Positions 1 to 64,000 of a DNA stretch of 64,000 bases are shown here, piece by piece. The notes under the pieces are model-generated. The model worked only from the letters and a program-made list of their open reading frames with translations, had not been told where the DNA came from and did not search any database. Both the position numbers and the translations under genes were made by a program. The stretch covers positions 2,108,001 through 2,172,000 of the forward strand of contig NZ_CP019646.1 of assembly GCF_001999965.1 (NCBI RefSeq), in the 5' to 3' direction. Source of the DNA: Limihaloglobus sulfuriphilus. Lineage in GTDB: Bacteria > Planctomycetota > Phycisphaerae > Sedimentisphaerales > Sedimentisphaeraceae. Every line of letters begins with the position of its first letter. Within the stretch, counting starts at the first letter, position 1.

Positions 1-434
1 CCCAGCTCGCATGGCAGGCCCTCGAAATCCTCACGGGTGACAAGGCCTATCATTTTTACTTCCTTGTGGAAATTCACCAGGACAACTCTATTGAAATCCT
101 TTTTCTTGGATGAATCAAGGAAATCCATCAGGCTGCTTATCGCCCCATAGATCGATTTTATAAGAGGCAGCCGCTGCAGAAGCCTCTCACCCCAGCGAAA
201 GAGCCGCCTGAACAGCCAGAGCCGAAGCAGTGCGCCGGCGGCAAACACTACCCCAACACCCGCAGCGACGCCCATGCCGGGAATGTAGTACTCAGAGGGC
301 AATACCAGTTTTATCATGCTGCCCAGAACAGATTCAGCCGTCGAGGCCAGCCAGTAAAGGATGTAGGCCGTGACTATTATCGGCAAAACAGCCATCAGCC
401 CCTGAAAAAATAGTTTGCTGATTTTTCTTATCAT
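1..434 (-). CDS. DUF502 family membrane protein (3'-truncated by window edge)
   Basis: The frame opens at an ATG at 434 behind an AAGGA ribosome site and is still open at base 1, so only about 144 N-terminal residues are visible. The protein starts MIRKISKLFFQGLMAVLPI. It has a first membrane helix around residues 10-30 and a second around 50-70, followed by a basic loop and a soluble stretch containing FLDSSKKKDFNRVVLV. This layout (two N-terminal helices, then a conserved FxxSKKKxFxxVVLV-like segment) is that of the DUF502 family, whose biochemical role is unknown. It reads away from tyrS, with 79 bp between the tyrS stop and this start, so the two may be co-transcribed. The family call rests on pattern recognition and the C-terminus cannot be seen. 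Confidence 0.75.
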   Translation of the reverse strand, partial: MIRKISKLFFQGLMAVLPIIVTAYILYWLASTAESVLGSMIKLVLPSEYYIPGMGVAAGVGVVFAAGALLRLWLFRRLFRWGERLLQRLPLIKSIYGAISSLMDFLDSSKKKDFNRVVLVNFHKEVKMIGLVTREDFEGLPCEL

Positions 435-513
435 TTCAATTCCTTTTGAATAACTAAGTCCCGAACAACCTTTGGTGATTCTTTATCTTACCTTAGAAAA
501 TGCCTGTCGAAAT

Positions 514-1716
514 TTAGTTTAAGCTGATCTTTGCGTATTTTAGTTTGCCGACTTTCAGTATCATGCCCTCGGCGGGGGTAATCATCTCTGCGGGGTTGGT
601 TTTCTTTTCGCCGTCGATTGTTACGCCGCCCTGTTTTGCCAGGCGTTTTGCCTCTCCGCCGGAGGCCGCGAATCCGCATTCGGTTATCAGTTTGCTCAGC
701 ATGATATCCTCGGCGGGGATTTTGACCTCGTCCATATCGCTTGGAAGCTGTTTCTGTGAGAACACCTTGTCGAACTCATCCGCGGCGGCGTCAGCGGCGT
801 CGGCGCCGTGGTAGGTCTTGATGATCTCCTTTGCCAGGGCGATTTTCGAGTCGCGGGGGTGAGATTTTGCCGGATTGACGAGCTCTTTTATCTTATCCTC
901 GGGCACATCGGTCAGCAGCGTGAAGTAATTCTCCATCATCTCATCGGATATGCTCATCACCTTGCCGAACATATCGCCGGGCGAATCGGTAACGCCGATG
1001 TAGTTGCCCTTGCTCTTGCTCATCTTCTCCACGCCGTCAAGCCCGACGAGTATCGGCATGGTCATGACAATCTGGGGTTTCTGGCCGTGCTGTTTCTGCA
1101 GGTCGCGGCCGACGAGGTTGTTGAACGTCTGGTCTGTGCCGCCCAGCTCGACATCGGCCTCTATGCAGACCGAATCGTAGCCCTGCATCAGCGGGTAGAG
1201 AAACTCGTGTATGCTGATCGGATCGCCCTTTTTGTACCGCAGGTCAAACGTATCCCGCTCGAGCATCCGCGCGACGGTCATGGAGCTGCACAGCTTGATA
1301 ACCGCCACCAGGTCAAGATTTTTGAGCCACTCACTGTTTGGCCGCACCTCAAGTTTGTCCTCACTGGTGTCGAGAATCCTGCCGGCCTGCTCGAAGTACG
1401 TCTGGGCGTTGGCCTCGATATCCTCGCCCGAGAGCACAGGCCGCGTTGAGTTCTGGCCGGTAGGATCGCCGATACGGGCGGTATAATCGCCGATAATCAG
1501 GATCGCCTTGTGCCCCATATCCTGAAACTGGCGGAGCTTACGCAGAACCACGGTATGGCCCAGGTGAATATCCGGCGCGGTCGGGTCCATGCCCAGCTTA
1601 ACGCGGAGCTGTATGCCGCGTTTGGCGGCTTCTTCGAGCCTCTCGCCAAGTTCATCTTCGCTGTAAACCTCTACAGTGCCGCGTTTAAGCAGCTTCAAAC
1701 TCTCTGCTGTGTCCAT
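514..1716 (-). CDS. tyrS: Tyrosine--tRNA ligase (TyrRS)
   Basis: Class I aminoacyl-tRNA synthetase that charges tRNA-Tyr in the cytoplasm. At 400 residues it has the usual length for the TyrZ-like bacterial form. The HIGH signature appears as HLGHT at residues 51-55 and the KMSKS loop is perfect at about 231-235. The C-terminal segment (roughly 335-400, with RLAKQGGVTIDGEK) is an S4-type RNA-binding domain. The ATG at 1716 follows a GAAGG ribosome site seven bases upstream. A strong promoter lies about 90 bp upstream, and the DUF502 gene follows in the same direction. Nothing looks damaged. Confidence 0.97.
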   Translation of the reverse strand: MDTAESLKLLKRGTVEVYSEDELGERLEEAAKRGIQLRVKLGMDPTAPDIHLGHTVVLRKLRQFQDMGHKAILIIGDYTARIGDPTGQNSTRPVLSGEDIEANAQTYFEQAGRILDTSEDKLEVRPNSEWLKNLDLVAVIKLCSSMTVARMLERDTFDLRYKKGDPISIHEFLYPLMQGYDSVCIEADVELGGTDQTFNNLVGRDLQKQHGQKPQIVMTMPILVGLDGVEKMSKSKGNYIGVTDSPGDMFGKVMSISDEMMENYFTLLTDVPEDKIKELVNPAKSHPRDSKIALAKEIIKTYHGADAADAAADEFDKVFSQKQLPSDMDEVKIPAEDIMLSKLITECGFAASGGEAKRLAKQGGVTIDGEKKTNPAEMITPAEGMILKVGKLKYAKISLN

Positions 1717-1802
1717 TGTTAAACCTTCAATAATAAATGAGACGATCCAAAAACAGTAAAATAATAAATCTAAAATATCAGATTTGAAATTTCAGATTCG
1801 CT

Positions 1803-1830
1803 ATTATAAACCCGCCGCCGGGATATGCAA
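1803..1830 (-). promoter_or_regulatory. Probable sigma-70 promoter for tyrS
   Basis: On the minus strand TTGCAT and TATAAT are separated by 16 bp, about 90 bp upstream of the tyrS ATG. The leader carries a short palindrome-like AT-rich repeat (AGATTTGAAATTT type). The same TTGCAT -35 variant occurs in front of the tRNA-Ser gene in this window, which supports the call. Confidence 0.55.
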
Positions 1831-1863
1831 GCAGGGATTGAGATGAAAAAAGCGGGAATACGG

Positions 1864-2184
1864 TTAAACTCGTCTATCCCTGTTATTTATCCTTTTTTGA
1901 ATGGTGCCGGGTTGTATTCTCATATCCAGAACTGCTACAACAATTGCAATCTCATCTGCAATATCGTAATATACAGCAAAAGGGAAATGCTTAGAAAGCG
2001 TCCTGTAGAATCCAAAATGCCTCTCATGAACCCCTGCAGTAATTACTAAAGAATCAATATCTGACAATATACTGTCAACAAAATATGCCCCTAAATCACA
2101 TCCTTGATTTTCATAAAAGACCTTTGCCGCCTCAATATCCGTAACCGCCTCCGCAAGAACTATGATTTGTTTAATTCTGATCAA
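1864..2184 (-). CDS. ParE/RelE-superfamily toxin of a type II toxin-antitoxin pair
   Basis: A protein of 106 residues with the order expected for the ParE/RelE fold: an N-terminal strand, two helices containing DIEAAKVFYENQG, then strands with GVHERHFGFYRTL, FPFAVYYDI and IAIVVAVLDMR. Toxins of this fold act on ribosome-bound mRNA (RelE) or gyrase (ParE); which applies here cannot be read from sequence. The start ATG overlaps the stop of the upstream antitoxin gene by 4 bp, the translational coupling typical of such pairs. The C-terminal RNxPxxWxxR-like end is not canonical (it ends RRV), so activity is uncertain. Confidence 0.75.
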   Translation of the reverse strand: MIRIKQIIVLAEAVTDIEAAKVFYENQGCDLGAYFVDSILSDIDSLVITAGVHERHFGFYRTLSKHFPFAVYYDIADEIAIVVAVLDMRIQPGTIQKRINNRDRRV

Positions 2185-2384
2185 CGCAGACGTTCTTTTA
2201 GCTTTTCAAGAGTAATGAAGTGAGCCTGATTTGAAACTATCTTCTCTCTCCTTTTATCTAAAACGCCCTTATGCCAACTGGGTGATTGCACCGGCGTCGA
2301 ATCATGAGAAATCGCATCCCATAATAGTTCCATTGCTTCAAGTTTCTCGGCTTTAGTCATATTTTGTATTTCAGTAATGCCCAT
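2181..2384 (-). CDS. Addiction-module antitoxin, TIGR02574-like
   Basis: A 67-residue partner of the ParE/RelE-type toxin. The segment MTKAEKLEAMELLWDAI followed by SPSWHKGVLDKR matches the short family of antitoxins (addiction module component, TIGR02574) usually found directly upstream of ParE-like toxins. It would bind and neutralise the toxin and probably represses its own promoter. The ATG at 2384 has no recognisable ribosome site; an in-frame ATG eight codons later, at the start of the conserved segment, is an alternative. Gene order antitoxin then toxin with a 4-bp overlap supports function as a pair. Confidence 0.75.
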   Translation of the reverse strand: MGITEIQNMTKAEKLEAMELLWDAISHDSTPVQSPSWHKGVLDKRREKIVSNQAHFITLEKLKERLR

Positions 2385-2461
2385 ATATATATTGTAGTCA
2401 AATTTATGCCGTATTCAAGTATTTCTTTGAAAAACGCGGCTCTTTGAAATATCATTAGTTC

Positions 2462-4360
2462 ATGAGTTTTAAACCGTTAAAATTTGGTATAAAGGCATTT
2501 TTGCCTACAACGCGGCCGGAGCTGAAAAAGCACGGGCGGCGGAATCCCGACATTATCCTCGTGACGGCGGATGCATATGTTGACCACCCATCATTCGGTG
2601 CGGCTCTTATCGGGCGGTACCTGGAGAGCCTGGGTTTCAGCGTGGCGATACTTGACCAGCCCGACTGGCGTAGTGCCGACGATTTCCGCTCGCTGGGCCG
2701 GCCGCGGCTGTTCTGGGGGATTACCTCGGGTGCGGTTGACTCGCGGCTGAATAACTACGCCTCGATGGGGCACCGCCGCAAAAAGGATGTCTATTCGCCC
2801 GGCGGCAAAACCGGAATCCGGCCGGACAAACCCCTGCTAAGCTATGCCGCCCGCGCCCGGGAGGCATTTGCGGACGTGCCGATTATACTCGGTGGACTCG
2901 AGGCATCGCTTCGCAGGCTGGTGCATTATGACTATATCGAAGACCGCATGAAACGCTCATCGCTTACCGACGCCAAGGCGGATATGCTGGTCTTCGGCAT
3001 GGGTGAGCTGGCAATCGCCCAGATCGCCCGCCGTCTTGACAGCGGCGAATCCATATCTGATATGACCGACATCGCCGGCACCGCTTTCCCGCTGCTTAAA
3101 TCGAACGATCCCGGTAGAGACGCAATGCTTGCGTCTCTCTGCGCCACAACAGATTCCCCGCCAATTCAAAAAAACGCAATGCCTGCGTCTCAGAAGGAAG
3201 GAAAGGAAACTTTGCCAGTCCTGCTGCCCTCTCTGCAAGAGCAGACCGAAAACAGCGAGCTGGTGATGACAGCGCAGCTTGAGTACCAGAAACACGCCCT
3301 GCCCGGCGGAAAACCCGTTGTGCAGGAACAGAATCCCGGCTGGATACAGGTCAACCCGCCGATGCGGCCGCTCACCACCGCGGAAATGGACGCCTTGTAC
3401 GAGCTGCCGTTCACACGCCGCTGGCACCCAAAATATGATGCACTCGGCGGCATACCGGCATTGGAGCCGGTGAAGTTCTCGATACTCTCGCACCGCGGCT
3501 GTTTCGGCGGCTGTTCGTTCTGCTCGATTTTCTTTCACCAGGGCAAAGAAATATCATCACGCTCGCAGGAATCAATACTCGCCGAAGCGGAGTCATTCAC
3601 GGTGCACCCGGATTTCAAGGGCACCATCCAGGATGTCGGCGGCCCCAGCGCCAACATGTACCGCATGGGCTGCACACGCAAGAGCATCTGCCGGCGGCCA
3701 AGCTGTATATTCCCCAATATCTGCCCCGACCTGAACACCGACCATAAGCCGCTGATATCGCTGCTGCAAAAACTGGCGGACTGGAAACGCCGGCAGAAGA
3801 AGAAGTCGCATGTATTCGTATCTTCCGGCATTCGCAGCGACCTGGCGAACCTCTGCCCGGAATATATAGACCTCGTGGCAAAGGAGTTTGTCAGCGGACA
3901 TCTAAAGGTAGCGCCGGAACATACAAGCCGCCGCGTGCTCAACCTCATGGGCAAGCCCGGCTTCGGCACGCATAGGAAATTTGAACAGGCCTTCGCCAAA
4001 AGCTCTGCCGCCGCCGGCAAGAAACAGTACCTCGTGCCGTATTTTATCAGCTCACACCCGGGCTGCGGAGAAGATGAAGCTCTCGAGCTGGCGGAATATC
4101 TGATAAAAAACAACCTTCGCCTCCGTCAGGTGCAGGATTTCACGCCCGGCCCGCTGGCAATGTCAACCGCTATGTTCGTCTCGGGCCTTTCGCCAGAGAT
4201 GAAGCGTATATTCGTGGCTCGCGGCAGAAAAGACAAAAAACTCCAGGCATCGCTTATCCAGTATTTCATGCCGGAGAACGCCGGCGAGGTAGCCGCGTTC
4301 CTAAAACGCAAACGCCGCCACGACCTGCTAAAAAAAATCCCCCGCCCCAGACGCAGGTAA
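2462..4360 (+). CDS. ygiQ: YgiQ family radical SAM protein (UPF0313)
   Basis: A radical SAM protein of 632 residues. It has the N-terminal UPF0313 domain (DPSFG/RYLESLGF type), then the CxxxCxxC cluster motif in RGCFGGCSFCSIFFHQG at Cys347, Cys351 and Cys354. A second cysteine-rich stretch (CTRKSICRRPSCIFPNICP) and a Lys/Arg-rich C-terminus follow, as in E. coli YgiQ. The family's substrate is unknown. About 60 residues around 219-280 look like an insertion relative to the family core: low-complexity sequence coded by palindromic DNA repeats at 3114-3191 that keep the frame open. It stands alone, diverging from the toxin-antitoxin pair and converging on the 4425-4970 gene. Confidence 0.92.
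   Translation: MSFKPLKFGIKAFLPTTRPELKKHGRRNPDIILVTADAYVDHPSFGAALIGRYLESLGFSVAILDQPDWRSADDFRSLGRPRLFWGITSGAVDSRLNNYASMGHRRKKDVYSPGGKTGIRPDKPLLSYAARAREAFADVPIILGGLEASLRRLVHYDYIEDRMKRSSLTDAKADMLVFGMGELAIAQIARRLDSGESISDMTDIAGTAFPLLKSNDPGRDAMLASLCATTDSPPIQKNAMPASQKEGKETLPVLLPSLQEQTENSELVMTAQLEYQKHALPGGKPVVQEQNPGWIQVNPPMRPLTTAEMDALYELPFTRRWHPKYDALGGIPALEPVKFSILSHRGCFGGCSFCSIFFHQGKEISSRSQESILAEAESFTVHPDFKGTIQDVGGPSANMYRMGCTRKSICRRPSCIFPNICPDLNTDHKPLISLLQKLADWKRRQKKKSHVFVSSGIRSDLANLCPEYIDLVAKEFVSGHLKVAPEHTSRRVLNLMGKPGFGTHRKFEQAFAKSSAAAGKKQYLVPYFISSHPGCGEDEALELAEYLIKNNLRLRQVQDFTPGPLAMSTAMFVSGLSPEMKRIFVARGRKDKKLQASLIQYFMPENAGEVAAFLKRKRRHDLLKKIPRPRRR
3114..3191. repeat. Palindromic repeat pair inserted in-frame in ygiQ
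   Basis: The first unit (3114-3138) is GTAGAG followed by a palindrome with perfect 10-bp arms AGAGACGCAA / TTGCGTCTCT around a TGC loop. A second, degenerate copy of the core (ACGCAATGCCTGCGTCTC) lies at 3174-3191. The intervening DNA stays in frame with ygiQ and encodes low-complexity sequence. Units starting with GTAGAG and ending in CTC also occur in non-coding DNA near 52.0, 56.7 and 60.2 kb. Confidence 0.7.
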
Positions 4361-4424
4361 TTTAACAGGCAGTTATATCCGCAGATTCCGCCGATTATCG
4401 CAGATTATTATCATGTATTTATCA

Positions 4425-4970
4425 CTAATCACTCCGCCCATAGGTTAAAGTGTGACGGTAAAAGGTGCCGCCTCTCCAATTGTACTCAAAGGAGTGGTCT
4501 GAAGGAGCGTAAAGATGAACAGCTACGGTCAATTGCCCCTCTGCTATATAATACACATAAACATTTGGTGCATAGGTGGGTACCTTTTGCGGGTCTCTTG
4601 GAAGCTTGATCTCACGCCCAAGTACACGGCTCAGTTCTTTTTCAAGGACATGAGAGTTTGCAAACTTAGCATTCCTCGCCAACACTTTATCGTTGGCAAA
4701 TACATTCTCCATCTCAGGACTGTGGCCTATCAAGACCATAAAGGGTCTTTCAATGGACTCTGACTCAAAGGGAAGTGAATCGGTTTTAACTGCATACTCA
4801 AGAACAATATTCGTAATCTGCTCAGCGTGTTTCATGCGTATCGGATCCATAGCCTCCTGATACTTCCTGTCCATGTGCCGGTATATCACAATACATGTAA
4901 CAACAGCCACAATCACAAACAGTGCAATACCACAAATCACCCACAAATACGTTAAACTTTTATTCTGCAT
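4425..4970 (-). CDS. Hypothetical single-pass membrane protein
   Basis: A 181-residue protein that I do not recognise. It has one N-terminal membrane helix (about residues 8-30, WVICGIALFVIVAVVTCIVI) followed by a soluble, probably extracytoplasmic domain of about 150 residues. The soluble part carries FMVLIGHSPEMENVF and a tyrosine-rich end (PNVYVYYIAEGQ). It has no cysteine clusters or recognisable catalytic motif. It converges on ygiQ with 64 bp between the stops and lies just downstream of the rRNA terminator, so it is probably transcribed on its own. The long frame and plausible domain structure make it a real gene; no function can be assigned. Confidence 0.6.
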   Translation of the reverse strand: MQNKSLTYLWVICGIALFVIVAVVTCIVIYRHMDRKYQEAMDPIRMKHAEQITNIVLEYAVKTDSLPFESESIERPFMVLIGHSPEMENVFANDKVLARNAKFANSHVLEKELSRVLGREIKLPRDPQKVPTYAPNVYVYYIAEGQLTVAVHLYAPSDHSFEYNWRGGTFYRHTLTYGRSD

Positions 4971-5121
4971 AGATTAAATTTAAATCTTGTCAATTGAAAG
5001 TCAAGGGTCAAATCTACAAGAATCAGTGTGCCGGCGACAGCTCGTTCCAGTTGGTTGTGCAGCGGGGACTTCTGCGGCGGAATAATACGCTCTATCACTT
5101 AAAATTCATCTCCACCCCTAT

Positions 5122-5167
5122 ACTATAAAATAGAAGAAGCCCTCCTGGTTTTAACCAGAAGGGCTTC
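5122..5167 (-). terminator. Rho-independent terminator of the 23S-5S operon
   Basis: On the minus strand, immediately after the 5S gene, GAAGCCCT and CTGGTT pair with AACCAG and AGGGCTTC (stem 5136-5167, one mismatch). The stem is followed by a T-rich run (TTCTATTTTATAG). Position and strength fit the end of the rRNA transcript. Confidence 0.85.
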
Positions 5168-5172
5168 ATAAT

Positions 5173-5278
5173 GCCGGCGATAACCTACTTTCGCCCAAGG
5201 GACTATCATCGGCCGGTTGGGCTTAGCTTCTGAGTTCGGAATGGGATCAGGCGTTTCCCCAACAGTATGGTCACCGGC
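5173..5278 (-). rRNA. rrf: 5S ribosomal RNA
   Basis: The minus strand carries the conserved 5S core, including CCCATTCCGAACTCAGAAG and the 3' segment GGGCGAAAGTAGGTTATCGCC. The 5' GCCGGTGACCATA pairs with the 3' TATCGCCGGC to close helix I. Its length of about 106 nt is slightly short but within the bacterial range. It follows the 23S gene after a spacer of about 310 bp. Confidence 0.93.
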
Positions 5279-5293
5279 AAGTTCATTTACTAA

Positions 5294-5359
5294 ACGGTTT
5301 GGTTAAACTAATAACTAATAGTGAATAACTAATAGTTATTAGTTGTTCACTTAAACCGT
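5294..5359. repeat. Inverted repeat in the 23S-5S spacer
   Basis: ACGGTTT at 5294-5300 and AAACCGT at 5353-5359 enclose nearly self-complementary AT-rich arms (AACTAATAACTAATAG against CTAATAGTTATTAGTT). This forms a hairpin of about 65 nt in the spacer transcript and belongs to the same ACTAATAGT family as the two repeats flanking the 23S gene. Confidence 0.6.
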
Positions 5360-5454
5360 ATTGTATATAAAGTTACTACAGTTGACACGTAAAGAATCTA
5401 TCAATACGCTGTAATCAAATTCAATAAGAATATTTGTTAAACTAATAAATATAA

Positions 5455-5575
5455 GTGAATAACTATTAACTAATAGTTGTCGAATTCGCTTCGCTGGTAC
5501 TTGTAAAAAGTATCAGCCCAAGGCTGAATCCTTCACTATTAGTTTTTCACTATTCACTATTAGTTTATAATCAAT
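5455..5575. repeat. ACTAATAGT-family spacer repeat, 3' side of 23S
   Basis: This unit contains internal inverted ACTATTA/TAATAGT tracts around a core that includes GAATTCGCTTCGCT and a TACTTGTAAAAAGTA-like segment. A second copy lies at 8775-8891 on the other side of the 23S gene in the same orientation. The rest of the 5279-5587 spacer shows no gene. Confidence 0.65.
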
Positions 5576-5710
5576 AATTGATTGATGCGGTCAAGTTATT
5601 GGACGTTAGTACCGGTTAGCTTAATACATTTCTGCACTTACACATCCGGCCTATCAACCTGGTAGTCTTCCAGGGTCCTTCAGATATTAATCATGGAATC
5701 CTCATCTCGG

Positions 5711-5747
<37 letters not shown>

Positions 5748-5889
5748 TTTCCCGACTTAGCTACCCAGCATGCACTTAGCAGCACAACTGGTACACCAGA
5801 GGTCAGTGCTTCCCAATCCTCTCGTACTAGGGAAACATCTCCACAAGATTCCAACGCCCACGGCAGATAGGGACCGACCTGGCTCACGC

Positions 5890-5948
<59 letters not shown>

Positions 5949-5952
5949 CCTA

Positions 5953-5993
<41 letters not shown>

Positions 5994-6020
5994 GCCCCGC
6001 CGCTATGAACGCTCGGGGGC

Positions 6021-6053
<33 letters not shown>

Positions 6054-6199
6054 TGATGAGCGATGGCCCTTCCACACGGGACCACCGGATCACTAAGACC
6101 TGCTTTCGCATCTGCTCGAGTTATAGCTCTCGCAGTTAAGCACACTTCTACCTTTATGCTCTACGCATGATTGCCAACCATGCTGAGTGTACCTTTGTA

Positions 6200-6246
<47 letters not shown>

Positions 6247-6512
6247 TCAAGCACGGTCCTCTGTCCTGATTCAAGGCTCAGAGTTAGATAACTAATACAC
6301 CAAGGGTGGTATTTCAACGATGGCTCCACGATTCCCAGAAGAACCGCTTCAAAGCCTCCCACCTATCCTACGCATGATATACCAGGTACCAATACCTGAC
6401 TGCAGTAAAGGTTCACGGGGTCTTTCCGTCTTGCCGCGGGTATGTGGTATCTTCACCACATCTACAATTTCACCGAGTCCGTTGTTGAGACAGTGCACCA
6501 GTCGTTACGCCG

Positions 6513-6544
<32 letters not shown>

Positions 6545-6545
6545 C

Positions 6546-6589
<44 letters not shown>

Positions 6590-6593
6590 GGCT

Positions 6594-6875
6594 TCAGTCG
6601 TCAGCTTCTCCGTCACTTGATTTACACATTAAACTTTTCTGTATTCTATTCATCAAATGTCTGCGGGCATTGCCGCTCTTCAAACGTTTCTCACGTTTTC
6701 TCGCATCTGATTCGCTCATATATGCTTCATAATAAACTAAATGCCAGTTACCATTTCTGGTGGTTTTACAACCACTGCCAGACTTATGACTTGAGACTCT
6801 TGTTTTCAAGTCACTGCTGTAACCGATGTAGCATTTCTCTGTGTTTTCTTCATAAAGTACATATACATAATACAT
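6594..6875 (-). CDS. GIY-YIG nuclease-family protein encoded inside the 23S rRNA insertion
   Basis: A 93-residue protein with the small single-domain GIY-YIG architecture (COG2827-like). It begins MYYVYVLYEE (the GIY position is YVY), then CYIGYS (YIG), an Arg in DLKTRVSSHKSG, WHLVYYEAY and the Glu-bearing helix RKREKRLKSG. GIY-YIG enzymes cleave DNA; many stand-alone members have unknown targets. The ATG is preceded by GGAG eight bases upstream, in the distal loop of the insertion stem. The last ten or so codons run through the second stem arm and the TGA stop lies in the adjoining 23S sequence (GACTGAAGCC). Transcription is presumably that of the rRNA operon. Whether it is translated before, after or instead of ribosome assembly is unknown. 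It could be a homing-type nuclease or a domesticated one. Confidence 0.85.
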   Translation of the reverse strand: MYYVYVLYEENTEKCYIGYSSDLKTRVSSHKSGSGCKTTRNGNWHLVYYEAYMSESDARKREKRLKSGNARRHLMNRIQKSLMCKSSDGEADD

Positions 6876-6904
6876 TGTGTATCTCCGTATAAATCAAGTG
6901 ACGG
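6610..6904 (-). other. Stem-bounded insertion (intervening-sequence-like) in 23S helix 68
   Basis: Perfectly complementary 15-nt arms CCGTCACTTGATTTA (6610-6624) and its complement (6890-6904) enclose about 265 nt that have no counterpart in ordinary 23S rRNA. The insertion sits in helix 68, immediately 5' of helix 69. A terminal stem of this kind is what rRNA intervening sequences use for RNase III excision, which leaves the rRNA fragmented. At under 300 nt with an ORF filling almost all of it, there is no room for a group I or II intron core. Excision or retention cannot be judged from DNA. Confidence 0.8.
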
Positions 6905-7401
6905 ATAACCGCCTTCCTTAACCTTCCGGCACCGAGCAGGCGTCATTCTCTATACATCCACTGTACGTGTTAGCAGAGAACTGTGTTTTTGGTAAACAGT
7001 CGCCAGTGCCACTTTTCTGTCCCCTCTCCTTGCGGAGGAGGGCCCCCTTATCGCGAACTTACGGGGTCAATTTGCCGAGTTCCTTAACAACGGTTCTCTC
7101 GAGCGCCTTAGGATATTCTCCTCACCTACCTGTGTCAGTTTTAGTACGGTTATGCAGATTTCAATCTACAGCAGCTGTTTCTCGGCACCTTTGCCGGCAA
7201 CTTCGGCATCATATACGGCCTCGATCTTGCGAAACCCGCTCGACTAATCACGGGATTGCCTTAAAAAATGCGTCACTGCTTTCGTCCATCTACATAGTGC
7301 AGGAATATTAACCTGCTGCCCATCGTCTACGCCTTTCAGCCTCGACTAAGGGGCCGACTAACCCTGGGCGGATCTACCTTCCCCAGGAAACCTTAGGTTT
7401 T

Positions 7402-7447
<46 letters not shown>

Positions 7448-7900
7448 AATCACTAATAACCGCTCCACGGCTCCTTGCGGTACCGCTTCGACGCTGATTA
7501 TTACGCTCTCCTACCACTTGATATAAATATCAAATCCGCAGCTTCGGTTCATTGCTTGATTCCCGTTCATTATCGGCACCAAATTGCTCGATCAGTAAGC
7601 TATTACGCACTTTTTAAATGGTGGCTGCTTCTAAGCCAACATCCTGATTGTCTGGGCAATCTGACTTCCTTAGTAACTTAGCAATGATTCGGGACCTTAG
7701 CTGGCGATCTGGGTTGTTCCCCTCTTGACCACACACGTTATTGCACATAGTCTGACTCCCAGAATAAGCCTTACAGTATTCGGAGTTTGGTAGGGGTGGG
7801 TAGGCTGGTGGCCCCCCAGTCCCAATCAGTAGCTCTACCCCTGTAAGGTATAAACTGAGGCTAGTCCTAGAACTATTTCGGAGAGAACGAGATATCTCCA

Positions 7901-7931
<31 letters not shown>

Positions 7932-8753
7932 CTCATCCCCTAACTTTTCAACGTTAGTGGGTTCGGTCGTCCAGGGATTTTTACATCCCCTTCCACCTGG
8001 CCATGGGTAGATCACCTGGTTTCGCGTCTAACACCTGCTACTAATACGCCCTATTAAGACTCGGTTTCCCTGCGGCTGCGCACCGGAAGTGCTTAACCTT
8101 GCAACAGACGTTAACTCGCCGGCTCATTATGCGAAAGGCACGCCGTCACCCATATTAAATAGGGCTCCGACTGCTTGTAGGTACATGGTTTCAGGTACTT
8201 TTAACTCCCCTAAAAGGGGTGCTTTTCATCGTTCGCTTACGCTACTTTGCACTATCGGTTATCGAGGAGTACTTAGCCTTGGAGGGTGGGCCCCCCAGCT
8301 TCACACGAGGTTCCACGAGTCTCGTGCTACTCTGGTACACCAAAAGAGAAAGCTATATTGTAAAGTACGGGACTTTCACCATCTATGGTCGAACTTTCCA
8401 GATCGTTCCTATAATATGCTTCTTTGTAACTCTAGTATTGGTGCCCGCAACCCCGGCATGCAAGCACGCCGGTTTGGGCTTGTCCGCTTTCGCTCGCCGC
8501 TACTGACGGAGTCTCGGTTGATTTTCTTTCCTGCAGGTACTAAGATGTTTCAATTCTCTGCGTTAGCTTCAACGGCCTATGAATTCAGCCGTTGACGAAA
8601 GGCACAGCTTGCGCCGGCCTGACAGGTTACCCCATTCGGAAATCCCGGGATTAACAGATGTTTGGCTCTTGCCCCGGGCTTATCGCAGCCTTCCACGTCC
8701 TTCGTCGCCTCTCGATACCTAGACATCCCCCATGTACCCTTAGTAACTTGACC

Positions 8754-9191
8754 ACATCAATCAATTACTGTTCTAAACTAATAACTTATAGTTAATAACT
8801 TATAGTTGTTGAATTCGCTTCGCTCATACTTGAAAAAATATAAGCTGAAAACTATCTCAAACTATTAGTTAATAGTTATTAGTTCTTCACTCATTTATCG
8901 GATGTGTTCCGCTCTACTAAAGATAACATTCTAATGAATGCCAGTCTTATAATGAGTTGAACTTAGATAAAGGATCTAAAATGTCAGAATTAAATATTCT
9001 TAATTCTAAATTCCCTATTCTAAATTCTAAAAATAAATATCCTTATTGCTCTGATTTTCGATTCGGTTAAATCGTTATCGCGCTAATTGTTAGAATTCTT
9101 TACTTTTGTGTCAACTGTATTAAATTTTAAAAGATCTTTATCTGATATCTCATATCTGAAATACCAGATCCACAGGTTTTATCTGCGGCAA
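8754..9191. other. tRNA-Ala to 23S spacer, no gene seen
   Basis: AT-rich spacer of about 440 bp transcribed with the rRNA. The 23S-proximal part holds the ACTAATAGT repeat. The rest contains AATTCTAAATTC-type direct repeats (about 8995-9035) and an AGATATCAGAT-like tract near 9130-9170. I see no coding region. Confidence 0.6.
8775..8891. repeat. ACTAATAGT-family spacer repeat, 5' side of 23S
   Basis: A copy of the 5455-5575 repeat in the same orientation, sharing the block TAGTTGT(T/C)GAATTCGCTTC and a following TACTTG(A/T)AAAA segment, bounded by ACTATTAG/TAATAGTTATTAG tracts. Two copies flanking 23S may help form or may be drawn into the processing stem, or may simply be a dispersed element. 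Confidence 0.6.
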
Positions 9192-9264
9192 TGGAGCTGG
9201 ACGGAGTCGAACCGACGACCTCCTGGATGCAAACCAGGCGCTCTCCCAACTGAGCTACAGCCCC
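9192..9264 (-). tRNA. tRNA-Ala (anticodon TGC)
   Basis: The 73-nt minus-strand sequence starts GGGGCTGTAGCTCAG, has the anticodon loop TTTGCAT, T-arm GGTTCGACTCC, and a closing acceptor stem GGGGCTG/CAGCTCC with 3' A; CCA is not encoded. It sits between tRNA-Ile and 23S, the usual spacer position. Confidence 0.96.
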
Positions 9265-9334
9265 GAGACCAAACAGATCTCAAATCTCAAATTTGAAATC
9301 TCAAATGCAGAAATCTTTTTAAGATTTCTGCCAG

Positions 9335-9409
9335 TGGGCCCGGGAGGACTCGAACCTCCGACCTCTCGCTTATCAGGCGAACGCTCTAGCCGGCTGAGCT
9401 ACGAGCCCA
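9335..9409 (-). tRNA. tRNA-Ile (anticodon GAT)
   Basis: The 75-nt minus-strand sequence starts TGGGCTCGTAGCTCAG, has anticodon loop CTGATAAG, T-arm GGTTCGAGTCC and 3' CGGGCCCA. It is the first gene of the transcript. In most bacteria a 16S gene would stand directly upstream; here only a leader and promoter do. Confidence 0.96.
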
Positions 9410-9752
9410 ATCTTCTAAAGCCCTCTAAACCCGATTAAAGGAAAAGCAGGCTCTCAAGTCCTGTCGCTTATTCGCTTATCAAAGAACCGCCTCTAAAGGC
9501 GTATAACCCACCCGAGCTAACTCAAGTGAGACGAGAAAATATAACCGTTTTTTAATATACGTCAAGGGCCGTATTGAGAAATTTTGAAAAAAAAGTAATT
9601 TAACCGTTTTTTTATGCATTCCAAAGGAGAGCAGAGGTTCACCGGCCATGGGAATTGATGACGTATTCTTATGCCACTAATAGCTTTACAGAACATTTTG
9701 CTGAGATAGAGTTTTCACGGCCGATAAAATAATCTTTTGCAGAATCAGAAAA
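9410..9752. other. Leader and upstream region of the tRNA-23S-5S operon
   Basis: No 16S sequence is present: the anti-Shine-Dalgarno end motif is absent and no conserved 16S block is recognisable. The stretch holds the operon promoter (9538-9565), a leader with a small hairpin (CCGCCT/AGGCG, about 9487-9501), and AT-rich DNA up to the xer stop codon. Confidence 0.7.
9538..9565 (-). promoter_or_regulatory. Promoter of the tRNA-Ile/tRNA-Ala/23S/5S operon
   Basis: The minus strand shows TTGACG and TATATT separated by 16 bp, roughly 130 bp upstream of tRNA-Ile. The position shows that the large-subunit rRNA genes have their own transcription start and are not the distal part of a longer operon. 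Confidence 0.7.
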
Positions 9753-10646
9753 TCATGCTCTGGGATGGAATTCTTTATGTATCTTTTTCAGCCTGTCACT
9801 ATCGACATGTGTGTATATCTGTGTCGTGGATATGTCGGCATGGCCAAGCAGCTCCTGAACGCTCCTCAGATCTGCGCCGCCGCTCAAAAGATGTGTAGCG
9901 AAACTGTGCCTCAGTGAATGGGTCGTCAGCCTCGGGCCAAGGCCTGCACGGGATGCGTACTTCTTCACCATACGCCACAGAAACGTTCGTTCCAGCGGCC
10001 TGCCGCTGTGCGTCAGGAAAAGCTCTTCACAAGGTTTTTCATCATTTAAAAGCTGGGCCCGCTGCTTTTTTATATACTCTGTGATTGCCTTAATTGCGGG
10101 CACGCCTACCGGCACAAGCCTCTCCTTGTTTCCCTTGCCGATACATCGCAGATAACCTATCTTAAGATTGACATCATTGACTCTAAGGGAAACCGTTTCA
10201 CTTGCTCTCATTCCCGTAGCGTAGAGTGTCTCAAGAATTGCCTTGTCCCGCAGATAAAATCTGTCGCTCTGCGGCTCAGGTGCATCCAGCAGTCTCTTTA
10301 CGGCATCAGTGTTGTAAACCTGGGGCAGCTTCTGCCATAGCTTAGGCGATTCGAGCAGCTCTGTAACGCTCTGACTGCTAATGCCGTTTGCCAGGGCGAA
10401 CTGCAGAAACATCTTAACCGCCACAAGAGACCTGCGGACGCTGGACTCAATTTTACCCGATAGCGCAAGCTCATGCTGATAGCTGATAATGATACTTGAA
10501 TTGACTGATGCGATGGATTCTATTCCGCTGCCGCCGCAAAAACCCGCAAAATCACAAAGATCCCTGCCGTAAGCAAGTATGGTATTTACACTCAAACCCG
10601 CCTCAAGAGAGAGATAATCGAGATACTCGCAAATCTGATCTCCCAT
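9753..10646 (-). CDS. Tyrosine recombinase, XerC/XerD type
   Basis: Site-specific recombinase that resolves chromosome dimers at dif with its partner. From the ATG at 10646 it has 297 residues, the usual XerD length. A TTG 69 bases upstream would add 23 residues without family similarity, although it has a somewhat better GGGGAG-like ribosome site. An N-terminal SAM-like core-binding domain (LSVNTILAYGRDL) is followed by the catalytic domain: Arg147 in TGMRASE, the HSLRHSF box, LLGHADISTTQIYTH and nucleophile Tyr278. It is at the 3' end of the minus-strand run psd-pssA-hisA-rsgA-hemW-DUF1573. C versus D assignment is not decided. Confidence 0.92.
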   Translation of the reverse strand: MGDQICEYLDYLSLEAGLSVNTILAYGRDLCDFAGFCGGSGIESIASVNSSIIISYQHELALSGKIESSVRRSLVAVKMFLQFALANGISSQSVTELLESPKLWQKLPQVYNTDAVKRLLDAPEPQSDRFYLRDKAILETLYATGMRASETVSLRVNDVNLKIGYLRCIGKGNKERLVPVGVPAIKAITEYIKKQRAQLLNDEKPCEELFLTHSGRPLERTFLWRMVKKYASRAGLGPRLTTHSLRHSFATHLLSGGADLRSVQELLGHADISTTQIYTHVDSDRLKKIHKEFHPRA

Positions 10647-10778
10647 CGGAAAGAGCCTGAGCCGTTGGTACAAATTTTGTATCTGAATAGTCACATTCAA
10701 ACTCTTAAAACCCAAAAGAAAACGTTTGCCGCTCCCCTTTGAGCCCGGTAAGATGCCTTGTTAAATTTAAGGCGGTAC

Positions 10779-11816
10779 TTATTTCTTGTACCAGCCTGCG
10801 ATGTCTATATTTAGAACCTCGCCGTTTTCGAGCTCTATCCTTAAATCATCCTTAAAATAAAGCTCTTCTTTATCTTTATCGGGAGCGGTTATTACTATGT
10901 TGAACCTAAGCATTCCGGTATCTGTCTCAAGCTCAGCGGCCTCTACCGGCTCACCGTTTGAATCCAGCAGACTGACAGTACCGTTTGCGTCGGTAATAGA
11001 CTTAATTTTCATTTTCTTCTCAGAGCTGCTCTTAATCCACACAGAACGCTTCTGCAGGGCACCGCCGACGGCATTAAGGAAGACCACTCTCGACGGGCTT
11101 ACGACGTACTTTGGCGTTGTGCTGTAACTTACCAGCACACTCTTGCACTCCGGATGGCTCAAGTCAAGCGTGATTGCACCATTGAGGTTGTTTGCAAGCC
11201 TGTCAGAGTCGGCTTTAAGTTTAAAGGTAAATTCCTTTGCTGTTTTGTTCGGGTCATAGTTAAGCTCTATTGCATTGCCGGTACATCTGTAACTCTTTAC
11301 AGAAAACTCTTTACCATCGAGGCTCTGCAGTTTTAAGTCGGGTGCCCCGGCGTTTTTCTCTGCGAGTGAGAGCTGCAATTTTTCCGGCATAACTTTGACT
11401 TTAAAAACAGTGTTTGCCTTAATTTCCAGTGAATACTTTGGATTTGCCGGATCATTGCTGTAGATATAAAGATGTTTTGTCATTAAGCCGGCACGTGTTG
11501 CCGCGGTGAAAGTCACATCTATCTCTCCCGCTTCGCCCGGAGCTATGTTTTTCTTTTTCAGGGCGGGTACCGTACAGCCGCAGGTAGATTGAATATGGTC
11601 GATTACAAGCTCTGCATCACCGGTATTCTTAAACTGGTACGCGAACCTATGCTTTGATTTGGGAGCAACGTCGCCAAGATCCACGGTAGAATTAGTCACA
11701 ACCAGAACCGGAGAACCGGAGACGGATTTTGTTGCCGCGGCTTCCTGGGCCAGAACGGATAAACAGCAGAAAACCGATGATGTTAATAATATGGCAAGTT
11801 TAACCTTTGAAAACAT
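10779..11816 (-). CDS. Secreted DUF1573 domain protein
   Basis: A 345-residue protein with a signal peptide (MFSKVKLAILLTSSVFCCLS, cleavage around AQEA). A DUF1573 immunoglobulin-like domain follows at about residues 40-140 (VDLGDVAPKSKHRF, then STCGCTVP, then YIYSNDPANP). The paired cysteines of the TCGC motif are typical of the family, which is abundant in Bacteroidetes and planctomycetes and has no firm function. The C-terminal 200 residues are beta-rich and look like further Ig-like modules. An AGGAG site precedes the ATG. It probably works in the periplasm or at the cell surface. Confidence 0.85.
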   Translation of the reverse strand: MFSKVKLAILLTSSVFCCLSVLAQEAAATKSVSGSPVLVVTNSTVDLGDVAPKSKHRFAYQFKNTGDAELVIDHIQSTCGCTVPALKKKNIAPGEAGEIDVTFTAATRAGLMTKHLYIYSNDPANPKYSLEIKANTVFKVKVMPEKLQLSLAEKNAGAPDLKLQSLDGKEFSVKSYRCTGNAIELNYDPNKTAKEFTFKLKADSDRLANNLNGAITLDLSHPECKSVLVSYSTTPKYVVSPSRVVFLNAVGGALQKRSVWIKSSSEKKMKIKSITDANGTVSLLDSNGEPVEAAELETDTGMLRFNIVITAPDKDKEELYFKDDLRIELENGEVLNIDIAGWYKK

Positions 11817-11898
11817 TTATATCTCCTGATATTTAGAAAAAAATAATACCTGAATATTTGTTTGTCATAACTATTTATATACAAACAACATGTTTTGT

Positions 11899-13041
11899 TC
11901 AACAAAAATCACATAAAATATTGTCAGCCACAGCCAGAGCTTCACGTGTTAAGCGATATCCGGCATGAGTCTGCTCAATATTTCCATTTTTCATGTGCAT
12001 ATCAATCCGGCCTGAATACAAATCACGGAAATCCATGCCAGTTAGCGACTTATACTCTTCAAGGACAACGCCGCGTCTCAGCCTCAGATTCAAAACCGCC
12101 GTCTCAGAAGCAAAATCAGAGCCTGAAACAGCCCTGAAAGTAGAGGCCCCCGAGCCGCCCGACTCGATTCGCTTTAGATAGCGTTCAATATTGTCGGGGT
12201 TATGGTAACGTGCTCCATTATAAAAAGACGCCGCACCCGCCCCAATACCGATATAGCCGGTATTCTTCCAATAAACGATATTATGTTCGCACTCAAAACC
12301 GGTTTTGGCAAAATTGGAAATCTCGTACTGCCTGTAGCCGGCTTCTTGAAGCCTATCGATCGCAAATTCATACATCCAGCGGTCAGTTTCTTCATCAATT
12401 ACTGTAATTTCGCCTTTTTTGAGCCTGTCATACAGTCTGCTGCCGCGGTCATAACTGAGACTGTAGGCTGATATATGCTCTACCCCGGCTGCAATCGCCT
12501 TTTCAATGCCGGCTTGCCAGTCTTCTTTGCAGGTTTGCGGAATAGCAAATATCAAATCTATACTTACGTTGGAAAAACCAGATTCACGTGCGGCCGCAAG
12601 AGCCTCTAACGCTGTCTGCGGCGGATAAGGCCTGCCCAGATACCTGAGCTCTTTATCATTAAACGACTGCACACCGATACTTAGCCTGTTTACGCCATGA
12701 TTGAGCAAAACAGAGCAGTATTCCGCATCGATCTGGCCGGGGTTGGCCTCGAAGGTAAATTCACTCACCTCCCCCAGACGTCCGGCAATCCCATCAAGAA
12801 GGACAGAAACGGTATCTATACCCAGGATACTGGGCGAGCCGCCGCCGATGTACACAGTCCTTACAGAGCCGTTTTTTAAATTATACTGATCCAGCTCTTT
12901 GAGAACCGCACTAATGTAGCGTTTTTGAAGCAATGCGAATTCTTCGCCGTCCATCTGGCTTACGGGCACAGAGTAAAACCCGCAATACATGCACTTTGAC
13001 CTGCAAAACGGAATATGTATATATAGCGATAAGTCTTTCAA
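11899..13041 (-). CDS. hemW: Radical SAM heme chaperone HemW-like protein
   Basis: A 380-residue member of the HemN/HemW family. The start YIHIPFCRSKCMYCGFYS carries the CxxxCxxC cluster with the extra downstream aromatic/Cys arrangement of HemW rather than HemN; true HemN has CxxxCxxCxC. YIGGGSPS and LSIGVQSFND are family boxes, and the C-terminal HemN_C domain is present (from about 290). Family members deliver heme to respiratory enzymes and do not oxidise coproporphyrinogen. The ATG overlaps the rsgA stop by 4 bp (ATGA), so the two are translationally coupled. HemN activity cannot be fully excluded from sequence. Confidence 0.9.
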   Translation of the reverse strand: MKDLSLYIHIPFCRSKCMYCGFYSVPVSQMDGEEFALLQKRYISAVLKELDQYNLKNGSVRTVYIGGGSPSILGIDTVSVLLDGIAGRLGEVSEFTFEANPGQIDAEYCSVLLNHGVNRLSIGVQSFNDKELRYLGRPYPPQTALEALAAARESGFSNVSIDLIFAIPQTCKEDWQAGIEKAIAAGVEHISAYSLSYDRGSRLYDRLKKGEITVIDEETDRWMYEFAIDRLQEAGYRQYEISNFAKTGFECEHNIVYWKNTGYIGIGAGAASFYNGARYHNPDNIERYLKRIESGGSGASTFRAVSGSDFASETAVLNLRLRRGVVLEEYKSLTGMDFRDLYSGRIDMHMKNGNIEQTHAGYRLTREALAVADNILCDFC

Positions 13042-14264
13042 TATCCGCCCTCTTCCTGAATACTTTCAAGTATTCTCAAGTAACTCTCGTATCTCTGGCG
13101 GGTTATTCGGCCTTCTTCAAGTGCCTCTTTAACGCGGCAGCCAGGTTCGTGGGTATGGCTGCAATTTGAGAATCTGCACTGTTCTGCGTATTCGTTAAAT
13201 TCTTCAAAAAACCATTTTAAATCTTCCGGTTCAATCTTCCAGATTCCAAACTCCCGTATCCCCGGCGTATCTATCACCGATATTCCGCATTCGGCAGTAT
13301 AAAGGCACGAATTGGTAGTTGTGTGCCTGCCCAGCCCCGTTGTATCATGCACACTTCCGACGCGGGCCTTAATATCGGGCAGAATGCAATTCAGAAGCGA
13401 GGTCTTTCCGGTTCCGCTGTGGCCGACAAACACACACATTTTATCTGCAAGAAGCGACTTGAGTTCATCAATCCCGACCCTTTCATCTGCGGATGTCTCT
13501 ACGATCTCCATCCCAAGCTGCCTGTACGGCTCAAGAACGGAGAGCTCGCCGCCGCGGCCTTTCTTGTCTATAAGGTCTATCTTGTTTACACAGATAACCG
13601 GCTTTACGCCGCCCCTTTCAGAGGCGATGATATAGCGGTCAATGAGGCTCGGCCGAATCTCCGGACGTTTTATTGACGCGACAACAACCGCAACATCAAC
13701 ATTTGCGGCGATAACCCGTTCTATCCCCGGCTTGAGCGGGTCAGGTCTGGAGAGCCTGCTTTTACGGGGCATAACAGACTGAACCACCGCTGTACCGTCA
13801 CGTGCGAAAGCAAACTCAACGCAATCACCTACGGCAATCTCGCTCTTCTGGTTCATGGAGATTTCAGGCCCGATAAGGCAGAAGAAATTCTCTCTTTCGC
13901 TCTGTACCTCGCAGCCTCCGGCCTCCACAAAAACAACAATCCCCTTTCGGCTGTCTGTATATTCATGCTGGTCTGTAAGCTGAGAATCTGCCTCTATAAG
14001 AGAGTTTATCCCTTCTTCCTCTATGACCTTTAATGCCCAGTCGTCAATTGTCACTGCATCAAGCCTGTCCGGTTTCTGAAAATTGAGCGTATCATCATAG
14101 CTGCGCATGCTTTTGAATTCTTTTCTGCCGGCTCTGCGTTTATTTTTGGCGTTAACCTGGGCGGCCTTTCTGATATTCGCGGCCCGCTTGTACAGAAGAC
14201 GCTTCTGGCCGGCCGTAAGTTTTGAAAGCTGCTGTTGAAAATATTTCCGCTTTGATTTTTTCAA
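13038..14264 (-). CDS. rsgA: Ribosome small-subunit-dependent GTPase RsgA
   Basis: Circularly permuted GTPase that matures the 30S subunit by checking the decoding centre. The order is OB fold (about 105-180), NKID (G4), the P-loop GHSGTGKTS (G1), TTGLGRHTT (G2), DTPG (G3), then a zinc knuckle CRFSNCSHTHEPGC. At 408 residues it is longer than the usual 290-350. The extra is an N-terminal, very basic, helical extension of about 70-100 residues (KKSKRKYFQQQLSK onward), likely RNA-binding. It lies 37 bp downstream of hisA and overlaps hemW. Confidence 0.95.
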   Translation of the reverse strand: MKKSKRKYFQQQLSKLTAGQKRLLYKRAANIRKAAQVNAKNKRRAGRKEFKSMRSYDDTLNFQKPDRLDAVTIDDWALKVIEEEGINSLIEADSQLTDQHEYTDSRKGIVVFVEAGGCEVQSERENFFCLIGPEISMNQKSEIAVGDCVEFAFARDGTAVVQSVMPRKSRLSRPDPLKPGIERVIAANVDVAVVVASIKRPEIRPSLIDRYIIASERGGVKPVICVNKIDLIDKKGRGGELSVLEPYRQLGMEIVETSADERVGIDELKSLLADKMCVFVGHSGTGKTSLLNCILPDIKARVGSVHDTTGLGRHTTTNSCLYTAECGISVIDTPGIREFGIWKIEPEDLKWFFEEFNEYAEQCRFSNCSHTHEPGCRVKEALEEGRITRQRYESYLRILESIQEEGGY

Positions 14265-14301
14265 ACCTGTTCCCCTGCCGCGTTTGCCCTGCTCAACAAG
14301 T

Positions 14302-15021
14302 TCAAATACCGCTCTCTGATTTGAGGGCCTCTCTTATATCAATCTTACCCTCATAATACGCCCTGCCTATTATCGCGCCGCTGACGCCTGCCTTGTCTAA
14401 ATTTCTGATATCGTCAATACTGCTGACACCGCCGGCGGCAATAACCGGAACTTTGACCGCGGCGGCTAACTCGCCGGTGCGTTCCACGTTTGGGCCGCTA
14501 AGCATCCCATCCCTGGTTATATCAGTATATATGATTGCCGCGATGGGCAGTTTCTCGGCCTTTAAGGCATATTCTATCACAGTCTCTTCAGATTCTCCAA
14601 GCCAGCCTTCTGTTGCAAGACTGCGCCCCCGGGCATCGAGACCCGCGGCGAGTCTTTTGGGAAACTTCTCGCACATACGCCCAAACCATTCATAATCGGT
14701 TACCGCCCTTGTACCTACAATCAACCGTTCAACCCCTGCATCCAGGAGCATCGAGATCGTGTCCTGGTCACGGACACCGCCGCCTACCTCGACTTTGAGC
14801 CCGCCCAGAGCTGTTATCCTGCGAATAGTTTCTATGTTTTCGCTGCGGCCGCTCTTGGCACCGTCAAGATCTATCACATGCAGCCACCGGCTTCCAAAAT
14901 CAATGAATTCCCGGGCCTGATCTACAGGATCATCTCCATAGACAATTTTCTTGTCATATTCACCCTGTATCAGACGCACACATTTACCGTCAATTAGATC
15001 TATAGCCGGAAGTATATCCAT
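14302..15021 (-). CDS. hisA: 1-(5-phosphoribosyl)-5-[(5-phosphoribosylamino)methylideneamino]imidazole-4-carboxamide isomerase (HisA)
   Basis: Fourth step of histidine synthesis: Amadori rearrangement of ProFAR to PRFAR in the cytoplasm. A 239-residue (beta/alpha)8 barrel with the two half-barrel repeats. It has MDILPAIDLIDGKCVRLIQG with the first catalytic Asp, GGGVRD, then TDITRDGMLSG with the second catalytic Asp and IAAGGVSS for phosphate binding. It lies four bases downstream of pssA within the psd operon, away from other his genes, so it is an isolated pathway gene here. Confidence 0.96.
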   Translation of the reverse strand: MDILPAIDLIDGKCVRLIQGEYDKKIVYGDDPVDQAREFIDFGSRWLHVIDLDGAKSGRSENIETIRRITALGGLKVEVGGGVRDQDTISMLLDAGVERLIVGTRAVTDYEWFGRMCEKFPKRLAAGLDARGRSLATEGWLGESEETVIEYALKAEKLPIAAIIYTDITRDGMLSGPNVERTGELAAAVKVPVIAAGGVSSIDDIRNLDKAGVSGAIIGRAYYEGKIDIREALKSESGI

Positions 15022-15025
15022 GTAT

Positions 15026-15982
15026 TCAGTCCTGTAAATTCTCTGTTTGCTTATCAGAATCTTGAGCCGGGCAATGAGCCGGTTTTCTTTTTATTTTTCT
15101 GCCGACAGCCTTAGACACTCCGCTCAGCGCAAAAGCAGAGAACGAAAGCAGCAGCGCTATCGACAGCGACCAGATTATCAGCCCTATGCATCCCGCGGCT
15201 ATAAGCAGGTACTCAAAAGGTTTTCTGCCGCGAAGGTAATGGTTTATGAGATGAGGGTATTCTATACGGCTGATCATCAGCAGGCCAAGACCTATTGTTA
15301 TAAACGGTATGGTATAGACAATGAAATATTCAACAAACTGATACAAGAAAGACTGCGGCCCGTGACTTAGATAGATATCCTGGAAGAAAACTATTACGGC
15401 AGCGAGCACACCGGCCGCGGCAGGCGAGGGTATCCCCGTAAAACTCGAGTGTGAGCTGCTTTCTTCTTCATTTTCAACGTTAAACCTCGCCAGTCTGACA
15501 ATCGTGCAGATAACATATACCGCGGCGGAGAGCCAGATAAAACGAACCATTGGCCCCCTTGCCAGAGAGCCGGGATTAACAAGCGTATCAATCTTATGCT
15601 GCATAACAGCCCAGATCAGAAAAGCCGGAGCTGCGCCAAAGCTGAGACAATCGCAAAGGCTGTCGAGCTGGCCGCCAAAACTTGACGTGGAATGACTCAG
15701 ACGGGCCAGATGTCCATCGAGCATATCAGCAATCATCGCAAGAAAAATCAAAACCCCGGCAAGCCCGAAGTTTGTAAACTGAATACCATGCAGCGCAAAA
15801 CTTGTTTCACCCTCGAGCACGCCCCTGCTGGAGAGACATATTGAGGCGAACCCCAAACCGCCGTTAAGAAGAGTCACAAGCGCCGGGAGAACAGAGATGT
15901 ATTTGAGGCGGCGGAGTTTTTTCTTTTTATGGTTTTCCAGCTCAACCTCTTCGATTACAGTTTCTTCAAAATCCTTCCTCAT
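15026..15982 (-). CDS. pssA: CDP-diacylglycerol--serine O-phosphatidyltransferase
   Basis: Makes phosphatidylserine from CDP-diacylglycerol and serine in the inner membrane. The CDP-alcohol phosphotransferase motif DG-x2-AR-x8-G-x3-D-x3-D is read as DGHLARLSHSTSSFGGQLDS followed by LCD. Several membrane helices follow to about residue 290, and the 318-residue length fits the PssA subfamily with a long C-terminal membrane part. The N-terminus is charged (EEVELENHKKKKLRRLK). It overlaps psd by 4 bp, so the two consecutive steps to phosphatidylethanolamine are coupled. Confidence 0.93.
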   Translation of the reverse strand: MRKDFEETVIEEVELENHKKKKLRRLKYISVLPALVTLLNGGLGFASICLSSRGVLEGETSFALHGIQFTNFGLAGVLIFLAMIADMLDGHLARLSHSTSSFGGQLDSLCDCLSFGAAPAFLIWAVMQHKIDTLVNPGSLARGPMVRFIWLSAAVYVICTIVRLARFNVENEEESSSHSSFTGIPSPAAAGVLAAVIVFFQDIYLSHGPQSFLYQFVEYFIVYTIPFITIGLGLLMISRIEYPHLINHYLRGRKPFEYLLIAAGCIGLIIWSLSIALLLSFSAFALSGVSKAVGRKIKRKPAHCPAQDSDKQTENLQD

Positions 15983-16671
15983 TTGCTCCTCTCGTATTCT
16001 GCTACTTTGGTAAGGCCGGCAGAGACTTTATCGCCTGGTTTTACACAGGGTTCAATCCCCATATTAACGGGAAAGTACAACTCTGTCCGCGAACCGTATT
16101 TGATCATGCCGAATTTCTGACCGATCTGATACACATCACCTTCATTGGCGGCGCATACGATACGTCTGGCTATTGCCCCGCTTATCTGCCGGACAACCAG
16201 CCTGGCACCGGGACCGCCGGTCATAGTCATATAAACATCATTAGACTCGTTGACCTTGGAGGACTCGGCTTTCATGGCGTTAATGTAGCGTCCCTTACGG
16301 TACTTTTTGCCGTCTATACGGACATCTGCCGGCATACGGTTAATATGAACATTAAAAACGCTCAAAAATATACCGATTCTCACCGCCGGACCGTCTATAT
16401 GCTCGGCATCATCAACGATGCCCACATCACTTACCACACCGTCAGCAGGCGATATAAGAAACCCCTCTCCCTCGGGAACAACCCTGTGCGGATCCCGAAA
16501 GAAAGAAAATTGCCACACCAGAACGGCAAACAACATCACTTCTATGCTTACAATCGCCCAGGCAGGCACATTTTTGCGCAAAACCAGCAGTAACACCAGC
16601 ATCAACAAGAGGTTAATGACTGGATAAACAGCAACCTGCGGCAATCCATATTTTGTTATCGGTAATCTCAT
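15979..16671 (-). CDS. psd: Phosphatidylserine decarboxylase (short, archaetidylserine-like form)
   Basis: Pyruvoyl-dependent enzyme converting phosphatidylserine to phosphatidylethanolamine. From the ATG at 16671 it has 230 residues, the size of the small Psd form. Visible family features are SPADGVVSDV, FLSVFNVHINRMP and the self-cleavage region FGMIKYGSRTELYFP, where the serine of the GS pair becomes the pyruvoyl group. Two N-terminal membrane helices are seen. A TTG at 16689 is in frame but overlaps the -10 box, so the ATG is chosen; this leaves almost no leader. It heads the operon with pssA. Confidence 0.94.
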   Translation of the reverse strand: MRLPITKYGLPQVAVYPVINLLLMLVLLLVLRKNVPAWAIVSIEVMLFAVLVWQFSFFRDPHRVVPEGEGFLISPADGVVSDVGIVDDAEHIDGPAVRIGIFLSVFNVHINRMPADVRIDGKKYRKGRYINAMKAESSKVNESNDVYMTMTGGPGARLVVRQISGAIARRIVCAANEGDVYQIGQKFGMIKYGSRTELYFPVNMGIEPCVKPGDKVSAGLTKVAEYERSK

Positions 16672-16680
16672 ATAAACTAT

Positions 16681-16708
16681 ATTATACAACTCTTGAGATA
16701 AATATCAA
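16681..16708 (-). promoter_or_regulatory. Promoter of the psd-pssA-hisA operon
   Basis: The minus strand has TTGATA and a perfect TATAAT separated by 16 bp. The TATAAT ends about 10 bases before the psd ATG, so the predicted start of transcription is within a few bases of the start codon, implying a leaderless or near-leaderless mRNA. Confidence 0.6.
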
Positions 16709-16784
16709 TATATTGCCGCGGCAAATGTCACGTGCGGCATTATTTGTGGGCATAACTTTGTCGCGGGGGATTAGTGATGCCGTG

Positions 16785-17510
16785 TTAAGTAAATTCACTT
16801 GTTTCATTTCTGATGTTTTCTAAATTGCCGAACGAAACCAGCTCGTCTCCGAGCAGTAAAGTTGTTCCTGCACTGGGGTTAGGTATTGTTTTGTCCTGTC
16901 TTATTATCGCCAGCACCGTTATATCGTTTTTCCTCAGGTCCGAATCGGCAAGTGATTTGTTTAGAATGCGGCTCTTTTCGGTTACTTCAAACCGGGCAAC
17001 TCCATATCCGCCGGTTATAACAACGAGCTCTTCGATGCTGACAGGGTTAAACATATTGCGTTTAACAATTCTCTTACGCAAAACGGCTGTTAACTTGTTT
17101 AAAAACTTAACGTTAGTGAAAAGACGGTACACAAAATAAAATATTAATATCAAAAACGAGGCGTTTATCCAGGGTATTGCCGCAGGTGGAATTGTCAGCG
17201 GCAGCCACGATTCAGAAATAATTGTCGCCCAGATGGCTTCCTGAGCGTTAAGGGCACTGGCTACAGAGGCGATCATGGTTACCAGACCGGCATTACCCAG
17301 AACTATCAGCACTGATGCAATTCGGCGGCGCTGCGGGTGAGAGGTTATAAGCTCTGATTCGCGTGTGGTAAAACCGGTGCCGCTGAAGCATGAGAGGGCC
17401 TGAAATTTTGCCAGTGAAAAGTTCAAACCAGTTATTTGAAAAGCAACCGCTCCAATAGTTACAATCACAAATGAAGCTACAAGAACGATTAAGAACAAAA
17501 TGATGCTCAT
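16785..17510 (-). CDS. Membrane protein with C-terminal TrkA-C (RCK_C) domain
   Basis: A 241-residue protein: an N-terminal membrane helix, two more hydrophobic segments (about 65-85 and 105-135), a basic linker, then a soluble TrkA-C-like domain at about 165-240 (RFEVTEKSRILNKSL, then NDITVLAIIR, then LLLGDELVSFG). TrkA-C domains bind small ligands and gate potassium channels or transporters. The FQALSCFSGTGFTTRES segment resembles those of ion transport subunits, but no complete channel pore is present, so it may be an accessory or ligand-sensing subunit. GGAG precedes the ATG. Function inferred only from the domain. Confidence 0.7.
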   Translation of the reverse strand: MSIILFLIVLVASFVIVTIGAVAFQITGLNFSLAKFQALSCFSGTGFTTRESELITSHPQRRRIASVLIVLGNAGLVTMIASVASALNAQEAIWATIISESWLPLTIPPAAIPWINASFLILIFYFVYRLFTNVKFLNKLTAVLRKRIVKRNMFNPVSIEELVVITGGYGVARFEVTEKSRILNKSLADSDLRKNDITVLAIIRQDKTIPNPSAGTTLLLGDELVSFGNLENIRNETSEFT

Positions 17511-17602
17511 TTAAAATGTCTCCGAAATCAGGTTTCCAGGATAAGAAAACGTTATAAATATCCTTTAATAATTACTATGTCAAGCCATGTCTTCAAAAGA
17601 TT

Positions 17603-17989
17603 TTATTTCTTTGAATGTTTCAGCTCTGACCATGCGAATATGAAGATAACCATAAACAACAGGTCGAATATTGCGAAAGGTTTCCAGATAACAGGCACAC
17701 CGGCCGTGAACCAGTAGCCAAATACTACACCGCAATAAGACAGCTTGAGAAGAATACCGTAAAGAATCAAATTTTTGTTTGCGTTGGGGTTTAAGGCGAT
17801 ACTGGCAAACATTACGGCAAAAATTATCAGAAGCAAGGCGGGAAACTGCACATACCCTGTATGGTTTGGCGGTGTAACATCGAAGCGGTCAAAAATCCAG
17901 AGCGGAGACACCAGAAAAACCGCACCTAAAATGCCGTCGTAGATTGCGGCAATACCGAAGATAAAACGTATCAGTGTGTATTGTTTCAT
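17603..17989 (-). CDS. Small four-helix membrane protein
   Basis: A 128-residue polytopic protein, four hydrophobic segments (about 7-30, 47-65, 72-92 and 100-120) with a short lysine-rich tail (ELKHSKK). The ATG at 17989 is preceded by AGGAG at ideal spacing; a longer frame reading into the upstream gene is ruled out by this. Its start lies one base after the stop of the B12-type radical SAM gene, so they are co-transcribed. I do not recognise the family. A role with the radical SAM enzyme, for example at the membrane, is only inferred from coupling. Confidence 0.65.
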   Translation of the reverse strand: MKQYTLIRFIFGIAAIYDGILGAVFLVSPLWIFDRFDVTPPNHTGYVQFPALLLIIFAVMFASIALNPNANKNLILYGILLKLSYCGVVFGYWFTAGVPVIWKPFAIFDLLFMVIFIFAWSELKHSKK

Positions 17990-17990
17990 A

Positions 17991-19301
17991 TCAATCTCCT
18001 CCGCGGCGGAACTGTTTCTTAAATTGCTCCCGCCGCCAGTTTGTAAAATACTTGGAATATATTTTCTCGGCAAGTTTTTTAAATCCGGTTTCAAGCTGAT
18101 CTACGCTCATATGCGATGGAATAAAATTGAGATCAAACAGTGTACATTTTTCCCAGTTTTGTTTTTCAATTAACCGGTTTTCTGCGTCGAGTTTACGGTA
18201 AAGCTCTGTTCCGGGGAAAGGCGTCATTATAGTTATCTGCACTTCGTAGAGCCCTGCCGCTTTGACAAATTCGAAGACCTTATCAAATATTTCCGGCCCC
18301 TGCCTCTCCATACCCAGTATGAAACAACCGTTCACTGTGATCCCATGGCTTTGAATTTTGTGAATTGCTTCTGCGTATTTATCGAAATATTTATATTTCC
18401 AGTTGCTGTTCAGATCTATCCCGTCTAAAGGCTCAATCGTTGGGCTTTCAAGCCCTATCAAAATCTGAGCGCAGCCGCTTTCTCTCATCAGGTCAAGCAT
18501 TTCAGTGTCTTCGCTTACGGATAAATCACTCTCGGCAAACCATTTTATGCGGCGATGTTTAAGGTCTTTGAGCAGCGGCTTCCAGTACTGCTTGTTGACA
18601 AAAGTGTTGTCGTCGGCAAATTCAATAAAAGGCTTTTGCCATATTTGTTTTATGCGGTCGATTTCAGCGAGCACCTTTTGCGGGGGTTTCTGATTGTATT
18701 TGCCGGTAAGCATAACCGAGCTTGCGCAGAAATCGCATTTGTGGGGACAGCCGCGGCTGGTTTGAACCGTTAAGCGGTTGTATTTAGAAATATCAAGAAG
18801 CTCAAATTTCGGCATTGGCGAGCACGCAAGGTCGTAATCCCGCTCAACAGAGCCGTAAACGGGGCGAAGTACTCCTCTCCGGCAGTCATTGAGAATCTCC
18901 GGCCAGACACTTTCTCCCTGTCCAACAGCCGCACTGTCGCAAAATTCAAGCGCCTCATCGGGCAAAGCCGTTACATGGGGGCCGCCGATAACAACCGGAA
19001 CAGAGGCCTTCTTGAAATGAAGAGCCAGCTCATAAGCCTCGTTTATCTGAGCGCTGTAACTTGATATGCCGACCAGGTCGTAGTCCGTGTCAAGATTGTT
19101 CATATTTGCCAGGTCGGGCATTTCGATATAATCAACCTGGTGCCCGGCAGGTGTCATTCCCGCCAGTGTCAGCAGGCCAAGGCTTGGCAGAGATGCGATC
19201 GTTTTGCTTCGTTCGACAAAACCCGGCAGTGTCAGGCCCAGCTCGAGCAGCTCAGCGTCGCAGCATCTAATGCCGCTCATTGCTATCAGTGCTATTTTCA
19301 T
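17991..19301 (-). CDS. B12-binding-domain radical SAM protein (BchE/P-methylase type)
   Basis: A 436-residue protein of the COG1032 class. The N-terminal cobalamin-binding-like Rossmann domain (about 1-150, GHQVDYIEMPD, VVIGGPHVTALPDEAL) is followed by the radical SAM core with QTSRGCPHKCDFCASS, the CxxxCxxC cluster, near residue 185. ILIGLES and CFILGMERQG are further family boxes. The DxHxxG cobalamin motif is not obvious, so some members of this type lack B12. The ATG at 19301 overlaps the upstream stop by 4 bp. Substrates in the class range from lipids to porphyrins and peptides; flanking membrane proteins make a membrane-lipid substrate worth considering. Confidence 0.85.
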   Translation of the reverse strand: MKIALIAMSGIRCCDAELLELGLTLPGFVERSKTIASLPSLGLLTLAGMTPAGHQVDYIEMPDLANMNNLDTDYDLVGISSYSAQINEAYELALHFKKASVPVVIGGPHVTALPDEALEFCDSAAVGQGESVWPEILNDCRRGVLRPVYGSVERDYDLACSPMPKFELLDISKYNRLTVQTSRGCPHKCDFCASSVMLTGKYNQKPPQKVLAEIDRIKQIWQKPFIEFADDNTFVNKQYWKPLLKDLKHRRIKWFAESDLSVSEDTEMLDLMRESGCAQILIGLESPTIEPLDGIDLNSNWKYKYFDKYAEAIHKIQSHGITVNGCFILGMERQGPEIFDKVFEFVKAAGLYEVQITIMTPFPGTELYRKLDAENRLIEKQNWEKCTLFDLNFIPSHMSVDQLETGFKKLAEKIYSKYFTNWRREQFKKQFRRGGD

Positions 19302-19672
19302 CGTTCGTACATTCTCCATACAAAAAGTATTATCGCCAGAATTGTTGAAAGGGCCGGGATAAAAAAGAAATTTCTGAAATATGGTTTAATTGCCGAGAGA
19401 TAGCATGTTAAGGGCATAGTTACGGCAGCGAGAATAAGAAGATAAGAAGCCGCGGCGGGTGTTTGTGCTATCCCCAGCGCCTGTAAGCTCAAAGCGAAAG
19501 CAAGGTTAATCAGACCAATCCCGAAAAATGCTATATGACCCAGGCGAATCATCCGTCTCCGCCACGAAGAGTAGCCTCCGAGAAAGTCTTTGTTATAAAA
19601 AAACATTCCGGTAACCGCCCCCGCAACAGAGCCAAGCAGCATACTTATCCAGGCAGTGTAAAGATTTATCAT
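19298..19672 (-). CDS. Small polytopic membrane protein
   Basis: A 124-residue protein with four predicted membrane helices (about 5-27, 45-65, 70-92 and 98-118) joined by a basic loop with SSWRRRMIRLGH. First gene of a three-gene unit with the B12-type radical SAM protein and the 128-residue membrane protein; its stop overlaps the radical SAM start by 4 bp. I do not recognise the family and assign no function. Confidence 0.6.
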   Translation of the reverse strand: MINLYTAWISMLLGSVAGAVTGMFFYNKDFLGGYSSWRRRMIRLGHIAFFGIGLINLAFALSLQALGIAQTPAAASYLLILAAVTMPLTCYLSAIKPYFRNFFFIPALSTILAIILFVWRMYER

Positions 19673-20052
19673 GTTTTGCTCACTTTTCGAAAAGACAACC
19701 TTTCATTTCAAGTTTACTGCTTGACGAAAGCAGCCCGTCTTTATGTCATAATCATACCTTAAAATTTCAGTATATCAACAAATGAGCCGGAAACAAACAA
19801 AATAGCCAAAGGATTTTATGCGGAACCCGCAAACCCTATGAGTTTTGTCGAGAAACACCTAAATAACGAAAAATAAAGACATTACACACCAAAACCAGCT
19901 CGTGTCGTCTTTTAAGGCTCTTTTCGAACCGGGTTAATGAAATTTTTTTGCCTTTAAAAACTTTACATTCCCCGCCAATAAATTTAAAATGCTTGATTCT
20001 TTTTTAATCTTGAAACCTATATTTACACCAAAATAATTGAAAGGGTATAAAA
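19673..20052. other. Intergenic region between divergent operons
   Basis: About 380 bp separating the divergent radical SAM unit and pgk. It carries a pgk promoter candidate near 19962-19990 and an AT-rich tract. No coding region or strong repeat was seen. Confidence 0.5.
19962..19990 (+). promoter_or_regulatory. Candidate pgk promoter
   Basis: TTTACA and TAAAAT separated by 17 bp, about 62 bp upstream of the pgk ATG; each hexamer has one mismatch to consensus. A second weaker set (TTGATT and TATATT, 19 bp) lies just downstream. Confidence 0.45.
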
Positions 20053-21291
20053 ATGGCAAAAAAGACAATAGCTGACATTGATGTCAAAGGTAAAAAAGTT
20101 CTTATTAGAGCAGATTTCAACGTCCCGCTTAATCCAGAGGGGCAGATAACAGATGATGCGCGTATAGCAAAGGCTATGCCGACAATCGAGCATATCCTCG
20201 GTAACGGCGGCAGTGTTATACTGATGAGCCATCTCGGACGGCCAAAAGGCGAAAAGAAGCCCGAGTTTTCGCTGGCTCCTGTAGCCGCCCGTCTTAGTGA
20301 GCTTGTCGGCAAGGATGTAGTCTTTGTTGACGACTGTATCGGTGAAGATGTTTCCGAAAAGGCCGCTGCCTTAAAGAGCGGCGATGTTATGCTCCTTGAA
20401 AACCTCCGTTTCCACAAAGAAGAGATAATCAAGGACAAAGACGCCAAGGAAGACCCGGCTCTGCGTGAAGCAAAAGACGCATTCGCAAAACAGATCGCCT
20501 CTCTTGCAGACATTTATGTGTGCGATGCCTTTGGTACCGCTCACCGTGATAACGCTTCGATGCTTACCGTTCCGCAGGTTATGGAAGGCATGCCTCGTGT
20601 TGCAGGTTTTCTCATTGAAAAGGAAATCAAGTTTCTCGGCAAGACTATCAATGAAGGCGAAAAACCTTTTGTCGCAATTCTCGGCGGAGCAAAGGTTTCT
20701 GACAAGCTAAAGGTTATTGACAATCTGATGAGCAAGGTTGACACCATCATCATCGGAGGCGGCATGGCCTACACATTCAACAAGGCACTCGGTAAAAAAA
20801 TCGGAGACAGCCTCTGCGAGGATGATTTTGTAGAAACCGCCGGTGAGCTGCTCGAAAGAAGCAAGGACGGCGGCTGCGAAATCCTTCTGCCCGTTGATTC
20901 TGTTGCCGGCGATAAATTCGCGCAGGACGCCAAGACAATGACAACGCCCAACGGTATCCCCGACGGCTGGCTTGGTCTGGATATCGGCCCTGAATCGGCG
21001 AAAATATTTGCAGAAAAGATAAAATCCGCAAAGACAGTCGTCTGGAACGGCCCGATGGGTGTCTTCGAATGGGATAACTTCGCAAACGGCACAACAGTAG
21101 TCGCTAATGCCCTGGTAGAAGCAACCGCTAACGGAGCCCGCACAGTCATTGGCGGCGGCGACAGCGCAAGCGCCATTAAGACACTCGGCCTGGAAGACAA
21201 GGTCAGCCACGTATCAACCGGCGGCGGCGCATCTCTTGAGATGATGGAAGGCAAAACTTTTGCCTGCCTGGAGCTGCTTGACGAAAAATAA
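20053..21291 (+). CDS. pgk: Phosphoglycerate kinase
   Basis: Glycolytic kinase transferring the acyl phosphate of 1,3-bisphosphoglycerate to ADP. At 412 residues it is full length. Family signatures include the start [12 protein letters not shown] (substrate-binding Asp-Phe-Asn), [32 protein letters not shown], then [10 protein letters not shown] and the C-terminal nucleotide-site [13 protein letters not shown] precedes the ATG. A strong terminator follows, so it is transcribed as a single gene, with rpe starting 150 bp downstream. Confidence 0.98.
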
Positions 21292-21310
21292 GATATCTGA
21301 TATCATATTA

Positions 21311-21345
21311 AACCGGCTGTGGGGTTATTCACGGCCGGTTTTTTT
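21311..21345 (+). terminator. Rho-independent terminator after pgk
   Basis: AACCGGC pairs with GCCGGTT (with an inner TGTG/CACG extension) around a short loop and is followed by seven T residues. It starts about 20 bp after the pgk stop codon. Confidence 0.85.
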
Positions 21346-21440
21346 ATGGCACAGGCGAAACAGCTCTCACGGCCGCGCAGGGATTCTTGCAGTTTGCCTG
21401 TTTTTTGTGATTATAACCCATTATTTCGGAGTGATATATA

Positions 21441-22118
21441 ATGAAACTTCCACCAGCGGGTACGATAGAAATAGCACCGAGTGTGCTGAGCAGCGATTTT
21501 GCGAACCTGGCATCTGAAACACGTGTTATAGATGAGGCCGGTTCGAAAATTGTCCATCTTGATATTATGGACGGGCATTTTGTGCCAAATATCACTTTTG
21601 GAGCGCCCATTATAAAATGGCTGCGAAAGTACTCTGATTTGTGTTTCGATGCCCACCTGATGATCTCCGAGCCGGACAGGTATGCCGAAGACTTCAAAAA
21701 CGCCGGCTGTGACCATATTACTTTTCACATTGAAACCGTCGATGACCCCGCAGGTCTGATAAACCGGATTCATGATATGGGCATGTCGGCGGGGGTATGC
21801 ATAAAACCTAAGACACCGGTCTCAAGTATCGAAAAAGTCGCAAAGATGTGCGAGATGATACTGGTGATGACGGTGGAGCCGGGTTTCGGCGGCCAGTCTT
21901 TCATGGACGACGCCGCCCGCAAGTGCATTGACATCAGAAAGATGGCAGGGCCGGATATCCGCATTGAGGTTGACGGGGGCATAGACGTTGGTACTGCCTG
22001 CAAGGTTGCCTCGTACGGGGCGGATACTCTTGTTGCAGGCTCTGCGGTTTTTAACCGGCCGGACAGGGCCGCGGCGATGAAGGCGATCCTCGATGATGCC
22101 GCCAAGGGTTTGGACTGA
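21441..22118 (+). CDS. rpe: Ribulose-phosphate 3-epimerase
   Basis: Interconverts ribulose 5-phosphate and xylulose 5-phosphate in the pentose phosphate pathway. A 225-residue TIM barrel with IAPSVLSSDFANL, HLDIMDGHFVPNITFG (metal-binding His and Asp), DAHLMI, MTVEPGFGGQSF and VDGGID. The length is normal. A GGAG site precedes the ATG. Its stop codon shares one base with the start of the downstream AEC transporter gene, so rpe, the transporter and rsmA form one transcript. Confidence 0.97.
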   Translation: MKLPPAGTIEIAPSVLSSDFANLASETRVIDEAGSKIVHLDIMDGHFVPNITFGAPIIKWLRKYSDLCFDAHLMISEPDRYAEDFKNAGCDHITFHIETVDDPAGLINRIHDMGMSAGVCIKPKTPVSSIEKVAKMCEMILVMTVEPGFGGQSFMDDAARKCIDIRKMAGPDIRIEVDGGIDVGTACKVASYGADTLVAGSAVFNRPDRAAAMKAILDDAAKGLD

Positions 22119-23071
22119 TGTTTTTAACTCTGCTGGTATCGGTTGTCTGTATCTTCCTGATGATGGTTCCCGGAGCCCTTGCGTTTCGCAGGGCCTGGCT
22201 GAACAACCACTCTCTGCAGGGGCTCTCTCGCATAAATGTTTATGTGCTCTACCCCTGCCTGATATTCAGCGTCATAGTAAGCAATTTCACCTTTTCAAGT
22301 CTGCTGCGAAGCTGGTACCTGCCGGCTATTTCGTTTGGAATAATGTTAATCGGCTACATCGGCGGGTTAATCGCGTGCAGCCTGTTCAAAATTCACAGCC
22401 GCGAGACACATAAATCCTTTTTGTTTCAATCCGCGATAAACAATTACTCTTTTTTCCCCCTGGCACTTGTCATCACGCTCTTCGGCAGTGAGGGTACGGG
22501 GATTCTGATCTTCTCCACTCTCGGCGCTGAGCTTGCCGTCTGGACACTGGGGATGTTTATACTCAGCGGACACAGTTTCAGGTTAAAAAGCCTGCTGCAC
22601 CTGCTCAGTCCGCCGATGATGGGGCTTTATCTGGCGGTTTTGTTTTTGGCGGTATGCCGGTTTTTCCAGTTTGACCCGGGATTTTTAAGCGATAAAGGCA
22701 CGCCTGCAAACAGCCTTTTCAACGCGGTTACAATGCTCTCGGGGGCGGTGGTTCCAATATCAATGATAATCGCAGGGGCGAGGATTTCCAAGATAAAGCT
22801 CGCTGAGGTCATGAACCGGCTGGTCTGGCTCCTGAGTGTTTTGCGGCTGGTGATAGTTCCGCTTGCGGCGGTTTTTATTATCAGCTTTCTTCCAATAGAC
22901 GCTCTGTCAAAGAAAATCATGATGATAGTCGCCGTCATGCCGGTGTCTCTTTCGAGTATGCTGTTAAGTGAAATATACGGCGGCGACAAGGAATTTATAG
23001 ACGGAACTGTGCTGCTGACGCATCTTCTTTCAATGCTGACAGCGCCGGCGATACTTGCGTTTTTGATTTAA
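22118..23071 (+). CDS. AEC-family transporter (auxin efflux carrier type)
   Basis: A 317-residue inner-membrane protein with about ten hydrophobic segments and the AEC/Mem_trans layout: two five-helix halves, with the conserved NNYSFFPLAL-type segment in the first half and MPVSLSSMLLSEIYGG near the end. Bacterial AEC members move malate and other organic acids; the substrate here is unknown. Start overlaps rpe by one base. Confidence 0.88.
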   Translation: MFLTLLVSVVCIFLMMVPGALAFRRAWLNNHSLQGLSRINVYVLYPCLIFSVIVSNFTFSSLLRSWYLPAISFGIMLIGYIGGLIACSLFKIHSRETHKSFLFQSAINNYSFFPLALVITLFGSEGTGILIFSTLGAELAVWTLGMFILSGHSFRLKSLLHLLSPPMMGLYLAVLFLAVCRFFQFDPGFLSDKGTPANSLFNAVTMLSGAVVPISMIIAGARISKIKLAEVMNRLVWLLSVLRLVIVPLAAVFIISFLPIDALSKKIMMIVAVMPVSLSSMLLSEIYGGDKEFIDGTVLLTHLLSMLTAPAILAFLI

Positions 23072-23097
23072 AACTGACAGTTTAGGAATATTCCCTG

Positions 23098-23982
23098 ATG
23101 CAGACAAAACAAGAAATACAGGCCCTGCTTGCCGGCGTAGCGGCGGTTCCAAACCACCGGCTCGGCCAGAATTTCCTTATAGATAAGAATCTGCTCGAAT
23201 TCCTCCTGCAGCAGGCCTCTGTAACCGCTGATGATATAGTATTTGAAGTCGGCTGCGGTACCGGTACACTCTCTCAAGACCTGAGCGAGAGAGCCGGTGC
23301 GGTTGTTATTGTAGAATATGACCGGCTTATGTGCCGGATAACCGCCGGAGTGCTGGCAGGCAGAGAAAATGTAACTATGATAAACGCCGACGCCCTGGAT
23401 AATAAAAATAAAGTAAACCTTGAGGCGATGCAGCGGCTGGCCGCACTGCGGAGGCAGTTCAAAGGCAGACTCATGCTCATTGCCAACCTGCCCTACCAGA
23501 TAGCAGCGTCTCTTATGTGCAATCTTGTTACTGCTGAACCTGTCTTTGACGCGATGTATATCACCGTTCAGAAAGAGGTTGCCCAGCGGATGTCCGCAGG
23601 GGCCGGTGATAAGCACTACGGAATACTCTCGATACTCATGCAGGCAGCGGGCAATGTCAAACTGCTCAGAAAACTGGGGCCCGATGTCTTCTGGCCGGCG
23701 CCAAAGGTCGAATCGGCTATGGTTTCGTATGTCCGTGATGAGGGAAAATGCTCTTTGATAGAAAATCCAGATATTTTAAAACGCCTCATATCTGTCTTTA
23801 TGGGGCACCGCCGGAAGATGATGAAGGCATGTGTTAAATTTGTTCCGGAAGAGTTCTCCGGCATAAACGAATGGGACTCGTTATTTGAAACGGCTCGGAT
23901 AAATCCTCAAGACCGTCCAGAGAAGGTTCGTCCCGAGCAGTATGTTGAGCTTGCAAACGCCGTATCTCAACGGCTGAAATAG
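23098..23982 (+). CDS. rsmA: 16S rRNA dimethyladenosine transferase RsmA (KsgA)
   Basis: Methylates two adjacent adenines of the 16S 3' hairpin late in 30S assembly. The 294-residue protein has the Rossmann SAM site FEVGCGTGTLSQ, the acidic VIVEYDRLM, the NADAL box and the catalytic NLPYQIAA. A C-terminal helical domain binds rRNA (about 210-290). It lies 26 bp after the AEC transporter gene and converges directly on the PBP2 gene, their stops being adjacent bases. Confidence 0.95.
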   Translation: MQTKQEIQALLAGVAAVPNHRLGQNFLIDKNLLEFLLQQASVTADDIVFEVGCGTGTLSQDLSERAGAVVIVEYDRLMCRITAGVLAGRENVTMINADALDNKNKVNLEAMQRLAALRRQFKGRLMLIANLPYQIAASLMCNLVTAEPVFDAMYITVQKEVAQRMSAGAGDKHYGILSILMQAAGNVKLLRKLGPDVFWPAPKVESAMVSYVRDEGKCSLIENPDILKRLISVFMGHRRKMMKACVKFVPEEFSGINEWDSLFETARINPQDRPEKVRPEQYVELANAVSQRLK

Positions 23983-26058
23983 CTATCTGCCGTCTTCGAA
24001 CTCACCAATATAACCCTCTTCTCTCAAGATTTCAAAACTCTTGAAAGCGATCGGTGCCGCATCTGATGAGCCGTGCAGCCCCCCCTCTATTACGACCGCA
24101 ATCGCAACAGAGCGGCCGCGGCTGTCCTGGGCGAATCCGACAAACCACGCATTAGCCGGAGCCTCTGTCGAACCGGTTTTGCCAAACAACTCTACCGTAT
24201 CATCATCAAAGCCCGATTCTTTATAGGCTGTATTGGCGGTTCCGCCGGTTTCATATACTACCGCAGACATGCCGTCTTTTATTGTCTCAATTGTATTATC
24301 AGCAATCCCAAGCTGTTTTGGAGGCGCCTGCCGGTTTTTGTCCCTGTAGAGTGTCGGCTGAATAAAAACACCGCCCCTGGCAATAAGTGCCATAGAATTT
24401 GCAACCTGGAGCACTGTAACCCTCAGATTGCCCTGGCCCATGCCGAACCATTTACGCTCTGATGCCGGCAGAGGCGGCAGATCTTCAAAAGTTTTTACGT
24501 TTTTTTGGGGTATGCTGCCGGATATTATACCCTGTGATTCCTGCAAGCCCCGTGACTGTTCGAGGCTTACCTCGGCGTAGCTCAGATCTGCATCGGCGAG
24601 GATCCGCCTGCCGAAACCTATATCATAAAGCCATCTTTGCAGTTTCTCGGATTCTATCCTGTGGGCCAGTTTTGTAAAATAAATGTTACAACTGCCTCTA
24701 ATGGCGTTTCTGGCGTTATTGCCGCCCTCATACTGCCACCTCCAGTCATGACAGCTTCCGTTTCGCTGCAAGAGGCATCTGGGCCAGTTTTCCTCCGGCA
24801 CCGGCGGGCAGCTTATAATTGAGTGCTGTGTAACCTTGCCCTCTTCCATGCCTGCCAGCAGTATTGTCGGTTTAATCGATGAGCCCGGAGGATAGAGGCT
24901 GTACATGGCTCTGTTCTTTAATGGTGAATTTGGAGAGTTCTTGATTTCTGTAAAATCTGCCCGCATCTTATTGAGGTTGTAAGAGGGAGTTGAAACGCTT
25001 GCAAGAATTTCGCCTGTCGCAGCATCAATAATCACAATTCCGGTAGGCTTGCTGCTGTTTTTGTTTGCCTGGGGGTTGCTGACCCAGTCTTCGATCCTCT
25101 CCTGAAGAACCGCGTCGATGGTGAGGTTTACGTTCATGCCGAATTCGCTTGCAATCACCTCTTTTTCGCCGTTGTGTCCAAGGTATGTAACCTTTCCGCG
25201 GCGGCCTCTTAGAAGCGGTTCAAAAACGTATTCCACTCCTGTAAAACCCGCAAGCTCTCCCTCTTTGTATTTCATCAGCTCATCAGAGCTGAACATTCCC
25301 TTATCCGGCTGGGCGGGATTAACCCACCCGATTATATGGGCGGCAGTCTCATCAAATGGGTAGCTTCTGGTTGAGGAAACATCTATTCCGACATCATCAT
25401 CTGCGATAAAGCGTATTTGAGCAGCGTTTTTAGCCTGCTCATTGATGTCGGCAACACAGTGCCACTGTGTATGCATTTCCGCAAGATCATTTACCTGCGC
25501 CTCCATTATCAGCCTTTGCTCTTCGGGGATACTGCGGTAATCGCTCAACGTCATCTCTGTATTGGGAAAGTTTCTTTTCATAGCGAAAAATTCCCGAAGC
25601 CTCCAGATACGGCTATTTATTTCCGACAGATTTGTCTCGATAATCTCCCGGGTTATTCCCGGCAGCCCTAAGAATTCTGCAATAAGCTCATTAGTCCTCT
25701 CCAGCTCATCTGCGAGCTCTTCGTGCCAGTATTGAATCGCGTCTTCCGGACTGATACCCCTGTCCTGAGCTGTAAATAGAGCGTTGGCCAGCCAGAATTT
25801 TTCGTCTTTGAGCCGGATATATCTGTACAGCAGACAGAGTTTGAAATCAGCAATCTCCTGGGCCATCGGGCGGCCTCTGCGGTCCAGGATCATTCCCCTC
25901 AGCGTTGGCAGCTCCCTTGGCGGGGCAATCCCGATATTCGATACGATTTCACGGTTTTGCTCTGAGAGTGCGGCCTGGATCCACAGCAGTCTTGCCAGGC
26001 AGATGCCCAGCATAATGGTAAATAATATGATTAAGAATTTTAACCGTGAGTTATACAT
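23983..26058 (-). CDS. mrdA: Penicillin-binding protein 2 (elongation transpeptidase)
   Basis: Class B PBP that cross-links peptidoglycan in the elongasome. It has one N-terminal membrane anchor, a dimerisation domain (PBP_dimer, about 50-320, including FTGVEYVFEPLLRGRRG) and a transpeptidase domain with all three active-site motifs: Ser393-x-x-Lys396 in PPGSSIKPT, SCN at 456-458 and KTG at 627-629. At 691 residues it is somewhat longer than E. coli PBP2 (about 630) because of a coiled insertion around 75-200. It is the last gene of the mreB-mreC-mreD operon and starts right after the mreD stop. Its presence argues for a peptidoglycan wall. Confidence 0.95.
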   Translation of the reverse strand: MYNSRLKFLIILFTIMLGICLARLLWIQAALSEQNREIVSNIGIAPPRELPTLRGMILDRRGRPMAQEIADFKLCLLYRYIRLKDEKFWLANALFTAQDRGISPEDAIQYWHEELADELERTNELIAEFLGLPGITREIIETNLSEINSRIWRLREFFAMKRNFPNTEMTLSDYRSIPEEQRLIMEAQVNDLAEMHTQWHCVADINEQAKNAAQIRFIADDDVGIDVSSTRSYPFDETAAHIIGWVNPAQPDKGMFSSDELMKYKEGELAGFTGVEYVFEPLLRGRRGKVTYLGHNGEKEVIASEFGMNVNLTIDAVLQERIEDWVSNPQANKNSSKPTGIVIIDAATGEILASVSTPSYNLNKMRADFTEIKNSPNSPLKNRAMYSLYPPGSSIKPTILLAGMEEGKVTQHSIISCPPVPEENWPRCLLQRNGSCHDWRWQYEGGNNARNAIRGSCNIYFTKLAHRIESEKLQRWLYDIGFGRRILADADLSYAEVSLEQSRGLQESQGIISGSIPQKNVKTFEDLPPLPASERKWFGMGQGNLRVTVLQVANSMALIARGGVFIQPTLYRDKNRQAPPKQLGIADNTIETIKDGMSAVVYETGGTANTAYKESGFDDDTVELFGKTGSTEAPANAWFVGFAQDSRGRSVAIAVVIEGGLHGSSDAAPIAFKSFEILREEGYIGEFEDGR

Positions 26059-26571
26059 TTAGAAACGCCTGTCAGTCTGGCGCTGCGGCAGCCCTAATAA
26101 CTTTCTTATGTATTCCGCTGCCTGCCAGATGAAGGGACCTGTGATTGCTGTATATATTGACGCGGCGAGAATCCGCATAATCATCCTTGGCATAATGTCT
26201 GAAGTTTTCCAGAGTATCAGCGGTTCGGCTATGATCAGCGACAGAAAAGTTAAAACGAAAAGTATGAGCACCTGATACCTGATCTGCTCGAATTGAATCA
26301 ATCCCCGAATCCTTGAGTACAGCGTACCGGCGATTCCGTAGCCGATCATGCACGGCCCGATCGCCGTACCGGATACGTCAGCCATAAAGCCCACAAAGAA
26401 CGCAATTCCTATAGCGTCTTCGCTGGAAGAATAGCTGATCAGGATTGCCATGATTATCGCCATCATTTCAGGTTTTATGTTCAGCTCGGTGACGGCAAGA
26501 AAATTAGTTAGATTGCCTGCGTCTATAACAGCGAAGATAAGTATTATTATTGAATAGAATATCCAGGCCAT
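26059..26571 (-). CDS. mreD: Rod shape-determining protein MreD
   Basis: A 170-residue membrane protein with about five hydrophobic segments, between mreC and the PBP2 gene. MreD sequences are poorly conserved; the assignment rests mainly on gene order, size, helix pattern and the FVGFMADVSGTAIGPCMIGYG segment, which resembles the family's conserved GLLxD-x(4)-PLG region. It bridges MreC to the cytoplasmic MreB filaments and PBP2/RodA. The start is four bases after the mreC stop. Confidence 0.88.
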   Translation of the reverse strand: MAWIFYSIIILIFAVIDAGNLTNFLAVTELNIKPEMMAIIMAILISYSSSEDAIGIAFFVGFMADVSGTAIGPCMIGYGIAGTLYSRIRGLIQFEQIRYQVLILFVLTFLSLIIAEPLILWKTSDIMPRMIMRILAASIYTAITGPFIWQAAEYIRKLLGLPQRQTDRRF

Positions 26572-26574
26572 CTT

Positions 26575-27381
26575 TTATTCCTTCTCCGGGGTTATTACAG
26601 CAACATTGTTCAGATCGGATGCCCTGTATATGGGCAGTACTGTGATGTCCCATAAAAGCGGCGAGCTTTCCGAGGGCCACGCCCTGACAACCTCTCCGAT
26701 AACCCTGGAAGCCGGCAGCTTGCCCGGTATTGCTTCGGCGAGCACAGTATCGCCGGGTTTTACGTCCTGCGATGTTGAAACGAGGTCTATCTTACAGCTT
26801 CCCAGACCGGTTCCCTTGAGGTTCCCCGTAATCTTTTTAGACTTTCCTTCACGGGAGATTATGACGGGAATATTGGATTTTGTATCAGTAACAAGAATCA
26901 CCCGGGCCGTTGTAGAGGATGTTTCACCTATAACGCCTATAATTGTATTCTGTCCGAGAATATATTGGCCTTTTCTTATCCCGTGACTGGTGCCCTTGTC
27001 GATCGAGAGATACTCGTCCTGTTGGTAGGTTATTATTCCGGCAGTTGTTACAAGTATCTCTTCGTTTGGAAAGAATGCTTTGTAGCCCGCCAGCGTTTCG
27101 TAGTCCCGGGCAAGCCTGTCCAGATCAGCTTCGAGGTTTTTATACGCCGCCCAAAGTCTGTTGTATTCCCGGCGTGAGACGGTTTCGTAATTTATGCTTC
27201 CGGGTTTTATAAGCCGGTAAGGAAGTTCTTTACCAATGCTCAGTGCAGGTTTAAAAAGCTGGACAAAAAAGAAATTCAGGCTTGAGGTAATTCTTTGAGG
27301 TGTAAACAGCAGAAATAGAGACAGACCCAGAAGGGCGATGAATAGTTTTGTTTTTGTCTTCTTAACCTGGTGCCTGGCCAT
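26575..27381 (-). CDS. mreC: Cell shape-determining protein MreC
   Basis: A 268-residue protein with an N-terminal membrane helix (about 12-32), a coiled-coil (about 60-95, NRLWAAYKNLEADLDRL) and paired beta-domains (about 100-265) with YLSIDKGTSHGIRKGQYIL and GVIGETSSTTARVILVTD, the classic MreC boxes. MreC forms periplasmic assemblies that activate PBP2. The gene sits 37 bp downstream of mreB and four bases before mreD. Confidence 0.95.
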   Translation of the reverse strand: MARHQVKKTKTKLFIALLGLSLFLLFTPQRITSSLNFFFVQLFKPALSIGKELPYRLIKPGSINYETVSRREYNRLWAAYKNLEADLDRLARDYETLAGYKAFFPNEEILVTTAGIITYQQDEYLSIDKGTSHGIRKGQYILGQNTIIGVIGETSSTTARVILVTDTKSNIPVIISREGKSKKITGNLKGTGLGSCKIDLVSTSQDVKPGDTVLAEAIPGKLPASRVIGEVVRAWPSESSPLLWDITVLPIYRASDLNNVAVITPEKE

Positions 27382-27418
27382 ATATAACCATTTTTCAAAT
27401 ATCCCCGCCGCCGGAGTC

Positions 27419-28474
27419 TTAATCCCAGGTGTAATCCGCCTGGTCCATTGTATCTTTCCATTGTTCGAGGTTTTCTAAGTAAACGTTTGTTCCCCGGGCA
27501 ACGCATGTGAGCGGATCGTCCGCGATCGTAACAGAAATTCCCGTTGCCTGTGATAATACCTTATCCAGACTTCTAAGCATTGCCCCGCCGCCGCAGATAT
27601 GTATTCCGTTGTCGATCAGGTCCGCAGCCAATTCAGGCTCTGCCTTTTCGAGCGTAACTGTAACGCATTCAATGATTTGAGAGATAGGTTCTTTGAGTGC
27701 TTCTCGGATTTCTTCGCTCGTTATAACAATTTTTCGCGGAAGTCCAGAGATTGTATCACGTCCGGCAACTTCCATCGTCATTTCTTCGCCAAGAGGAGCG
27801 GCAGAGCCGATTTGTATTTTTACCTTCTCAGCGCGTGCCTCGCCGATTAACAAATTGTAAGTTCTTTTAAGATGTGATATTATAGATTCATCAAAATCAT
27901 CGCCGCCAACGCGTATAGACGAGCAGCTGGAGATATCGGCAAGTGACATGATTGCAACTTCCGTCGTACCGCCGCCGATATCAACGATCATTGACGCGGT
28001 TGGTTCGGTAATCGGCAGTCCGGCTCCAATGCCCGCCGCCATCGGCTCATCAACAAGATAAACCTTTCTGGCACCTGCACGTTCGGCACTGTCAATAACT
28101 GCGCGGCGTTCAACTTCCGTGATGCCGCTGGGTATGGATATGACAACCCGAGGCCGTACAAGTCTGCCGCGGCCGTGAACTTTCTTGATAAAGTAGCTCA
28201 GCATCGCCTCAGTAATCTCAAAATCACTGATTACGCCGTCTTTGAGCGGGCGGATAGCGGTGATTGAGCCGGGGGTTTTCCCGAGCATTTCCTTGGCTAC
28301 TTCGCCAACGGCGGAACCGTTGTTCAGGACGATGTTTGTACCTTTTCGCACAGCCACGACCGAAGGCTCATTCAGCACTATACCTTCATTCCTCACGCAG
28401 ACCAGAGTATTGCACGTACCAAGGTCTATTCCCATATCAGTACTGAATTTGCCAAGAATCGCGTCCCGGAACAC
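27419..28474 (-). CDS. mreB: Rod shape-determining protein MreB (bacterial actin)
   Basis: ATP-dependent filament protein at the inner membrane that guides side-wall synthesis. The 351-residue protein begins FSTDMGIDLGTCNTLV (phosphate 1), continues with IVDIGGGTTEVAIM (phosphate 2) and ICGGGAMLRSLD (adenosine motif). A short extra N-terminus (MFRDAILG) may be the membrane-binding amphipathic segment. The start is 38 bp after the 48-codon microprotein gene. Presence of a complete mre operon distinguishes this organism from planctomycetes that lack it. Confidence 0.97.
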   Translation of the reverse strand: MFRDAILGKFSTDMGIDLGTCNTLVCVRNEGIVLNEPSVVAVRKGTNIVLNNGSAVGEVAKEMLGKTPGSITAIRPLKDGVISDFEITEAMLSYFIKKVHGRGRLVRPRVVISIPSGITEVERRAVIDSAERAGARKVYLVDEPMAAGIGAGLPITEPTASMIVDIGGGTTEVAIMSLADISSCSSIRVGGDDFDESIISHLKRTYNLLIGEARAEKVKIQIGSAAPLGEEMTMEVAGRDTISGLPRKIVITSEEIREALKEPISQIIECVTVTLEKAEPELAADLIDNGIHICGGGAMLRSLDKVLSQATGISVTIADDPLTCVARGTNVYLENLEQWKDTMDQADYTWD

Positions 28475-28511
28475 TTTGCTGCCCTTCGATCTTAAAACCT
28501 TTTAAGAGTTA

Positions 28512-28658
28512 TTACTCTATTATTTTGAATATAGAGCCGTACTGGGAGTAACACCGAATAGCTACAAATACAGCTGTGGCCAGGGTTACCATCAGTGCAG
28601 AGCCTATCAAAGCGGTGTAAACATCGTTCGGGGCTGACTTTTTAACTTGTTTTGCCAT
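28512..28658 (-). CDS. 48-residue membrane microprotein in the mre operon
   Basis: A short gene (147 bases) starting MAKQVKKSAPNDVYTALIGS, with one membrane helix (about 14-35) and a C-terminal hydrophilic tail ending FKIIE. GGAG stands eight bases before the ATG. It lies 24 bp after the MreC-like coiled-coil protein gene and 38 bp before mreB, in the same direction, so it is probably co-transcribed. Positive-inside charge suggests the N-terminus is cytoplasmic. I know no family. A role as an elongasome accessory peptide is inference from location. Confidence 0.6.
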   Translation of the reverse strand: MAKQVKKSAPNDVYTALIGSALMVTLATAVFVAIRCYSQYGSIFKIIE

Positions 28659-28682
28659 GAATTTTCTCCGCTTTTATTTGTG

Positions 28683-29555
28683 TTACAGTTCGGTAGAGGC
28701 TGAATCACCAATCTTGGGCATGCTGCTTTTAAGCCCGATGATGCCGACACTTTTGCTTACATCTACGTCTGTGACGGTGATGTCGCAGATAAAGTTGACG
28801 CCTCTGGCTATATGGAACTTCATGCCGGATTTTACGCCGTCAGCTTTGCCCACGGATATAGAGACCAGATCATCTTTAATATCAGTTACCACACCCTGAA
28901 TCGGTGCATTGGTAAGGTTGCTGCCTGCCATGCTTACGTTTGAAGACACAGACTTTGTCACAGGCTCAGCCGTTGTGGTACTGCCAGAGCTTTTGCCTTG
29001 CATCAGCTGAGAGATTTTTTCTTCAAGCATGGCGTTTTTCTCCTGGTAGCGGCGTTTTTCCGCTTCAAGAGCCTCGAGCATAACAATTTTCTCATCAAGA
29101 GCCGTGGTCATCTCGTTGAGCCTGTTGCTGAGTTTGACGCTTTCAACCTGTTCACCGCTTAGCTGGTCACGTGTGGCGATAAGAGTTTTTTCCAGCTCAC
29201 CTATAGTCTGCTCAAAACTTTTTACAACGCCGGCCCAGCCGTTTACACGGTCCTGCCATTTAACAACGTCATGTTGAGCGTTTTTCAGCTCTACCATCGC
29301 GTCAGTTTTTTCTTTTTCCAGAACGGCAATTCTCTGATTGAGGCTCTCAATTTCATTCTTTGCCTTAACTAAACCTTCATCAGCCTGGCGAAGCTGCATA
29401 TTGGTTTTCGATTTAAGGGCATCGTAATTGGTCTGAAGAGTCTCATTTTTGTCCATTACATTACTTGTGTCAATAACGTAAGTTACGACTGCTCCGCAGA
29501 GGAAAATTGATACCAGTGTCAATAATACCGTGAGTACTTTTGTAAAGCTGTTCAA
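28683..29555 (-). CDS. MreC-like coiled-coil membrane protein heading the mre operon
   Basis: A 290-residue protein with an N-terminal membrane helix (about 8-30), a long coiled-coil (about 40-195, heptads rich in Lys, Glu, Gln and Leu), a Ser/Thr-rich linker and a compact C-terminal beta-domain (about 220-290). The last domain, with DDLVSISVGKADGVKSGMKF followed by GVNFICDITVTDVD, is like the MreC beta-domain pattern (xSIDKGxxxGIRKGxxxI). The overall architecture thus mimics MreC, but the gene is distinct and upstream of mreB. It probably acts in the periplasm with the elongasome. I do not know a named family; its own promoter lies about 115 bp upstream. Confidence 0.72.
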   Translation of the reverse strand: MNSFTKVLTVLLTLVSIFLCGAVVTYVIDTSNVMDKNETLQTNYDALKSKTNMQLRQADEGLVKAKNEIESLNQRIAVLEKEKTDAMVELKNAQHDVVKWQDRVNGWAGVVKSFEQTIGELEKTLIATRDQLSGEQVESVKLSNRLNEMTTALDEKIVMLEALEAEKRRYQEKNAMLEEKISQLMQGKSSGSTTTAEPVTKSVSSNVSMAGSNLTNAPIQGVVTDIKDDLVSISVGKADGVKSGMKFHIARGVNFICDITVTDVDVSKSVGIIGLKSSMPKIGDSASTEL

Positions 29556-29667
29556 AGTATAGCTCCTTGAATAATAGCAGGTTAGTGGTTACGGTTACTT
29601 ACTTTACCGTCCGCTGACCATCTGTTAACAGATATTTTTATAATTACACAATTTCAAACAAACAGGG

Positions 29668-29696
29668 ATTTTATGTTTGTAAGGTCTTTTGGTCAA
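29668..29696 (-). promoter_or_regulatory. Promoter of the mre operon
   Basis: Minus strand TTGACC and TAAAAT separated by 17 bp, about 113 bp upstream of the coiled-coil protein start. The long leader could hold regulatory structure. It is divergent from the promoter at 29790-29818. Confidence 0.55.
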
Positions 29697-29712
29697 GCAA
29701 TTTTTAATTTTA

Positions 29713-29746
29713 GCTGAAGGAACTTTTATTTAAAAGTCATTTCAGC
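29713..29746. other. Two-step hairpin between divergent promoters
   Basis: GCTGAA/TTCAGC and ACTTTT/AAAAGT form a stem with small internal bulges between the two divergent promoters. It could be an operator-like palindrome or chance structure in AT-rich DNA. Confidence 0.35.
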
Positions 29747-29789
29747 CCTCGATACGGCACACATTCGCTTTCGTGAAACGGGTAAAACC

Positions 29790-29818
29790 TTGACATATAA
29801 ATCCAAAACGGCTTTAAT
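29790..29818 (+). promoter_or_regulatory. Promoter of the secreted dockerin-like protein gene
   Basis: Consensus TTGACA, 17-bp spacer and TTTAAT, 33 bp upstream of the ATG at 29851. One of the best sigma-70 promoters in the window. Confidence 0.7.
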
Positions 29819-29850
29819 GTAATTTTGTTAAATTATAATTGAGGTTCTAT

Positions 29851-30549
29851 ATGCTTAAAAATATTTTTATCACGTGTTTTACTCTGATTCTGCCATTGAC
29901 ATGTTATTGCGGCACTGAAGAGGTCTTTGAATTCGACGGAGTAACGGACTATACTTTTGTAAAACAGGACTGGGCAGATTATAATCTTGAGCAAAACCAG
30001 GACAGGATCACAGACAACACGTGGATCACAAGAGGTGACTATGCAGGTATTTACAACTATTTCAGCGAAGAACATTACCAGAAGCTCGGCCCCTCGCCGG
30101 TAAACACCAGATGGGCCTTCGAAGGGCTCAACGGAAACCCTTACGGCGCAGTTTACGCTTCTAACTGGGAGAATCTTGTTTTTGACACCTGGGAAAATGC
30201 CCACCAGTCCGGAGCAGCCTATATTGTGGGCCTGGCGGCTGTTATGCATATTGTTGATCTGGATTACTACATTGACGTAAAATTTACAAGCTGGTCGTAT
30301 GGCACCCCGCCAAACGGAGAAACCGGCGGCGGATTCAGCTATATACGGGCATCAATCTCCGACGACGAATGGATCTGCACTGAGCAGCCCTCAATGGACG
30401 CAAACGGGGATTGTATTGTTGACATGGAGGATTTCGTGGTTTTGAGCAGCCCCTATGACAAAAAGAAAATCGATATGACAGAGATATATAACTTTGTATC
30501 ACAATGGCTTATGTGCAACCGGGAACCCCAGAGTGCCTGTTTAGAATAA
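29851..30549 (+). CDS. Secreted protein with a C-terminal dockerin/EF-hand-like motif
   Basis: A 232-residue protein with signal peptide MLKNIFITCFTLILPLTCYC; cysteine placement near CYC could suit a lipoprotein but this is not clear. The middle domain (about 20-180) is aromatic-rich and unrecognised. Near residue 190 is DANGDCIVDMEDFVVL, a calcium-binding loop of the dockerin type I / EF-hand class, followed by a second weaker half ending VSQWL. Such tails are common on extracellular proteins of Phycisphaerae. GAGG precedes the ATG at proper distance; an upstream TTG was not chosen. Confidence 0.72.
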   Translation: MLKNIFITCFTLILPLTCYCGTEEVFEFDGVTDYTFVKQDWADYNLEQNQDRITDNTWITRGDYAGIYNYFSEEHYQKLGPSPVNTRWAFEGLNGNPYGAVYASNWENLVFDTWENAHQSGAAYIVGLAAVMHIVDLDYYIDVKFTSWSYGTPPNGETGGGFSYIRASISDDEWICTEQPSMDANGDCIVDMEDFVVLSSPYDKKKIDMTEIYNFVSQWLMCNREPQSACLE

Positions 30550-30577
30550 AACGCTGCTAATCGACATGCCTGCCGGT

Positions 30578-30605
30578 TTGATAAACAAAATTAAGCCTTT
30601 ATAAA
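30578..30605 (+). promoter_or_regulatory. Candidate metX-metW promoter
   Basis: TTGATA and TATAAA separated by 16 bp, about 93 bp before the ATG at 30699. No SAM riboswitch or S-box structure is recognisable in the leader. Confidence 0.45.
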
Positions 30606-30698
30606 AGTATTCGCACAAAGCTGAATATTTATTCTTAATCCTTTTATTAGAAGAGATTATACTTTACACGCGGCCATGTTTTGCGTATTATCGCTGAA

Positions 30699-32486
30699 AT
30701 GAACAGGCAAAATAACAGTGTTGGAATTGTAGAAACAAAGACTGTCAGAGTAGTGGATGCCCAATCACCTCTGACGCTCGATTGCGGCAGGGAACTGTCT
30801 CCAATTGATGTTTCCTACGAGACTTACGGACGTATGAACGAATCCGGTGACAATGTGGTGTATATCTGCCACGCACTGACCGGTAACGCTCATGTCGCCG
30901 GATACAATTCACCCGATGATAAAAAGCCCGGCTGGTGGGATGATTTTGTCGGCCCGGGTAAATATATAGATACAGATAAATATTTTGTCGTTTGTTCCAA
31001 TTTTCTCGGAGGCTGTTCGGGAACTACCGGCCCTACAAGTATAAACCCATCTAATGGCGAGCCTTATGCCTTAAACTTCCCTGTTTACACAATAGGCGAT
31101 ATGGTTCGGGTTCAGAAGTTATTTCTCGAGAAAATTGGCGTAAATCATCTTTTAGCCGTAATTGGCGGCTCAATGGGCGGGATGCACGCACTCAAGTGGG
31201 CGATAGAATACCCGGATTTCATGGACGCGGCGGTAGTTGTCGCTTCTACAAGCCGGCTGAGCCCCCAGGCGATAGCCTTTGATGCTGTCGGGCGTAATGC
31301 GATTCTGGCCGACAGGGATTTCCAGGATGGCAAATATACTAATGACAAAGGCCCTGAAAGAGGCCTTGGCATCGCTAGAATGATAGGCCATATAACCTAT
31401 CTTTCCGAAAAGGGTATGCGCGAGAAATTTGGCAGAGAGTTAAGAACTGCCCAGGATTACACTTATGATTTCAATCCGGAATTTTCTGTAGAAACATATC
31501 TTAACCACCAGGGCCAGAGTTTTGTAGAACGCTTCGATGCGAACTGCTACCTTTATATAACAAAAGCGATGGATTATTTTGATCTGGGTAGAGAATACGG
31601 TTCTCTTGAGGCAGCGTTTAAAAAGATAAAGGCAAAACTGCTTATAGTCAGCTTTTCGAGCGACTGGCTTTTCACTCCGGAGCAGTCAGTGGATATGGTA
31701 AATGCCGTAGTGGCAAACAATAAGAGTGTAAGCTACTGCAACATCGAGTCTCCTTACGGCCACGATGCGTTTTTGCTTGAACCGGATACTTTGGGCCCGC
31801 TGATAGGCGGTTTTCTCGCTTCTTCATTCGAGAGCCATGTCAGCCCCTTCGATCCCGAATCTATAGATTATGCCGACTTGCAGGAATCAGCGAAGAGAGT
31901 TCGCGTTGATTATGAGATTATCGAAGACGTTATCGAACCGGGCAGCAGGGTACTGGACGCGGGCTGCGGCAACGGAGACTTGCTGTATCGCCTTTCACGA
32001 GACAAAAACGCGTCAGTAGAGGGTATCGAGGTACGACAGGATCTTGTGATAAAATGTATCAGCAAGGGCATACCTGTTATTCACAAGGACATAGAAAACG
32101 GTCTTGACTGCTATCGGGATAAGTCCTTTGATTACGGCGTGCTTTCCCAAACTGTACAGACACTAAAAGAACCGGAATACGTTTTTCGCGAACTTTTGCG
32201 TGTTGCCAAGCGTGTGATTGTCAGCTTCCCAAACTTCGCTTACTGGAAGGTAAGGCTGAGCCTGATGCTCAAGGGACAGGCACCCGTTACGCCCGAGCTG
32301 CCGTTCGAATGGTACAACTCGCCTAATATACATTTCCTTTCTATAAAGGATTTTGAGCAGTTCTGCAGTAAAATAGGTGTTGTGATAGAAAAGAAAGTAC
32401 CTCTTCGCGGCAGCAGTCCGAGCACTATCAAGCCGGCTCCAAACTTCTTTGCGCCCCAGGCAATTTATCTTGTCCGCAAGGATTAA
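30699..32486 (+). CDS. metXW: Homoserine O-acetyltransferase fused to MetW
   Basis: A 595-residue protein made of two enzymes or subunits of methionine synthesis. Residues about 10-375 are MetX, an alpha/beta-hydrolase acyltransferase with nucleophile Ser158 in GGSMGG, Asp in SSDWLFTP and His in YGHDAFLLE. Residues about 395-595 are MetW, a SAM-fold protein with DAGCGNGD starting at 420. In many bacteria metX and metW are adjacent genes and MetW is needed for MetX activity; here they are one chain. The ATG has no strong ribosome site; a TTG 18 bases upstream is an alternative. Acetyl versus succinyl donor is not decidable here. Confidence 0.95.
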   Translation: MNRQNNSVGIVETKTVRVVDAQSPLTLDCGRELSPIDVSYETYGRMNESGDNVVYICHALTGNAHVAGYNSPDDKKPGWWDDFVGPGKYIDTDKYFVVCSNFLGGCSGTTGPTSINPSNGEPYALNFPVYTIGDMVRVQKLFLEKIGVNHLLAVIGGSMGGMHALKWAIEYPDFMDAAVVVASTSRLSPQAIAFDAVGRNAILADRDFQDGKYTNDKGPERGLGIARMIGHITYLSEKGMREKFGRELRTAQDYTYDFNPEFSVETYLNHQGQSFVERFDANCYLYITKAMDYFDLGREYGSLEAAFKKIKAKLLIVSFSSDWLFTPEQSVDMVNAVVANNKSVSYCNIESPYGHDAFLLEPDTLGPLIGGFLASSFESHVSPFDPESIDYADLQESAKRVRVDYEIIEDVIEPGSRVLDAGCGNGDLLYRLSRDKNASVEGIEVRQDLVIKCISKGIPVIHKDIENGLDCYRDKSFDYGVLSQTVQTLKEPEYVFRELLRVAKRVIVSFPNFAYWKVRLSLMLKGQAPVTPELPFEWYNSPNIHFLSIKDFEQFCSKIGVVIEKKVPLRGSSPSTIKPAPNFFAPQAIYLVRKD

Positions 32487-32542
32487 ACCTCCTGTTGAGT
32501 CGCGGCGATGCATCAAGCGGGCAATGATTTCGGCGGTTTTTA

Positions 32543-33859
32543 TTATTCCATGTAGTTGAGCTGGTCATAGAGCTGCTGATACTGCATGATCCTTTGGCGG
32601 GCAGTTTCTATATCACCGTTGAGCTCGGGGTATCTCAGCCAGATACTGAGAATCTCATCCATAGCGGCTATCAGACTGTCAGTTTGACGCATCAAGTTTC
32701 TTATTGCATTTTCCCGCCGGTCACGCACATATTTGTAATGTTCCCAGCCGCTGGGGTAGCTGGAACCTCTCGGATAGTAAATATTTCCTCCGGCGGATCT
32801 GTAGAAGCTGCCGCGGGTTCTGCGAAGTTTTGCCTGCCGGTATTCGGCGGAGATGATTTCAAGCTGTTTTCGCCCCTCGCCGATCTGCTCGGCGAGAAAC
32901 CGGCATTCCCTTAGTTTAGAATTTACACGTTTTTCAGCATTTGTAAAAGCTCGCTCTATCTCACTCACAACATCGAAAGTTTTAATTTCTGCGCTGTCGG
33001 GAATTCCGATCGCATCAAAAAAACCGCCGCGATCTGCAGATACTCCATCGATAAGCCCCGCTTCCATCGCCTGTGAAGATGTCAGAAGAAAAGCCTCGCC
33101 CTCAGGCTTGATCGTCTCAGCAAACAAAAAAGCTGACGGAATATCCTCTGAGACAAACGACTTATATTCATTTTTACCGTTTATGGTTGTCTTTATAATC
33201 CGGGTATCAGGATTAAAAAGACCCTCAAGAAAAACGCCGGGGAATTGGCGATTTTTGAAAATGAGGGTTAAAATATCTTTAATCGGCTGATAACCTCCCT
33301 GCGTGATACTGCTGTTTTGCTCACTTTCCTGCTCGGGTTTAATACCAGAGATAATCGAGCCTGACTGCATATAGATATTATCACTGCATAGAGCGACAAA
33401 CGCGGCCTCCTCGAGAGCGCCTTGCTGGTATTCCCTGTTTATCCAGATGTAAACGGGGGTGTTTTCTGCCGCGGCGATCAAGTCAATCAGCTCTAAGCAT
33501 ATTTGCGGATCTCCGCCGGAAGAGCTCACTGGTATTATTATCGCCAGCGGACCGCGGTTGAGAGAAAGCTCTAACTGATTTCTGAATTCTACCGCCTGCG
33601 AATTCAGGTAAAACCTGGTATTTATGGGAATCAGGTGTACTTCATTCCTGCGGCCTCGGGCGTTATACTCAATGTCAAACTCGCTGAGGTCGTAATATCT
33701 TCCCGAATACCCGATTCTTACCAGCGTCTTATCGAGTTTTTTAATCTGGGTTGCGTACCCGTCGAAAGTATTAGAGGTTGGCTTGTGTGTAAATGTATCT
33801 GCTTTCAATGATGAGAGCAGAAGAGCGTGTGCAATAATGAAAACAAATATTCTGTTCAT
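32543..33859 (-). CDS. Secreted ClpP/NfeD-fold protein with coiled C-terminus, catalytic serine not evident
   Basis: A 438-residue protein with a signal peptide (MNRIFVFIIAHALLLSSLKA). Residues about 75-290 follow the ClpP/crotonase fold of the NfeD serine-protease class: LAIIIPVSSSGGDP, the VYIWINREYQQGALEEAAFVAL helix region split by insertions, then LCSDNIYMQSGSIISG and TSSQAMEAGLIDGV. In NfeD-type proteases a Ser-Ala-Gly precedes the Ala-rich helix; here the equivalent reads QQGALEEAA and no serine is apparent, so it may be inactive. The C-terminal 140 residues are helical and Arg-rich. It is a single gene, convergent with metX-metW. Confidence 0.68.
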   Translation of the reverse strand: MNRIFVFIIAHALLLSSLKADTFTHKPTSNTFDGYATQIKKLDKTLVRIGYSGRYYDLSEFDIEYNARGRRNEVHLIPINTRFYLNSQAVEFRNQLELSLNRGPLAIIIPVSSSGGDPQICLELIDLIAAAENTPVYIWINREYQQGALEEAAFVALCSDNIYMQSGSIISGIKPEQESEQNSSITQGGYQPIKDILTLIFKNRQFPGVFLEGLFNPDTRIIKTTINGKNEYKSFVSEDIPSAFLFAETIKPEGEAFLLTSSQAMEAGLIDGVSADRGGFFDAIGIPDSAEIKTFDVVSEIERAFTNAEKRVNSKLRECRFLAEQIGEGRKQLEIISAEYRQAKLRRTRGSFYRSAGGNIYYPRGSSYPSGWEHYKYVRDRRENAIRNLMRQTDSLIAAMDEILSIWLRYPELNGDIETARQRIMQYQQLYDQLNYME

Positions 33860-33898
33860 ATCGCAGCCTCTTGAAGCCTAACTTCTATATAAATATAT

Positions 33899-33932
33899 GC
33901 ACCGGCCGGTTTTTATACGTCCGGCCGGCGCT
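33899..33932 (-). terminator. Possible terminator hairpin after the sugar isomerase gene
   Basis: GC-rich stem of CCGGCCGG units on both sides of a loop with TTTTTATACG, located 12 bp after the stop of the minus-strand isomerase gene. Following bases are AT-rich without a real T-run, so efficiency is doubtful. Confidence 0.4.
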
Positions 33933-33943
33933 TAAACGTCAAA

Positions 33944-34936
33944 TCAGTCACCAAAGGCTGAATCAAACAACACTGACGAGGGGGCAAAGTCCGCCATTTT
34001 GACAAACTCGCAGGCCTCTGCTGCGCCCTGCTCACGTTCCATGCCGCAGTCTTCCCATTCTACTGAAAGCGGGCCGGCATAACCCATGTGATTGAGAGCA
34101 CGGATTATTTCCTCAAAGTCAACGCCGCCGCGACCCAGAGACCGGAAGTCCCAGCCGCGGTTCTGATCGCCGAAGTTGAGGTGCGACGCCAGTATGCCGC
34201 TTTTGCCGTCAAGCTGAAGAGCAGCATCTTTCATGTGTACGTGGTATATCCTGTCGGGGAATTCACGAAGGAACATAACCGGATCTACCATCTGCCAGTG
34301 CAGGTGGCTGGGGTCAAAGTTGAAACCGAAAGTCTTGCGGTTTCCGACAGCTTTGAGAGCTCGTTTAGCTGTGTAGATATCGAAGGCGATTTCAGTGGGG
34401 TGAACTTCTAACGCGAATTTTATGCCCTGTTTATCGAAAGCGTCAAAGATCGGGTTCCACATCTTTGCGAAATATTTAAAGCCCTCATCTATCATCTCAT
34501 CTGTTACCGGCGGGAAGCTGTAGAGCATATGCCAGATCGATGAGCCGGTGAAACCATTTACAACCCCGACTTCCATATTCGCGGCTGCCTTGGCGGTCTG
34601 TTTCATCGTTTTTACCGCCCATTTGCGTTTCTTTTCTGCATTGCCGGCACAGTCCGCGGGCGCAAAGGCATCTGAACGTGAGTCATTATTTAAGTCGCAT
34701 ACAAGCTGACCTGTTAGATGATTGCTTATAGCAAAGAGCCTCAGGCCGTTATCCTCGAGGATCTTTTTTTGCTGCTGGCAGTATCTCTTACTTCTTGAGG
34801 CCTTTTCAACATCAAGATGATCACCCCAACATGCCAGCTCGAGACCGTCATAGCCCCACTGGGCTGCTTTTGGAGCAAGTTCAGCCAGCGGCATATCCGC
34901 CCACTGTCCTGTGAATAATGTAACTGGTCTTGCCAT
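33944..34936 (-). CDS. Sugar phosphate isomerase/epimerase (xylose isomerase-like TIM barrel)
   Basis: A 330-residue AP-endonuclease-2/xylose-isomerase-like barrel. It begins MARPVTLFTGQWADMPLAEL; metal-site segments include FALEVHPTEIAFD, FNFDPSHLHWQ, YHVHMKDA and LSVEWEDCGMERE, with the usual Glu, Asp, His and Glu ligands. Members of this type act on sugars or inositols, often with Gfo/Idh/MocA oxidoreductases, one of which is the next upstream gene (163 bp away). A joint catabolic role is plausible. The exact substrate is unknown. Confidence 0.88.
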   Translation of the reverse strand: MARPVTLFTGQWADMPLAELAPKAAQWGYDGLELACWGDHLDVEKASRSKRYCQQQKKILEDNGLRLFAISNHLTGQLVCDLNNDSRSDAFAPADCAGNAEKKRKWAVKTMKQTAKAAANMEVGVVNGFTGSSIWHMLYSFPPVTDEMIDEGFKYFAKMWNPIFDAFDKQGIKFALEVHPTEIAFDIYTAKRALKAVGNRKTFGFNFDPSHLHWQMVDPVMFLREFPDRIYHVHMKDAALQLDGKSGILASHLNFGDQNRGWDFRSLGRGGVDFEEIIRALNHMGYAGPLSVEWEDCGMEREQGAAEACEFVKMADFAPSSVLFDSAFGD

Positions 34937-35009
34937 AGTAGTAATTCCTTTAAAATATTTTTAATTTACAATGAAAGTGAAATCGCAGACTAATAAAAGT
35001 GCATAATTG

Positions 35010-35042
35010 CCCGGATCGTCTTTTAAGTTACCCCGATCCGGG
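35010..35042 (-). terminator. Possible terminator hairpin after the Gfo/Idh/MocA gene
   Basis: Nine-base perfect arms CCCGGATCG and CGATCCGGG around a 15-nt loop, about 60 bp after the stop of the minus-strand oxidoreductase. No strong T-run follows, so it may be a repeat or attenuator rather than a terminator. Confidence 0.4.
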
Positions 35043-35099
35043 ATTCAGTTTTAAAAAAGCTAATTCTTTAACGCACACTATCAGCCGTATTAGCTTCAC

Positions 35100-36269
35100 T
35101 TACTTTTTGAACTTTGTCCATTTCTGGGCGCTCTTAGCACTTGCCAGCACAGTTTCGATAAACTGCATCCCGCGAAGGCCGTCTGTAACATTGGGGAAAT
35201 CCGTAATAAGCGGATCGGCCTTTTTGCGTTCGATTCTTGCCAGAACTGTCTGGGCGAAGTTGCAGTAAACATTCGCAAAAGCCTCTATGAACGCTTCGGG
35301 GTGTCCTGCGGGCACGCGTGTTGCCCGTGCCGCCGCGGGGCTTGTCTTGCCGACGTAGTCATTTCCTCTTCGCCAGACTTGTTCGGGGCCGTTGAGGCTC
35401 TTTACTATAAGCGTATTGGGGTCTTCCTGATGCCATTCAATCGCTTTTTCCTCGCCGTAAACCCATATGCCAAGGCTGTTTTCCTGGCCGACAGATATCT
35501 GGCTGGCGTGGAGCAGTCCTTTGGCGCCTTTGCTGAATTTAACGATACAGTTTACATCGTCATCAAGTTTGCGTCCCTTGACAAACGATGTCAGCTCGGC
35601 GCATACGTCAGTTATTTTTAACCCTGTGATGTATTCGGCGAGATTTTCGGCATGTGTGCCGATATCGCCGAGACAGCCTCCCCCGCCGCTCTGTTTTGGA
35701 TCGGTGCGCCAGCCGGCCTGCTGGTTTCCGGTTTTCTCAACAGGAGTGGCAAGCCAGCCCTGGGGATACTCTACGACTATCTTGCGGATTTTTCCCAGTT
35801 CGCCGGATTTGATCATATCCCTGGCGCATTTTACCATCGGGTATCCTGTGTAGTTGTGCATGAGGCCGAATACTTTGCGTGTCTTTCTGACAATTTCGCG
35901 AAGTTCTTTTGCCTCTTTTACATTCAGCGTCATGGGCTTTTCGCACATAACATGAAAGCCGGCCTTAAGGAAATCTCTTGCGATCGGGAAGTGCCAGTTG
36001 TTGGGTGTGGTAATTGAGACAAAGTCGATGCGTTCATCTTCGGGCAAGGCGAGCTCTTTTTCTATCATCTCGTTGTAATTGTTGTAAACCCTTGTTGAAT
36101 CGAGATAAAGCTCTCTGCCCATCTGTTTTGATTTTTTTGGGTCAATGTCGAAAGCTCCCGCGACTAATTCAATCGATCCGTCCATACGGGCCGCCTTGCG
36201 GTGAACCTCTCCAATAAAGGCGCCGGGGCCGCCGCCGACCATACCCATTCTAAGTTTTCTTTTCGCCAT
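35100..36269 (-). CDS. Gfo/Idh/MocA family NAD(P)-dependent oxidoreductase
   Basis: A 389-residue dehydrogenase. The N-terminal Rossmann domain (about 1-135) has GMVGGGPGAFIGEVHR for the dinucleotide and CEKPMT, the family's Glu-Lys-Pro motif at the nicotinamide. The C-terminal beta-domain includes GGGCLGDIGTHAENLAEY, with the catalytic-site Asp and His. Substrates in the family are sugars, inositols and their derivatives. It precedes the sugar isomerase in the same direction and could share its pathway. No transport genes are adjacent to suggest the substrate. Confidence 0.92.
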   Translation of the reverse strand: MAKRKLRMGMVGGGPGAFIGEVHRKAARMDGSIELVAGAFDIDPKKSKQMGRELYLDSTRVYNNYNEMIEKELALPEDERIDFVSITTPNNWHFPIARDFLKAGFHVMCEKPMTLNVKEAKELREIVRKTRKVFGLMHNYTGYPMVKCARDMIKSGELGKIRKIVVEYPQGWLATPVEKTGNQQAGWRTDPKQSGGGGCLGDIGTHAENLAEYITGLKITDVCAELTSFVKGRKLDDDVNCIVKFSKGAKGLLHASQISVGQENSLGIWVYGEEKAIEWHQEDPNTLIVKSLNGPEQVWRRGNDYVGKTSPAAARATRVPAGHPEAFIEAFANVYCNFAQTVLARIERKKADPLITDFPNVTDGLRGMQFIETVLASAKSAQKWTKFKK

Positions 36270-36511
36270 AGTACCTTTCCTTCTAAAATAACAAGATTAT
36301 ACCGGCGGTAAGGCCGGTGTTTTGTTAGCAAGGGCAGCCAAAGAGCTGAGACCCTTTAAAGTACTACCCTGTAAACTGCTTATATTAAACAATATAATAT
36401 CATCTTCCAGCGAAAAAGCAAGAATGAGAAAAGAAAACTGCGAGCTATGAGCAGCAGGAGAGCGAATTTTTGCTTTAGCCTCCGAATTTAAAGGCTAAAC
36501 AGCGAGCAAAT

Positions 36512-36604
<93 letters not shown>

Positions 36605-36616
36605 GAAAGATAGCAG

Positions 36617-36644
36617 ATTTTAATGTCAAAGTCCGATTATGCAA
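36617..36644 (-). promoter_or_regulatory. tRNA-Ser promoter
   Basis: Minus strand TTGCAT and TAAAAT separated by 16 bp, ending 12 bp before the tRNA. The 36605-36903 interval otherwise contains only this promoter and the one for the gene at 36904. Confidence 0.55.
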
Positions 36645-36843
36645 GTGAAAAACCACAGGTATTTGTGAAAGTGTGTGACTTTTTTGGCGTTGCATAAACA
36701 ATGTTAATATGTCAATATCTGCAAATTTCAGTCTTCGCGGCAGCAGAAACTCAAAGACATCTGCCGCTGAACGGTTTAATAACAAATAACCAACCCCCCT
36801 GCAAAAATATCACACACCCGCGGCGTTTCTCATACATATTAGT

Positions 36844-36871
36844 TTGACTATTGCACTTTGATGCGTACAAT
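36844..36871 (+). promoter_or_regulatory. Promoter of the 36904 membrane-protein gene
   Basis: TTGACT and TACAAT separated by 16 bp, 32 bp upstream of the ATG. It may also serve glmS, whose start is 35 bp after the stop of this gene. Confidence 0.55.
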
Positions 36872-36903
36872 ATTTCCTTTTATACAATTAACTACAAAAC
36901 AAG

Positions 36904-38055
36904 ATGCGTAATATGAATATAAGAAAAATCAGTTTGGCGGCGATACTTATTGTCTTAATATCAATGCTTTGTGCTGTTGTTTACACAGGCATGTCGGGTT
37001 CGCAGTACAACCCTAAAACCATGATAAATATAAACAAAGCAATCGCCGCGATACTGGCCTACATTGCTATCATTGTCATCGGGCCGGTACCCGGTGAGCT
37101 CACTGTCGAGACAAAATTAAAGCTCTCCGCCCTTGCGGTATTTTCGCCTGTAGTTTTCGGAATTCTTCTCTGGCCGGCGGTAAGTCCCGAGAGCCCGTAT
37201 GAATTAGTATCGCTGTCAAGCGGTTCCCTCGGTTTTGCAGGTTTTATAATATTCACCGCGGCGGCTTTTCTATGCGGCGGCCTTACCGCGATTGTGCCGG
37301 GTGAATTCGGCCTGCACGCATCAAGAGCGGCAGTACCGCTGGGAATCAGCATCGCGGCTGTCCGAAGCGGATTCGTAACAGACGCCACAGCAAGGCTTTC
37401 CGACGTATCACAAATTTCTCAGACATACAATATATTTGCAATAGAATCTTTTTTGTGGGCAGTTATCGCCGCGGCGGGTTTTGCAGGAAGTTTCGCCGCA
37501 CGAAAGCTCACAAACCAGGACACCGGAATCAATGACCTCAAGCCGTTAGTTAAGGGATGGAAGCAATCGGTCATGGCAGTTGCCGCGATTACAGCTGTCT
37601 CAATGATTGTAATCAGCATACTTGGCACAAGTCCGGGAATAAGAGACAGAGAGCTCTCGGCAATCATGCTCCAGCCGGGCAACGGCCAGGCGGCGTTTGC
37701 TGTTCTGGCGGCGTTTACCCTCTGCGGCTGGGCGGCGATGCGTTACTTCAAAATCAACTACATACCGGCATGTATCGCGGCTGTCATACTGCCCGCGGCA
37801 ATAAGGCTGTTTGCTTTTAAACAGGAAGATATCCTGAATCTGACCCAACGATACCCCCTTTCCTTTTTAACGAACCCATCGCTGGCGCTTACGCCGGTAA
37901 TGATAATCTCATTCGGCATGATTGGAGCAGTCTGCGGGTACTGGCTGGCGGTACTCCAGAAACGCAACGCGGCACTGGCCGGAGAAGAAGCCGCCGTAGA
38001 AATGGCGAACCTGGCTGCCAGAACAGCGGTGGGAGTTGCTGACGGCAAGCCTTAA
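36904..38055 (+). CDS. Polytopic membrane protein of unknown function
   Basis: A 383-residue protein with about ten hydrophobic segments, including an N-terminal helix (about 9-30) and GFIIFTAAAFLCGGLTAIV in the middle, ending in an Ala-rich cytoplasmic tail (LAGEEAAVEMANLAARTAV). I do not recognise a family and no catalytic motif is visible. It is immediately upstream of glmS, with its own promoter; a link with hexosamine or cell-wall supply is only suggested by position. Two ATG codons (36904 and 36913) are possible starts. Confidence 0.6.
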   Translation: MRNMNIRKISLAAILIVLISMLCAVVYTGMSGSQYNPKTMININKAIAAILAYIAIIVIGPVPGELTVETKLKLSALAVFSPVVFGILLWPAVSPESPYELVSLSSGSLGFAGFIIFTAAAFLCGGLTAIVPGEFGLHASRAAVPLGISIAAVRSGFVTDATARLSDVSQISQTYNIFAIESFLWAVIAAAGFAGSFAARKLTNQDTGINDLKPLVKGWKQSVMAVAAITAVSMIVISILGTSPGIRDRELSAIMLQPGNGQAAFAVLAAFTLCGWAAMRYFKINYIPACIAAVILPAAIRLFAFKQEDILNLTQRYPLSFLTNPSLALTPVMIISFGMIGAVCGYWLAVLQKRNAALAGEEAAVEMANLAARTAVGVADGKP

Positions 38056-38090
38056 AGTACTATTGAGAAAAGATTTGGAGTGATTATTAA

Positions 38091-39941
38091 ATGTGCGGAA
38101 TAGTAGCTTATATTGGTAAAAAAAAGGCACGCCCAATCCTGATAGAAGGCCTCAAGAGACTTGAGTACCGCGGGTATGATTCTGCCGGCGTTGCCCTGAT
38201 AGAAAAAAACGCTATATCAATCGTCAAATCCAAAGGTCGCATAGCTGTACTCGAAGACCTTATTAAGGAAAAAACCGACACCGCCACCGTGGGCATCGGA
38301 CATACAAGATGGGCAACACACGGCGAGCCCAACACTGTCAACGCCCACCCACACAGCGATTTTACCGGCAAAATCAGCCTTGTCCACAACGGAATAATCG
38401 AAAACTACAGCACATTAAAACAATGGCTTATAAAAGAGGGAGTAGCCTTCAAAAGCCAGACAGACACAGAAGTCCTGGCAAACCTCATAGGCTATTTCTA
38501 CGCAAAACCCTCAGAAAACGACAGCAACCATTCGTTTGAGAAGGCCGTACAGAGAGCACTTGACATGGTCGTGGGCACTTACGGGCTGGCGATTATATGT
38601 GATGACTGCCCGGATACAATTATAGCCGCGAAAAAAGGCTCACCGCTGATTCTCGGCGTCGGCCAGAACGAATACATTATCGCCTCTGACGCGTCAGCAA
38701 TCGTTGAGCATACGCAGCAGGCGGTGTACCTCTCCGACAATGAGATGGCGGTTGTAAATAACAGCGGATTCTACACTAAGACAATAGACGACATCAACAT
38801 AACAAAAGAAGTCAAGGACATAGAATTCTCGCTCGATGCCATTGAGCTAAACGGCTACGAGCACTACATGCTCAAAGAAATCTTTGAACAGCCCACAGCC
38901 CTGAGCACATGCCTGGGCGGGCGAATTGACACAGTCAACAACAAAATTGTACTGGGCGGAATTGCAAACCTAACCCGTGAGCTGACACGCGCCAAGAAGT
39001 TTATCATTACAAGCTGCGGCACTGCCTGGCACGCCGGGCTCATAGGAGAATACCTCATTGAGCAGATTGCCCGCATCCCCGTCGAGGTCGAATACGCCAG
39101 CGAGCTGCGTTACAGAAACCCCATAATTGAAGACGGAACTTTTGTCATCGCCATCAGTCAGTCCGGTGAAACCGCCGACACACTCGCTGCGATCGAAATG
39201 TGCAAAGAAAGAGGAGCGGTTGTCATGGGAGCGGTCAACGTTGTAGGCTCTACCATCGCAAGAACAACTGACTGCGGGGTTTACCTCCGTGTAGGCCCGG
39301 AGATCGGCGTCGCCAGCACCAAGGCCTTCACCGCACAGGTAGCCGTTTTGACTATGCTGGCTATTGAGCTTGGACGCAGAAAGCACGTTGGCCCCGCACA
39401 AACCGCCGCCTACCTCAAAGAACTTCAGGCTGTCCCGGGCAAGATTGCCTCCGTACTTAACATGGCTGAGCATATAAAACAGATAGCAATAGAGTATTCT
39501 GCAGAGAACAACTGGCTGTTTATGGGACGCGGGCTCAACTACCCCGTAGCACTCGAGGGTGCGCTTAAGCTCAAAGAGATAAGCTACATACATGCTGAGG
39601 GCCTCCCCGCAGCGGAGATGAAACACGGCCCAATAGCCCTGATCAGCAAGGGCACACCGGCGGTATTTGTCGCAACACGCGGCTCGCAGTACGAGAAAAT
39701 TATCGGAAACATCGAAGAAGTCAGGGCACGCGGCGGAAAAACTATTGTCGTTGCCACACAGGGAGACGATGAGATAAAACGCTGCGCCGACCACGTCATT
39801 TATGTCCCCGATACCATAGAGGAGATGCAGCCGATGGTAAACATAGTCCCGCTGCAGATACTCGCCTACTACGCGGCGGTTCACCGCGGGTATGATGTTG
39901 ATAAACCCAGAAACCTGGCAAAAAGCGTAACAGTTGAATAA
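38091..39941 (+). CDS. glmS: Glutamine--fructose-6-phosphate aminotransferase
   Basis: Makes glucosamine 6-phosphate for peptidoglycan and lipopolysaccharide. The 616-residue protein begins MCGIVAYIG with the catalytic N-terminal Cys of the glutaminase domain (1-240) and has GIGHTRWATHG. Two SIS domains follow, with TSCGTAWHAG, ISQSGETADT and the C-terminal KPRNLAKSVTVE (catalytic Lys near the end). No glmS ribozyme is seen in the 35-bp space upstream, where GGAG is the ribosome site. It is followed 57 bp later by a DegT aminotransferase. Confidence 0.98.
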   Translation: MCGIVAYIGKKKARPILIEGLKRLEYRGYDSAGVALIEKNAISIVKSKGRIAVLEDLIKEKTDTATVGIGHTRWATHGEPNTVNAHPHSDFTGKISLVHNGIIENYSTLKQWLIKEGVAFKSQTDTEVLANLIGYFYAKPSENDSNHSFEKAVQRALDMVVGTYGLAIICDDCPDTIIAAKKGSPLILGVGQNEYIIASDASAIVEHTQQAVYLSDNEMAVVNNSGFYTKTIDDINITKEVKDIEFSLDAIELNGYEHYMLKEIFEQPTALSTCLGGRIDTVNNKIVLGGIANLTRELTRAKKFIITSCGTAWHAGLIGEYLIEQIARIPVEVEYASELRYRNPIIEDGTFVIAISQSGETADTLAAIEMCKERGAVVMGAVNVVGSTIARTTDCGVYLRVGPEIGVASTKAFTAQVAVLTMLAIELGRRKHVGPAQTAAYLKELQAVPGKIASVLNMAEHIKQIAIEYSAENNWLFMGRGLNYPVALEGALKLKEISYIHAEGLPAAEMKHGPIALISKGTPAVFVATRGSQYEKIIGNIEEVRARGGKTIVVATQGDDEIKRCADHVIYVPDTIEEMQPMVNIVPLQILAYYAAVHRGYDVDKPRNLAKSVTVE

Positions 39942-39998
39942 TTGAGTCAGCGAAATTTTTGAAATCGAAATTACAAACAAATTATAAAGGCATATAAA

Positions 39999-41165
39999 AT
40001 GCAGGTACCATTATCCAGCCCTGATATAACACAACGTGAGATTGATGCAGTAGTTAACGTCATGAAAAGCGGCCAGCTGGCGCTTGGACCCGAGATGAGA
40101 GGCTTTGAACAGGCCATCGCGGAATACTCGGAAAAAAAACATGCCATATCCGTAAACAGCGGAACGAGCGGCCTTTATCTCTGCATGAAAGCTCTCGGCA
40201 TTGGTCCCGGGGACGAAGTTATAACAACCCCGTTTACATTTATAGCAACGATAAACTGCATTATTCAGGCCGGCGCAAAACCCGTTATGGTTGACATAGA
40301 CCCCGTCAACTACAACATTGACCCGGCAAAGATTGAAGAAAAAATAACACCGGCGACAAAAGCGATTGAACCGGTAATTGTATTCGGCAACCCTGCCGGC
40401 ATAGACGAAGTATGTGATATTGCCAAAAAGCACAATCTCGCCGTTATCGAAGACAGCTGCGAGGCACTCGGCACGGTATATAAGGGTAAAAAAGCCGGAA
40501 CATTCGGCGACGCAGGACTTTACGCCTTTTACCCTAACAAACAGATTACCACCGGCGAAGGCGGCATAATAGTTACAGACGATGACAAGCTCGCAGAGCT
40601 GTGCATTTCAATGCGCAACCAGGGGCGAGGCGCCGGCGGCGGCTGGCTTGCCCATGAACGTGTCGGATACAACTACCGTATGGCGGATATAAACGCCTGT
40701 ATAGGCCGCGTACAAATGACAAGGCTCGGGGAATTCAAGGAAAAACGCAAAAAAGCCGCACAGTATTATCAGCAGATACTCGCCGACGAAAAACGCATTA
40801 ACGTTCCACAGGAGCCCGAAGGTGCGGATATGAGCTGGTTTGTATTTGTTATAAGGCTTGCCGACAACTACGGGCAAGAGCACAAAAACGCCTTAATTCA
40901 AATGCTAAACGAGAGAGGCTGCGGCGCAAGCAATTATTTCCCGCCGGTACATCTCCAGCCGTTTATGATTGCCGATTACGGATATAAAAAAGGGGATTTC
41001 CCTGTAACAGAATTCGTCTCCCAGCGAACTCTGGCGATTCCGTTTTTCAACAACCTCAGCAGGGAACAGATGGATTATGTCAAAAAAACGCTCAGCGAAT
41101 GTCTCGACGAAATTGATGCGGGCCTGCTGGGCAGCGGCAAAGCTCCATTCCCGCCCGCACAGTAA
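39999..41165 (+). CDS. DegT/DnrJ/EryC1/StrS family sugar aminotransferase
   Basis: PLP-dependent enzyme that transaminates keto sugars for surface polysaccharides. A 388-residue protein with SVNSGTSGLYLCMKALGI, TTPFTFIATINCI, EDSCEALGT, and YPNKQITTGEGG, where the Lys is the PLP Schiff-base residue. The order and length are those of the family. It follows glmS and may use hexosamine-derived nucleotide sugars, but this is inference. A long gap of almost 500 bp precedes the hydrogenase operon. Confidence 0.92.
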   Translation: MQVPLSSPDITQREIDAVVNVMKSGQLALGPEMRGFEQAIAEYSEKKHAISVNSGTSGLYLCMKALGIGPGDEVITTPFTFIATINCIIQAGAKPVMVDIDPVNYNIDPAKIEEKITPATKAIEPVIVFGNPAGIDEVCDIAKKHNLAVIEDSCEALGTVYKGKKAGTFGDAGLYAFYPNKQITTGEGGIIVTDDDKLAELCISMRNQGRGAGGGWLAHERVGYNYRMADINACIGRVQMTRLGEFKEKRKKAAQYYQQILADEKRINVPQEPEGADMSWFVFVIRLADNYGQEHKNALIQMLNERGCGASNYFPPVHLQPFMIADYGYKKGDFPVTEFVSQRTLAIPFFNNLSREQMDYVKKTLSECLDEIDAGLLGSGKAPFPPAQ

Positions 41166-41657
41166 AACGGCTTGATCACAACAGACTCGGCAGGCACCTT
41201 CCCAGGAGAATAAATTGCTGTTATGAGAAGTTAAATTTTAACGGCAGCAGCGCTGCGCCGTCAGAGATAGACTTGAATCACAATTCTGCCAAGATATTGC
41301 AAGGCCAATCTGCTTACACACCGCAAGTATGGCATAACATAAGCGGCTGCATGGTATTCCAACATGTTATTTTCGAAAGCGAACTCACAAAGTGCGTTTT
41401 ATTGTGAAATTTATCTCTTTTTAACGTTGCGAATGTCACTTTAAAACGCCAACCTGGACGTTCTTCAAAGCCCACTTTAAAGTTTATGTTCATTTTTTTA
41501 TCAAAATATATGTAATATTCTTTGACGTATAGCTTGTTTCTTAGTATAAAAAAATGTCATACAGAGCTTAATGCTTTATATAGCACTTAACAGCTGCACG
41601 GCAGCTTTAACATATCTACTGATATAAAAAAGTGTTAACTTAAATTCAGGTGTATTT
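41166..41657. other. Intergenic region upstream of the hydrogenase operon
   Basis: About 490 bp without a gene. It contains the hydrogenase promoter (41522-41550) and a long leader of about 100 bp. A Rex-like half-site (TTGTGAAATTTATCTC at 41402-41417) and TGTTAACTTAAA near 41633 are possible redox-regulator sites, both imperfect. Nothing else was recognised. Confidence 0.5.
41522..41550 (+). promoter_or_regulatory. Promoter of the [FeFe] hydrogenase operon
   Basis: TTGACG and TATAAA with a 17-bp spacer, about 108 bp before the first ATG. The long leader leaves room for regulatory binding. Confidence 0.65.
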
Positions 41658-42173
41658 ATGAATGAAACAAATTGCAATTGCGCATGCACTTGTGAACAGG
41701 AAATCTCGGAAGAGCAACTTTATCCGCAACTCGACGAGATTATCGAAAAAAACAAAGATCAGGAAGGCTGCCTGATACCAATTCTCCAAAAAACTCAGCT
41801 GCTTTTTGGATACCTCCCGGAAGGTGCCCTCAAAAAGATCAGCACATCTCTCAAAATCTCCTACAGTGAGGTTGCCGGAGTTGTCGGTTTTTACTCTTTC
41901 TTCTCGACAGTGCCCAGAGGCAAATACCTGATAAGGGTATGCCTTGGGACGGCATGTTACGTCAGAGGCGGAAAAGAAATACTTGAGGCGCTCAAAGATG
42001 AGCTCGGTATCGATGTCGGCGAGACTACAGAAGACAGATTGTTTTCTCTCGATATCGGCAGGTGTTTCGGAGCGTGCGGCCTGGCACCGGTAATAATGAT
42101 AAACGATGAAGTTTACCAGAGAGTAAAGGCCACAAAGCTGCACACAATCCTCGATCAATATAAATCAGAATAA
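41658..42173 (+). CDS. Hydrogenase subunit, NuoE/HydC-like [2Fe-2S] protein
   Basis: A 171-residue thioredoxin-like ferredoxin corresponding to NuoE and to the gamma subunit of NADH-linked [FeFe] hydrogenases. The cluster ligands follow C-x4-C ... C-x3-C: VCLGTACYVRGG and RCFGACGLAP. An extra Cys-rich N-terminus (NCNCACTCEQ) is unusual and could bind metal or be disordered. It passes electrons between NAD(H) at the NuoF subunit and the rest of the complex in the cytoplasm. It is 24 bp before the next gene of the operon. Confidence 0.93.
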   Translation: MNETNCNCACTCEQEISEEQLYPQLDEIIEKNKDQEGCLIPILQKTQLLFGYLPEGALKKISTSLKISYSEVAGVVGFYSFFSTVPRGKYLIRVCLGTACYVRGGKEILEALKDELGIDVGETTEDRLFSLDIGRCFGACGLAPVIMINDEVYQRVKATKLHTILDQYKSE

Positions 42174-42197
42174 TATCAGTTAAAAAAGGAAATTCTG

Positions 42198-45100
42198 ATG
42201 AGTGATACCAAAAAATTACAAACAGTAGAAGAGTTTAAAGCTCTTAAAGATAAGTTAAAAAAACAAACCGCCCGCGAGGATAGCCTGGACAAGGTGCTAA
42301 TCTGCACCGGCGGCGGCTGTATAGCATCGGGCGCTTTGAAAATCAGAGACGCATTAAAAGAAGAGCTCCAGGCTCAGGGACTTGCCGATAAGGTGGCAGT
42401 AATAGAAACCGGCTGCATGGGCCCATGTGCCGGCGGCCCGGTTATGGTTATAGCCAAAGACAAAACCTTTTACGTCCATGTTCAGCAGGAAGACATTCCC
42501 GTTATTGTTGAGCAGCATATAAAGGATGGCAGGCCCGTAGAGCGTCTTTGCTGGAAAGACGACAAAACCGGAGTTCCCGTACCGGTTCAAATGGATATAG
42601 ACTTCTTTAAGAAACAGACAAAGATTGTTCTGAGAAACTGCGGCCTTATCCAGCCAACCAGCATAGAAGACTATATCGCCCGTGACGGATTTGCCGCGAT
42701 AACCAAAGTTCTATCTGATATGAGCCAGGACCAGGTGCTCGAAGAAATGAAGATAGCCAACATTCGCGGCCGCGGCGGCGCGGGCTTCCCGACCTGGATG
42801 AAATGGAACTTCACAAGAAAAAGCCCCGGAGATCAGAAATATATCCTCTGCAACGCCGACGAAGGCGATCCGGGTGCGTTCATGGACAGAAGTATCCTCG
42901 AAGGAGACCCCTTCAGCCTTATAGAAGGCATGACCATCGGTGCCTACACAATCGGAGCATCACAGGGATACGTATATGTGCGTGCGGAATACCCGCTGGC
43001 GATTGAAAGGCTTGAGGCAGCCATCAAATCCGCTTACGAGATGGGAATGCTCGGCAAAGACATCCTCGGCACAGGCTTCAGTTTCGACCTTGACATTCGT
43101 ATGGGCTCGGGCGCTTTTGTCTGCGGCGAAGAAACCGCACTTATCGCGTCAATCGAGGGCAAACGAGGCGAACCACGCGTCAGGCCGCCCTTCCCCGCTG
43201 TCAAAGGTCTATGGGGAAAACCAACCACACTCAACAACGTAGAAACCTATGCAAACGTCGCGGCGATACTCTTTAACGGCGGCGAATGGTTTGCTTCATA
43301 CGGTACCGACAAGAGCAAAGGCACCAAGGTCTTCGCACTTGCCGGAGCCATCACAAACGCAGGCCTGGTCGAAGTGCCGGTAGGCACGACACTGGGCGAC
43401 CTGATATACGATATCGGCGGCGGCATACCAAACGGCAAGGCATTCAAAGCCGCTCAGATTGGCGGCCCCTCCGGAGGCTGTATCCCAAAACAGCATCTAA
43501 ATGTCCCCCTCGACTATGAATCACTCAACGAGCTTGGTGCCATTATGGGCTCGGGCGGATTAGTGGTCATGGACGACGATACATGTATGGTTGACGTGGC
43601 GCGATTCTTCCTGGAATTTGTGCAGGAAGAATCATGCGGAAAATGCGTGCCGTGCCGCGTAGGTACAAAGAGAATGCTCGAAATACTCGAAAAGATTTGT
43701 GCCGGCAAGGGAGAGATGTCAGATATCGACAAACTTGAACAGCTCGGCGAGCATATTCAGCAAAGCTCTCTTTGCGGACTTGGACAGACCGCTCCAAACC
43801 CCGTACTCTCAACATTGAGGCATTTCAGGCATGAATACGAGATGCATATCAAGCAGAAGATATGCGAAGCGGGAGTTTGTGCAGGTCTTGTTCTGGCACC
43901 CTGCCGCAGCGCATGTCCGGCGAATGTAAATATACCCGGATTTGTCTCTCTGACGGCGGAAAAACGCTACGCAGAAGCAATCGCACTGCACAGAAACAGA
44001 AATCCGTTTACCGCTGTCTGCGCTCGTGTCTGTTTCCACTCATGCGAGACAAAATGCAGACGTGCTTCTATGGACGAGCCTGTATCGATCAAAGGCATAA
44101 AGAGATTTATGTCTGACCAGGAAATTACAGCGCAGCTTCCTGAAATCAGGGAAAATGCCGAAAACGCAAAACGAAAAATCGCAGTTGTAGGCGCCGGGCC
44201 GGCAGGCCTTTCATGTGCCTACTTCCTGGCAAGGCTCGGTTACAGGCCCACTGTATTCGAAGCAGAGCCAAGACCCGGCGGAATGCTCGTACAGACTATT
44301 CCCGAATACAGACTTCCCCGCGAAGTTCTCGCCCGTGAAGTGCGTATAATAGAAGGCATTGGCGTTGATGTGCTGACAAACCAGAAACTTGGACGGGACT
44401 TCACACTCGAAGATCTAAAGTCACAAGGCTACGATGCCGTATTTCTGGGCATTGGAGAGCCGCAGGGACTTATACCAAACCTCAAAGGCTCAGACACTGA
44501 AGGTGTATGCGAGGCGATAGATTTTCTGCGGGAATACAACCTTAGAGGCTCTGCCAAAGTCGAAAAGAACATCATTGTTATCGGCGGAGGCAACTCAGCT
44601 ATCGATGCCGCCAGAACCGCGGTAAGGCTTGGAGCCCAGGTTACTGTTGTTTACAGAAGAACAGAGGCTGAAATGCCCGCCTACGATGAGGAAATCGAAG
44701 AGGCAAAACAGGAAGGTGTTGTCATTGAAACACTGACTTCTCCTACTGAAATTCTCTCTCGAAACGGCAAGGTATGCGGCCTCAAGTGCAGCAAAATGGT
44801 ACTTGGCCAGTACGACAGCAGCGGACGCAAACGTCCCGTTGAAAGCGGCGAGGAGGTCGTTTACAACACAGACCAGATAATCTTTGCCGTCGGCCAGACC
44901 ATGGATGCCAAATCTATATTCGGAAACCTCGAAGAACCCGCAGAATCTAATCAATACGAATATAAGGTTATTCTCGGCAAAGGAGACGAGGCCCAGGAGC
45001 TTATCATGTACGGCAAAAACCGTATCAAGACCGATAAGATAAACGGCCAGACCAGCGTCCCCTGGATATTCAGCGGCGGAGATGTAGTTACCGGGCCTGC

Positions 45101-45389
45101 CTCCATTGTCGAGGCTGTCGGGGCCGGCGAAAAAGCCGCCACAGGAATCGACGAATACCTCACCGGCGAAAAGCACGCCTTCTGGCGAAAAGAAGTCGCT
45201 GTTGATACAGCTTTTGACCCGGACGCAGAACCCGTGCCCTACGCACGTAAAAAGATGGCTCTGCTGCCGGTTGAACGCCGCAGATCAAGTTTCGCCGAAG
45301 TCGAACAGTGCTGGATCGAGGGCGAGGCGATACGCCAGGCCCAGAGATGTCTTCGCTGTGACTACGGAAAATACTGTACAACAGAATAA
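42198..45389 (+). CDS. NuoF-like hydrogenase subunit fused to a GltD-like flavoprotein
   Basis: A 1,063-residue fusion. Residues about 30-125 are a thioredoxin-like [2Fe-2S] domain (ICTGGGCIASG, TGCMGPCAGG). About 135-550 form the NuoF/HydB core with RGRGGAGFPT (NADH and FMN), SLBB, and the [4Fe-4S] ligands CGKCVPC starting near 479 and CGLG near 526. From about 556 the usual C-terminal ferredoxin domain is replaced by a GltD-type domain: CRSACPANVN, CARVCFHSCETKC for two clusters, FAD site VVGAGPAGLS near 664 and NAD(P) site VIGGGNSAID near 794, with a terminal CLRCDYGKYC. It may exchange electrons with NAD(H) and a second NAD(P)-linked flavin. The fusion is one uninterrupted frame. Confidence 0.93.
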   Translation: MSDTKKLQTVEEFKALKDKLKKQTAREDSLDKVLICTGGGCIASGALKIRDALKEELQAQGLADKVAVIETGCMGPCAGGPVMVIAKDKTFYVHVQQEDIPVIVEQHIKDGRPVERLCWKDDKTGVPVPVQMDIDFFKKQTKIVLRNCGLIQPTSIEDYIARDGFAAITKVLSDMSQDQVLEEMKIANIRGRGGAGFPTWMKWNFTRKSPGDQKYILCNADEGDPGAFMDRSILEGDPFSLIEGMTIGAYTIGASQGYVYVRAEYPLAIERLEAAIKSAYEMGMLGKDILGTGFSFDLDIRMGSGAFVCGEETALIASIEGKRGEPRVRPPFPAVKGLWGKPTTLNNVETYANVAAILFNGGEWFASYGTDKSKGTKVFALAGAITNAGLVEVPVGTTLGDLIYDIGGGIPNGKAFKAAQIGGPSGGCIPKQHLNVPLDYESLNELGAIMGSGGLVVMDDDTCMVDVARFFLEFVQEESCGKCVPCRVGTKRMLEILEKICAGKGEMSDIDKLEQLGEHIQQSSLCGLGQTAPNPVLSTLRHFRHEYEMHIKQKICEAGVCAGLVLAPCRSACPANVNIPGFVSLTAEKRYAEAIALHRNRNPFTAVCARVCFHSCETKCRRASMDEPVSIKGIKRFMSDQEITAQLPEIRENAENAKRKIAVVGAGPAGLSCAYFLARLGYRPTVFEAEPRPGGMLVQTIPEYRLPREVLAREVRIIEGIGVDVLTNQKLGRDFTLEDLKSQGYDAVFLGIGEPQGLIPNLKGSDTEGVCEAIDFLREYNLRGSAKVEKNIIVIGGGNSAIDAARTAVRLGAQVTVVYRRTEAEMPAYDEEIEEAKQEGVVIETLTSPTEILSRNGKVCGLKCSKMVLGQYDSSGRKRPVESGEEVVYNTDQIIFAVGQTMDAKSIFGNLEEPAESNQYEYKVILGKGDEAQELIMYGKNRIKTDKINGQTSVPWIFSGGDVVTGPASIVEAVGAGEKAATGIDEYLTGEKHAFWRKEVAVDTAFDPDAEPVPYARKKMALLPVERRRSSFAEVEQCWIEGEAIRQAQRCLRCDYGKYCTTE

Positions 45390-45426
45390 CACGCGTATTA
45401 TTCATACAAAGCAGAAAGGCTTATAA

Positions 45427-47196
45427 ATGATAACACTATATATAAACAACCAGGAAGTGCAGGTTCCAGAGGGTTCAACTATTCTCGACGCGGCCAAGGC
45501 TTGCAATGTTAATATTCCAACATTGTGCCACCTTGAGAATACGCCGCCAAAAGGACTCTGCCGTGTTTGCGTTGTAGAGGTCGAGGGAGCCAGAGCGATG
45601 GCAGCGGCCTGTGCAACGCCGGCCGCCGAAGGCATGAAGGTTAAGACCAATACACGCAAAATTAGAGATACCCGAAGGACAGTCGTCGAGCTTCTGCTCT
45701 CGGAGCATGACGGAGATTGCAAAGTCTGTGACAGAAACGATGACTGCGAACTCCAGGAGCTTGCCCGTGAACTTGGTATAACAAGTATCGGCTTCGAGGG
45801 CGAAAAAGCCCCCAGCAAGATAGACAAATCAACACCCGCCCTCATTAGAGATGACGGAAAATGTATTAAATGCCGCAGATGTGTTGTTGCATGCAATGAA
45901 ACTCAGGGTGTCGGCGCAGTGTTCCCCCAGGGACGCGGTTTCACAAGCACTATCAGCCCCGCATTTGACTGCAATCTCGACGAGATTACCTGTGTCCAGT
46001 GCGGCCAGTGCGCCGCGGTTTGTCCGGTAGGTGCTATTACAGAACATAATTATATTGAGAACGTCTGGAATGCGATCGACGATCCGAGTAAATATGTGAT
46101 TGTCCAGACCGCACCGGCTATCCGGGCTGCCCTAGGCGAATGTTTCGGATACGAGCCCGGAACCGTTGTTACCGGCAAAATGGTGGCGGCTCTCAAAAGC
46201 CTGGGCTTTGACGGAGTATTCGACACTAACTTCGCGGCAGATCTTACCATCATGGAAGAAGGCACTGAACTGCTCACAAGGCTCAAAAACGCACTTGTGG
46301 ACAAGAAAGATGTTGCCCTGCCCCAGTTTACAAGCTGCTGCCCGGGCTGGATAAAATTCGCCGAGCACTTCTACCCTGACATGCTCGACAATCTCTCCAC
46401 ATGCAAGTCGCCCCAGCAGATGTTTGGAGCTCTCGCCAAGACATACTACGCCCAGAAAATAGGCAAAAAGCCTTCAGAGGTCGTAGTCGTATCTATAATG
46501 CCCTGCACGGCTAAGAAATATGAGTGCTACCGCGACGAAATGTATGACAGCGGAGCCAAAGATGTTGATTACGTGCTCACCACCAGAGAACTCTCAACTA
46601 TGGTCAAACAGGCCGGCATAGACTTCAAACTCCTAAAAGAGCAGAAGATGGACACTCCATTCCCAGAGTCTTCAGGTGCCGCGGATATCTTCGCAAACAC
46701 CGGCGGAGTTATGGAGGCTGCGATACGTACCGCCTATGAAATAGTTACCGGTCACGAAGTGCCCGCCCAACAGCTGCACATAAAGCCGATCATGGGACTT
46801 GGGGGCATCAAAGAAGCATCGCTCAAGATTGAAGGCACACTGCCAGAATGGTCGTTCCTGGAAGGTGTCGAGCTCAATGTTATGGTGATCCACAGCCTTG
46901 GAAATGTACGCAAGGTACTTGAAGAAATGGATATTTCCAAATACCACTTCATAGAGGTCATGACCTGCCCGGGCGGATGCATCAGCGGCGGCGGACAGCC
47001 AAGATTTACTGATGACTCTGTTCGTCAGAAAAGAATCGCGGCTATATACGCAGAGGACGAGGGCAAAGAGCTTAGAAAATCGCACGAGAACCCATTTATA
47101 AAACAGATATATGATGAGTTCTTCGAAGCACCCCTGAGCGAAAAGTCGCATCACCTTCTGCACACGCAATATACAAAGCGAAACTCTGTAAGCTGA
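45427..47196 (+). CDS. hydA: [FeFe] hydrogenase catalytic subunit (NADH-linked, HydA/HndD type)
   Basis: Catalyses H2 production or uptake. The 589-residue protein has an N-terminal [2Fe-2S] domain (CNVNIPTLCH, CRVC), a His-ligated [4Fe-4S] site (HDGDCKVCDRNDDC), a two-cluster ferredoxin domain (CIKCRRCVVAC and CVQCGQCAAVC), and the H-cluster domain. L1 is TSCCPGW with Cys304, L2 MPCTAKK with Cys360, L3 TCPGGCISGGGQP with Cys514 and Cys518. The H-cluster residues are complete. It forms a complex with the two upstream subunits, as in trimeric electron-bifurcating hydrogenases. Maturation genes hydE/F/G are not in the window. A terminator follows. Confidence 0.97.
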   Translation: MITLYINNQEVQVPEGSTILDAAKACNVNIPTLCHLENTPPKGLCRVCVVEVEGARAMAAACATPAAEGMKVKTNTRKIRDTRRTVVELLLSEHDGDCKVCDRNDDCELQELARELGITSIGFEGEKAPSKIDKSTPALIRDDGKCIKCRRCVVACNETQGVGAVFPQGRGFTSTISPAFDCNLDEITCVQCGQCAAVCPVGAITEHNYIENVWNAIDDPSKYVIVQTAPAIRAALGECFGYEPGTVVTGKMVAALKSLGFDGVFDTNFAADLTIMEEGTELLTRLKNALVDKKDVALPQFTSCCPGWIKFAEHFYPDMLDNLSTCKSPQQMFGALAKTYYAQKIGKKPSEVVVVSIMPCTAKKYECYRDEMYDSGAKDVDYVLTTRELSTMVKQAGIDFKLLKEQKMDTPFPESSGAADIFANTGGVMEAAIRTAYEIVTGHEVPAQQLHIKPIMGLGGIKEASLKIEGTLPEWSFLEGVELNVMVIHSLGNVRKVLEEMDISKYHFIEVMTCPGGCISGGGQPRFTDDSVRQKRIAAIYAEDEGKELRKSHENPFIKQIYDEFFEAPLSEKSHHLLHTQYTKRNSVS

Positions 47197-47216
47197 TCCC
47201 GCGGATAATTAAAAAG

Positions 47217-47250
47217 AAGCCCAAAGAATTAAAACCTTTGGGCTTTTTTA
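47217..47250 (+). terminator. Rho-independent terminator of the hydrogenase operon
   Basis: Perfect ten-base arms AAGCCCAAAG and CTTTGGGCTT with a nine-base loop and a T-run. It starts about 20 bp after the hydA stop. Confidence 0.88.
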
Positions 47251-47292
47251 TTATCCTGTATCAAAACACTTCAAAACGAAGATGCTCTTATT

Positions 47293-48885
47293 TTACTTCT
47301 TTTCTCCAAACGGCCTGTAGAGCGGATCACCTATGAGCATCTGCTGCCATGAATTGAACGGCAGCGTGTTGAAATACGCCTCGCCGAGTGAGTACCCCTC
47401 AAGCAGTGAAGCGAAAAACTCGCTGGGCAGCGGGAAAGACTGAAGATACGGCTCTGCCACCGCTCCGATGGTTGCCGTTATCCCGTCATTGAGCAGGCCC
47501 GGCACCCACTGATTGCTCTGGACATTTCGCATATCAACCGCCTCCCAGCTGGCAATATGATATCCCACCGCGCCGGGGACAAAACTAAAAGCCGGCTTGT
47601 AATTTTTCAGGCTGTACCAGCCGCAGTAAACAGCCGTACCGTCGCACTTGCCAACGGGAAAGACTGATTCGGTACGGTCGAGAATACATTTCCAGCCGGC
47701 ATCTTTAAAATTGCGGTACGCGGTTACGATATCGACATCATACACATCAAGCCCGGGTTTACTGCCCGAGGTATATCCGCGGGAATCAAAACACGCCAAT
47801 CCGTTAAGGCCTATCTGCTCGGCGATCATCGCCCCGTCAACAAGTGAACATGCGATATCTGCCGTCGGCCCGTCAAGGCGTGAGACAATCAGCGTCTTAG
47901 AGTCCGCACTTGCGACATCGCCCTTGAGCTCATTAGTCTGCCATTTATAGAGGCTGTACTCACCGCAGTTGACCATTGCCAGCTCAGAATCAAGAGCCGC
48001 GCCGGTCTCTCTGCCGGTGAGGGCATCAATATCCAGCTCAAGCCGAACCAGCAGCCCCGTGAGCCCGAAACGGTTCTTGTAATTTTCTATAGCCTCCTCA
48101 TCAGGAACTTCTGCGTCCGCATCGGGAACATAGTTTCTCGGGTGAACCAGCTCCGCGAGCTCGGGCTTATCCTTCGAATGGCCGTTAAGAGCAAAATCAA
48201 CCTTCAAACGCGAACAAAGCGCCTCTGTCATATCCAGACCGTACATGCTGTAATAGAGGCCCAGAAAATCCTGAAGACGCATACTCTGCGCAGAGCCGCT
48301 GCCCATCGCGCCTATCTTCTGCAAAGCCTGGTTAAAGGAATTGCTGACCTTAGGAAGTTTTTCCGCGATAGAAGACTGTGTAACATCAATCCCCGACGGA
48401 TCACCCGCGATCGCCATCGCCCTTGACCAGGTTTGCTCGAATTCCGACAATGCCGCGGCATGATATTGCTCCAGAGCCTGTTTTTTCTTGCCGTCAGAAT
48501 CGGCCGGCCGGTAGCTGCGGATCCTGTACGGCATACCGTAAGTCGTTACAATACATCGCGGCGGCTGATCACCCTGCCACGCATCGATAAACGCCTTAAC
48601 CGGCGCCTTAACCTTCTTCTCATAATCACTTTTGCCGATATCGGAGACAACCTCACCGCCAAGCTCCAGCCGGAGGATGTTTTCTGCGGGTACCCCCCGT
48701 TTTTCAGCATAATACTCCGCGACCCGCATAGAATCATCAAGCCCCGCGTCGGCGATAACTATCACCTGCTCAGGCGAGAAATGCCCACCCTTAGGCGAAT
48801 TTCCATCCTTCTCCGCCGGCTCAGCGGCCGCCGCAAAGGCTAAAAAACAAATTGAAGCTGCAAACATCAAACGGCATAAAAACAT
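47293..48885 (-). CDS. TIGR03790 family secreted protein
   Basis: A 530-residue protein with a signal peptide (MFLCRLMFAASICFLAFAAA). The segments VIVIADAGLDDSMRVAEYYA, KRGVPAENILRLEL and CIVTTYGMPYRIRSY match the pattern of the TIGR03790 family, common in planctomycetes, Verrucomicrobia and Acidobacteria, without known function. The C-terminal half has GAVGYHIASWEAVDMRN and ends GDPLYRPFGEKK, typical of the family. The gene is downstream of a sugar transferase by three bases and may be part of an extracellular polysaccharide or surface unit. Confidence 0.85.
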   Translation of the reverse strand: MFLCRLMFAASICFLAFAAAAEPAEKDGNSPKGGHFSPEQVIVIADAGLDDSMRVAEYYAEKRGVPAENILRLELGGEVVSDIGKSDYEKKVKAPVKAFIDAWQGDQPPRCIVTTYGMPYRIRSYRPADSDGKKKQALEQYHAAALSEFEQTWSRAMAIAGDPSGIDVTQSSIAEKLPKVSNSFNQALQKIGAMGSGSAQSMRLQDFLGLYYSMYGLDMTEALCSRLKVDFALNGHSKDKPELAELVHPRNYVPDADAEVPDEEAIENYKNRFGLTGLLVRLELDIDALTGRETGAALDSELAMVNCGEYSLYKWQTNELKGDVASADSKTLIVSRLDGPTADIACSLVDGAMIAEQIGLNGLACFDSRGYTSGSKPGLDVYDVDIVTAYRNFKDAGWKCILDRTESVFPVGKCDGTAVYCGWYSLKNYKPAFSFVPGAVGYHIASWEAVDMRNVQSNQWVPGLLNDGITATIGAVAEPYLQSFPLPSEFFASLLEGYSLGEAYFNTLPFNSWQQMLIGDPLYRPFGEKK

Positions 48886-48888
48886 AAG

Positions 48889-49497
48889 TCATCCTTCTCC
48901 GCGTTTCTGCTTATCGCGGGAATAGCGTTTTTCATAAATATCTTTTCCGGTTAAGACAACGTAAAGTGTCATAAGCATTATCTTTATATCAAGCCATATA
49001 CAGGCTCTACGCACGTATTCAACATCGAGTTCGAGTTTTTCTTCTATCGTCAACGCGCCGCGGCCCATCACCTGCGCAAGTCCCGTCATGCCAGGCTTAA
49101 CATCAAGGCGCGAGATATATTTTTCGCCCCATTCAGGTATCTGCGAGACATACAGCGGCCGCGGGCCGACCATGCTCATCTGTCCCTTAAGCACATTAAA
49201 CAGTTGCGGCAGCTCATCGAGCGAGCTCCTGCGGAGGAAATCGCCTCCCTTTATCAGCCGGCTGTCAGAAGCCGAATCCGGCGAATTACCGTAAGGGTCG
49301 CAGTCGAGCCGCATTGTACGGAACTTGTACAGTATAAACGGTTTAGCATTCCTGCCCGCCCTTTCCTGACGAAAAACCGCCGCACCCGGGCTGACACATT
49401 TTATATAAACCGCCACTGTCAGATAAACCGGAAGGAGCAGCAAAATCGCCCCCAGAGATATCAGGATATCTAATACACGTTTTAAGATACTATACAA
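48889..49497 (-). CDS. Polyprenyl-phosphate glycosyl-1-phosphate transferase (bacterial sugar transferase)
   Basis: A 202-residue member of the WbaP/PglC class, which starts surface glycan synthesis by moving a sugar phosphate to undecaprenyl phosphate at the inner membrane. It has an N-terminal re-entrant hydrophobic helix (about 8-35), VFRQERAGRNAKPF, YKFRTM, SLDELPQLFNVLKGQMS, MVGPRPL and KPGMTGLAQV, all characteristic. It is the minimal catalytic form without the extra N-terminal membrane domain. The start is TTG at 49497 with GAGG upstream. Confidence 0.93.
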   Translation of the reverse strand: MYSILKRVLDILISLGAILLLLPVYLTVAVYIKCVSPGAAVFRQERAGRNAKPFILYKFRTMRLDCDPYGNSPDSASDSRLIKGGDFLRRSSLDELPQLFNVLKGQMSMVGPRPLYVSQIPEWGEKYISRLDVKPGMTGLAQVMGRGALTIEEKLELDVEYVRRACIWLDIKIMLMTLYVVLTGKDIYEKRYSRDKQKRGEG

Positions 49498-49689
49498 AAA
49501 GGATTTACCTCACTGTCTAAATTCAGCTTAAAATTTACAGATTCACATTATAGTAATATCGCCGGCATATATCAATCGATTTTGGATATTTGCCCCGCCG
49601 ACTTTGCCCGATGCGCCCAACCGGCCGACAGTCACGCCGGCTCAAATCAAACCCTGTATATATTTTTTTGCTATAGACCAATTTTGTTA

Positions 49690-49718
49690 TTGACTTTCAG
49701 TTCCTAAAATGTTATAAT
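49690..49718 (+). promoter_or_regulatory. Promoter of the TIGR01777 epimerase gene
   Basis: TTGACT and a perfect TATAAT with a 17-bp spacer, 25 bp upstream of the ATG; GGAG is the ribosome site. Confidence 0.7.
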
Positions 49719-49743
49719 TTCACTGTTATATTTCGGAGTACTC

Positions 49744-50643
49744 ATGAAAATAGCCGTAGCTGGAGCAACAGGGTTTGTAGGGTCTGAATTATGTCGGCTT
49801 TTAAGCAGCATGCATGAACTGACAATATTAACCCGAGACACACAAAAGGGCCATCTCTTTTTTGGTCAAGCATTTACAATTGTTGAATTCTCAGAAAACC
49901 GCCCCGACCTTCTTATCTCTGAACTTGAAGGTGTAGATGCTGTAATAAATCTTGCCGGCGAGAACATCGCAGTCGCGAGGTGGACGCCAGAGATAAAACA
50001 GAGTATCCTTAACAGCCGCCTTGAAAGCTCACGAAGATTGCTGAAAACTTTCAAAGAAATGCCCGAGCCGCCTAAAACTTACATAATATCTTCAGCCACC
50101 GGCTATTACGGCAATCGACCGGGAGAGACACTCAACGAATCCAGCCCGTCCGGCAGCGGCTTTCTCGCGGATGTCTGCCGGCAGAATGAAGCTCTCGCAC
50201 CCGAATTTGAATCGCTGAGCATACGCACCATAATAATCCGCTCCGGGCCGGTCATGGACCGTGGCGGCGGAGCATTAAAAAAAATGATGCTGCCGTTTCG
50301 CTTTTATCTCGGCGCCTGCTTAGGCTCCGGCGAGCAGCACATGCCCTGGATCAGTCTGGAAGACGAAACCGCCGCGATCAAATTCCTGCTTGAGCACGGC
50401 AGTCTCTCCGGAGTTTTTAATCTTACCTCGCCGAATCCGGCAACAAACCGCCAGATTTCAAAAGCTATCGCCGCGTATCTGAACAGGCCGTGTTTTTTCA
50501 GGCTTCCCGCGGCTGCCCTGCGTCTGCTCATGGGCGAAATGGCAGGCGAGCTGCTATCTTCGCAGCAGGTATTGCCGGAAAGGCTTCTTGAAGCGGGTTT
50601 TGAATTTAAACGCCCGCTGTTTCAAGACGTTCTTTCGACATAA
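49744..50643 (+). CDS. TIGR01777 family NAD(P)-dependent epimerase (YfcH-like)
   Basis: A 299-residue short-chain dehydrogenase-like protein. N-terminal VAGATGFVGSELCRLL for dinucleotide, VDAVINLAGENIAVARWTPE, ISSATGYYGNRPGE with the SYK-like YYG variant, then WISLEDE, SGVFNLTSPNP, and the DUF1731 C-terminal domain (about 250-297, LLSSQQVLPERLLEAGFEF). The order is the one of TIGR01777 proteins, whose physiological substrate is not known. It converges on the alcohol dehydrogenase with three bases between stops. Confidence 0.92.
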   Translation: MKIAVAGATGFVGSELCRLLSSMHELTILTRDTQKGHLFFGQAFTIVEFSENRPDLLISELEGVDAVINLAGENIAVARWTPEIKQSILNSRLESSRRLLKTFKEMPEPPKTYIISSATGYYGNRPGETLNESSPSGSGFLADVCRQNEALAPEFESLSIRTIIIRSGPVMDRGGGALKKMMLPFRFYLGACLGSGEQHMPWISLEDETAAIKFLLEHGSLSGVFNLTSPNPATNRQISKAIAAYLNRPCFFRLPAAALRLLMGEMAGELLSSQQVLPERLLEAGFEFKRPLFQDVLST

Positions 50644-50646
50644 TCA

Positions 50647-51795
50647 CTATGCGCGTGAGAGAAGTATATCGCCGACAGTATCCGCCTGTATAAGTCCGTC
50701 TTCACCGAATACACTTTTTCTCTGGCGGAAACGCTCGCTAATCTTCGCGGCGGCCTCATCGGCGTCAATCTCATAATCGCTGAGCCGAACCGGCATCTCC
50801 ACCGACTGAAAGAACTGCTCTGTTTTGTCTATAGCTTCCTGAGGTGTTGAAACGCCCCAGATCCGTTTGCCGTACTGGGCGAGTTTGTTACCCTTGTGCT
50901 CAAGAGCAAAACGCCACACACCCGGCAGAACAATCGCAAGGCTCTCGGCATGTGCCACACCATAAAACGCCGTCAGCTCGTGCCCGATCATGTGCGTTGA
51001 CCAGTCCTGTGTCACGCCCTGGTTGATGAGCATATTAAGTGCCATTGTCGCCGACCACATAAAATCTGCCCGCTTATCATAATCGGTAGAATCTTTTATC
51101 GTATCAGGGCCGATCTCGATCAGTGTCTGCAGGATACCCTCAGCGAAACGGTCCTGAAGCCGAGATTCGCCGGTTCGGCACATATACTGCTCACAAACAT
51201 GCACAAACGCGTCAACAACGCCGTTACGCACCTGTTTTTGCGGCAGGCTGAATGTTGTTTCCGGATCAAGTATCGAGAACTTCGGATATACATGCGGGCT
51301 GCCGAATGCCCGTTTTTCTTTGGTGCTTCTTTTGCTTATAACCGAATTGCCGTTTGATTCAGAACCCGTTGCCGGCAGTGTCAATATTCCTGCCAGCGGA
51401 ACAGCGGAGTTTACCTCTGCCTCTCCGGTAAGTATTTCCCAGGGGTCTGTGCAGTCTGTTTTCAAAGCCGCGGCGATATACTTTGCCGCGTCAAGCACCG
51501 ACCCGCCGCCAACAGCGAGTATAAAATTCACATTTTCCCTGCGGCACTTCTCTATCGCCTGCAAACATGTCTCATGTGCGGGGTTTGGCTCAATGCCGCC
51601 GAATTCAACCATCTCAAATCCCGATGCCGCCGAGACAACCTGTTCATAAACACCGTTTCTCTTGATCGAGCCGCCGCCATAAAGCATTAGAACCTTTGAG
51701 CCGGATGGAATCAGCTCCGGCAGACGCGAAATAGATCCCTTGCCGAAAACAATACGTGTAGGATTGCAATAATCAAAATTCTTCATAGTTTTCAT
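50647..51795 (-). CDS. Iron-containing alcohol dehydrogenase (YqhD/BdhA-like)
   Basis: A 382-residue group III NAD(P)-dependent alcohol/aldehyde reductase. It has RIVFGKGSI, MLYGGGSIKRNG, the dinucleotide site AVGGGSVLDAAKYI, then HVCEQY, HMIGHELTAFYGVAHAE with metal His residues, and a C-terminal helix bundle. It resembles YqhD and butanol dehydrogenases, which reduce aldehydes at the end of fermentations. That would fit the hydrogenase-bearing fermentative lifestyle. The actual substrate is not predictable. Confidence 0.93.
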   Translation of the reverse strand: MKTMKNFDYCNPTRIVFGKGSISRLPELIPSGSKVLMLYGGGSIKRNGVYEQVVSAASGFEMVEFGGIEPNPAHETCLQAIEKCRRENVNFILAVGGGSVLDAAKYIAAALKTDCTDPWEILTGEAEVNSAVPLAGILTLPATGSESNGNSVISKRSTKEKRAFGSPHVYPKFSILDPETTFSLPQKQVRNGVVDAFVHVCEQYMCRTGESRLQDRFAEGILQTLIEIGPDTIKDSTDYDKRADFMWSATMALNMLINQGVTQDWSTHMIGHELTAFYGVAHAESLAIVLPGVWRFALEHKGNKLAQYGKRIWGVSTPQEAIDKTEQFFQSVEMPVRLSDYEIDADEAAAKISERFRQRKSVFGEDGLIQADTVGDILLSRA

Positions 51796-51938
51796 TTCCT
51801 CAAAATTACGGTTTTTAAGATGAATAATTTAAACTGCATTATACATGATTTTTAGAAAATTTAAAGATATTTTTCAAACTGCCAGCGTCAAGCGTGTAAC
51901 ATTTTTCTGCGTGATAATATTATCATTGGATGAGCTGA

Positions 51939-52023
51939 TAGAAAACATGGAACGGCCGGCCCCAACGGCTGTAAATCTTGCCATAAGCCGGATAATTACG
52001 GTTTATGCGATAAGGTGTACGTA
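51939..52023 (+). repeat. 85-bp repeat, inverted copy 1
   Basis: Reverse-complement matches 56441-56525 with 79 of 85 positions identical; all six differences are transitions. The first 42 bases (in the copy-2 orientation) are identical and include an imperfect hairpin CATAAACCG...CCGGCTTATG. The two copies enclose 4.4 kb with the terminase, AsmA-like and IS110 genes. The rest of 51796-52103 holds only this and a small palindrome. Confidence 0.85.
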
Positions 52024-52045
52024 AAGCAAATTGACGAATTTGCTC
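52021..52045 (+). repeat. GTARAG palindrome unit
   Basis: GTAAAGCAAATTGACGAATTTGCTC: arms AGCAAATT and AATTTGCT. It is a near copy of the reverse complement of the unit at 56696-56720, adjoining the 85-bp repeat. Confidence 0.6.
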
Positions 52046-52103
52046 CAAACCGCCGATCCTCAGCAGATTTTAACAAATCAATAACGCCTTTTTTAACTTA
52101 GAT

Positions 52104-53579
52104 TTAATATTTTTTTGCGGCGTGTGTGTTTTTTGTATCGTTATAATTTACAAAAAAATACCTCAAAGCGTCTATCGCGTGGTCGCTGCTGCCGTCTTTT
52201 ACCGGCATCTCGTCGGGACAGTCTTGCTGATAGTGGTACGTCTCGAGCGAGCGTATCAGCAGGCGGCATCTCGGGTTTATAACCAGACGGGTTTTTCCCG
52301 AAGCGTCTTTGAGGTGGCGGCGAATCAGCTCAACACCGGTGAGTATCCTGCTGGAGCGGTACTGCAATTTTATCCCAAAACTCCTCAGCACACCTGCCGG
52401 TCCGGTTCCGCTGGTGTCATTGTGCTGTGCGCCGGCAGGGTCGCAGTAGGTGGTTACTGCCGCGGCGGCCCGGGCGGGAGTGAGCTCGATAATCCTTTTA
52501 GCGTGTACGTCCGCTGTTTCCCGCCGGCGGCTGTATTCGTTTATAACACGTATCTGGCCGTCCTGTGCTGCCTGTATCCAAAGACATACAAACGGATTGA
52601 CATATCCAAAATCTATCGTGCGGTACAGCGGAAGCGATGCATCAAAATCCACAGCCTGAACATGCACATCAGGGTCAAACGAGGAAAAGACTATATTGTC
52701 GATCCGCGGCCGCAGACATAGCATCTCCGATTCCCATGCCTGGCGGGAGCTTCGCTGCATCTGGCTTATCGCGTCATCGATTTTATAATAGCCGTTGGCG
52801 TTTTTGGCGATGCCTCTGCAATCCGGCTCCAGCGGGCACGATTCACACGCCCTGCCGCGGCAGCGTTCTATCACCTCCCACAGCGACCATTTAAATATAG
52901 GGCGGCCGCTGCGGTGTGAGGCTTCGATTTCTTTCTGCATCAGCCCGTACGGACGGTGCATCGTCGAGCAAATCTCCATGCCGGCTTTTATCTGCCCGTT
53001 TGAATGTGTGATGAACTGCGCGGCACGGAATACGGCCGGATCAAAATGCTCAAGCTCATCGCAGCGGAGCTTGTTGACGTGATGGCCGCGAACACTGCGG
53101 TTTGACTGTGTAAGCAGCTCGACACGTGAGCCGTTTGTCAGGGCGAAGCCGGTTTTGAGGATTTTCCCCTCAATCATATCAGGGTAAACGTCCCTCGCGA
53201 AGTTTACCAGATACTCGTACATCCTGTTTGCCTGGTCGAATGAGCCGGCGAGGATTCTTATCTGGCAGCCCGGCTTGAAGACGCAGTCGAGTATTGTCGC
53301 CGCCGCGGCCAGCATGGTTTTGCCGCCGCCGCGATTTGCCCACACGATGCAGTCTGTGTTTATGAGTTTTTTGTTTGTGTCCGCGCTGAAGCTGTGCCAG
53401 AGATAATCCAGCGGACACGAGCCGGCAGAGCTTAGCCGCTGCGAAGGCACCTGGATATTGAAATATTTCTCGACATACTCCCGAAGCTGCCTTCGTCCGG
53501 CTGGGCGTTTGAGCAGGCCGTTTTCGGTATTTTGGGTTTTTCTCCTCTTTTTGCGCGCAGCGGTTGCGTTGTTTGTCAT
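52104..53579 (-). CDS. Orphan phage-type terminase large subunit
   Basis: A 491-residue packaging-type ATPase/nuclease. Walker A is WANRGGGKT near residue 86, Walker B LRCDELEH follows, and the RNase H-fold nuclease domain contains TIDFGYVNPFVCL, TYCDPAG and DHAIDALRYF with the acidic metal ligands. A C-x4-C-x2-C-x5-C cluster (CRGRACESCPLEPDC) near 245-260 may bind zinc or iron-sulfur. No capsid, portal or tail genes are near. ATG at 53579 is preceded by AGAGGA; a TTG six codons upstream is less likely. It may be a phage relic, a gene-transfer-agent component, or domesticated. All catalytic motifs are intact. Confidence 0.88.
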   Translation of the reverse strand: MTNNATAARKKRRKTQNTENGLLKRPAGRRQLREYVEKYFNIQVPSQRLSSAGSCPLDYLWHSFSADTNKKLINTDCIVWANRGGGKTMLAAAATILDCVFKPGCQIRILAGSFDQANRMYEYLVNFARDVYPDMIEGKILKTGFALTNGSRVELLTQSNRSVRGHHVNKLRCDELEHFDPAVFRAAQFITHSNGQIKAGMEICSTMHRPYGLMQKEIEASHRSGRPIFKWSLWEVIERCRGRACESCPLEPDCRGIAKNANGYYKIDDAISQMQRSSRQAWESEMLCLRPRIDNIVFSSFDPDVHVQAVDFDASLPLYRTIDFGYVNPFVCLWIQAAQDGQIRVINEYSRRRETADVHAKRIIELTPARAAAAVTTYCDPAGAQHNDTSGTGPAGVLRSFGIKLQYRSSRILTGVELIRRHLKDASGKTRLVINPRCRLLIRSLETYHYQQDCPDEMPVKDGSSDHAIDALRYFFVNYNDTKNTHAAKKY

Positions 53580-53621
53580 GGGTGTGTTCCTCTTCAAGTA
53601 TTCAGTTGTCGGTTTTATAAG

Positions 53622-53653
53622 AAAGCCCGCCCCGATTTGAGGAGGCGGGCTTT
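53622..53653 (-). terminator. Rho-independent terminator after the AsmA-like gene
   Basis: Perfect ten-base arms AAAGCCCGCC and GGCGGGCTTT with a 12-base loop. On the minus strand it lies 13 bp after the AsmA-like stop and is followed by a T-rich tract. It separates that gene from the terminase. Confidence 0.75.
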
Positions 53654-53666
53654 TAGAATCTGTGTG

Positions 53667-54563
53667 CTATTCTTTTTTCTTGAACATTCCGCCAAGGCCT
53701 TCGATTGCCTCTGATGCCTTTTTGCCTACATCTTCAGCGGCTTTGCCAATATCTTCGGCAGCTTTGCCGGCACCTTCGACAGCCTTACCGGCTTCTTCGG
53801 TTACTTTTTCCACTGACTCTGTTCCGGCCCTGAGCGCATCCTCGCCGATTTGCCCGATGGCTCCGCCCATCTGCTTAACGATTCCGTTAAGGATGGCGTT
53901 TAGAACCTTGCGAGCTATCTCGGCGTTTGAAGTTCCGCTATCGCCGCCGATGTTCTCGATTACGATCGGGTCGAGCTTGAACTTGAGTGTATCCGACTGA
54001 CCGGGAACGGGCAGAACCTTGGCATTGACCTCGGCTCCGGTAACCTCGACTTTTCCGATGCTTATCGGTTTGCTGTCTTTGGCGGGATCATCGGCCGAGG
54101 GTTCCTTGTCAGATTTTGGCAGGTTGTTAAGGATGTCCTTGATGTTGTTCTGGTTGAGACTCTTCATTTCATAAAAGATACGCAATCCGTCTATTTTGAC
54201 GCTTTTTATATGACGGGAATCCCCGCTGAGAACTTCCTTGAGGTCGAAATCAACCTGCAAATCGTCCATCTCCAGCATGTTTGCGTTGGCGTAATCCTGG
54301 GGATTGGCGATAACCAGCTTGTTGAGATTGGCGCCGCCTTTTATAGGTGCGAAATTCGCCGTTCCCAGAGTTACATCAACGCCAAGAACATAAGTTCCGC
54401 CCTTTTCTATACCGGCCTTGATGATGCTGCCGCCGAACATTTTCAGACCAACAGCAGCCACAACGACAATGATAATAATCAAGACCAGCAGTTTTGTCAG
54501 GAAACTGCTTTTCTTCTTTGGTGCCTTCTCGGCTTTTTGTTCTGTTTTCTCTTGTTCACTCAT
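53667..54563 (-). CDS. AsmA-like membrane-anchored protein
   Basis: A 298-residue protein with a Lys/Glu-rich cytoplasmic start, one membrane helix (about 22-42) and a soluble domain. The domain repeats the AsmA/DUF748 strand pattern: GVDVTLGTANFAPIKGG, LNKLVIANPQDY and IKSVKIDGLRIFYE. From about 240 the chain is an Ala/Gly/Lys amphipathic repeat (VEKVTEEAGKAVEGAGKAAE). AsmA-like proteins are thought to help lipid movement in the envelope. The gene has its own terminator and looks cellular, not phage. Confidence 0.72.
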   Translation of the reverse strand: MSEQEKTEQKAEKAPKKKSSFLTKLLVLIIIIVVVAAVGLKMFGGSIIKAGIEKGGTYVLGVDVTLGTANFAPIKGGANLNKLVIANPQDYANANMLEMDDLQVDFDLKEVLSGDSRHIKSVKIDGLRIFYEMKSLNQNNIKDILNNLPKSDKEPSADDPAKDSKPISIGKVEVTGAEVNAKVLPVPGQSDTLKFKLDPIVIENIGGDSGTSNAEIARKVLNAILNGIVKQMGGAIGQIGEDALRAGTESVEKVTEEAGKAVEGAGKAAEDIGKAAEDVGKKASEAIEGLGGMFKKKE

Positions 54564-54654
54564 ATTACTCTTCCTTTCGAAAATTAAATTGAGAAATTTC
54601 GTGTTCGTATTTTATATTGCCTGTTTCTATTTGCCTAACCTAACCGCTCCATTA

Positions 54655-54908
54655 TTCTTCACTTGTTTATCAATATTATACGAATGCCAAACAAGTGAAG
54701 AACGGCTCTGATTGCGTCATGCGATATTGCCTGAATTTTAACTTTTAAACTCATCGTAGGTCGGGCTTCCAGCCCGACACAAATTAAATTCCCCTCTCAC
54801 AGAGGGGTGCCCGAAAGACGGGGTGTTTTGCACGCTGAAGCGTGTACTCATACTAAGTAGGTCAACCGTCCTCGGTTGACATTTAAACGGCAAGCGGGGA
54901 CGCTTGCC
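54655..54908. repeat. Array of dissimilar short palindromes
   Basis: Six inverted repeats lie within 255 bp: TTCTTCACTTGTTT/AAACAAGTGAAGAA (54655-54702), GTCGGGCT/AGCCCGAC (54760-54778), CCCCTC/GAGGGG (54791-54807), CACGCT/AGCGTG (54831-54844), GTCAACC/GGTTGAC (54861-54880) and GGCAAGC/GCTTGCC (54889-54908). Loops of the last ones (TCC, GTCCTC, GTCCCC on one strand) are related. The 54909-55242 stretch beyond holds only the presumed 3' end of the IS110 element. Confidence 0.8.
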
Positions 54909-54999
54909 CTGATATGGAACGACCTTTGTCAATAGTTTTAATGAGATTATATTTACTTTTTTTTAAATTTTACATATCTTATTTTAATGACGCATGATA

Positions 55000-56440
55000 G
55001 CGTGGGATTCTTCGACGTTGATTCAGTCTGATATACGTGGATTAGCTTTTGGCCAGAGCCGACATTGAAATACTCCGTCGCAAACCTTGCTTTCTACGGG
55101 CATGAGTCAGACTTACCGATAAGGCATATCTGTCATATAGGACAATCGCAAGTGGTTTTTTCGTACCCACGCCACCATTTGTCATGTTTTTCTGTATTAA
55201 ATTTTAAATGTTTTTTTCCCAGGGTGATAAAAAGTATATGAACTAAACTTTCTGCGGCTGAGCCTGTTTTCTTGCGTAATACTGGGTTGCTGTGAACCAT
55301 ATGAACCCGGCCAGCTCTCTGGCAACTGCGATGTTGGCCTTTACCAGAATCTTGCCCCTGGCCCGAAGGTACCTGTGCCGGTAACTCAAACGCTGCCCGG
55401 CCCTGTCAGCTATTTCTATTCCCCATTGCGGCCGGCTCTCTCTACGTTTTTTAAGGGCCTTAGATGGAACATATCGATGCCGGTAGTGGTGGGCAGTTTC
55501 ATTGAGCAGCCGCCTTACCCGCTTATTGCCGGCCTTGGTTATCGGGCCTTTTTTTTCTGATTCTCCACTGGAGTCCTCTTTAGGGGTTAAACCGAGGTAT
55601 GACATAAAAGCCGGGGCTGATTCAAAACGGGCAAAATCAAAAATTTCCACCAGAATGGATATTGCCGTGATGGTCTTGATGCCGTGAAAACAACTCAAAA
55701 TACCTACCATTTCGCGGTAGTCATCCGTTTCTGCCAGCGCCTCAACACGCCGATCACACCTGTCGAGCCTTTCACAACAGTTTATGTACTGGGCGAAATA
55801 TGCCTCAAAGACTTCATTCAGGGCGGGCTCTTCGAAGTTTATACCACGCAGCCAGGTTATATGCTTATCTGTCCAGTGATTGCCCTGATGGTAAATATAG
55901 CTATGACGATTGAGAAACTTGAGTATGTGATGTTGTGCTCTCTGGACATCCTTTCGGGCTGTCTCACGAAGACGCACCAGCTCTCTATCTGCCTCCTGTT
56001 TCTCATTGGGAGCGTGAACCTCGGTCAACAGGCCCGCACTGTAGTACTCCTGAAGCTTCTTTGCGTCCCTGCGGTCTGTTTTTATACGAACTCCGGGTTT
56101 TACCGGTACCAGAGATGGGGCGATTACCGCACATTTAAAGCCCAGAGCCTCAATCCTGCGCTTGAGAGAAAAGCCGCAAACGCCGGCTTCATAGCAGAAT
56201 TCAACCGGCCCAGGTGCCTGACGGGCTATCTTTTTTACTGCCCGTTTAATATCAGAGGGCGTATTTTTGATTGTAAATTCAACAACATTATCCCGATCAG
56301 GGTATTTTATGGCAGCTTTATGTTGTTTTTTGTGTGTATCCATTCCTACATATGTTATAATATTGTTCATAACGACCGGTACCTTTCGTATTGTATGCGG
56401 CTCTGTTGCCACAGTGTAATAACCCGCGATTGGCAGGTGC
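55000..56440 (-). mobile_element. IS110-family insertion sequence (ends not determined)
   Basis: Bounded approximately by the repeat array and the 85-bp repeat. It contains one full transposase gene. IS110 elements have no terminal inverted repeats and usually make no target duplication, so ends cannot be placed from one copy. About 240 bp downstream of the transposase and 70-170 bp upstream are non-coding and could carry the bridge RNA that known IS110 members use to choose target and donor. Confidence 0.6.
55243..56370 (-). CDS. IS110-family transposase
   Basis: A 375-residue DEDD-type recombinase. The N-terminal RuvC-like domain has VGMDTHKKQHKAAI with the first Asp, and FCYEAG and IKTDRRDAKKLQEY with further acidic residues. 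The C-terminal Transposase_20 domain (about 235-330) includes FHGIKTITAISILVEI, FMSYLGLTPKEDSSGES and KAGNKRVRRLL with the catalytic Ser in the GES segment. The ATG at 56370 follows AAAGG; a GTG 42 bases upstream adds residues outside the family core. The frame is intact, so the element may be active. Confidence 0.95.
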   Translation of the reverse strand: MNNIITYVGMDTHKKQHKAAIKYPDRDNVVEFTIKNTPSDIKRAVKKIARQAPGPVEFCYEAGVCGFSLKRRIEALGFKCAVIAPSLVPVKPGVRIKTDRRDAKKLQEYYSAGLLTEVHAPNEKQEADRELVRLRETARKDVQRAQHHILKFLNRHSYIYHQGNHWTDKHITWLRGINFEEPALNEVFEAYFAQYINCCERLDRCDRRVEALAETDDYREMVGILSCFHGIKTITAISILVEIFDFARFESAPAFMSYLGLTPKEDSSGESEKKGPITKAGNKRVRRLLNETAHHYRHRYVPSKALKKRRESRPQWGIEIADRAGQRLSYRHRYLRARGKILVKANIAVARELAGFIWFTATQYYARKQAQPQKV

Positions 56441-56525
56441 TACGTACACCTTATCGCATAAACCGTAATTATCCGGCTTATGACGAGATTTGCAACCGTT
56501 GGGGCCGGTCGTTCCATATTTTCTA
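56441..56525 (-). repeat. 85-bp repeat, inverted copy 2
   Basis: Partner of 51939-52023 in opposite orientation. It begins about 70 bp upstream of the transposase ATG, so it may belong to the IS end (possible RNA-coding region) or may be a genomic repeat targeted by the IS. Six transitions separate the copies. Confidence 0.8.
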
Positions 56526-56550
56526 CGTAAATCTTAACTTTTTAAATTAT

Positions 56551-56662
56551 TAGACAGGATTTACAAGATAGACAAGATTAATTTTTTATTATATCTTTTC
56601 TTCATGTCCTTCATGCTCTTCATGGTAAATTCAAATCCTGTAAATCATGTTAATCATGTCTA
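56551..56662. repeat. MITE-like 112-bp imperfect inverted repeat
   Basis: TAGACAGGATTTACAAGAT at 56551 is answered by ATCATGTTAATCATGTCTA near 56644-56662, with CTTCATGTCCTTCATGCTC in the loop region. The outer arms are repetitive GATTTACA/TGTAAATC units. It is non-coding. The pattern is of a kind seen scattered in many genomes. Confidence 0.6.
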
Positions 56663-56695
56663 TTTGATTACTTTTAGCTATTAACTTTTAAAACT

Positions 56696-56720
56696 GAGCA
56701 AATTCGTGAATTTGCTCTAC
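56696..56720 (-). repeat. GTAGAG palindrome unit
   Basis: Minus strand GTAGAGCAAATTCACGAATTTGCTC: perfect arms GAGCAAATTC and GAATTTGCTC. It lies 25 bp after the rpiB stop codon, where it might also act as a weak terminator or an RNA-stabilising hairpin. Confidence 0.65.
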
Positions 56721-56744
56721 ACTGATGCATTTGCCTAATGCCTG

Positions 56745-57173
56745 TTACTTTTCAATCGCGTCTATTCGCGTCTGGTGCCTGCCGCCTTCAAAATCGGTGC
56801 TTAGCCACAACTCAACGATTTCTATCGCTTCTTCTATTGACATCATTCTCTGTCCCAGCGAGAGCACGTTAGCGTTGTTGTGTTCTCTTGAAAGCCGTGC
56901 CGAACGCAAATCCCAGCACAGGGCGCAGCGAATGCCGCGAACCTTGTTGGCGGTGATCGCCTCACCGTTGCCCGAACCGCCAAGCACGATTCCCCTATCA
57001 CATTTACCCTCGGCAACAGCCTCGGCGGCCGGACGGATAAAATCCGTATAGCTGCATGACTCTTCGCTGTCGGTGCCGAAATCTGCGACTTCATAGCCGC
57101 GTGATTTGAGCCATTCTTTGATGATTTCCTTATACTTGTAGCCGGCATGGTCGGACGCTAAAGCTATTTTCAT
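56745..57173 (-). CDS. rpiB: Ribose-5-phosphate isomerase B
   Basis: Interconverts ribose 5-phosphate and ribulose 5-phosphate. A 142-residue RpiB/LacAB-type protein: MKIALASDHAGYKYKE, YEVADFGTDS, CDRGIVLGGSGNGEAI with the anion-binding loop, and SREHNNANVLSLG. The catalytic Cys position is occupied as in GIRCALCWD. It is a household gene set between accessory genes; no partner enzyme of the pathway is adjacent, though rpe is in the window at 21.4 kb. Confidence 0.96.
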   Translation of the reverse strand: MKIALASDHAGYKYKEIIKEWLKSRGYEVADFGTDSEESCSYTDFIRPAAEAVAEGKCDRGIVLGGSGNGEAITANKVRGIRCALCWDLRSARLSREHNNANVLSLGQRMMSIEEAIEIVELWLSTDFEGGRHQTRIDAIEK

Positions 57174-57311
57174 ATATTACTGATTCCTTTCTGTTTTTGT
57201 TTAATTATCTTTGTACGTGTATTTTACATCGCCATTAAACACATTTCAATCAAAATACATAAAACCTGGCGCAATTAGCTTAAAGCTCTACATGTTTTTC
57301 GGTCTTTTACC

Positions 57312-58034
57312 TTACCTTAGCCGGCCGGTGAGTCTCCAGTAATAGCTGCCGCCGGTGCGAATCCTTTTGATTGCCTCTGCCGCGGCGTGGGTTGAGCATA
57401 AAAGCTGTTTTGAACGGTAACGCGACATAAAACGGCGTGACGAGCGGATTATGCGTTCACGTTTTTCACGCGGCAATCGCGGCAGGTCGTCAAGAAACGG
57501 CTCGGGATTCCAGAGCGGCTCAAGACCGAAACCGGCATCTTTAATCGCTGCCAGCAGGTTTTCTCTCTCCCTGTCGGGCTTGGCCTCAATGCGATGAAAG
57601 CCGTTTTTCTCAAACAGTGTACCAAATTGAGGCATTGCCGAGATAACCTCAATCAATGGTTTTCCTGCCGGCAGCAGTGATTCGGCGATTATCCGCGAAG
57701 CCAGCCCAAGCCCCCTGTATGCCGGATGCACGACAAGCCGGCTCAGCCGCAGTATGTTGCGGTTTATGCTCATCGCACGGGCTTTCGGATCGGTAATTTT
57801 CGCGAAATATCCCGAACACGCCTGATTCCGCCCGCGGCAGTTGAGTGTCGGTCGTGAGTAAATAATAACCGCTATCGGATATCTGGCACCGCCGGCGGTA
57901 TCATGAAACGCGAAACTGCGGGCTATAAGCCCCGGGCTGCCCGGGGCGTAATGAAACGGGCGAAGCAGGGCATAATCGCCTGGAGTTGCCTTGCGGAGCC
58001 GGATTCGACGGTGCAATTCCTCGGCTGTCTGCAT
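57312..58034 (-). CDS. GNAT acetyltransferase linked to an ABC ATPase
   Basis: A 240-residue protein with a GNAT fold (about 10-165). ILRLSRLVVHPAYRGLGLAS is motif A with the acetyl-CoA pyrophosphate loop, and VISAMPQFGTLFEKNGFHR is the C-terminal motif B. A basic C-terminal extension (EKRERIIRSSRRFMSRYRSK) suggests nucleic-acid contact. It follows the ABC ATPase gene by 62 bp. The pair resembles the two halves of COG2401 proteins (ABC ATPase fused to acetyltransferase), here split. Substrate unknown. Confidence 0.85.
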   Translation of the reverse strand: MQTAEELHRRIRLRKATPGDYALLRPFHYAPGSPGLIARSFAFHDTAGGARYPIAVIIYSRPTLNCRGRNQACSGYFAKITDPKARAMSINRNILRLSRLVVHPAYRGLGLASRIIAESLLPAGKPLIEVISAMPQFGTLFEKNGFHRIEAKPDRERENLLAAIKDAGFGLEPLWNPEPFLDDLPRLPREKRERIIRSSRRFMSRYRSKQLLCSTHAAAEAIKRIRTGGSYYWRLTGRLR

Positions 58035-58096
58035 ATGTAAACCTCCTTATTAGTTGAATTTAAATGTTTTGTGACGCGAAACCTGGTCATTCATAT

Positions 58097-58750
58097 TTAC
58101 GGCAGTTCTCGTTTTTGAAAACGTATGACCGGCTGCGATTGGGCGTTTGTGTAAATGATAATATCCGGCTTGAGAGCTTTTGCGATTTCCTCATTTGCCG
58201 AGGACAAAACAAAAGAATAGCCGTCCCTGTTCGCAAGCTCCCGAATATGCCGGCACAAAGCCGCACCACTCAAATCATCGAGGCACGAACAGAACTCATC
58301 GCAGAAAATAAGCCTTTTGCCCGATAAAATCGCCCTGCAAAGCTCAAACCGAAAACATTCGCCGCGGCTGAGCTGCTTCGGCGTAGAGAACATGGTGTAG
58401 GCCTCCCTGATTCCGCAGGCATAAAGGCTTTTCAACCTCTCAAAAACCGTGCCGCCGAGCTGGTCTATCAGCGGTCTGCCTGCCTCAGCCGGATTCGCGT
58501 CGGCCATGCACGCCAGAGGAGCGGCGGAGTAAAAAAACTCCTCAAGCAGCTGCGTCTTGCCGCTGCCGCTGGCACCGGTTATAAGACAAATATCGCCCGC
58601 ATAAATGTTTATATCCATCGCTGGGCGGATAAGACGGTCATCAAAATGGCTTTTTTTAAGACCAAAAAAGGCCGCCGCTTCAAGCCCTGAACTGCTCAAC
58701 CGCGGCGCGGCGGCATACAAAACTGATGAACGCAGGTTATACGGCTTCAT
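58097..58750 (-). CDS. ABC-type ATPase (non-transport, COG2401-like)
   Basis: A 217-residue soluble ATPase with Walker A TGASGSGKTQ near residue 60, ABC signature LSRGE near 128, Walker B RLIFCDEF near 144 and an SSANE switch. No membrane partner is coded nearby and it has no membrane helices, so it is unlikely to be a transporter. It overlaps the upstream double-HTH gene by 14 bp and precedes the GNAT gene. This points to the COG2401 class, whose function is unknown and which occurs near mobile elements. Confidence 0.85.
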   Translation of the reverse strand: MKPYNLRSSVLYAAAPRLSSSGLEAAAFFGLKKSHFDDRLIRPAMDINIYAGDICLITGASGSGKTQLLEEFFYSAAPLACMADANPAEAGRPLIDQLGGTVFERLKSLYACGIREAYTMFSTPKQLSRGECFRFELCRAILSGKRLIFCDEFCSCLDDLSGAALCRHIRELANRDGYSFVLSSANEEIAKALKPDIIIYTNAQSQPVIRFQKRELP

Positions 58751-59177
58751 TTTGGAAACTTTCGCTGATCTCTTTTCGGATTTGTGCTATAATCTGCCGG
58801 ACACGATAGATACTAAGCCCTGTTTCCTGTGCGATTTTCTGTATCGATACCCCCCGAAAGAAATATCTCCTGCCGACTTCGCGGCTGACACCTTCCATGT
58901 GCAGATGCAGCCGCATATATCCGCAGAATTCCGGGCTTTTTAGCCGGCGAAGTATCCGTTTGAACCGCCGCTGCATGGCAGCACGGGACGCACCCCTTAT
59001 CGCGGCTATTTGAGATAGACTGTAACCATCTATAAAGTATAGCCTTACGATAACCCGATCAAGTCTGTCGAGCATACGGCTCCTGCGGATTAGTTTGTTG
59101 ATATGCTCGCGATAGGCGTGCATGTGCAGGGCGGTCGAGCTGTCGAGGTACTCCATTTGCCTGTTTGTTGTACTCAT
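58737..59177 (-). CDS. Sigma-70 region 4-like regulator with two HTH segments
   Basis: A 146-residue protein with two helix-turn-helix units. The first (about 38-78) contains DRVIVRLYFIDGYSLSQIAA and RGASRAAMQRRFKRILRRL, much like sigma factor region 4. The second (about 103-140) contains GVSIQKIAQETGLSIYRVRQ. It has no region 2, so it is probably not a full sigma factor but a late-gene-type activator, as in phages. It is the first gene of the unit with the ABC ATPase and GNAT. GGAGG stands before the ATG. A palindrome overlapping its promoter suggests autoregulation. Confidence 0.75.
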   Translation of the reverse strand: MSTTNRQMEYLDSSTALHMHAYREHINKLIRRSRMLDRLDRVIVRLYFIDGYSLSQIAAIRGASRAAMQRRFKRILRRLKSPEFCGYMRLHLHMEGVSREVGRRYFFRGVSIQKIAQETGLSIYRVRQIIAQIRKEISESFQNEAV

Positions 59178-59207
59178 GTTGAGCCTCCATCTTACATCAT
59201 CTATTGA

Positions 59208-59246
59208 ATTATATAACTGTACGTCAGTGTTAGATATTTATCTAAC
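59208..59246 (-). promoter_or_regulatory. Promoter and operator-like palindrome of the HTH-ABC-GNAT operon
   Basis: On the minus strand TATAAT (59208-59213) has no good -35 box. In its place the palindrome GTTAGATA/TATCTAAC (59229-59246, two-base centre) lies. A regulator bound there would act as activator or repressor; the operon's own HTH protein is the obvious candidate. Confidence 0.5.
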
Positions 59247-60287
59247 AGAATGAAGTTTACACAAAACACAATCAGGGTGCAATAACTTTTTTAGGTTTTT
59301 TTTTGGTTTTTTTTAAAATTCCACCCCATTACCCAGGCTAAATAGGCGATAAATGATGTATATGTTTTGGAACTATAAAACCACCCAACAAAAAAAGCCT
59401 GCACAATGCGATATAAGAGCTTTAATTGCAAACACTTAAAAAACCGCATTGACAAGAGGCCTATTTGAGCATAAAATATTGACTGAAAAGTTAAAAATTT
59501 ACAGATTATTTAAAACAAATTTCGCCTTTTAATGGTATTTATAAGTGTTCTGTAAATTATTGTGTGATGAAACTAATTCGGAGGAATTCATGTACGATTT
59601 CTCGATTTATAAACCATTGCTTGTCCAGCTTAAGGTTTACATTTAGTTTGTGCTTGATGTAGAGCGTTGCTCGTTTGAGAGCAGCTTTTTCAATACAAAG
59701 ATTTAAGAATTCAGCATAGGTTTTGCCGCTATGGCTCTCTGATGCGGAGAAAGTATCTTCTAAGAGCCGTCAGCGGGAACCTATTTTACAAATAAATAGC
59801 CGGAAAGTATTCCTGCAAGAATGTGCGGACGTTGACGCAGCGTCTGCGCCGGAAGTTCCAACCTTCCGGTTTCAAGAAACCGAGGGTGATGAGGCTTCCT
59901 TGAAACCTTCCCTGGCAGGAAGAAGTGGCGGTAGAAATCGACTTGCCTTGCCGTTCAACTGCGAACGGCTTTTCGGGGTTCAGCCCTTATCTACCGCCGT
60001 TCCGGTTGCGTTTTATGGTTTAAGGTTAAACATAAGACCAAGATAACCAAAACTGGAGCAAAAAATTTTCTGATTTATTTTTGCATGCGCAAACACAGCG
60101 TATGGAGCAAATTCACAGATTGGCTCTGATATTTCTCCTCCTGCCCCCCCCTTTAGAGAAAATTTATGAATTTTCTCTACAATATTGCCCCACATCAATA
60201 TTCAAAGAAATTTTACTTGCCTTGTAATGTATATTGTCTTTAATAGAATTGGAATGTAGTATAGTTTAATAACAGAATGTAGAAACA
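59247..60287. other. Gene-poor accessory interval with palindromes
   Basis: About 1 kb without a convincing gene. At 59590-59646 an 18-codon frame (MYDFSIYKPLLVQLKVYI) follows a strong GGAGG site and may be a peptide or a truncated gene start. At 59849-59907 is a cluster of palindromes (CCGGAAG/CTTCCGG, GGTTTC/GAAACC, GGTTTCAAG/CTTGAAACC). At 60103-60130 there is a degenerate GAGCAAATTC unit. The hom promoter must lie at the right end, but no good match was found. The region could be a decayed insertion. Confidence 0.5.
60154..60179. repeat. TAGAG palindrome unit
   Basis: TAGAGAAAAT and ATTTTCTCTA arms around a short centre; read on the minus strand it begins GTAGAG and ends CTC like the units at 3114, 52021 and 56696, but with different arm sequence. 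Confidence 0.6.
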
Positions 60288-61619
60288 ATGGGTAAAAACT
60301 TCGAAAAAAAAATCAGAATAGGAATCATCGGTTTTGGCACGGTCGGCTGCGGCACGGCTAAGATTCTGCTTGAAAACCGTGAAAATATCCTCAAAAAAAC
60401 CGGTCTTGACCTGGAACTTGTAAAGGTTGCAGATTTGGACATAACAACTCCGCGTGAAATCGAGCTCCCCGCGGGTATGCTGACTGATAACACAAACGAG
60501 ATAATCGAAGATGACTCGATTGATCTGGGCATTGAGCTTATAGGCGGAACGACCGCGGCAAAAACCATCATAGAGAAGCTGCTCAAAAAAGGCAAAGGCG
60601 TAGTAACCGCCAACAAGGCCCTTCTGGCCAAGCACGGCATAGAGCTGTTCCGCCTGGCACGAGAAAACGAAACTTTCATCTCCTATGAAGCCAGTTGTGC
60701 CGGCGGGATACCTATCGTGCTGGCTCTTCGCAGCGGTCTGGCCGCCAATAATATCGAGGGCATCTACGGCATTCTCAACGGAACCTGCAACTTTATCCTT
60801 ACCAGCATGGCGGTTGAGAACAAGGATTTCCCCGTCGCTCTCAAAGAAGCCCAGGAAAAAGGCTACGCCGAGGCAGACCCAACTCTCGACATCAACGGCG
60901 GCGACAGCGGACACAAGATCGCGATTCTGGCAAGCATCGCGTTTGGATATGAAATTTCGTTCGATGATGTTCGTGTCAGCGGCATAGAAAATATTTCTAT
61001 ACAAGACATAAATTACGGCTTGGAAATGGGTTATGTTCTCAAGCTGCTTGCCGTGGCCCAGCGTGATGCCGGCGACGGAATATCGCTGCGTGTGATGCCG
61101 GCCTTTATCAGCAAGACTGACCAGCTCGCCGGCGTCAGCGGCCCGTTCAACGCGGTTAGCGTATTTGGCGATGCCGTCGGCCAGACAATGTACTACGGCC
61201 GGGGAGCGGGAATGATGCCCACAGCCAGTGCGATTATCGCTGATGTAATAGAAGCCGGCCTGGGCAACGCAAAGCGGAGTTTCGAGGCGATGAAACTGCG
61301 AAGCCGCGAAGAGTTCCTCGAACACAGGGCTGATCCGGACGAAATCGAAAGCCGCTTTTATATCCGACTTCTGGCTCTTGACAAGCCGGGCGTATTCTCG
61401 AAGCTCTCCGAAGTGCTTGGCAAAAACGGCATAAGCATCTCCGGCGCACTTCAGCATGAGGGACGCGGGCCCAATAATACCGTACCGGTGATTATAACCA
61501 CTCACCTGACAAAGCTCTCTGCCATTAACAAGTCGATTGAGCAGATACAATCACTCTCTGTGATAGAAGGCTGCCCGACATGTATCCAGATAGCCGAGCT
61601 GCCCGAAGATACGGATTAA
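60288..61619 (+). CDS. hom: Homoserine dehydrogenase with ACT domain
   Basis: NAD(P)-dependent reduction of aspartate semialdehyde to homoserine. A 443-residue protein: GFGTVGCGTAKILL for the dinucleotide, VTANKALLAKHG, SYEASCAGGIPI, GILNGTCNFILT and the catalytic Lys region YAEADPTLDINGGDSGHK. A C-terminal ACT domain (about 360-440, RLLALDKPGVFSKL) indicates feedback control, typically by threonine. It begins an aspartate-family cluster with apgM and lysC. Confidence 0.97.
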   Translation: MGKNFEKKIRIGIIGFGTVGCGTAKILLENRENILKKTGLDLELVKVADLDITTPREIELPAGMLTDNTNEIIEDDSIDLGIELIGGTTAAKTIIEKLLKKGKGVVTANKALLAKHGIELFRLARENETFISYEASCAGGIPIVLALRSGLAANNIEGIYGILNGTCNFILTSMAVENKDFPVALKEAQEKGYAEADPTLDINGGDSGHKIAILASIAFGYEISFDDVRVSGIENISIQDINYGLEMGYVLKLLAVAQRDAGDGISLRVMPAFISKTDQLAGVSGPFNAVSVFGDAVGQTMYYGRGAGMMPTASAIIADVIEAGLGNAKRSFEAMKLRSREEFLEHRADPDEIESRFYIRLLALDKPGVFSKLSEVLGKNGISISGALQHEGRGPNNTVPVIITTHLTKLSAINKSIEQIQSLSVIEGCPTCIQIAELPEDTD

Positions 61620-61810
61620 AAGCAGGCATAAGGCGTTAGAGAGAACCCCGATGAATCGCAACACGCGGGTTATCAGGATTTGAGATTTGAAATTATAAAG
61701 AGAAATTTTGTAAAAAAATAAAAACAACCTGTTTATAATCCGGTATAATACAAATTCCGGATAAACATTTAGCTGATTATTCAAACACCGAAATTTTGAA
61801 AAACAATACT

Positions 61811-63004
61811 ATGAAACACATTATAGTTATACCGGATGGCGCGGCAGATGAGCCGCTCGAGATTTTCGACGGTAAAACCGTCATTGAGGCCGCCCGCACT
61901 CCGAACATAGACAGGCTCTGCCGCAGCGCTTACCAGGGCATGGTGAGAACCGTCCCGGAAGGTGTAGCTCCAGGCAGCGATGTAGCCCAGATGAGCATAC
62001 TTGGCTACAATGTCCTGGAGAACTATAACGGGCGGGCACCTATCGAAGCCGCCGCCCAAGGCATAGATCTGGGCAGCGAAGACTGGGTGTTCCGCTGCAA
62101 CCTTGTTACCTATGCCGATGAATGCATGGCAGACCACAGCGCCGGGCACATCTCCAACGAAGAAGCCGGCAAGCTGATGGATGTGATCCGCTCAGAGCTG
62201 GAAACAGAGAACATCAGATTTTATAAAGGTGTCAGCTACAGGCATTTATGCGTTATAAGCGGCGCAACCTTTGACCTTGAGACACAGCCGCCCCACGAGA
62301 TTATCGGAAAGCCCATCGACAAGAATCTGCCAAAAGGCAAAAACGAATCTCTAATCCGTGAACTTATGCTCCGCAGCCGCAGCCTGTTCGAAAACCACGA
62401 GATAAACACCGTCCGAATGGACCTTGGCGAAAATCCGGTAAGCTCAATCTGGCTCTGGGGTCAGGGCAGAAAAACAGAGCTCAAGCCGTTCAAAGACGCT
62501 TACGGCAAGACCGGAGCCATGATAACCGCCGTAGATCTGGCACGCGGGCTGGCAACGCTGATTGGTTTTGATATAATCAACGTCGAAGGCGCAACCGGTT
62601 ATTACGACACAAACTATCAGGGCAAAACCGAAGCGGCCAAAGAAGCGCTCAAGACGCATGACGTCGTAGTCGTGCATATTGAAGGCCCCGATGAAGCCGG
62701 CCACAGCGGCAACGCAGTGATAAAAAAGAAAGCTCTCGAGCGGATAGACGAGCTGGTTATAGGCCCTCTGGCAGAGGAAATGGAGAAATATCAGGGTTCA
62801 CGTATGCTGGTTATGCCTGACCACCCTACTCCGATCCGCACCCAGGGCCATACCGCCGAGCCGGTACCGTTCCTTATTTATGGAGACGGCATAAAACCAA
62901 ATATAGATAAAACTTTCTCAGAGAGAAACGCCGCACAAAGCGGGCTTTTTATTGATGAAGGATATCAATTAATGGAATTTTTCTTAAAAGGTATGAGGAG
63001 ATAA
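61811..63004 (+). CDS. apgM: Archaeal-type (ApgM) phosphoglycerate mutase-like protein; possible homoserine kinase analogue
   Basis: A 397-residue alkaline-phosphatase-superfamily protein of the cofactor-independent archaeal PGM class: IVIPDGAADEPLEI with the metal Asp, PGSDVAQMSILGYN with the nucleophile Ser, HIEGPDEAGHSGN and MPDHPTPIRTQGHTAEPVP with metal ligands. ApgM interconverts 2- and 3-phosphoglycerate. Its position between hom and lysC, with a one-base overlap with lysC, fits the proposal made for other bacteria that such proteins replace homoserine kinase. Both roles are possible. The ATG at 61811 is chosen over a TTG at 61796. Confidence 0.88.
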   Translation: MKHIIVIPDGAADEPLEIFDGKTVIEAARTPNIDRLCRSAYQGMVRTVPEGVAPGSDVAQMSILGYNVLENYNGRAPIEAAAQGIDLGSEDWVFRCNLVTYADECMADHSAGHISNEEAGKLMDVIRSELETENIRFYKGVSYRHLCVISGATFDLETQPPHEIIGKPIDKNLPKGKNESLIRELMLRSRSLFENHEINTVRMDLGENPVSSIWLWGQGRKTELKPFKDAYGKTGAMITAVDLARGLATLIGFDIINVEGATGYYDTNYQGKTEAAKEALKTHDVVVVHIEGPDEAGHSGNAVIKKKALERIDELVIGPLAEEMEKYQGSRMLVMPDHPTPIRTQGHTAEPVPFLIYGDGIKPNIDKTFSERNAAQSGLFIDEGYQLMEFFLKGMRR

Positions 63005-64000
63005 TGGCAATAATTGTTCAAAAATTCGGCGGCACATCCGTTGCCGACGCAGAAAAAATACAAAGGGCTGCCAGGCGCGCGAAGAAACGTGCAGACCAGG
63101 GCTACCAGGTTGTTATGGTAACATCAGCCCGCGGCAAGATGACCGATCATCTGATAGCAGATGCCCTGGAGCTTAACCCCGATCCGTGCCGACGCGAAAT
63201 GGATCAGCTGCTCAGCACGGGCGAGCAGCAGACGGTCGCCCTGATGGCAATGGCTCTGCACTCTATGGGCCAGCCGGCAATAAGTATGACAGGTTTCCAG
63301 GCCGGCATCAGGACAGATGCAGTGCCGGCCAAAGCCCGTATCACGAATATTGAAAGAGAAAAGATCCAAGCCCAGCTCGATGATGGCAAAATCGTCGTAG
63401 TTGCCGGTTTCCAGGGCATTGACGAATATGAAAACATCACGACTCTTGGCCGCGGCGGCTCTGACACAAGCGCGGTTGCGTTAGCCGCGGCGCTCGAAGC
63501 CGAACAGTGCGAGATATACACCGATGTTGACGGCGTATATACCACCGACCCGCGCAAATTCAAGCGAGCACTAAAGATAGACCAGATCAGCTATGATGAA
63601 ATGCTCGAAATGGCCTCTCTTGGTGCCGGCGTAATGCATGGACGGGCGATCGAATTCGGCAAGAAGTACGGCGTAACTATACACGTTCGCAGCAGTAGCA
63701 AAGAAATAGAAGGAACATTAATAACACACGAGGTCCCCAAAATGGAAGGTATTCTTGTATCTGGCGCAACTATCCAGAAAGATCTGGCTAAAATAACTAT
63801 TATTGAAATCGAAAACCATCCCGGAATAGCGGCAAGGATATTCGCTAATCTGGCCAAAGCAAGGGTAAGCGTGAACGATATTATCCAGACAGAGATTAGC
63901 GAGGATATAGCTAACCTCTCATTCACTGTAGGCAAAAGCGATCTTGCCGATGCGATGAAGTGCATCAAAAAGATAAAATCTGATGTGAACTACAAAGACA
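63004..64000 (+). CDS. lysC: Aspartate kinase (3'-truncated by window edge)
   Basis: First step of the aspartate family, phosphorylating aspartate. The visible 332 residues start MAIIVQKFGGTSVADAEKIQ, with FQAGIRTD, TLGRGGSDTSAVALAAAL, EIYTDVDGVYTTDPR and the beginning of the ACT regulatory region (KITIIEIENHPGIAARIF and VSVNDIIQTEI). The frame is open at base 64000. The gene starts inside the stop of apgM (TAATG), so translation is coupled. The form seems monofunctional with tandem ACT domains. Confidence 0.97.
   Translation, partial: MAIIVQKFGGTSVADAEKIQRAARRAKKRADQGYQVVMVTSARGKMTDHLIADALELNPDPCRREMDQLLSTGEQQTVALMAMALHSMGQPAISMTGFQAGIRTDAVPAKARITNIEREKIQAQLDDGKIVVVAGFQGIDEYENITTLGRGGSDTSAVALAAALEAEQCEIYTDVDGVYTTDPRKFKRALKIDQISYDEMLEMASLGAGVMHGRAIEFGKKYGVTIHVRSSSKEIEGTLITHEVPKMEGILVSGATIQKDLAKITIIEIENHPGIAARIFANLAKARVSVNDIIQTEISEDIANLSFTVGKSDLADAMKCIKKIKSDVNYKD

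Follow-up and report, generated by a model that had tools for sequence, protein, structure and literature searches.

The window, a stretch of 64,000 nucleotides from the 3.87 Mb single-contig genome of Limihaloglobus sulfuriphilus, carries on its minus strand the gene order CC, microprotein, mreB, mreC, mreD and PBP2, where CC encodes a single-pass coiled-coil protein (Table 1). The two open reading frames (ORFs) that an earlier note on this DNA had placed ahead of mreB are real and co-directional, and they directly precede the mreB-mreC-mreD-PBP2 genes, with gaps of 24 nt between CC and the microprotein gene and 37 nt between the latter and mreB. Promoter-like sites upstream of CC, plus one inside CC, are identified by consensus scans only, and a consensus scan of positions 23700–30100 places the sole minus-strand terminator-like site inside the PBP2 gene. 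Near the mre operon, a 601-aa ORF on the plus strand (30681–32486) encodes what we take to be a fusion of homoserine O-acetyltransferase with a MetW-like methyltransferase.

Table 1. Coordinates and characteristics of the mre operon and its two leading genes in the window.
Feature	Position	Strand	Characteristics
CC protein gene	28683–29555	–	290 aa, TTG start, single-pass coiled-coil protein
CC protein, predicted regions (residues)			cytosolic tail 1–8; TM about 9–27; coiled coil about 28–185; linker; small beta barrel about 214–290
CC six-stranded C-terminal barrel domain	28683–28919	–	below-threshold FlgT_C similarity
Microprotein gene	28512–28658	–	48 aa, single-pass, ATG start
mreB	27419–28474	–	GTG start; PF06723 1.1e-138, TIGR00904 over cut-off
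mreC (the operon's ordinary MreC)	26575–27381	–	PF04085 1.4e-24, over cut-off
mreD	26059–26571	–	position plus weak PF04093 0.0011 and TIGR03426 1.8e-6, both under cut-off
PBP2-type transpeptidase	23983–26058	–	PF00905 1.3e-43, PF03717 5.8e-16; TIGR03423 1.2e-83, under cut-off

The CC frame is open over 301 codons, with 11 codons upstream of the TTG start, and the sequence AAGGAG lies 7 nt before that start. Region bounds in Table 1 are approximate, and the charged tails predict the topology. The AlphaFold2 model of full-length CC (two sequences) contains a helix from residue 3 to 185, with a pLDDT of about 90 over the coil, and is poor C-terminally, with pLDDT mostly 30–54 from residue 191. 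If fully helical, the coil of about 158 residues would extend about 24 nm (arithmetic, at 0.15 nm per residue). The ends of the protein are conserved more than the coil, as expected if the ends make contacts: the mean majority residue in the family is 0.76 for the N-terminal tail, 0.50 for the TM segment and 0.50 for the barrel, versus 0.32 for the coil. CC has no usable match in Pfam or NCBIfam; the matches of the full-length protein (PPP1R21_C, golgin, SMC and similar) were dismissed as coiled-coil noise.

Modelled alone (residues 213–290, two sequences), the barrel forms six strands with a pLDDT of 78.5 and a pTM of 0.69. The window barrel matches FlgT_C (PF16538) at E 0.029, its 15.2 bits not reaching the curated cut-off of 27, and sub-threshold FlgT_C matches recur in 18 of 38 member barrels at E up to 1 (best 2.9e-5). 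Against solved structures, the barrel profile finds TsaP (3jc8) at E 2.7e-6, MreC (2j5u) at E 0.11 and FlgT (3w1e) at E 1.0. Fold searches were confined to the barrel because the C-terminal part of the full-length model is too poor. Their best matches are the N-terminal barrels of F1-ATPase (VIA Z about 10, rmsd mostly 2–3 Å over about 70 residues), also described as F1/V-ATPase barrels, a common small-barrel fold; Foldseek returned nothing at E up to 0.001, and MreC, TsaP and FlgT are absent among the best 50 matches listed in either of the two fold searches. On the profile comparisons, CC appears to end in one small barrel nearer to FlgT_C/TsaP than to the MreC barrel. It shares with these proteins a C-terminal barrel, TsaP being the best solved relative by profile, and differs from them in its long coil and TM anchor and in the lack of any flagellar or pilus gene in its operon.

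MreC binds PBP2 and MreB/MreD. CC had been described as MreC-like, a description that holds for its layout and fails for its family. Like MreC, CC has a predicted N-terminal anchor, a coiled coil and a C-terminal beta domain, and is encoded in the mre operon; the glycine-rich pattern claimed for the beta domain is present as GKADGVKSGM and is conserved within the family. It is nevertheless highly improbable that CC is a divergent MreC paralogue. Beyond the layout and the weak match to 2j5u, such an origin would account for a hhalign match between the barrel and a profile of 25 local MreC proteins (probability 45%, 48 columns) and for the few single member barrels touched by individual NCBIfam MreC models (best 0.00063). 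Yet no MreC model appears among the Pfam or NCBIfam matches of CC at E up to 1, PF04085 matches only 1 of 38 member barrels (E 0.0055), and a single barrel of 78 residues stands against the 147 positions of PF04085. Moreover, unlike MreC, CC has no family match over cut-off and a coil of about 158 residues, coexists with the true MreC of its own operon, and occurs in genomes without MreB. By these comparisons CC is laid out somewhat like MreC but is not MreC.

The pair is not lineage-specific, as had been proposed; CC is spread over the phylum. With one genome counted per species and profile searches covering Planctomycetota, CC relatives occur in all 5 genomes of the family and in 142 of the 148 genomes of the order (G100 and G130 match only weakly, over the coil). 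At E up to 1e-6 the class has relatives in 295 of its 297 genomes, and at E up to 1e-5 the phylum has them in 263 of 294, of which 246 lie below 1e-9. The other 17 phylum matches lie above 1e-9; families f56, f74 and f78 account for 14 of them, and one weak-match genome, G504, has an mre locus (L138) without CC. A search for close matches in an 84,980-species genome collection yielded one CC relative, in the Planctomycetota MAG VRUG01000005.1, which has the gene order of the window. Gene neighborhoods were compared in 125 distinct CC loci, a non-random set consisting of best matches and loci picked for diversity, deduplicated by CC sequence. The order contributes 58 of these loci, the rest of the class 37 and the rest of the phylum 30.

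The microprotein has a basic N-terminal tail and a TM segment that opens with NDVYT and is followed by YG, and it has no Pfam or NCBIfam match at E up to 1. It is easily overlooked by gene callers. In 119 of the 125 loci (median gap 33 nt), a script located a small single-pass ORF whose start lies no more than 250 nt past the CC stop, and 98 of these 119 ORFs contain the motif [DNSG][VILM][YF][TVASG]. Reading the six misses by eye added five, bringing the total to 124 of 125: in L031, L045, L047 and L062 an ORF with the motif falls under the hydropathy cut-off, and in L129, where two CC genes lie in tandem (4001–5707), the microprotein follows the second copy. L121 is the sole locus of the 125 without a small single-pass ORF after CC. 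As a control, an antisense window of the same width, placed slightly further downstream and hence not covering identical bases, contains a small single-pass ORF in 2 of 125 loci. Among 17 related-locus pairs, which are not all independent, dN/dS is 0 to 0.29 in 15 (dS being saturated in two of them, both zero values) with the remaining two at 0.48 and 0.69; these values indicate purifying selection on the microprotein. Conservation across the phylum, together with the mostly low dN/dS of the microprotein, argues that the pair is not a product of chance. The gene order suggests a partnership of CC and microprotein, although it proves no contact between them.

The CC gene of the window starts at 29553–29555. 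Among the 95 loci of the class, 91 begin CC with TTG or GTG, and 55 of the 58 loci of the order use TTG; the CC start is ATG in all 30 phylum loci outside the class, and the microprotein start is mostly ATG (96/119). The conserved weak CC start may set the CC:microprotein ratio.

Comparison of relatives also bears on the link to mreB. Far from being absent upstream of mreB in all relatives, the two genes are kept there: at least 102 of the 125 CC loci have mreB downstream in the same orientation. These comprise at least 53 of the 58 loci from the order, 29 of the 37 from the rest of the class and 20 of the 30 from the rest of the phylum, all lower bounds because several loci covered only 1.5 kb downstream. 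The pair is nonetheless found without mreB. First, five genomes of the order, all from family f4, contain the pair with mreB absent from the flank covered. Second, MreB (PF06723, E up to 1e-30) is found in 274 of 294 phylum genomes, and 17 of the 20 MreB-less genomes, some of which are incomplete MAGs, carry CC at E below 1e-15; the other three have weaker CC matches (G457 at 3e-11, G596 and G612 both at a few 1e-6). Third, all five MreB-less loci that were read (L126, L132, L143, L144 and L145) contain CC and a small ORF.

The reverse arrangement, mreB without the pair, is also observed. Among the 31 phylum genomes without CC, the 20 identified individually all have MreB; 19 of them belong to families f56, f74 and f78, and one to f79. 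Hydrazine synthase is present in 6 of 7 genomes tested from f56, f74 and f78 (the exception being G407) and in 0 of 4 other genomes tested; these three families are thus regarded as anammox-type. Anammox-type genomes lacking the pair retain mreB and mreC. Five anammox-type loci (L136–L139 and L141) include DNA upstream of mreB; in each, an lnt-like ORF lies directly before mreB, with neither CC nor a small single-pass ORF between them; lnt was confirmed by Pfam in L136 and L141, the two checked, and moeA precedes lnt in one. The anammox lineage may have lost the pair, or other lineages may have gained it. The absence of the pair in anammox bacteria offers a natural contrast to the remaining phylum.

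These distributions weaken the earlier note's proposal that the two proteins are elongasome parts. In its strict form, the pair would be a dedicated elongasome subunit, either replacing RodZ as the link from MreB to RodA-PBP2 or adding a second MreC-like platform. The linkage to mreB and the MreC-like layout of CC fit such a role, as does the rarity of RodZ, whose HTH_25 domain was detected in 11 of 118 phylum genomes (controls, 10/14 positive) and was not found (E up to 1e-5) in the genome that contains the window, in line with PMC5147048, in which RodZ is reported absent from Planctomycetes. Like RodZ, CC is predicted to cross the membrane once, is encoded next to MreB and could connect it to the wall. 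However, its cytosolic part of about 8 residues is too short for a RodZ-like HTH, and CC is not confined to genomes with MreB. As CC persists in MreB-less genomes and the pair is missing from anammox genomes that keep mreB and mreC, the pair is, on gene content, not an obligate MreB accessory, and a dedicated elongasome subunit is unlikely.

The upstream neighborhood provides a different candidate role. Of the 32 loci with 3.5 kb of sequence upstream of CC, at least 16 carry lnt there on the same strand (a lower bound from a single-sequence search) and 8 encode a HEAT-repeat protein there. L143 has the order lnt-CC-microprotein without mreB. The ancestral order was probably moeA-lnt-CC-microprotein-mreB-mreC, with the HEAT-repeat protein added in some genomes. 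The pair could therefore serve outer-membrane or lipoprotein biogenesis, or act as a tether between inner and outer membranes, and lie beside mreB by way of this ancestral cluster. A coil long enough, by arithmetic, to span a periplasm is compatible with such a function, and the conserved position beside lnt is just as consistent with a role in the outer membrane or in lipoproteins. On the other hand, lnt is found less often than mreB in CC loci, and the two Pfam-checked anammox-type loci keep lnt while lacking the pair. We regard this role as quite unlikely.

The reading we prefer, to which we assign an even chance, is that CC and the microprotein form an ancestral planctomycete module for envelope growth, consisting of a periplasm-spanning scaffold and a microprotein partner inherited as a functional pair from an early planctomycete ancestor. 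The conserved N-terminal helix would anchor CC in the inner membrane, the coiled coil would cross the periplasm, and the small FlgT_C/TsaP-like barrel at its end would most likely attach to peptidoglycan or to a complex of the envelope. This docking is conjectural, since the best structural matches of the barrel, those of F1-ATPase, represent a common fold. The microprotein may lie next to CC in the membrane with a cytosolic basic tail, acting as its partner or regulator, and the two together may scaffold envelope growth. Where mreB is present, the pair is mostly encoded just before it, which would coordinate synthesis with MreBCD-PBP2. The target of the pair is presumably not MreB itself, because the pair outlives MreB.

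Deletion of mreB in Planctopirus limnophila gave no growth or budding phenotype, according to PMC6952346. This result agrees with wall growth independent of MreB and leaves room for other scaffolds; it may also mean that any wall role of the pair is minor in that species. In the literature searched, including the available portions of PMC6952346, PMC10632474, PMC5147048, PMC8137920 and PMC3444138, no description of the CC-microprotein pair was found; the last of these mentions one small PVC-wide signature protein, CT421.2. The two-gene module is near-universal in the class and occurs in most of the phylum, linked to mreB but also found in its absence. Having no family of its own among Pfam and NCBIfam matches, the pair presents direct targets for deletion and localization.

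Planctomycetes mostly lack the RodZ HTH and have no recognizable FtsZ, ftsZ being over cut-off in 0 of 118 phylum genomes. A broader proposal is that the pair belongs to the core of the FtsZ-less machinery by which they grow and divide, as a phylum-wide ancestral envelope scaffold that outlasted MreB in genomes without it and disappeared as a whole from anammox bacteria. We consider this possible, if somewhat doubtful. Weak FtsZ/tubulin-like matches, at E about 1e-13 and below cut-off, distinguish three genomes of genus g12 (G013, G017 and G021), which belongs to the same order as the window, from the remaining 115 of the 118.

Several CC loci also contain additional related ORFs. In genus g88, an extra ORF (L082, 4367–4792, and L158, 1417–1725, both on the minus strand) lies between CC and a separate microprotein gene and combines a microprotein-like TM segment with a FlgT_C-like barrel; it is apparently degenerate in L158. 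Interpretation of the L082 ORF as a microprotein-barrel fusion was rejected because a separate microprotein follows, making it an extra gene. In three loci of family f44 (L146, L147 and L148), a shorter CC-like ORF lies just upstream of CC.
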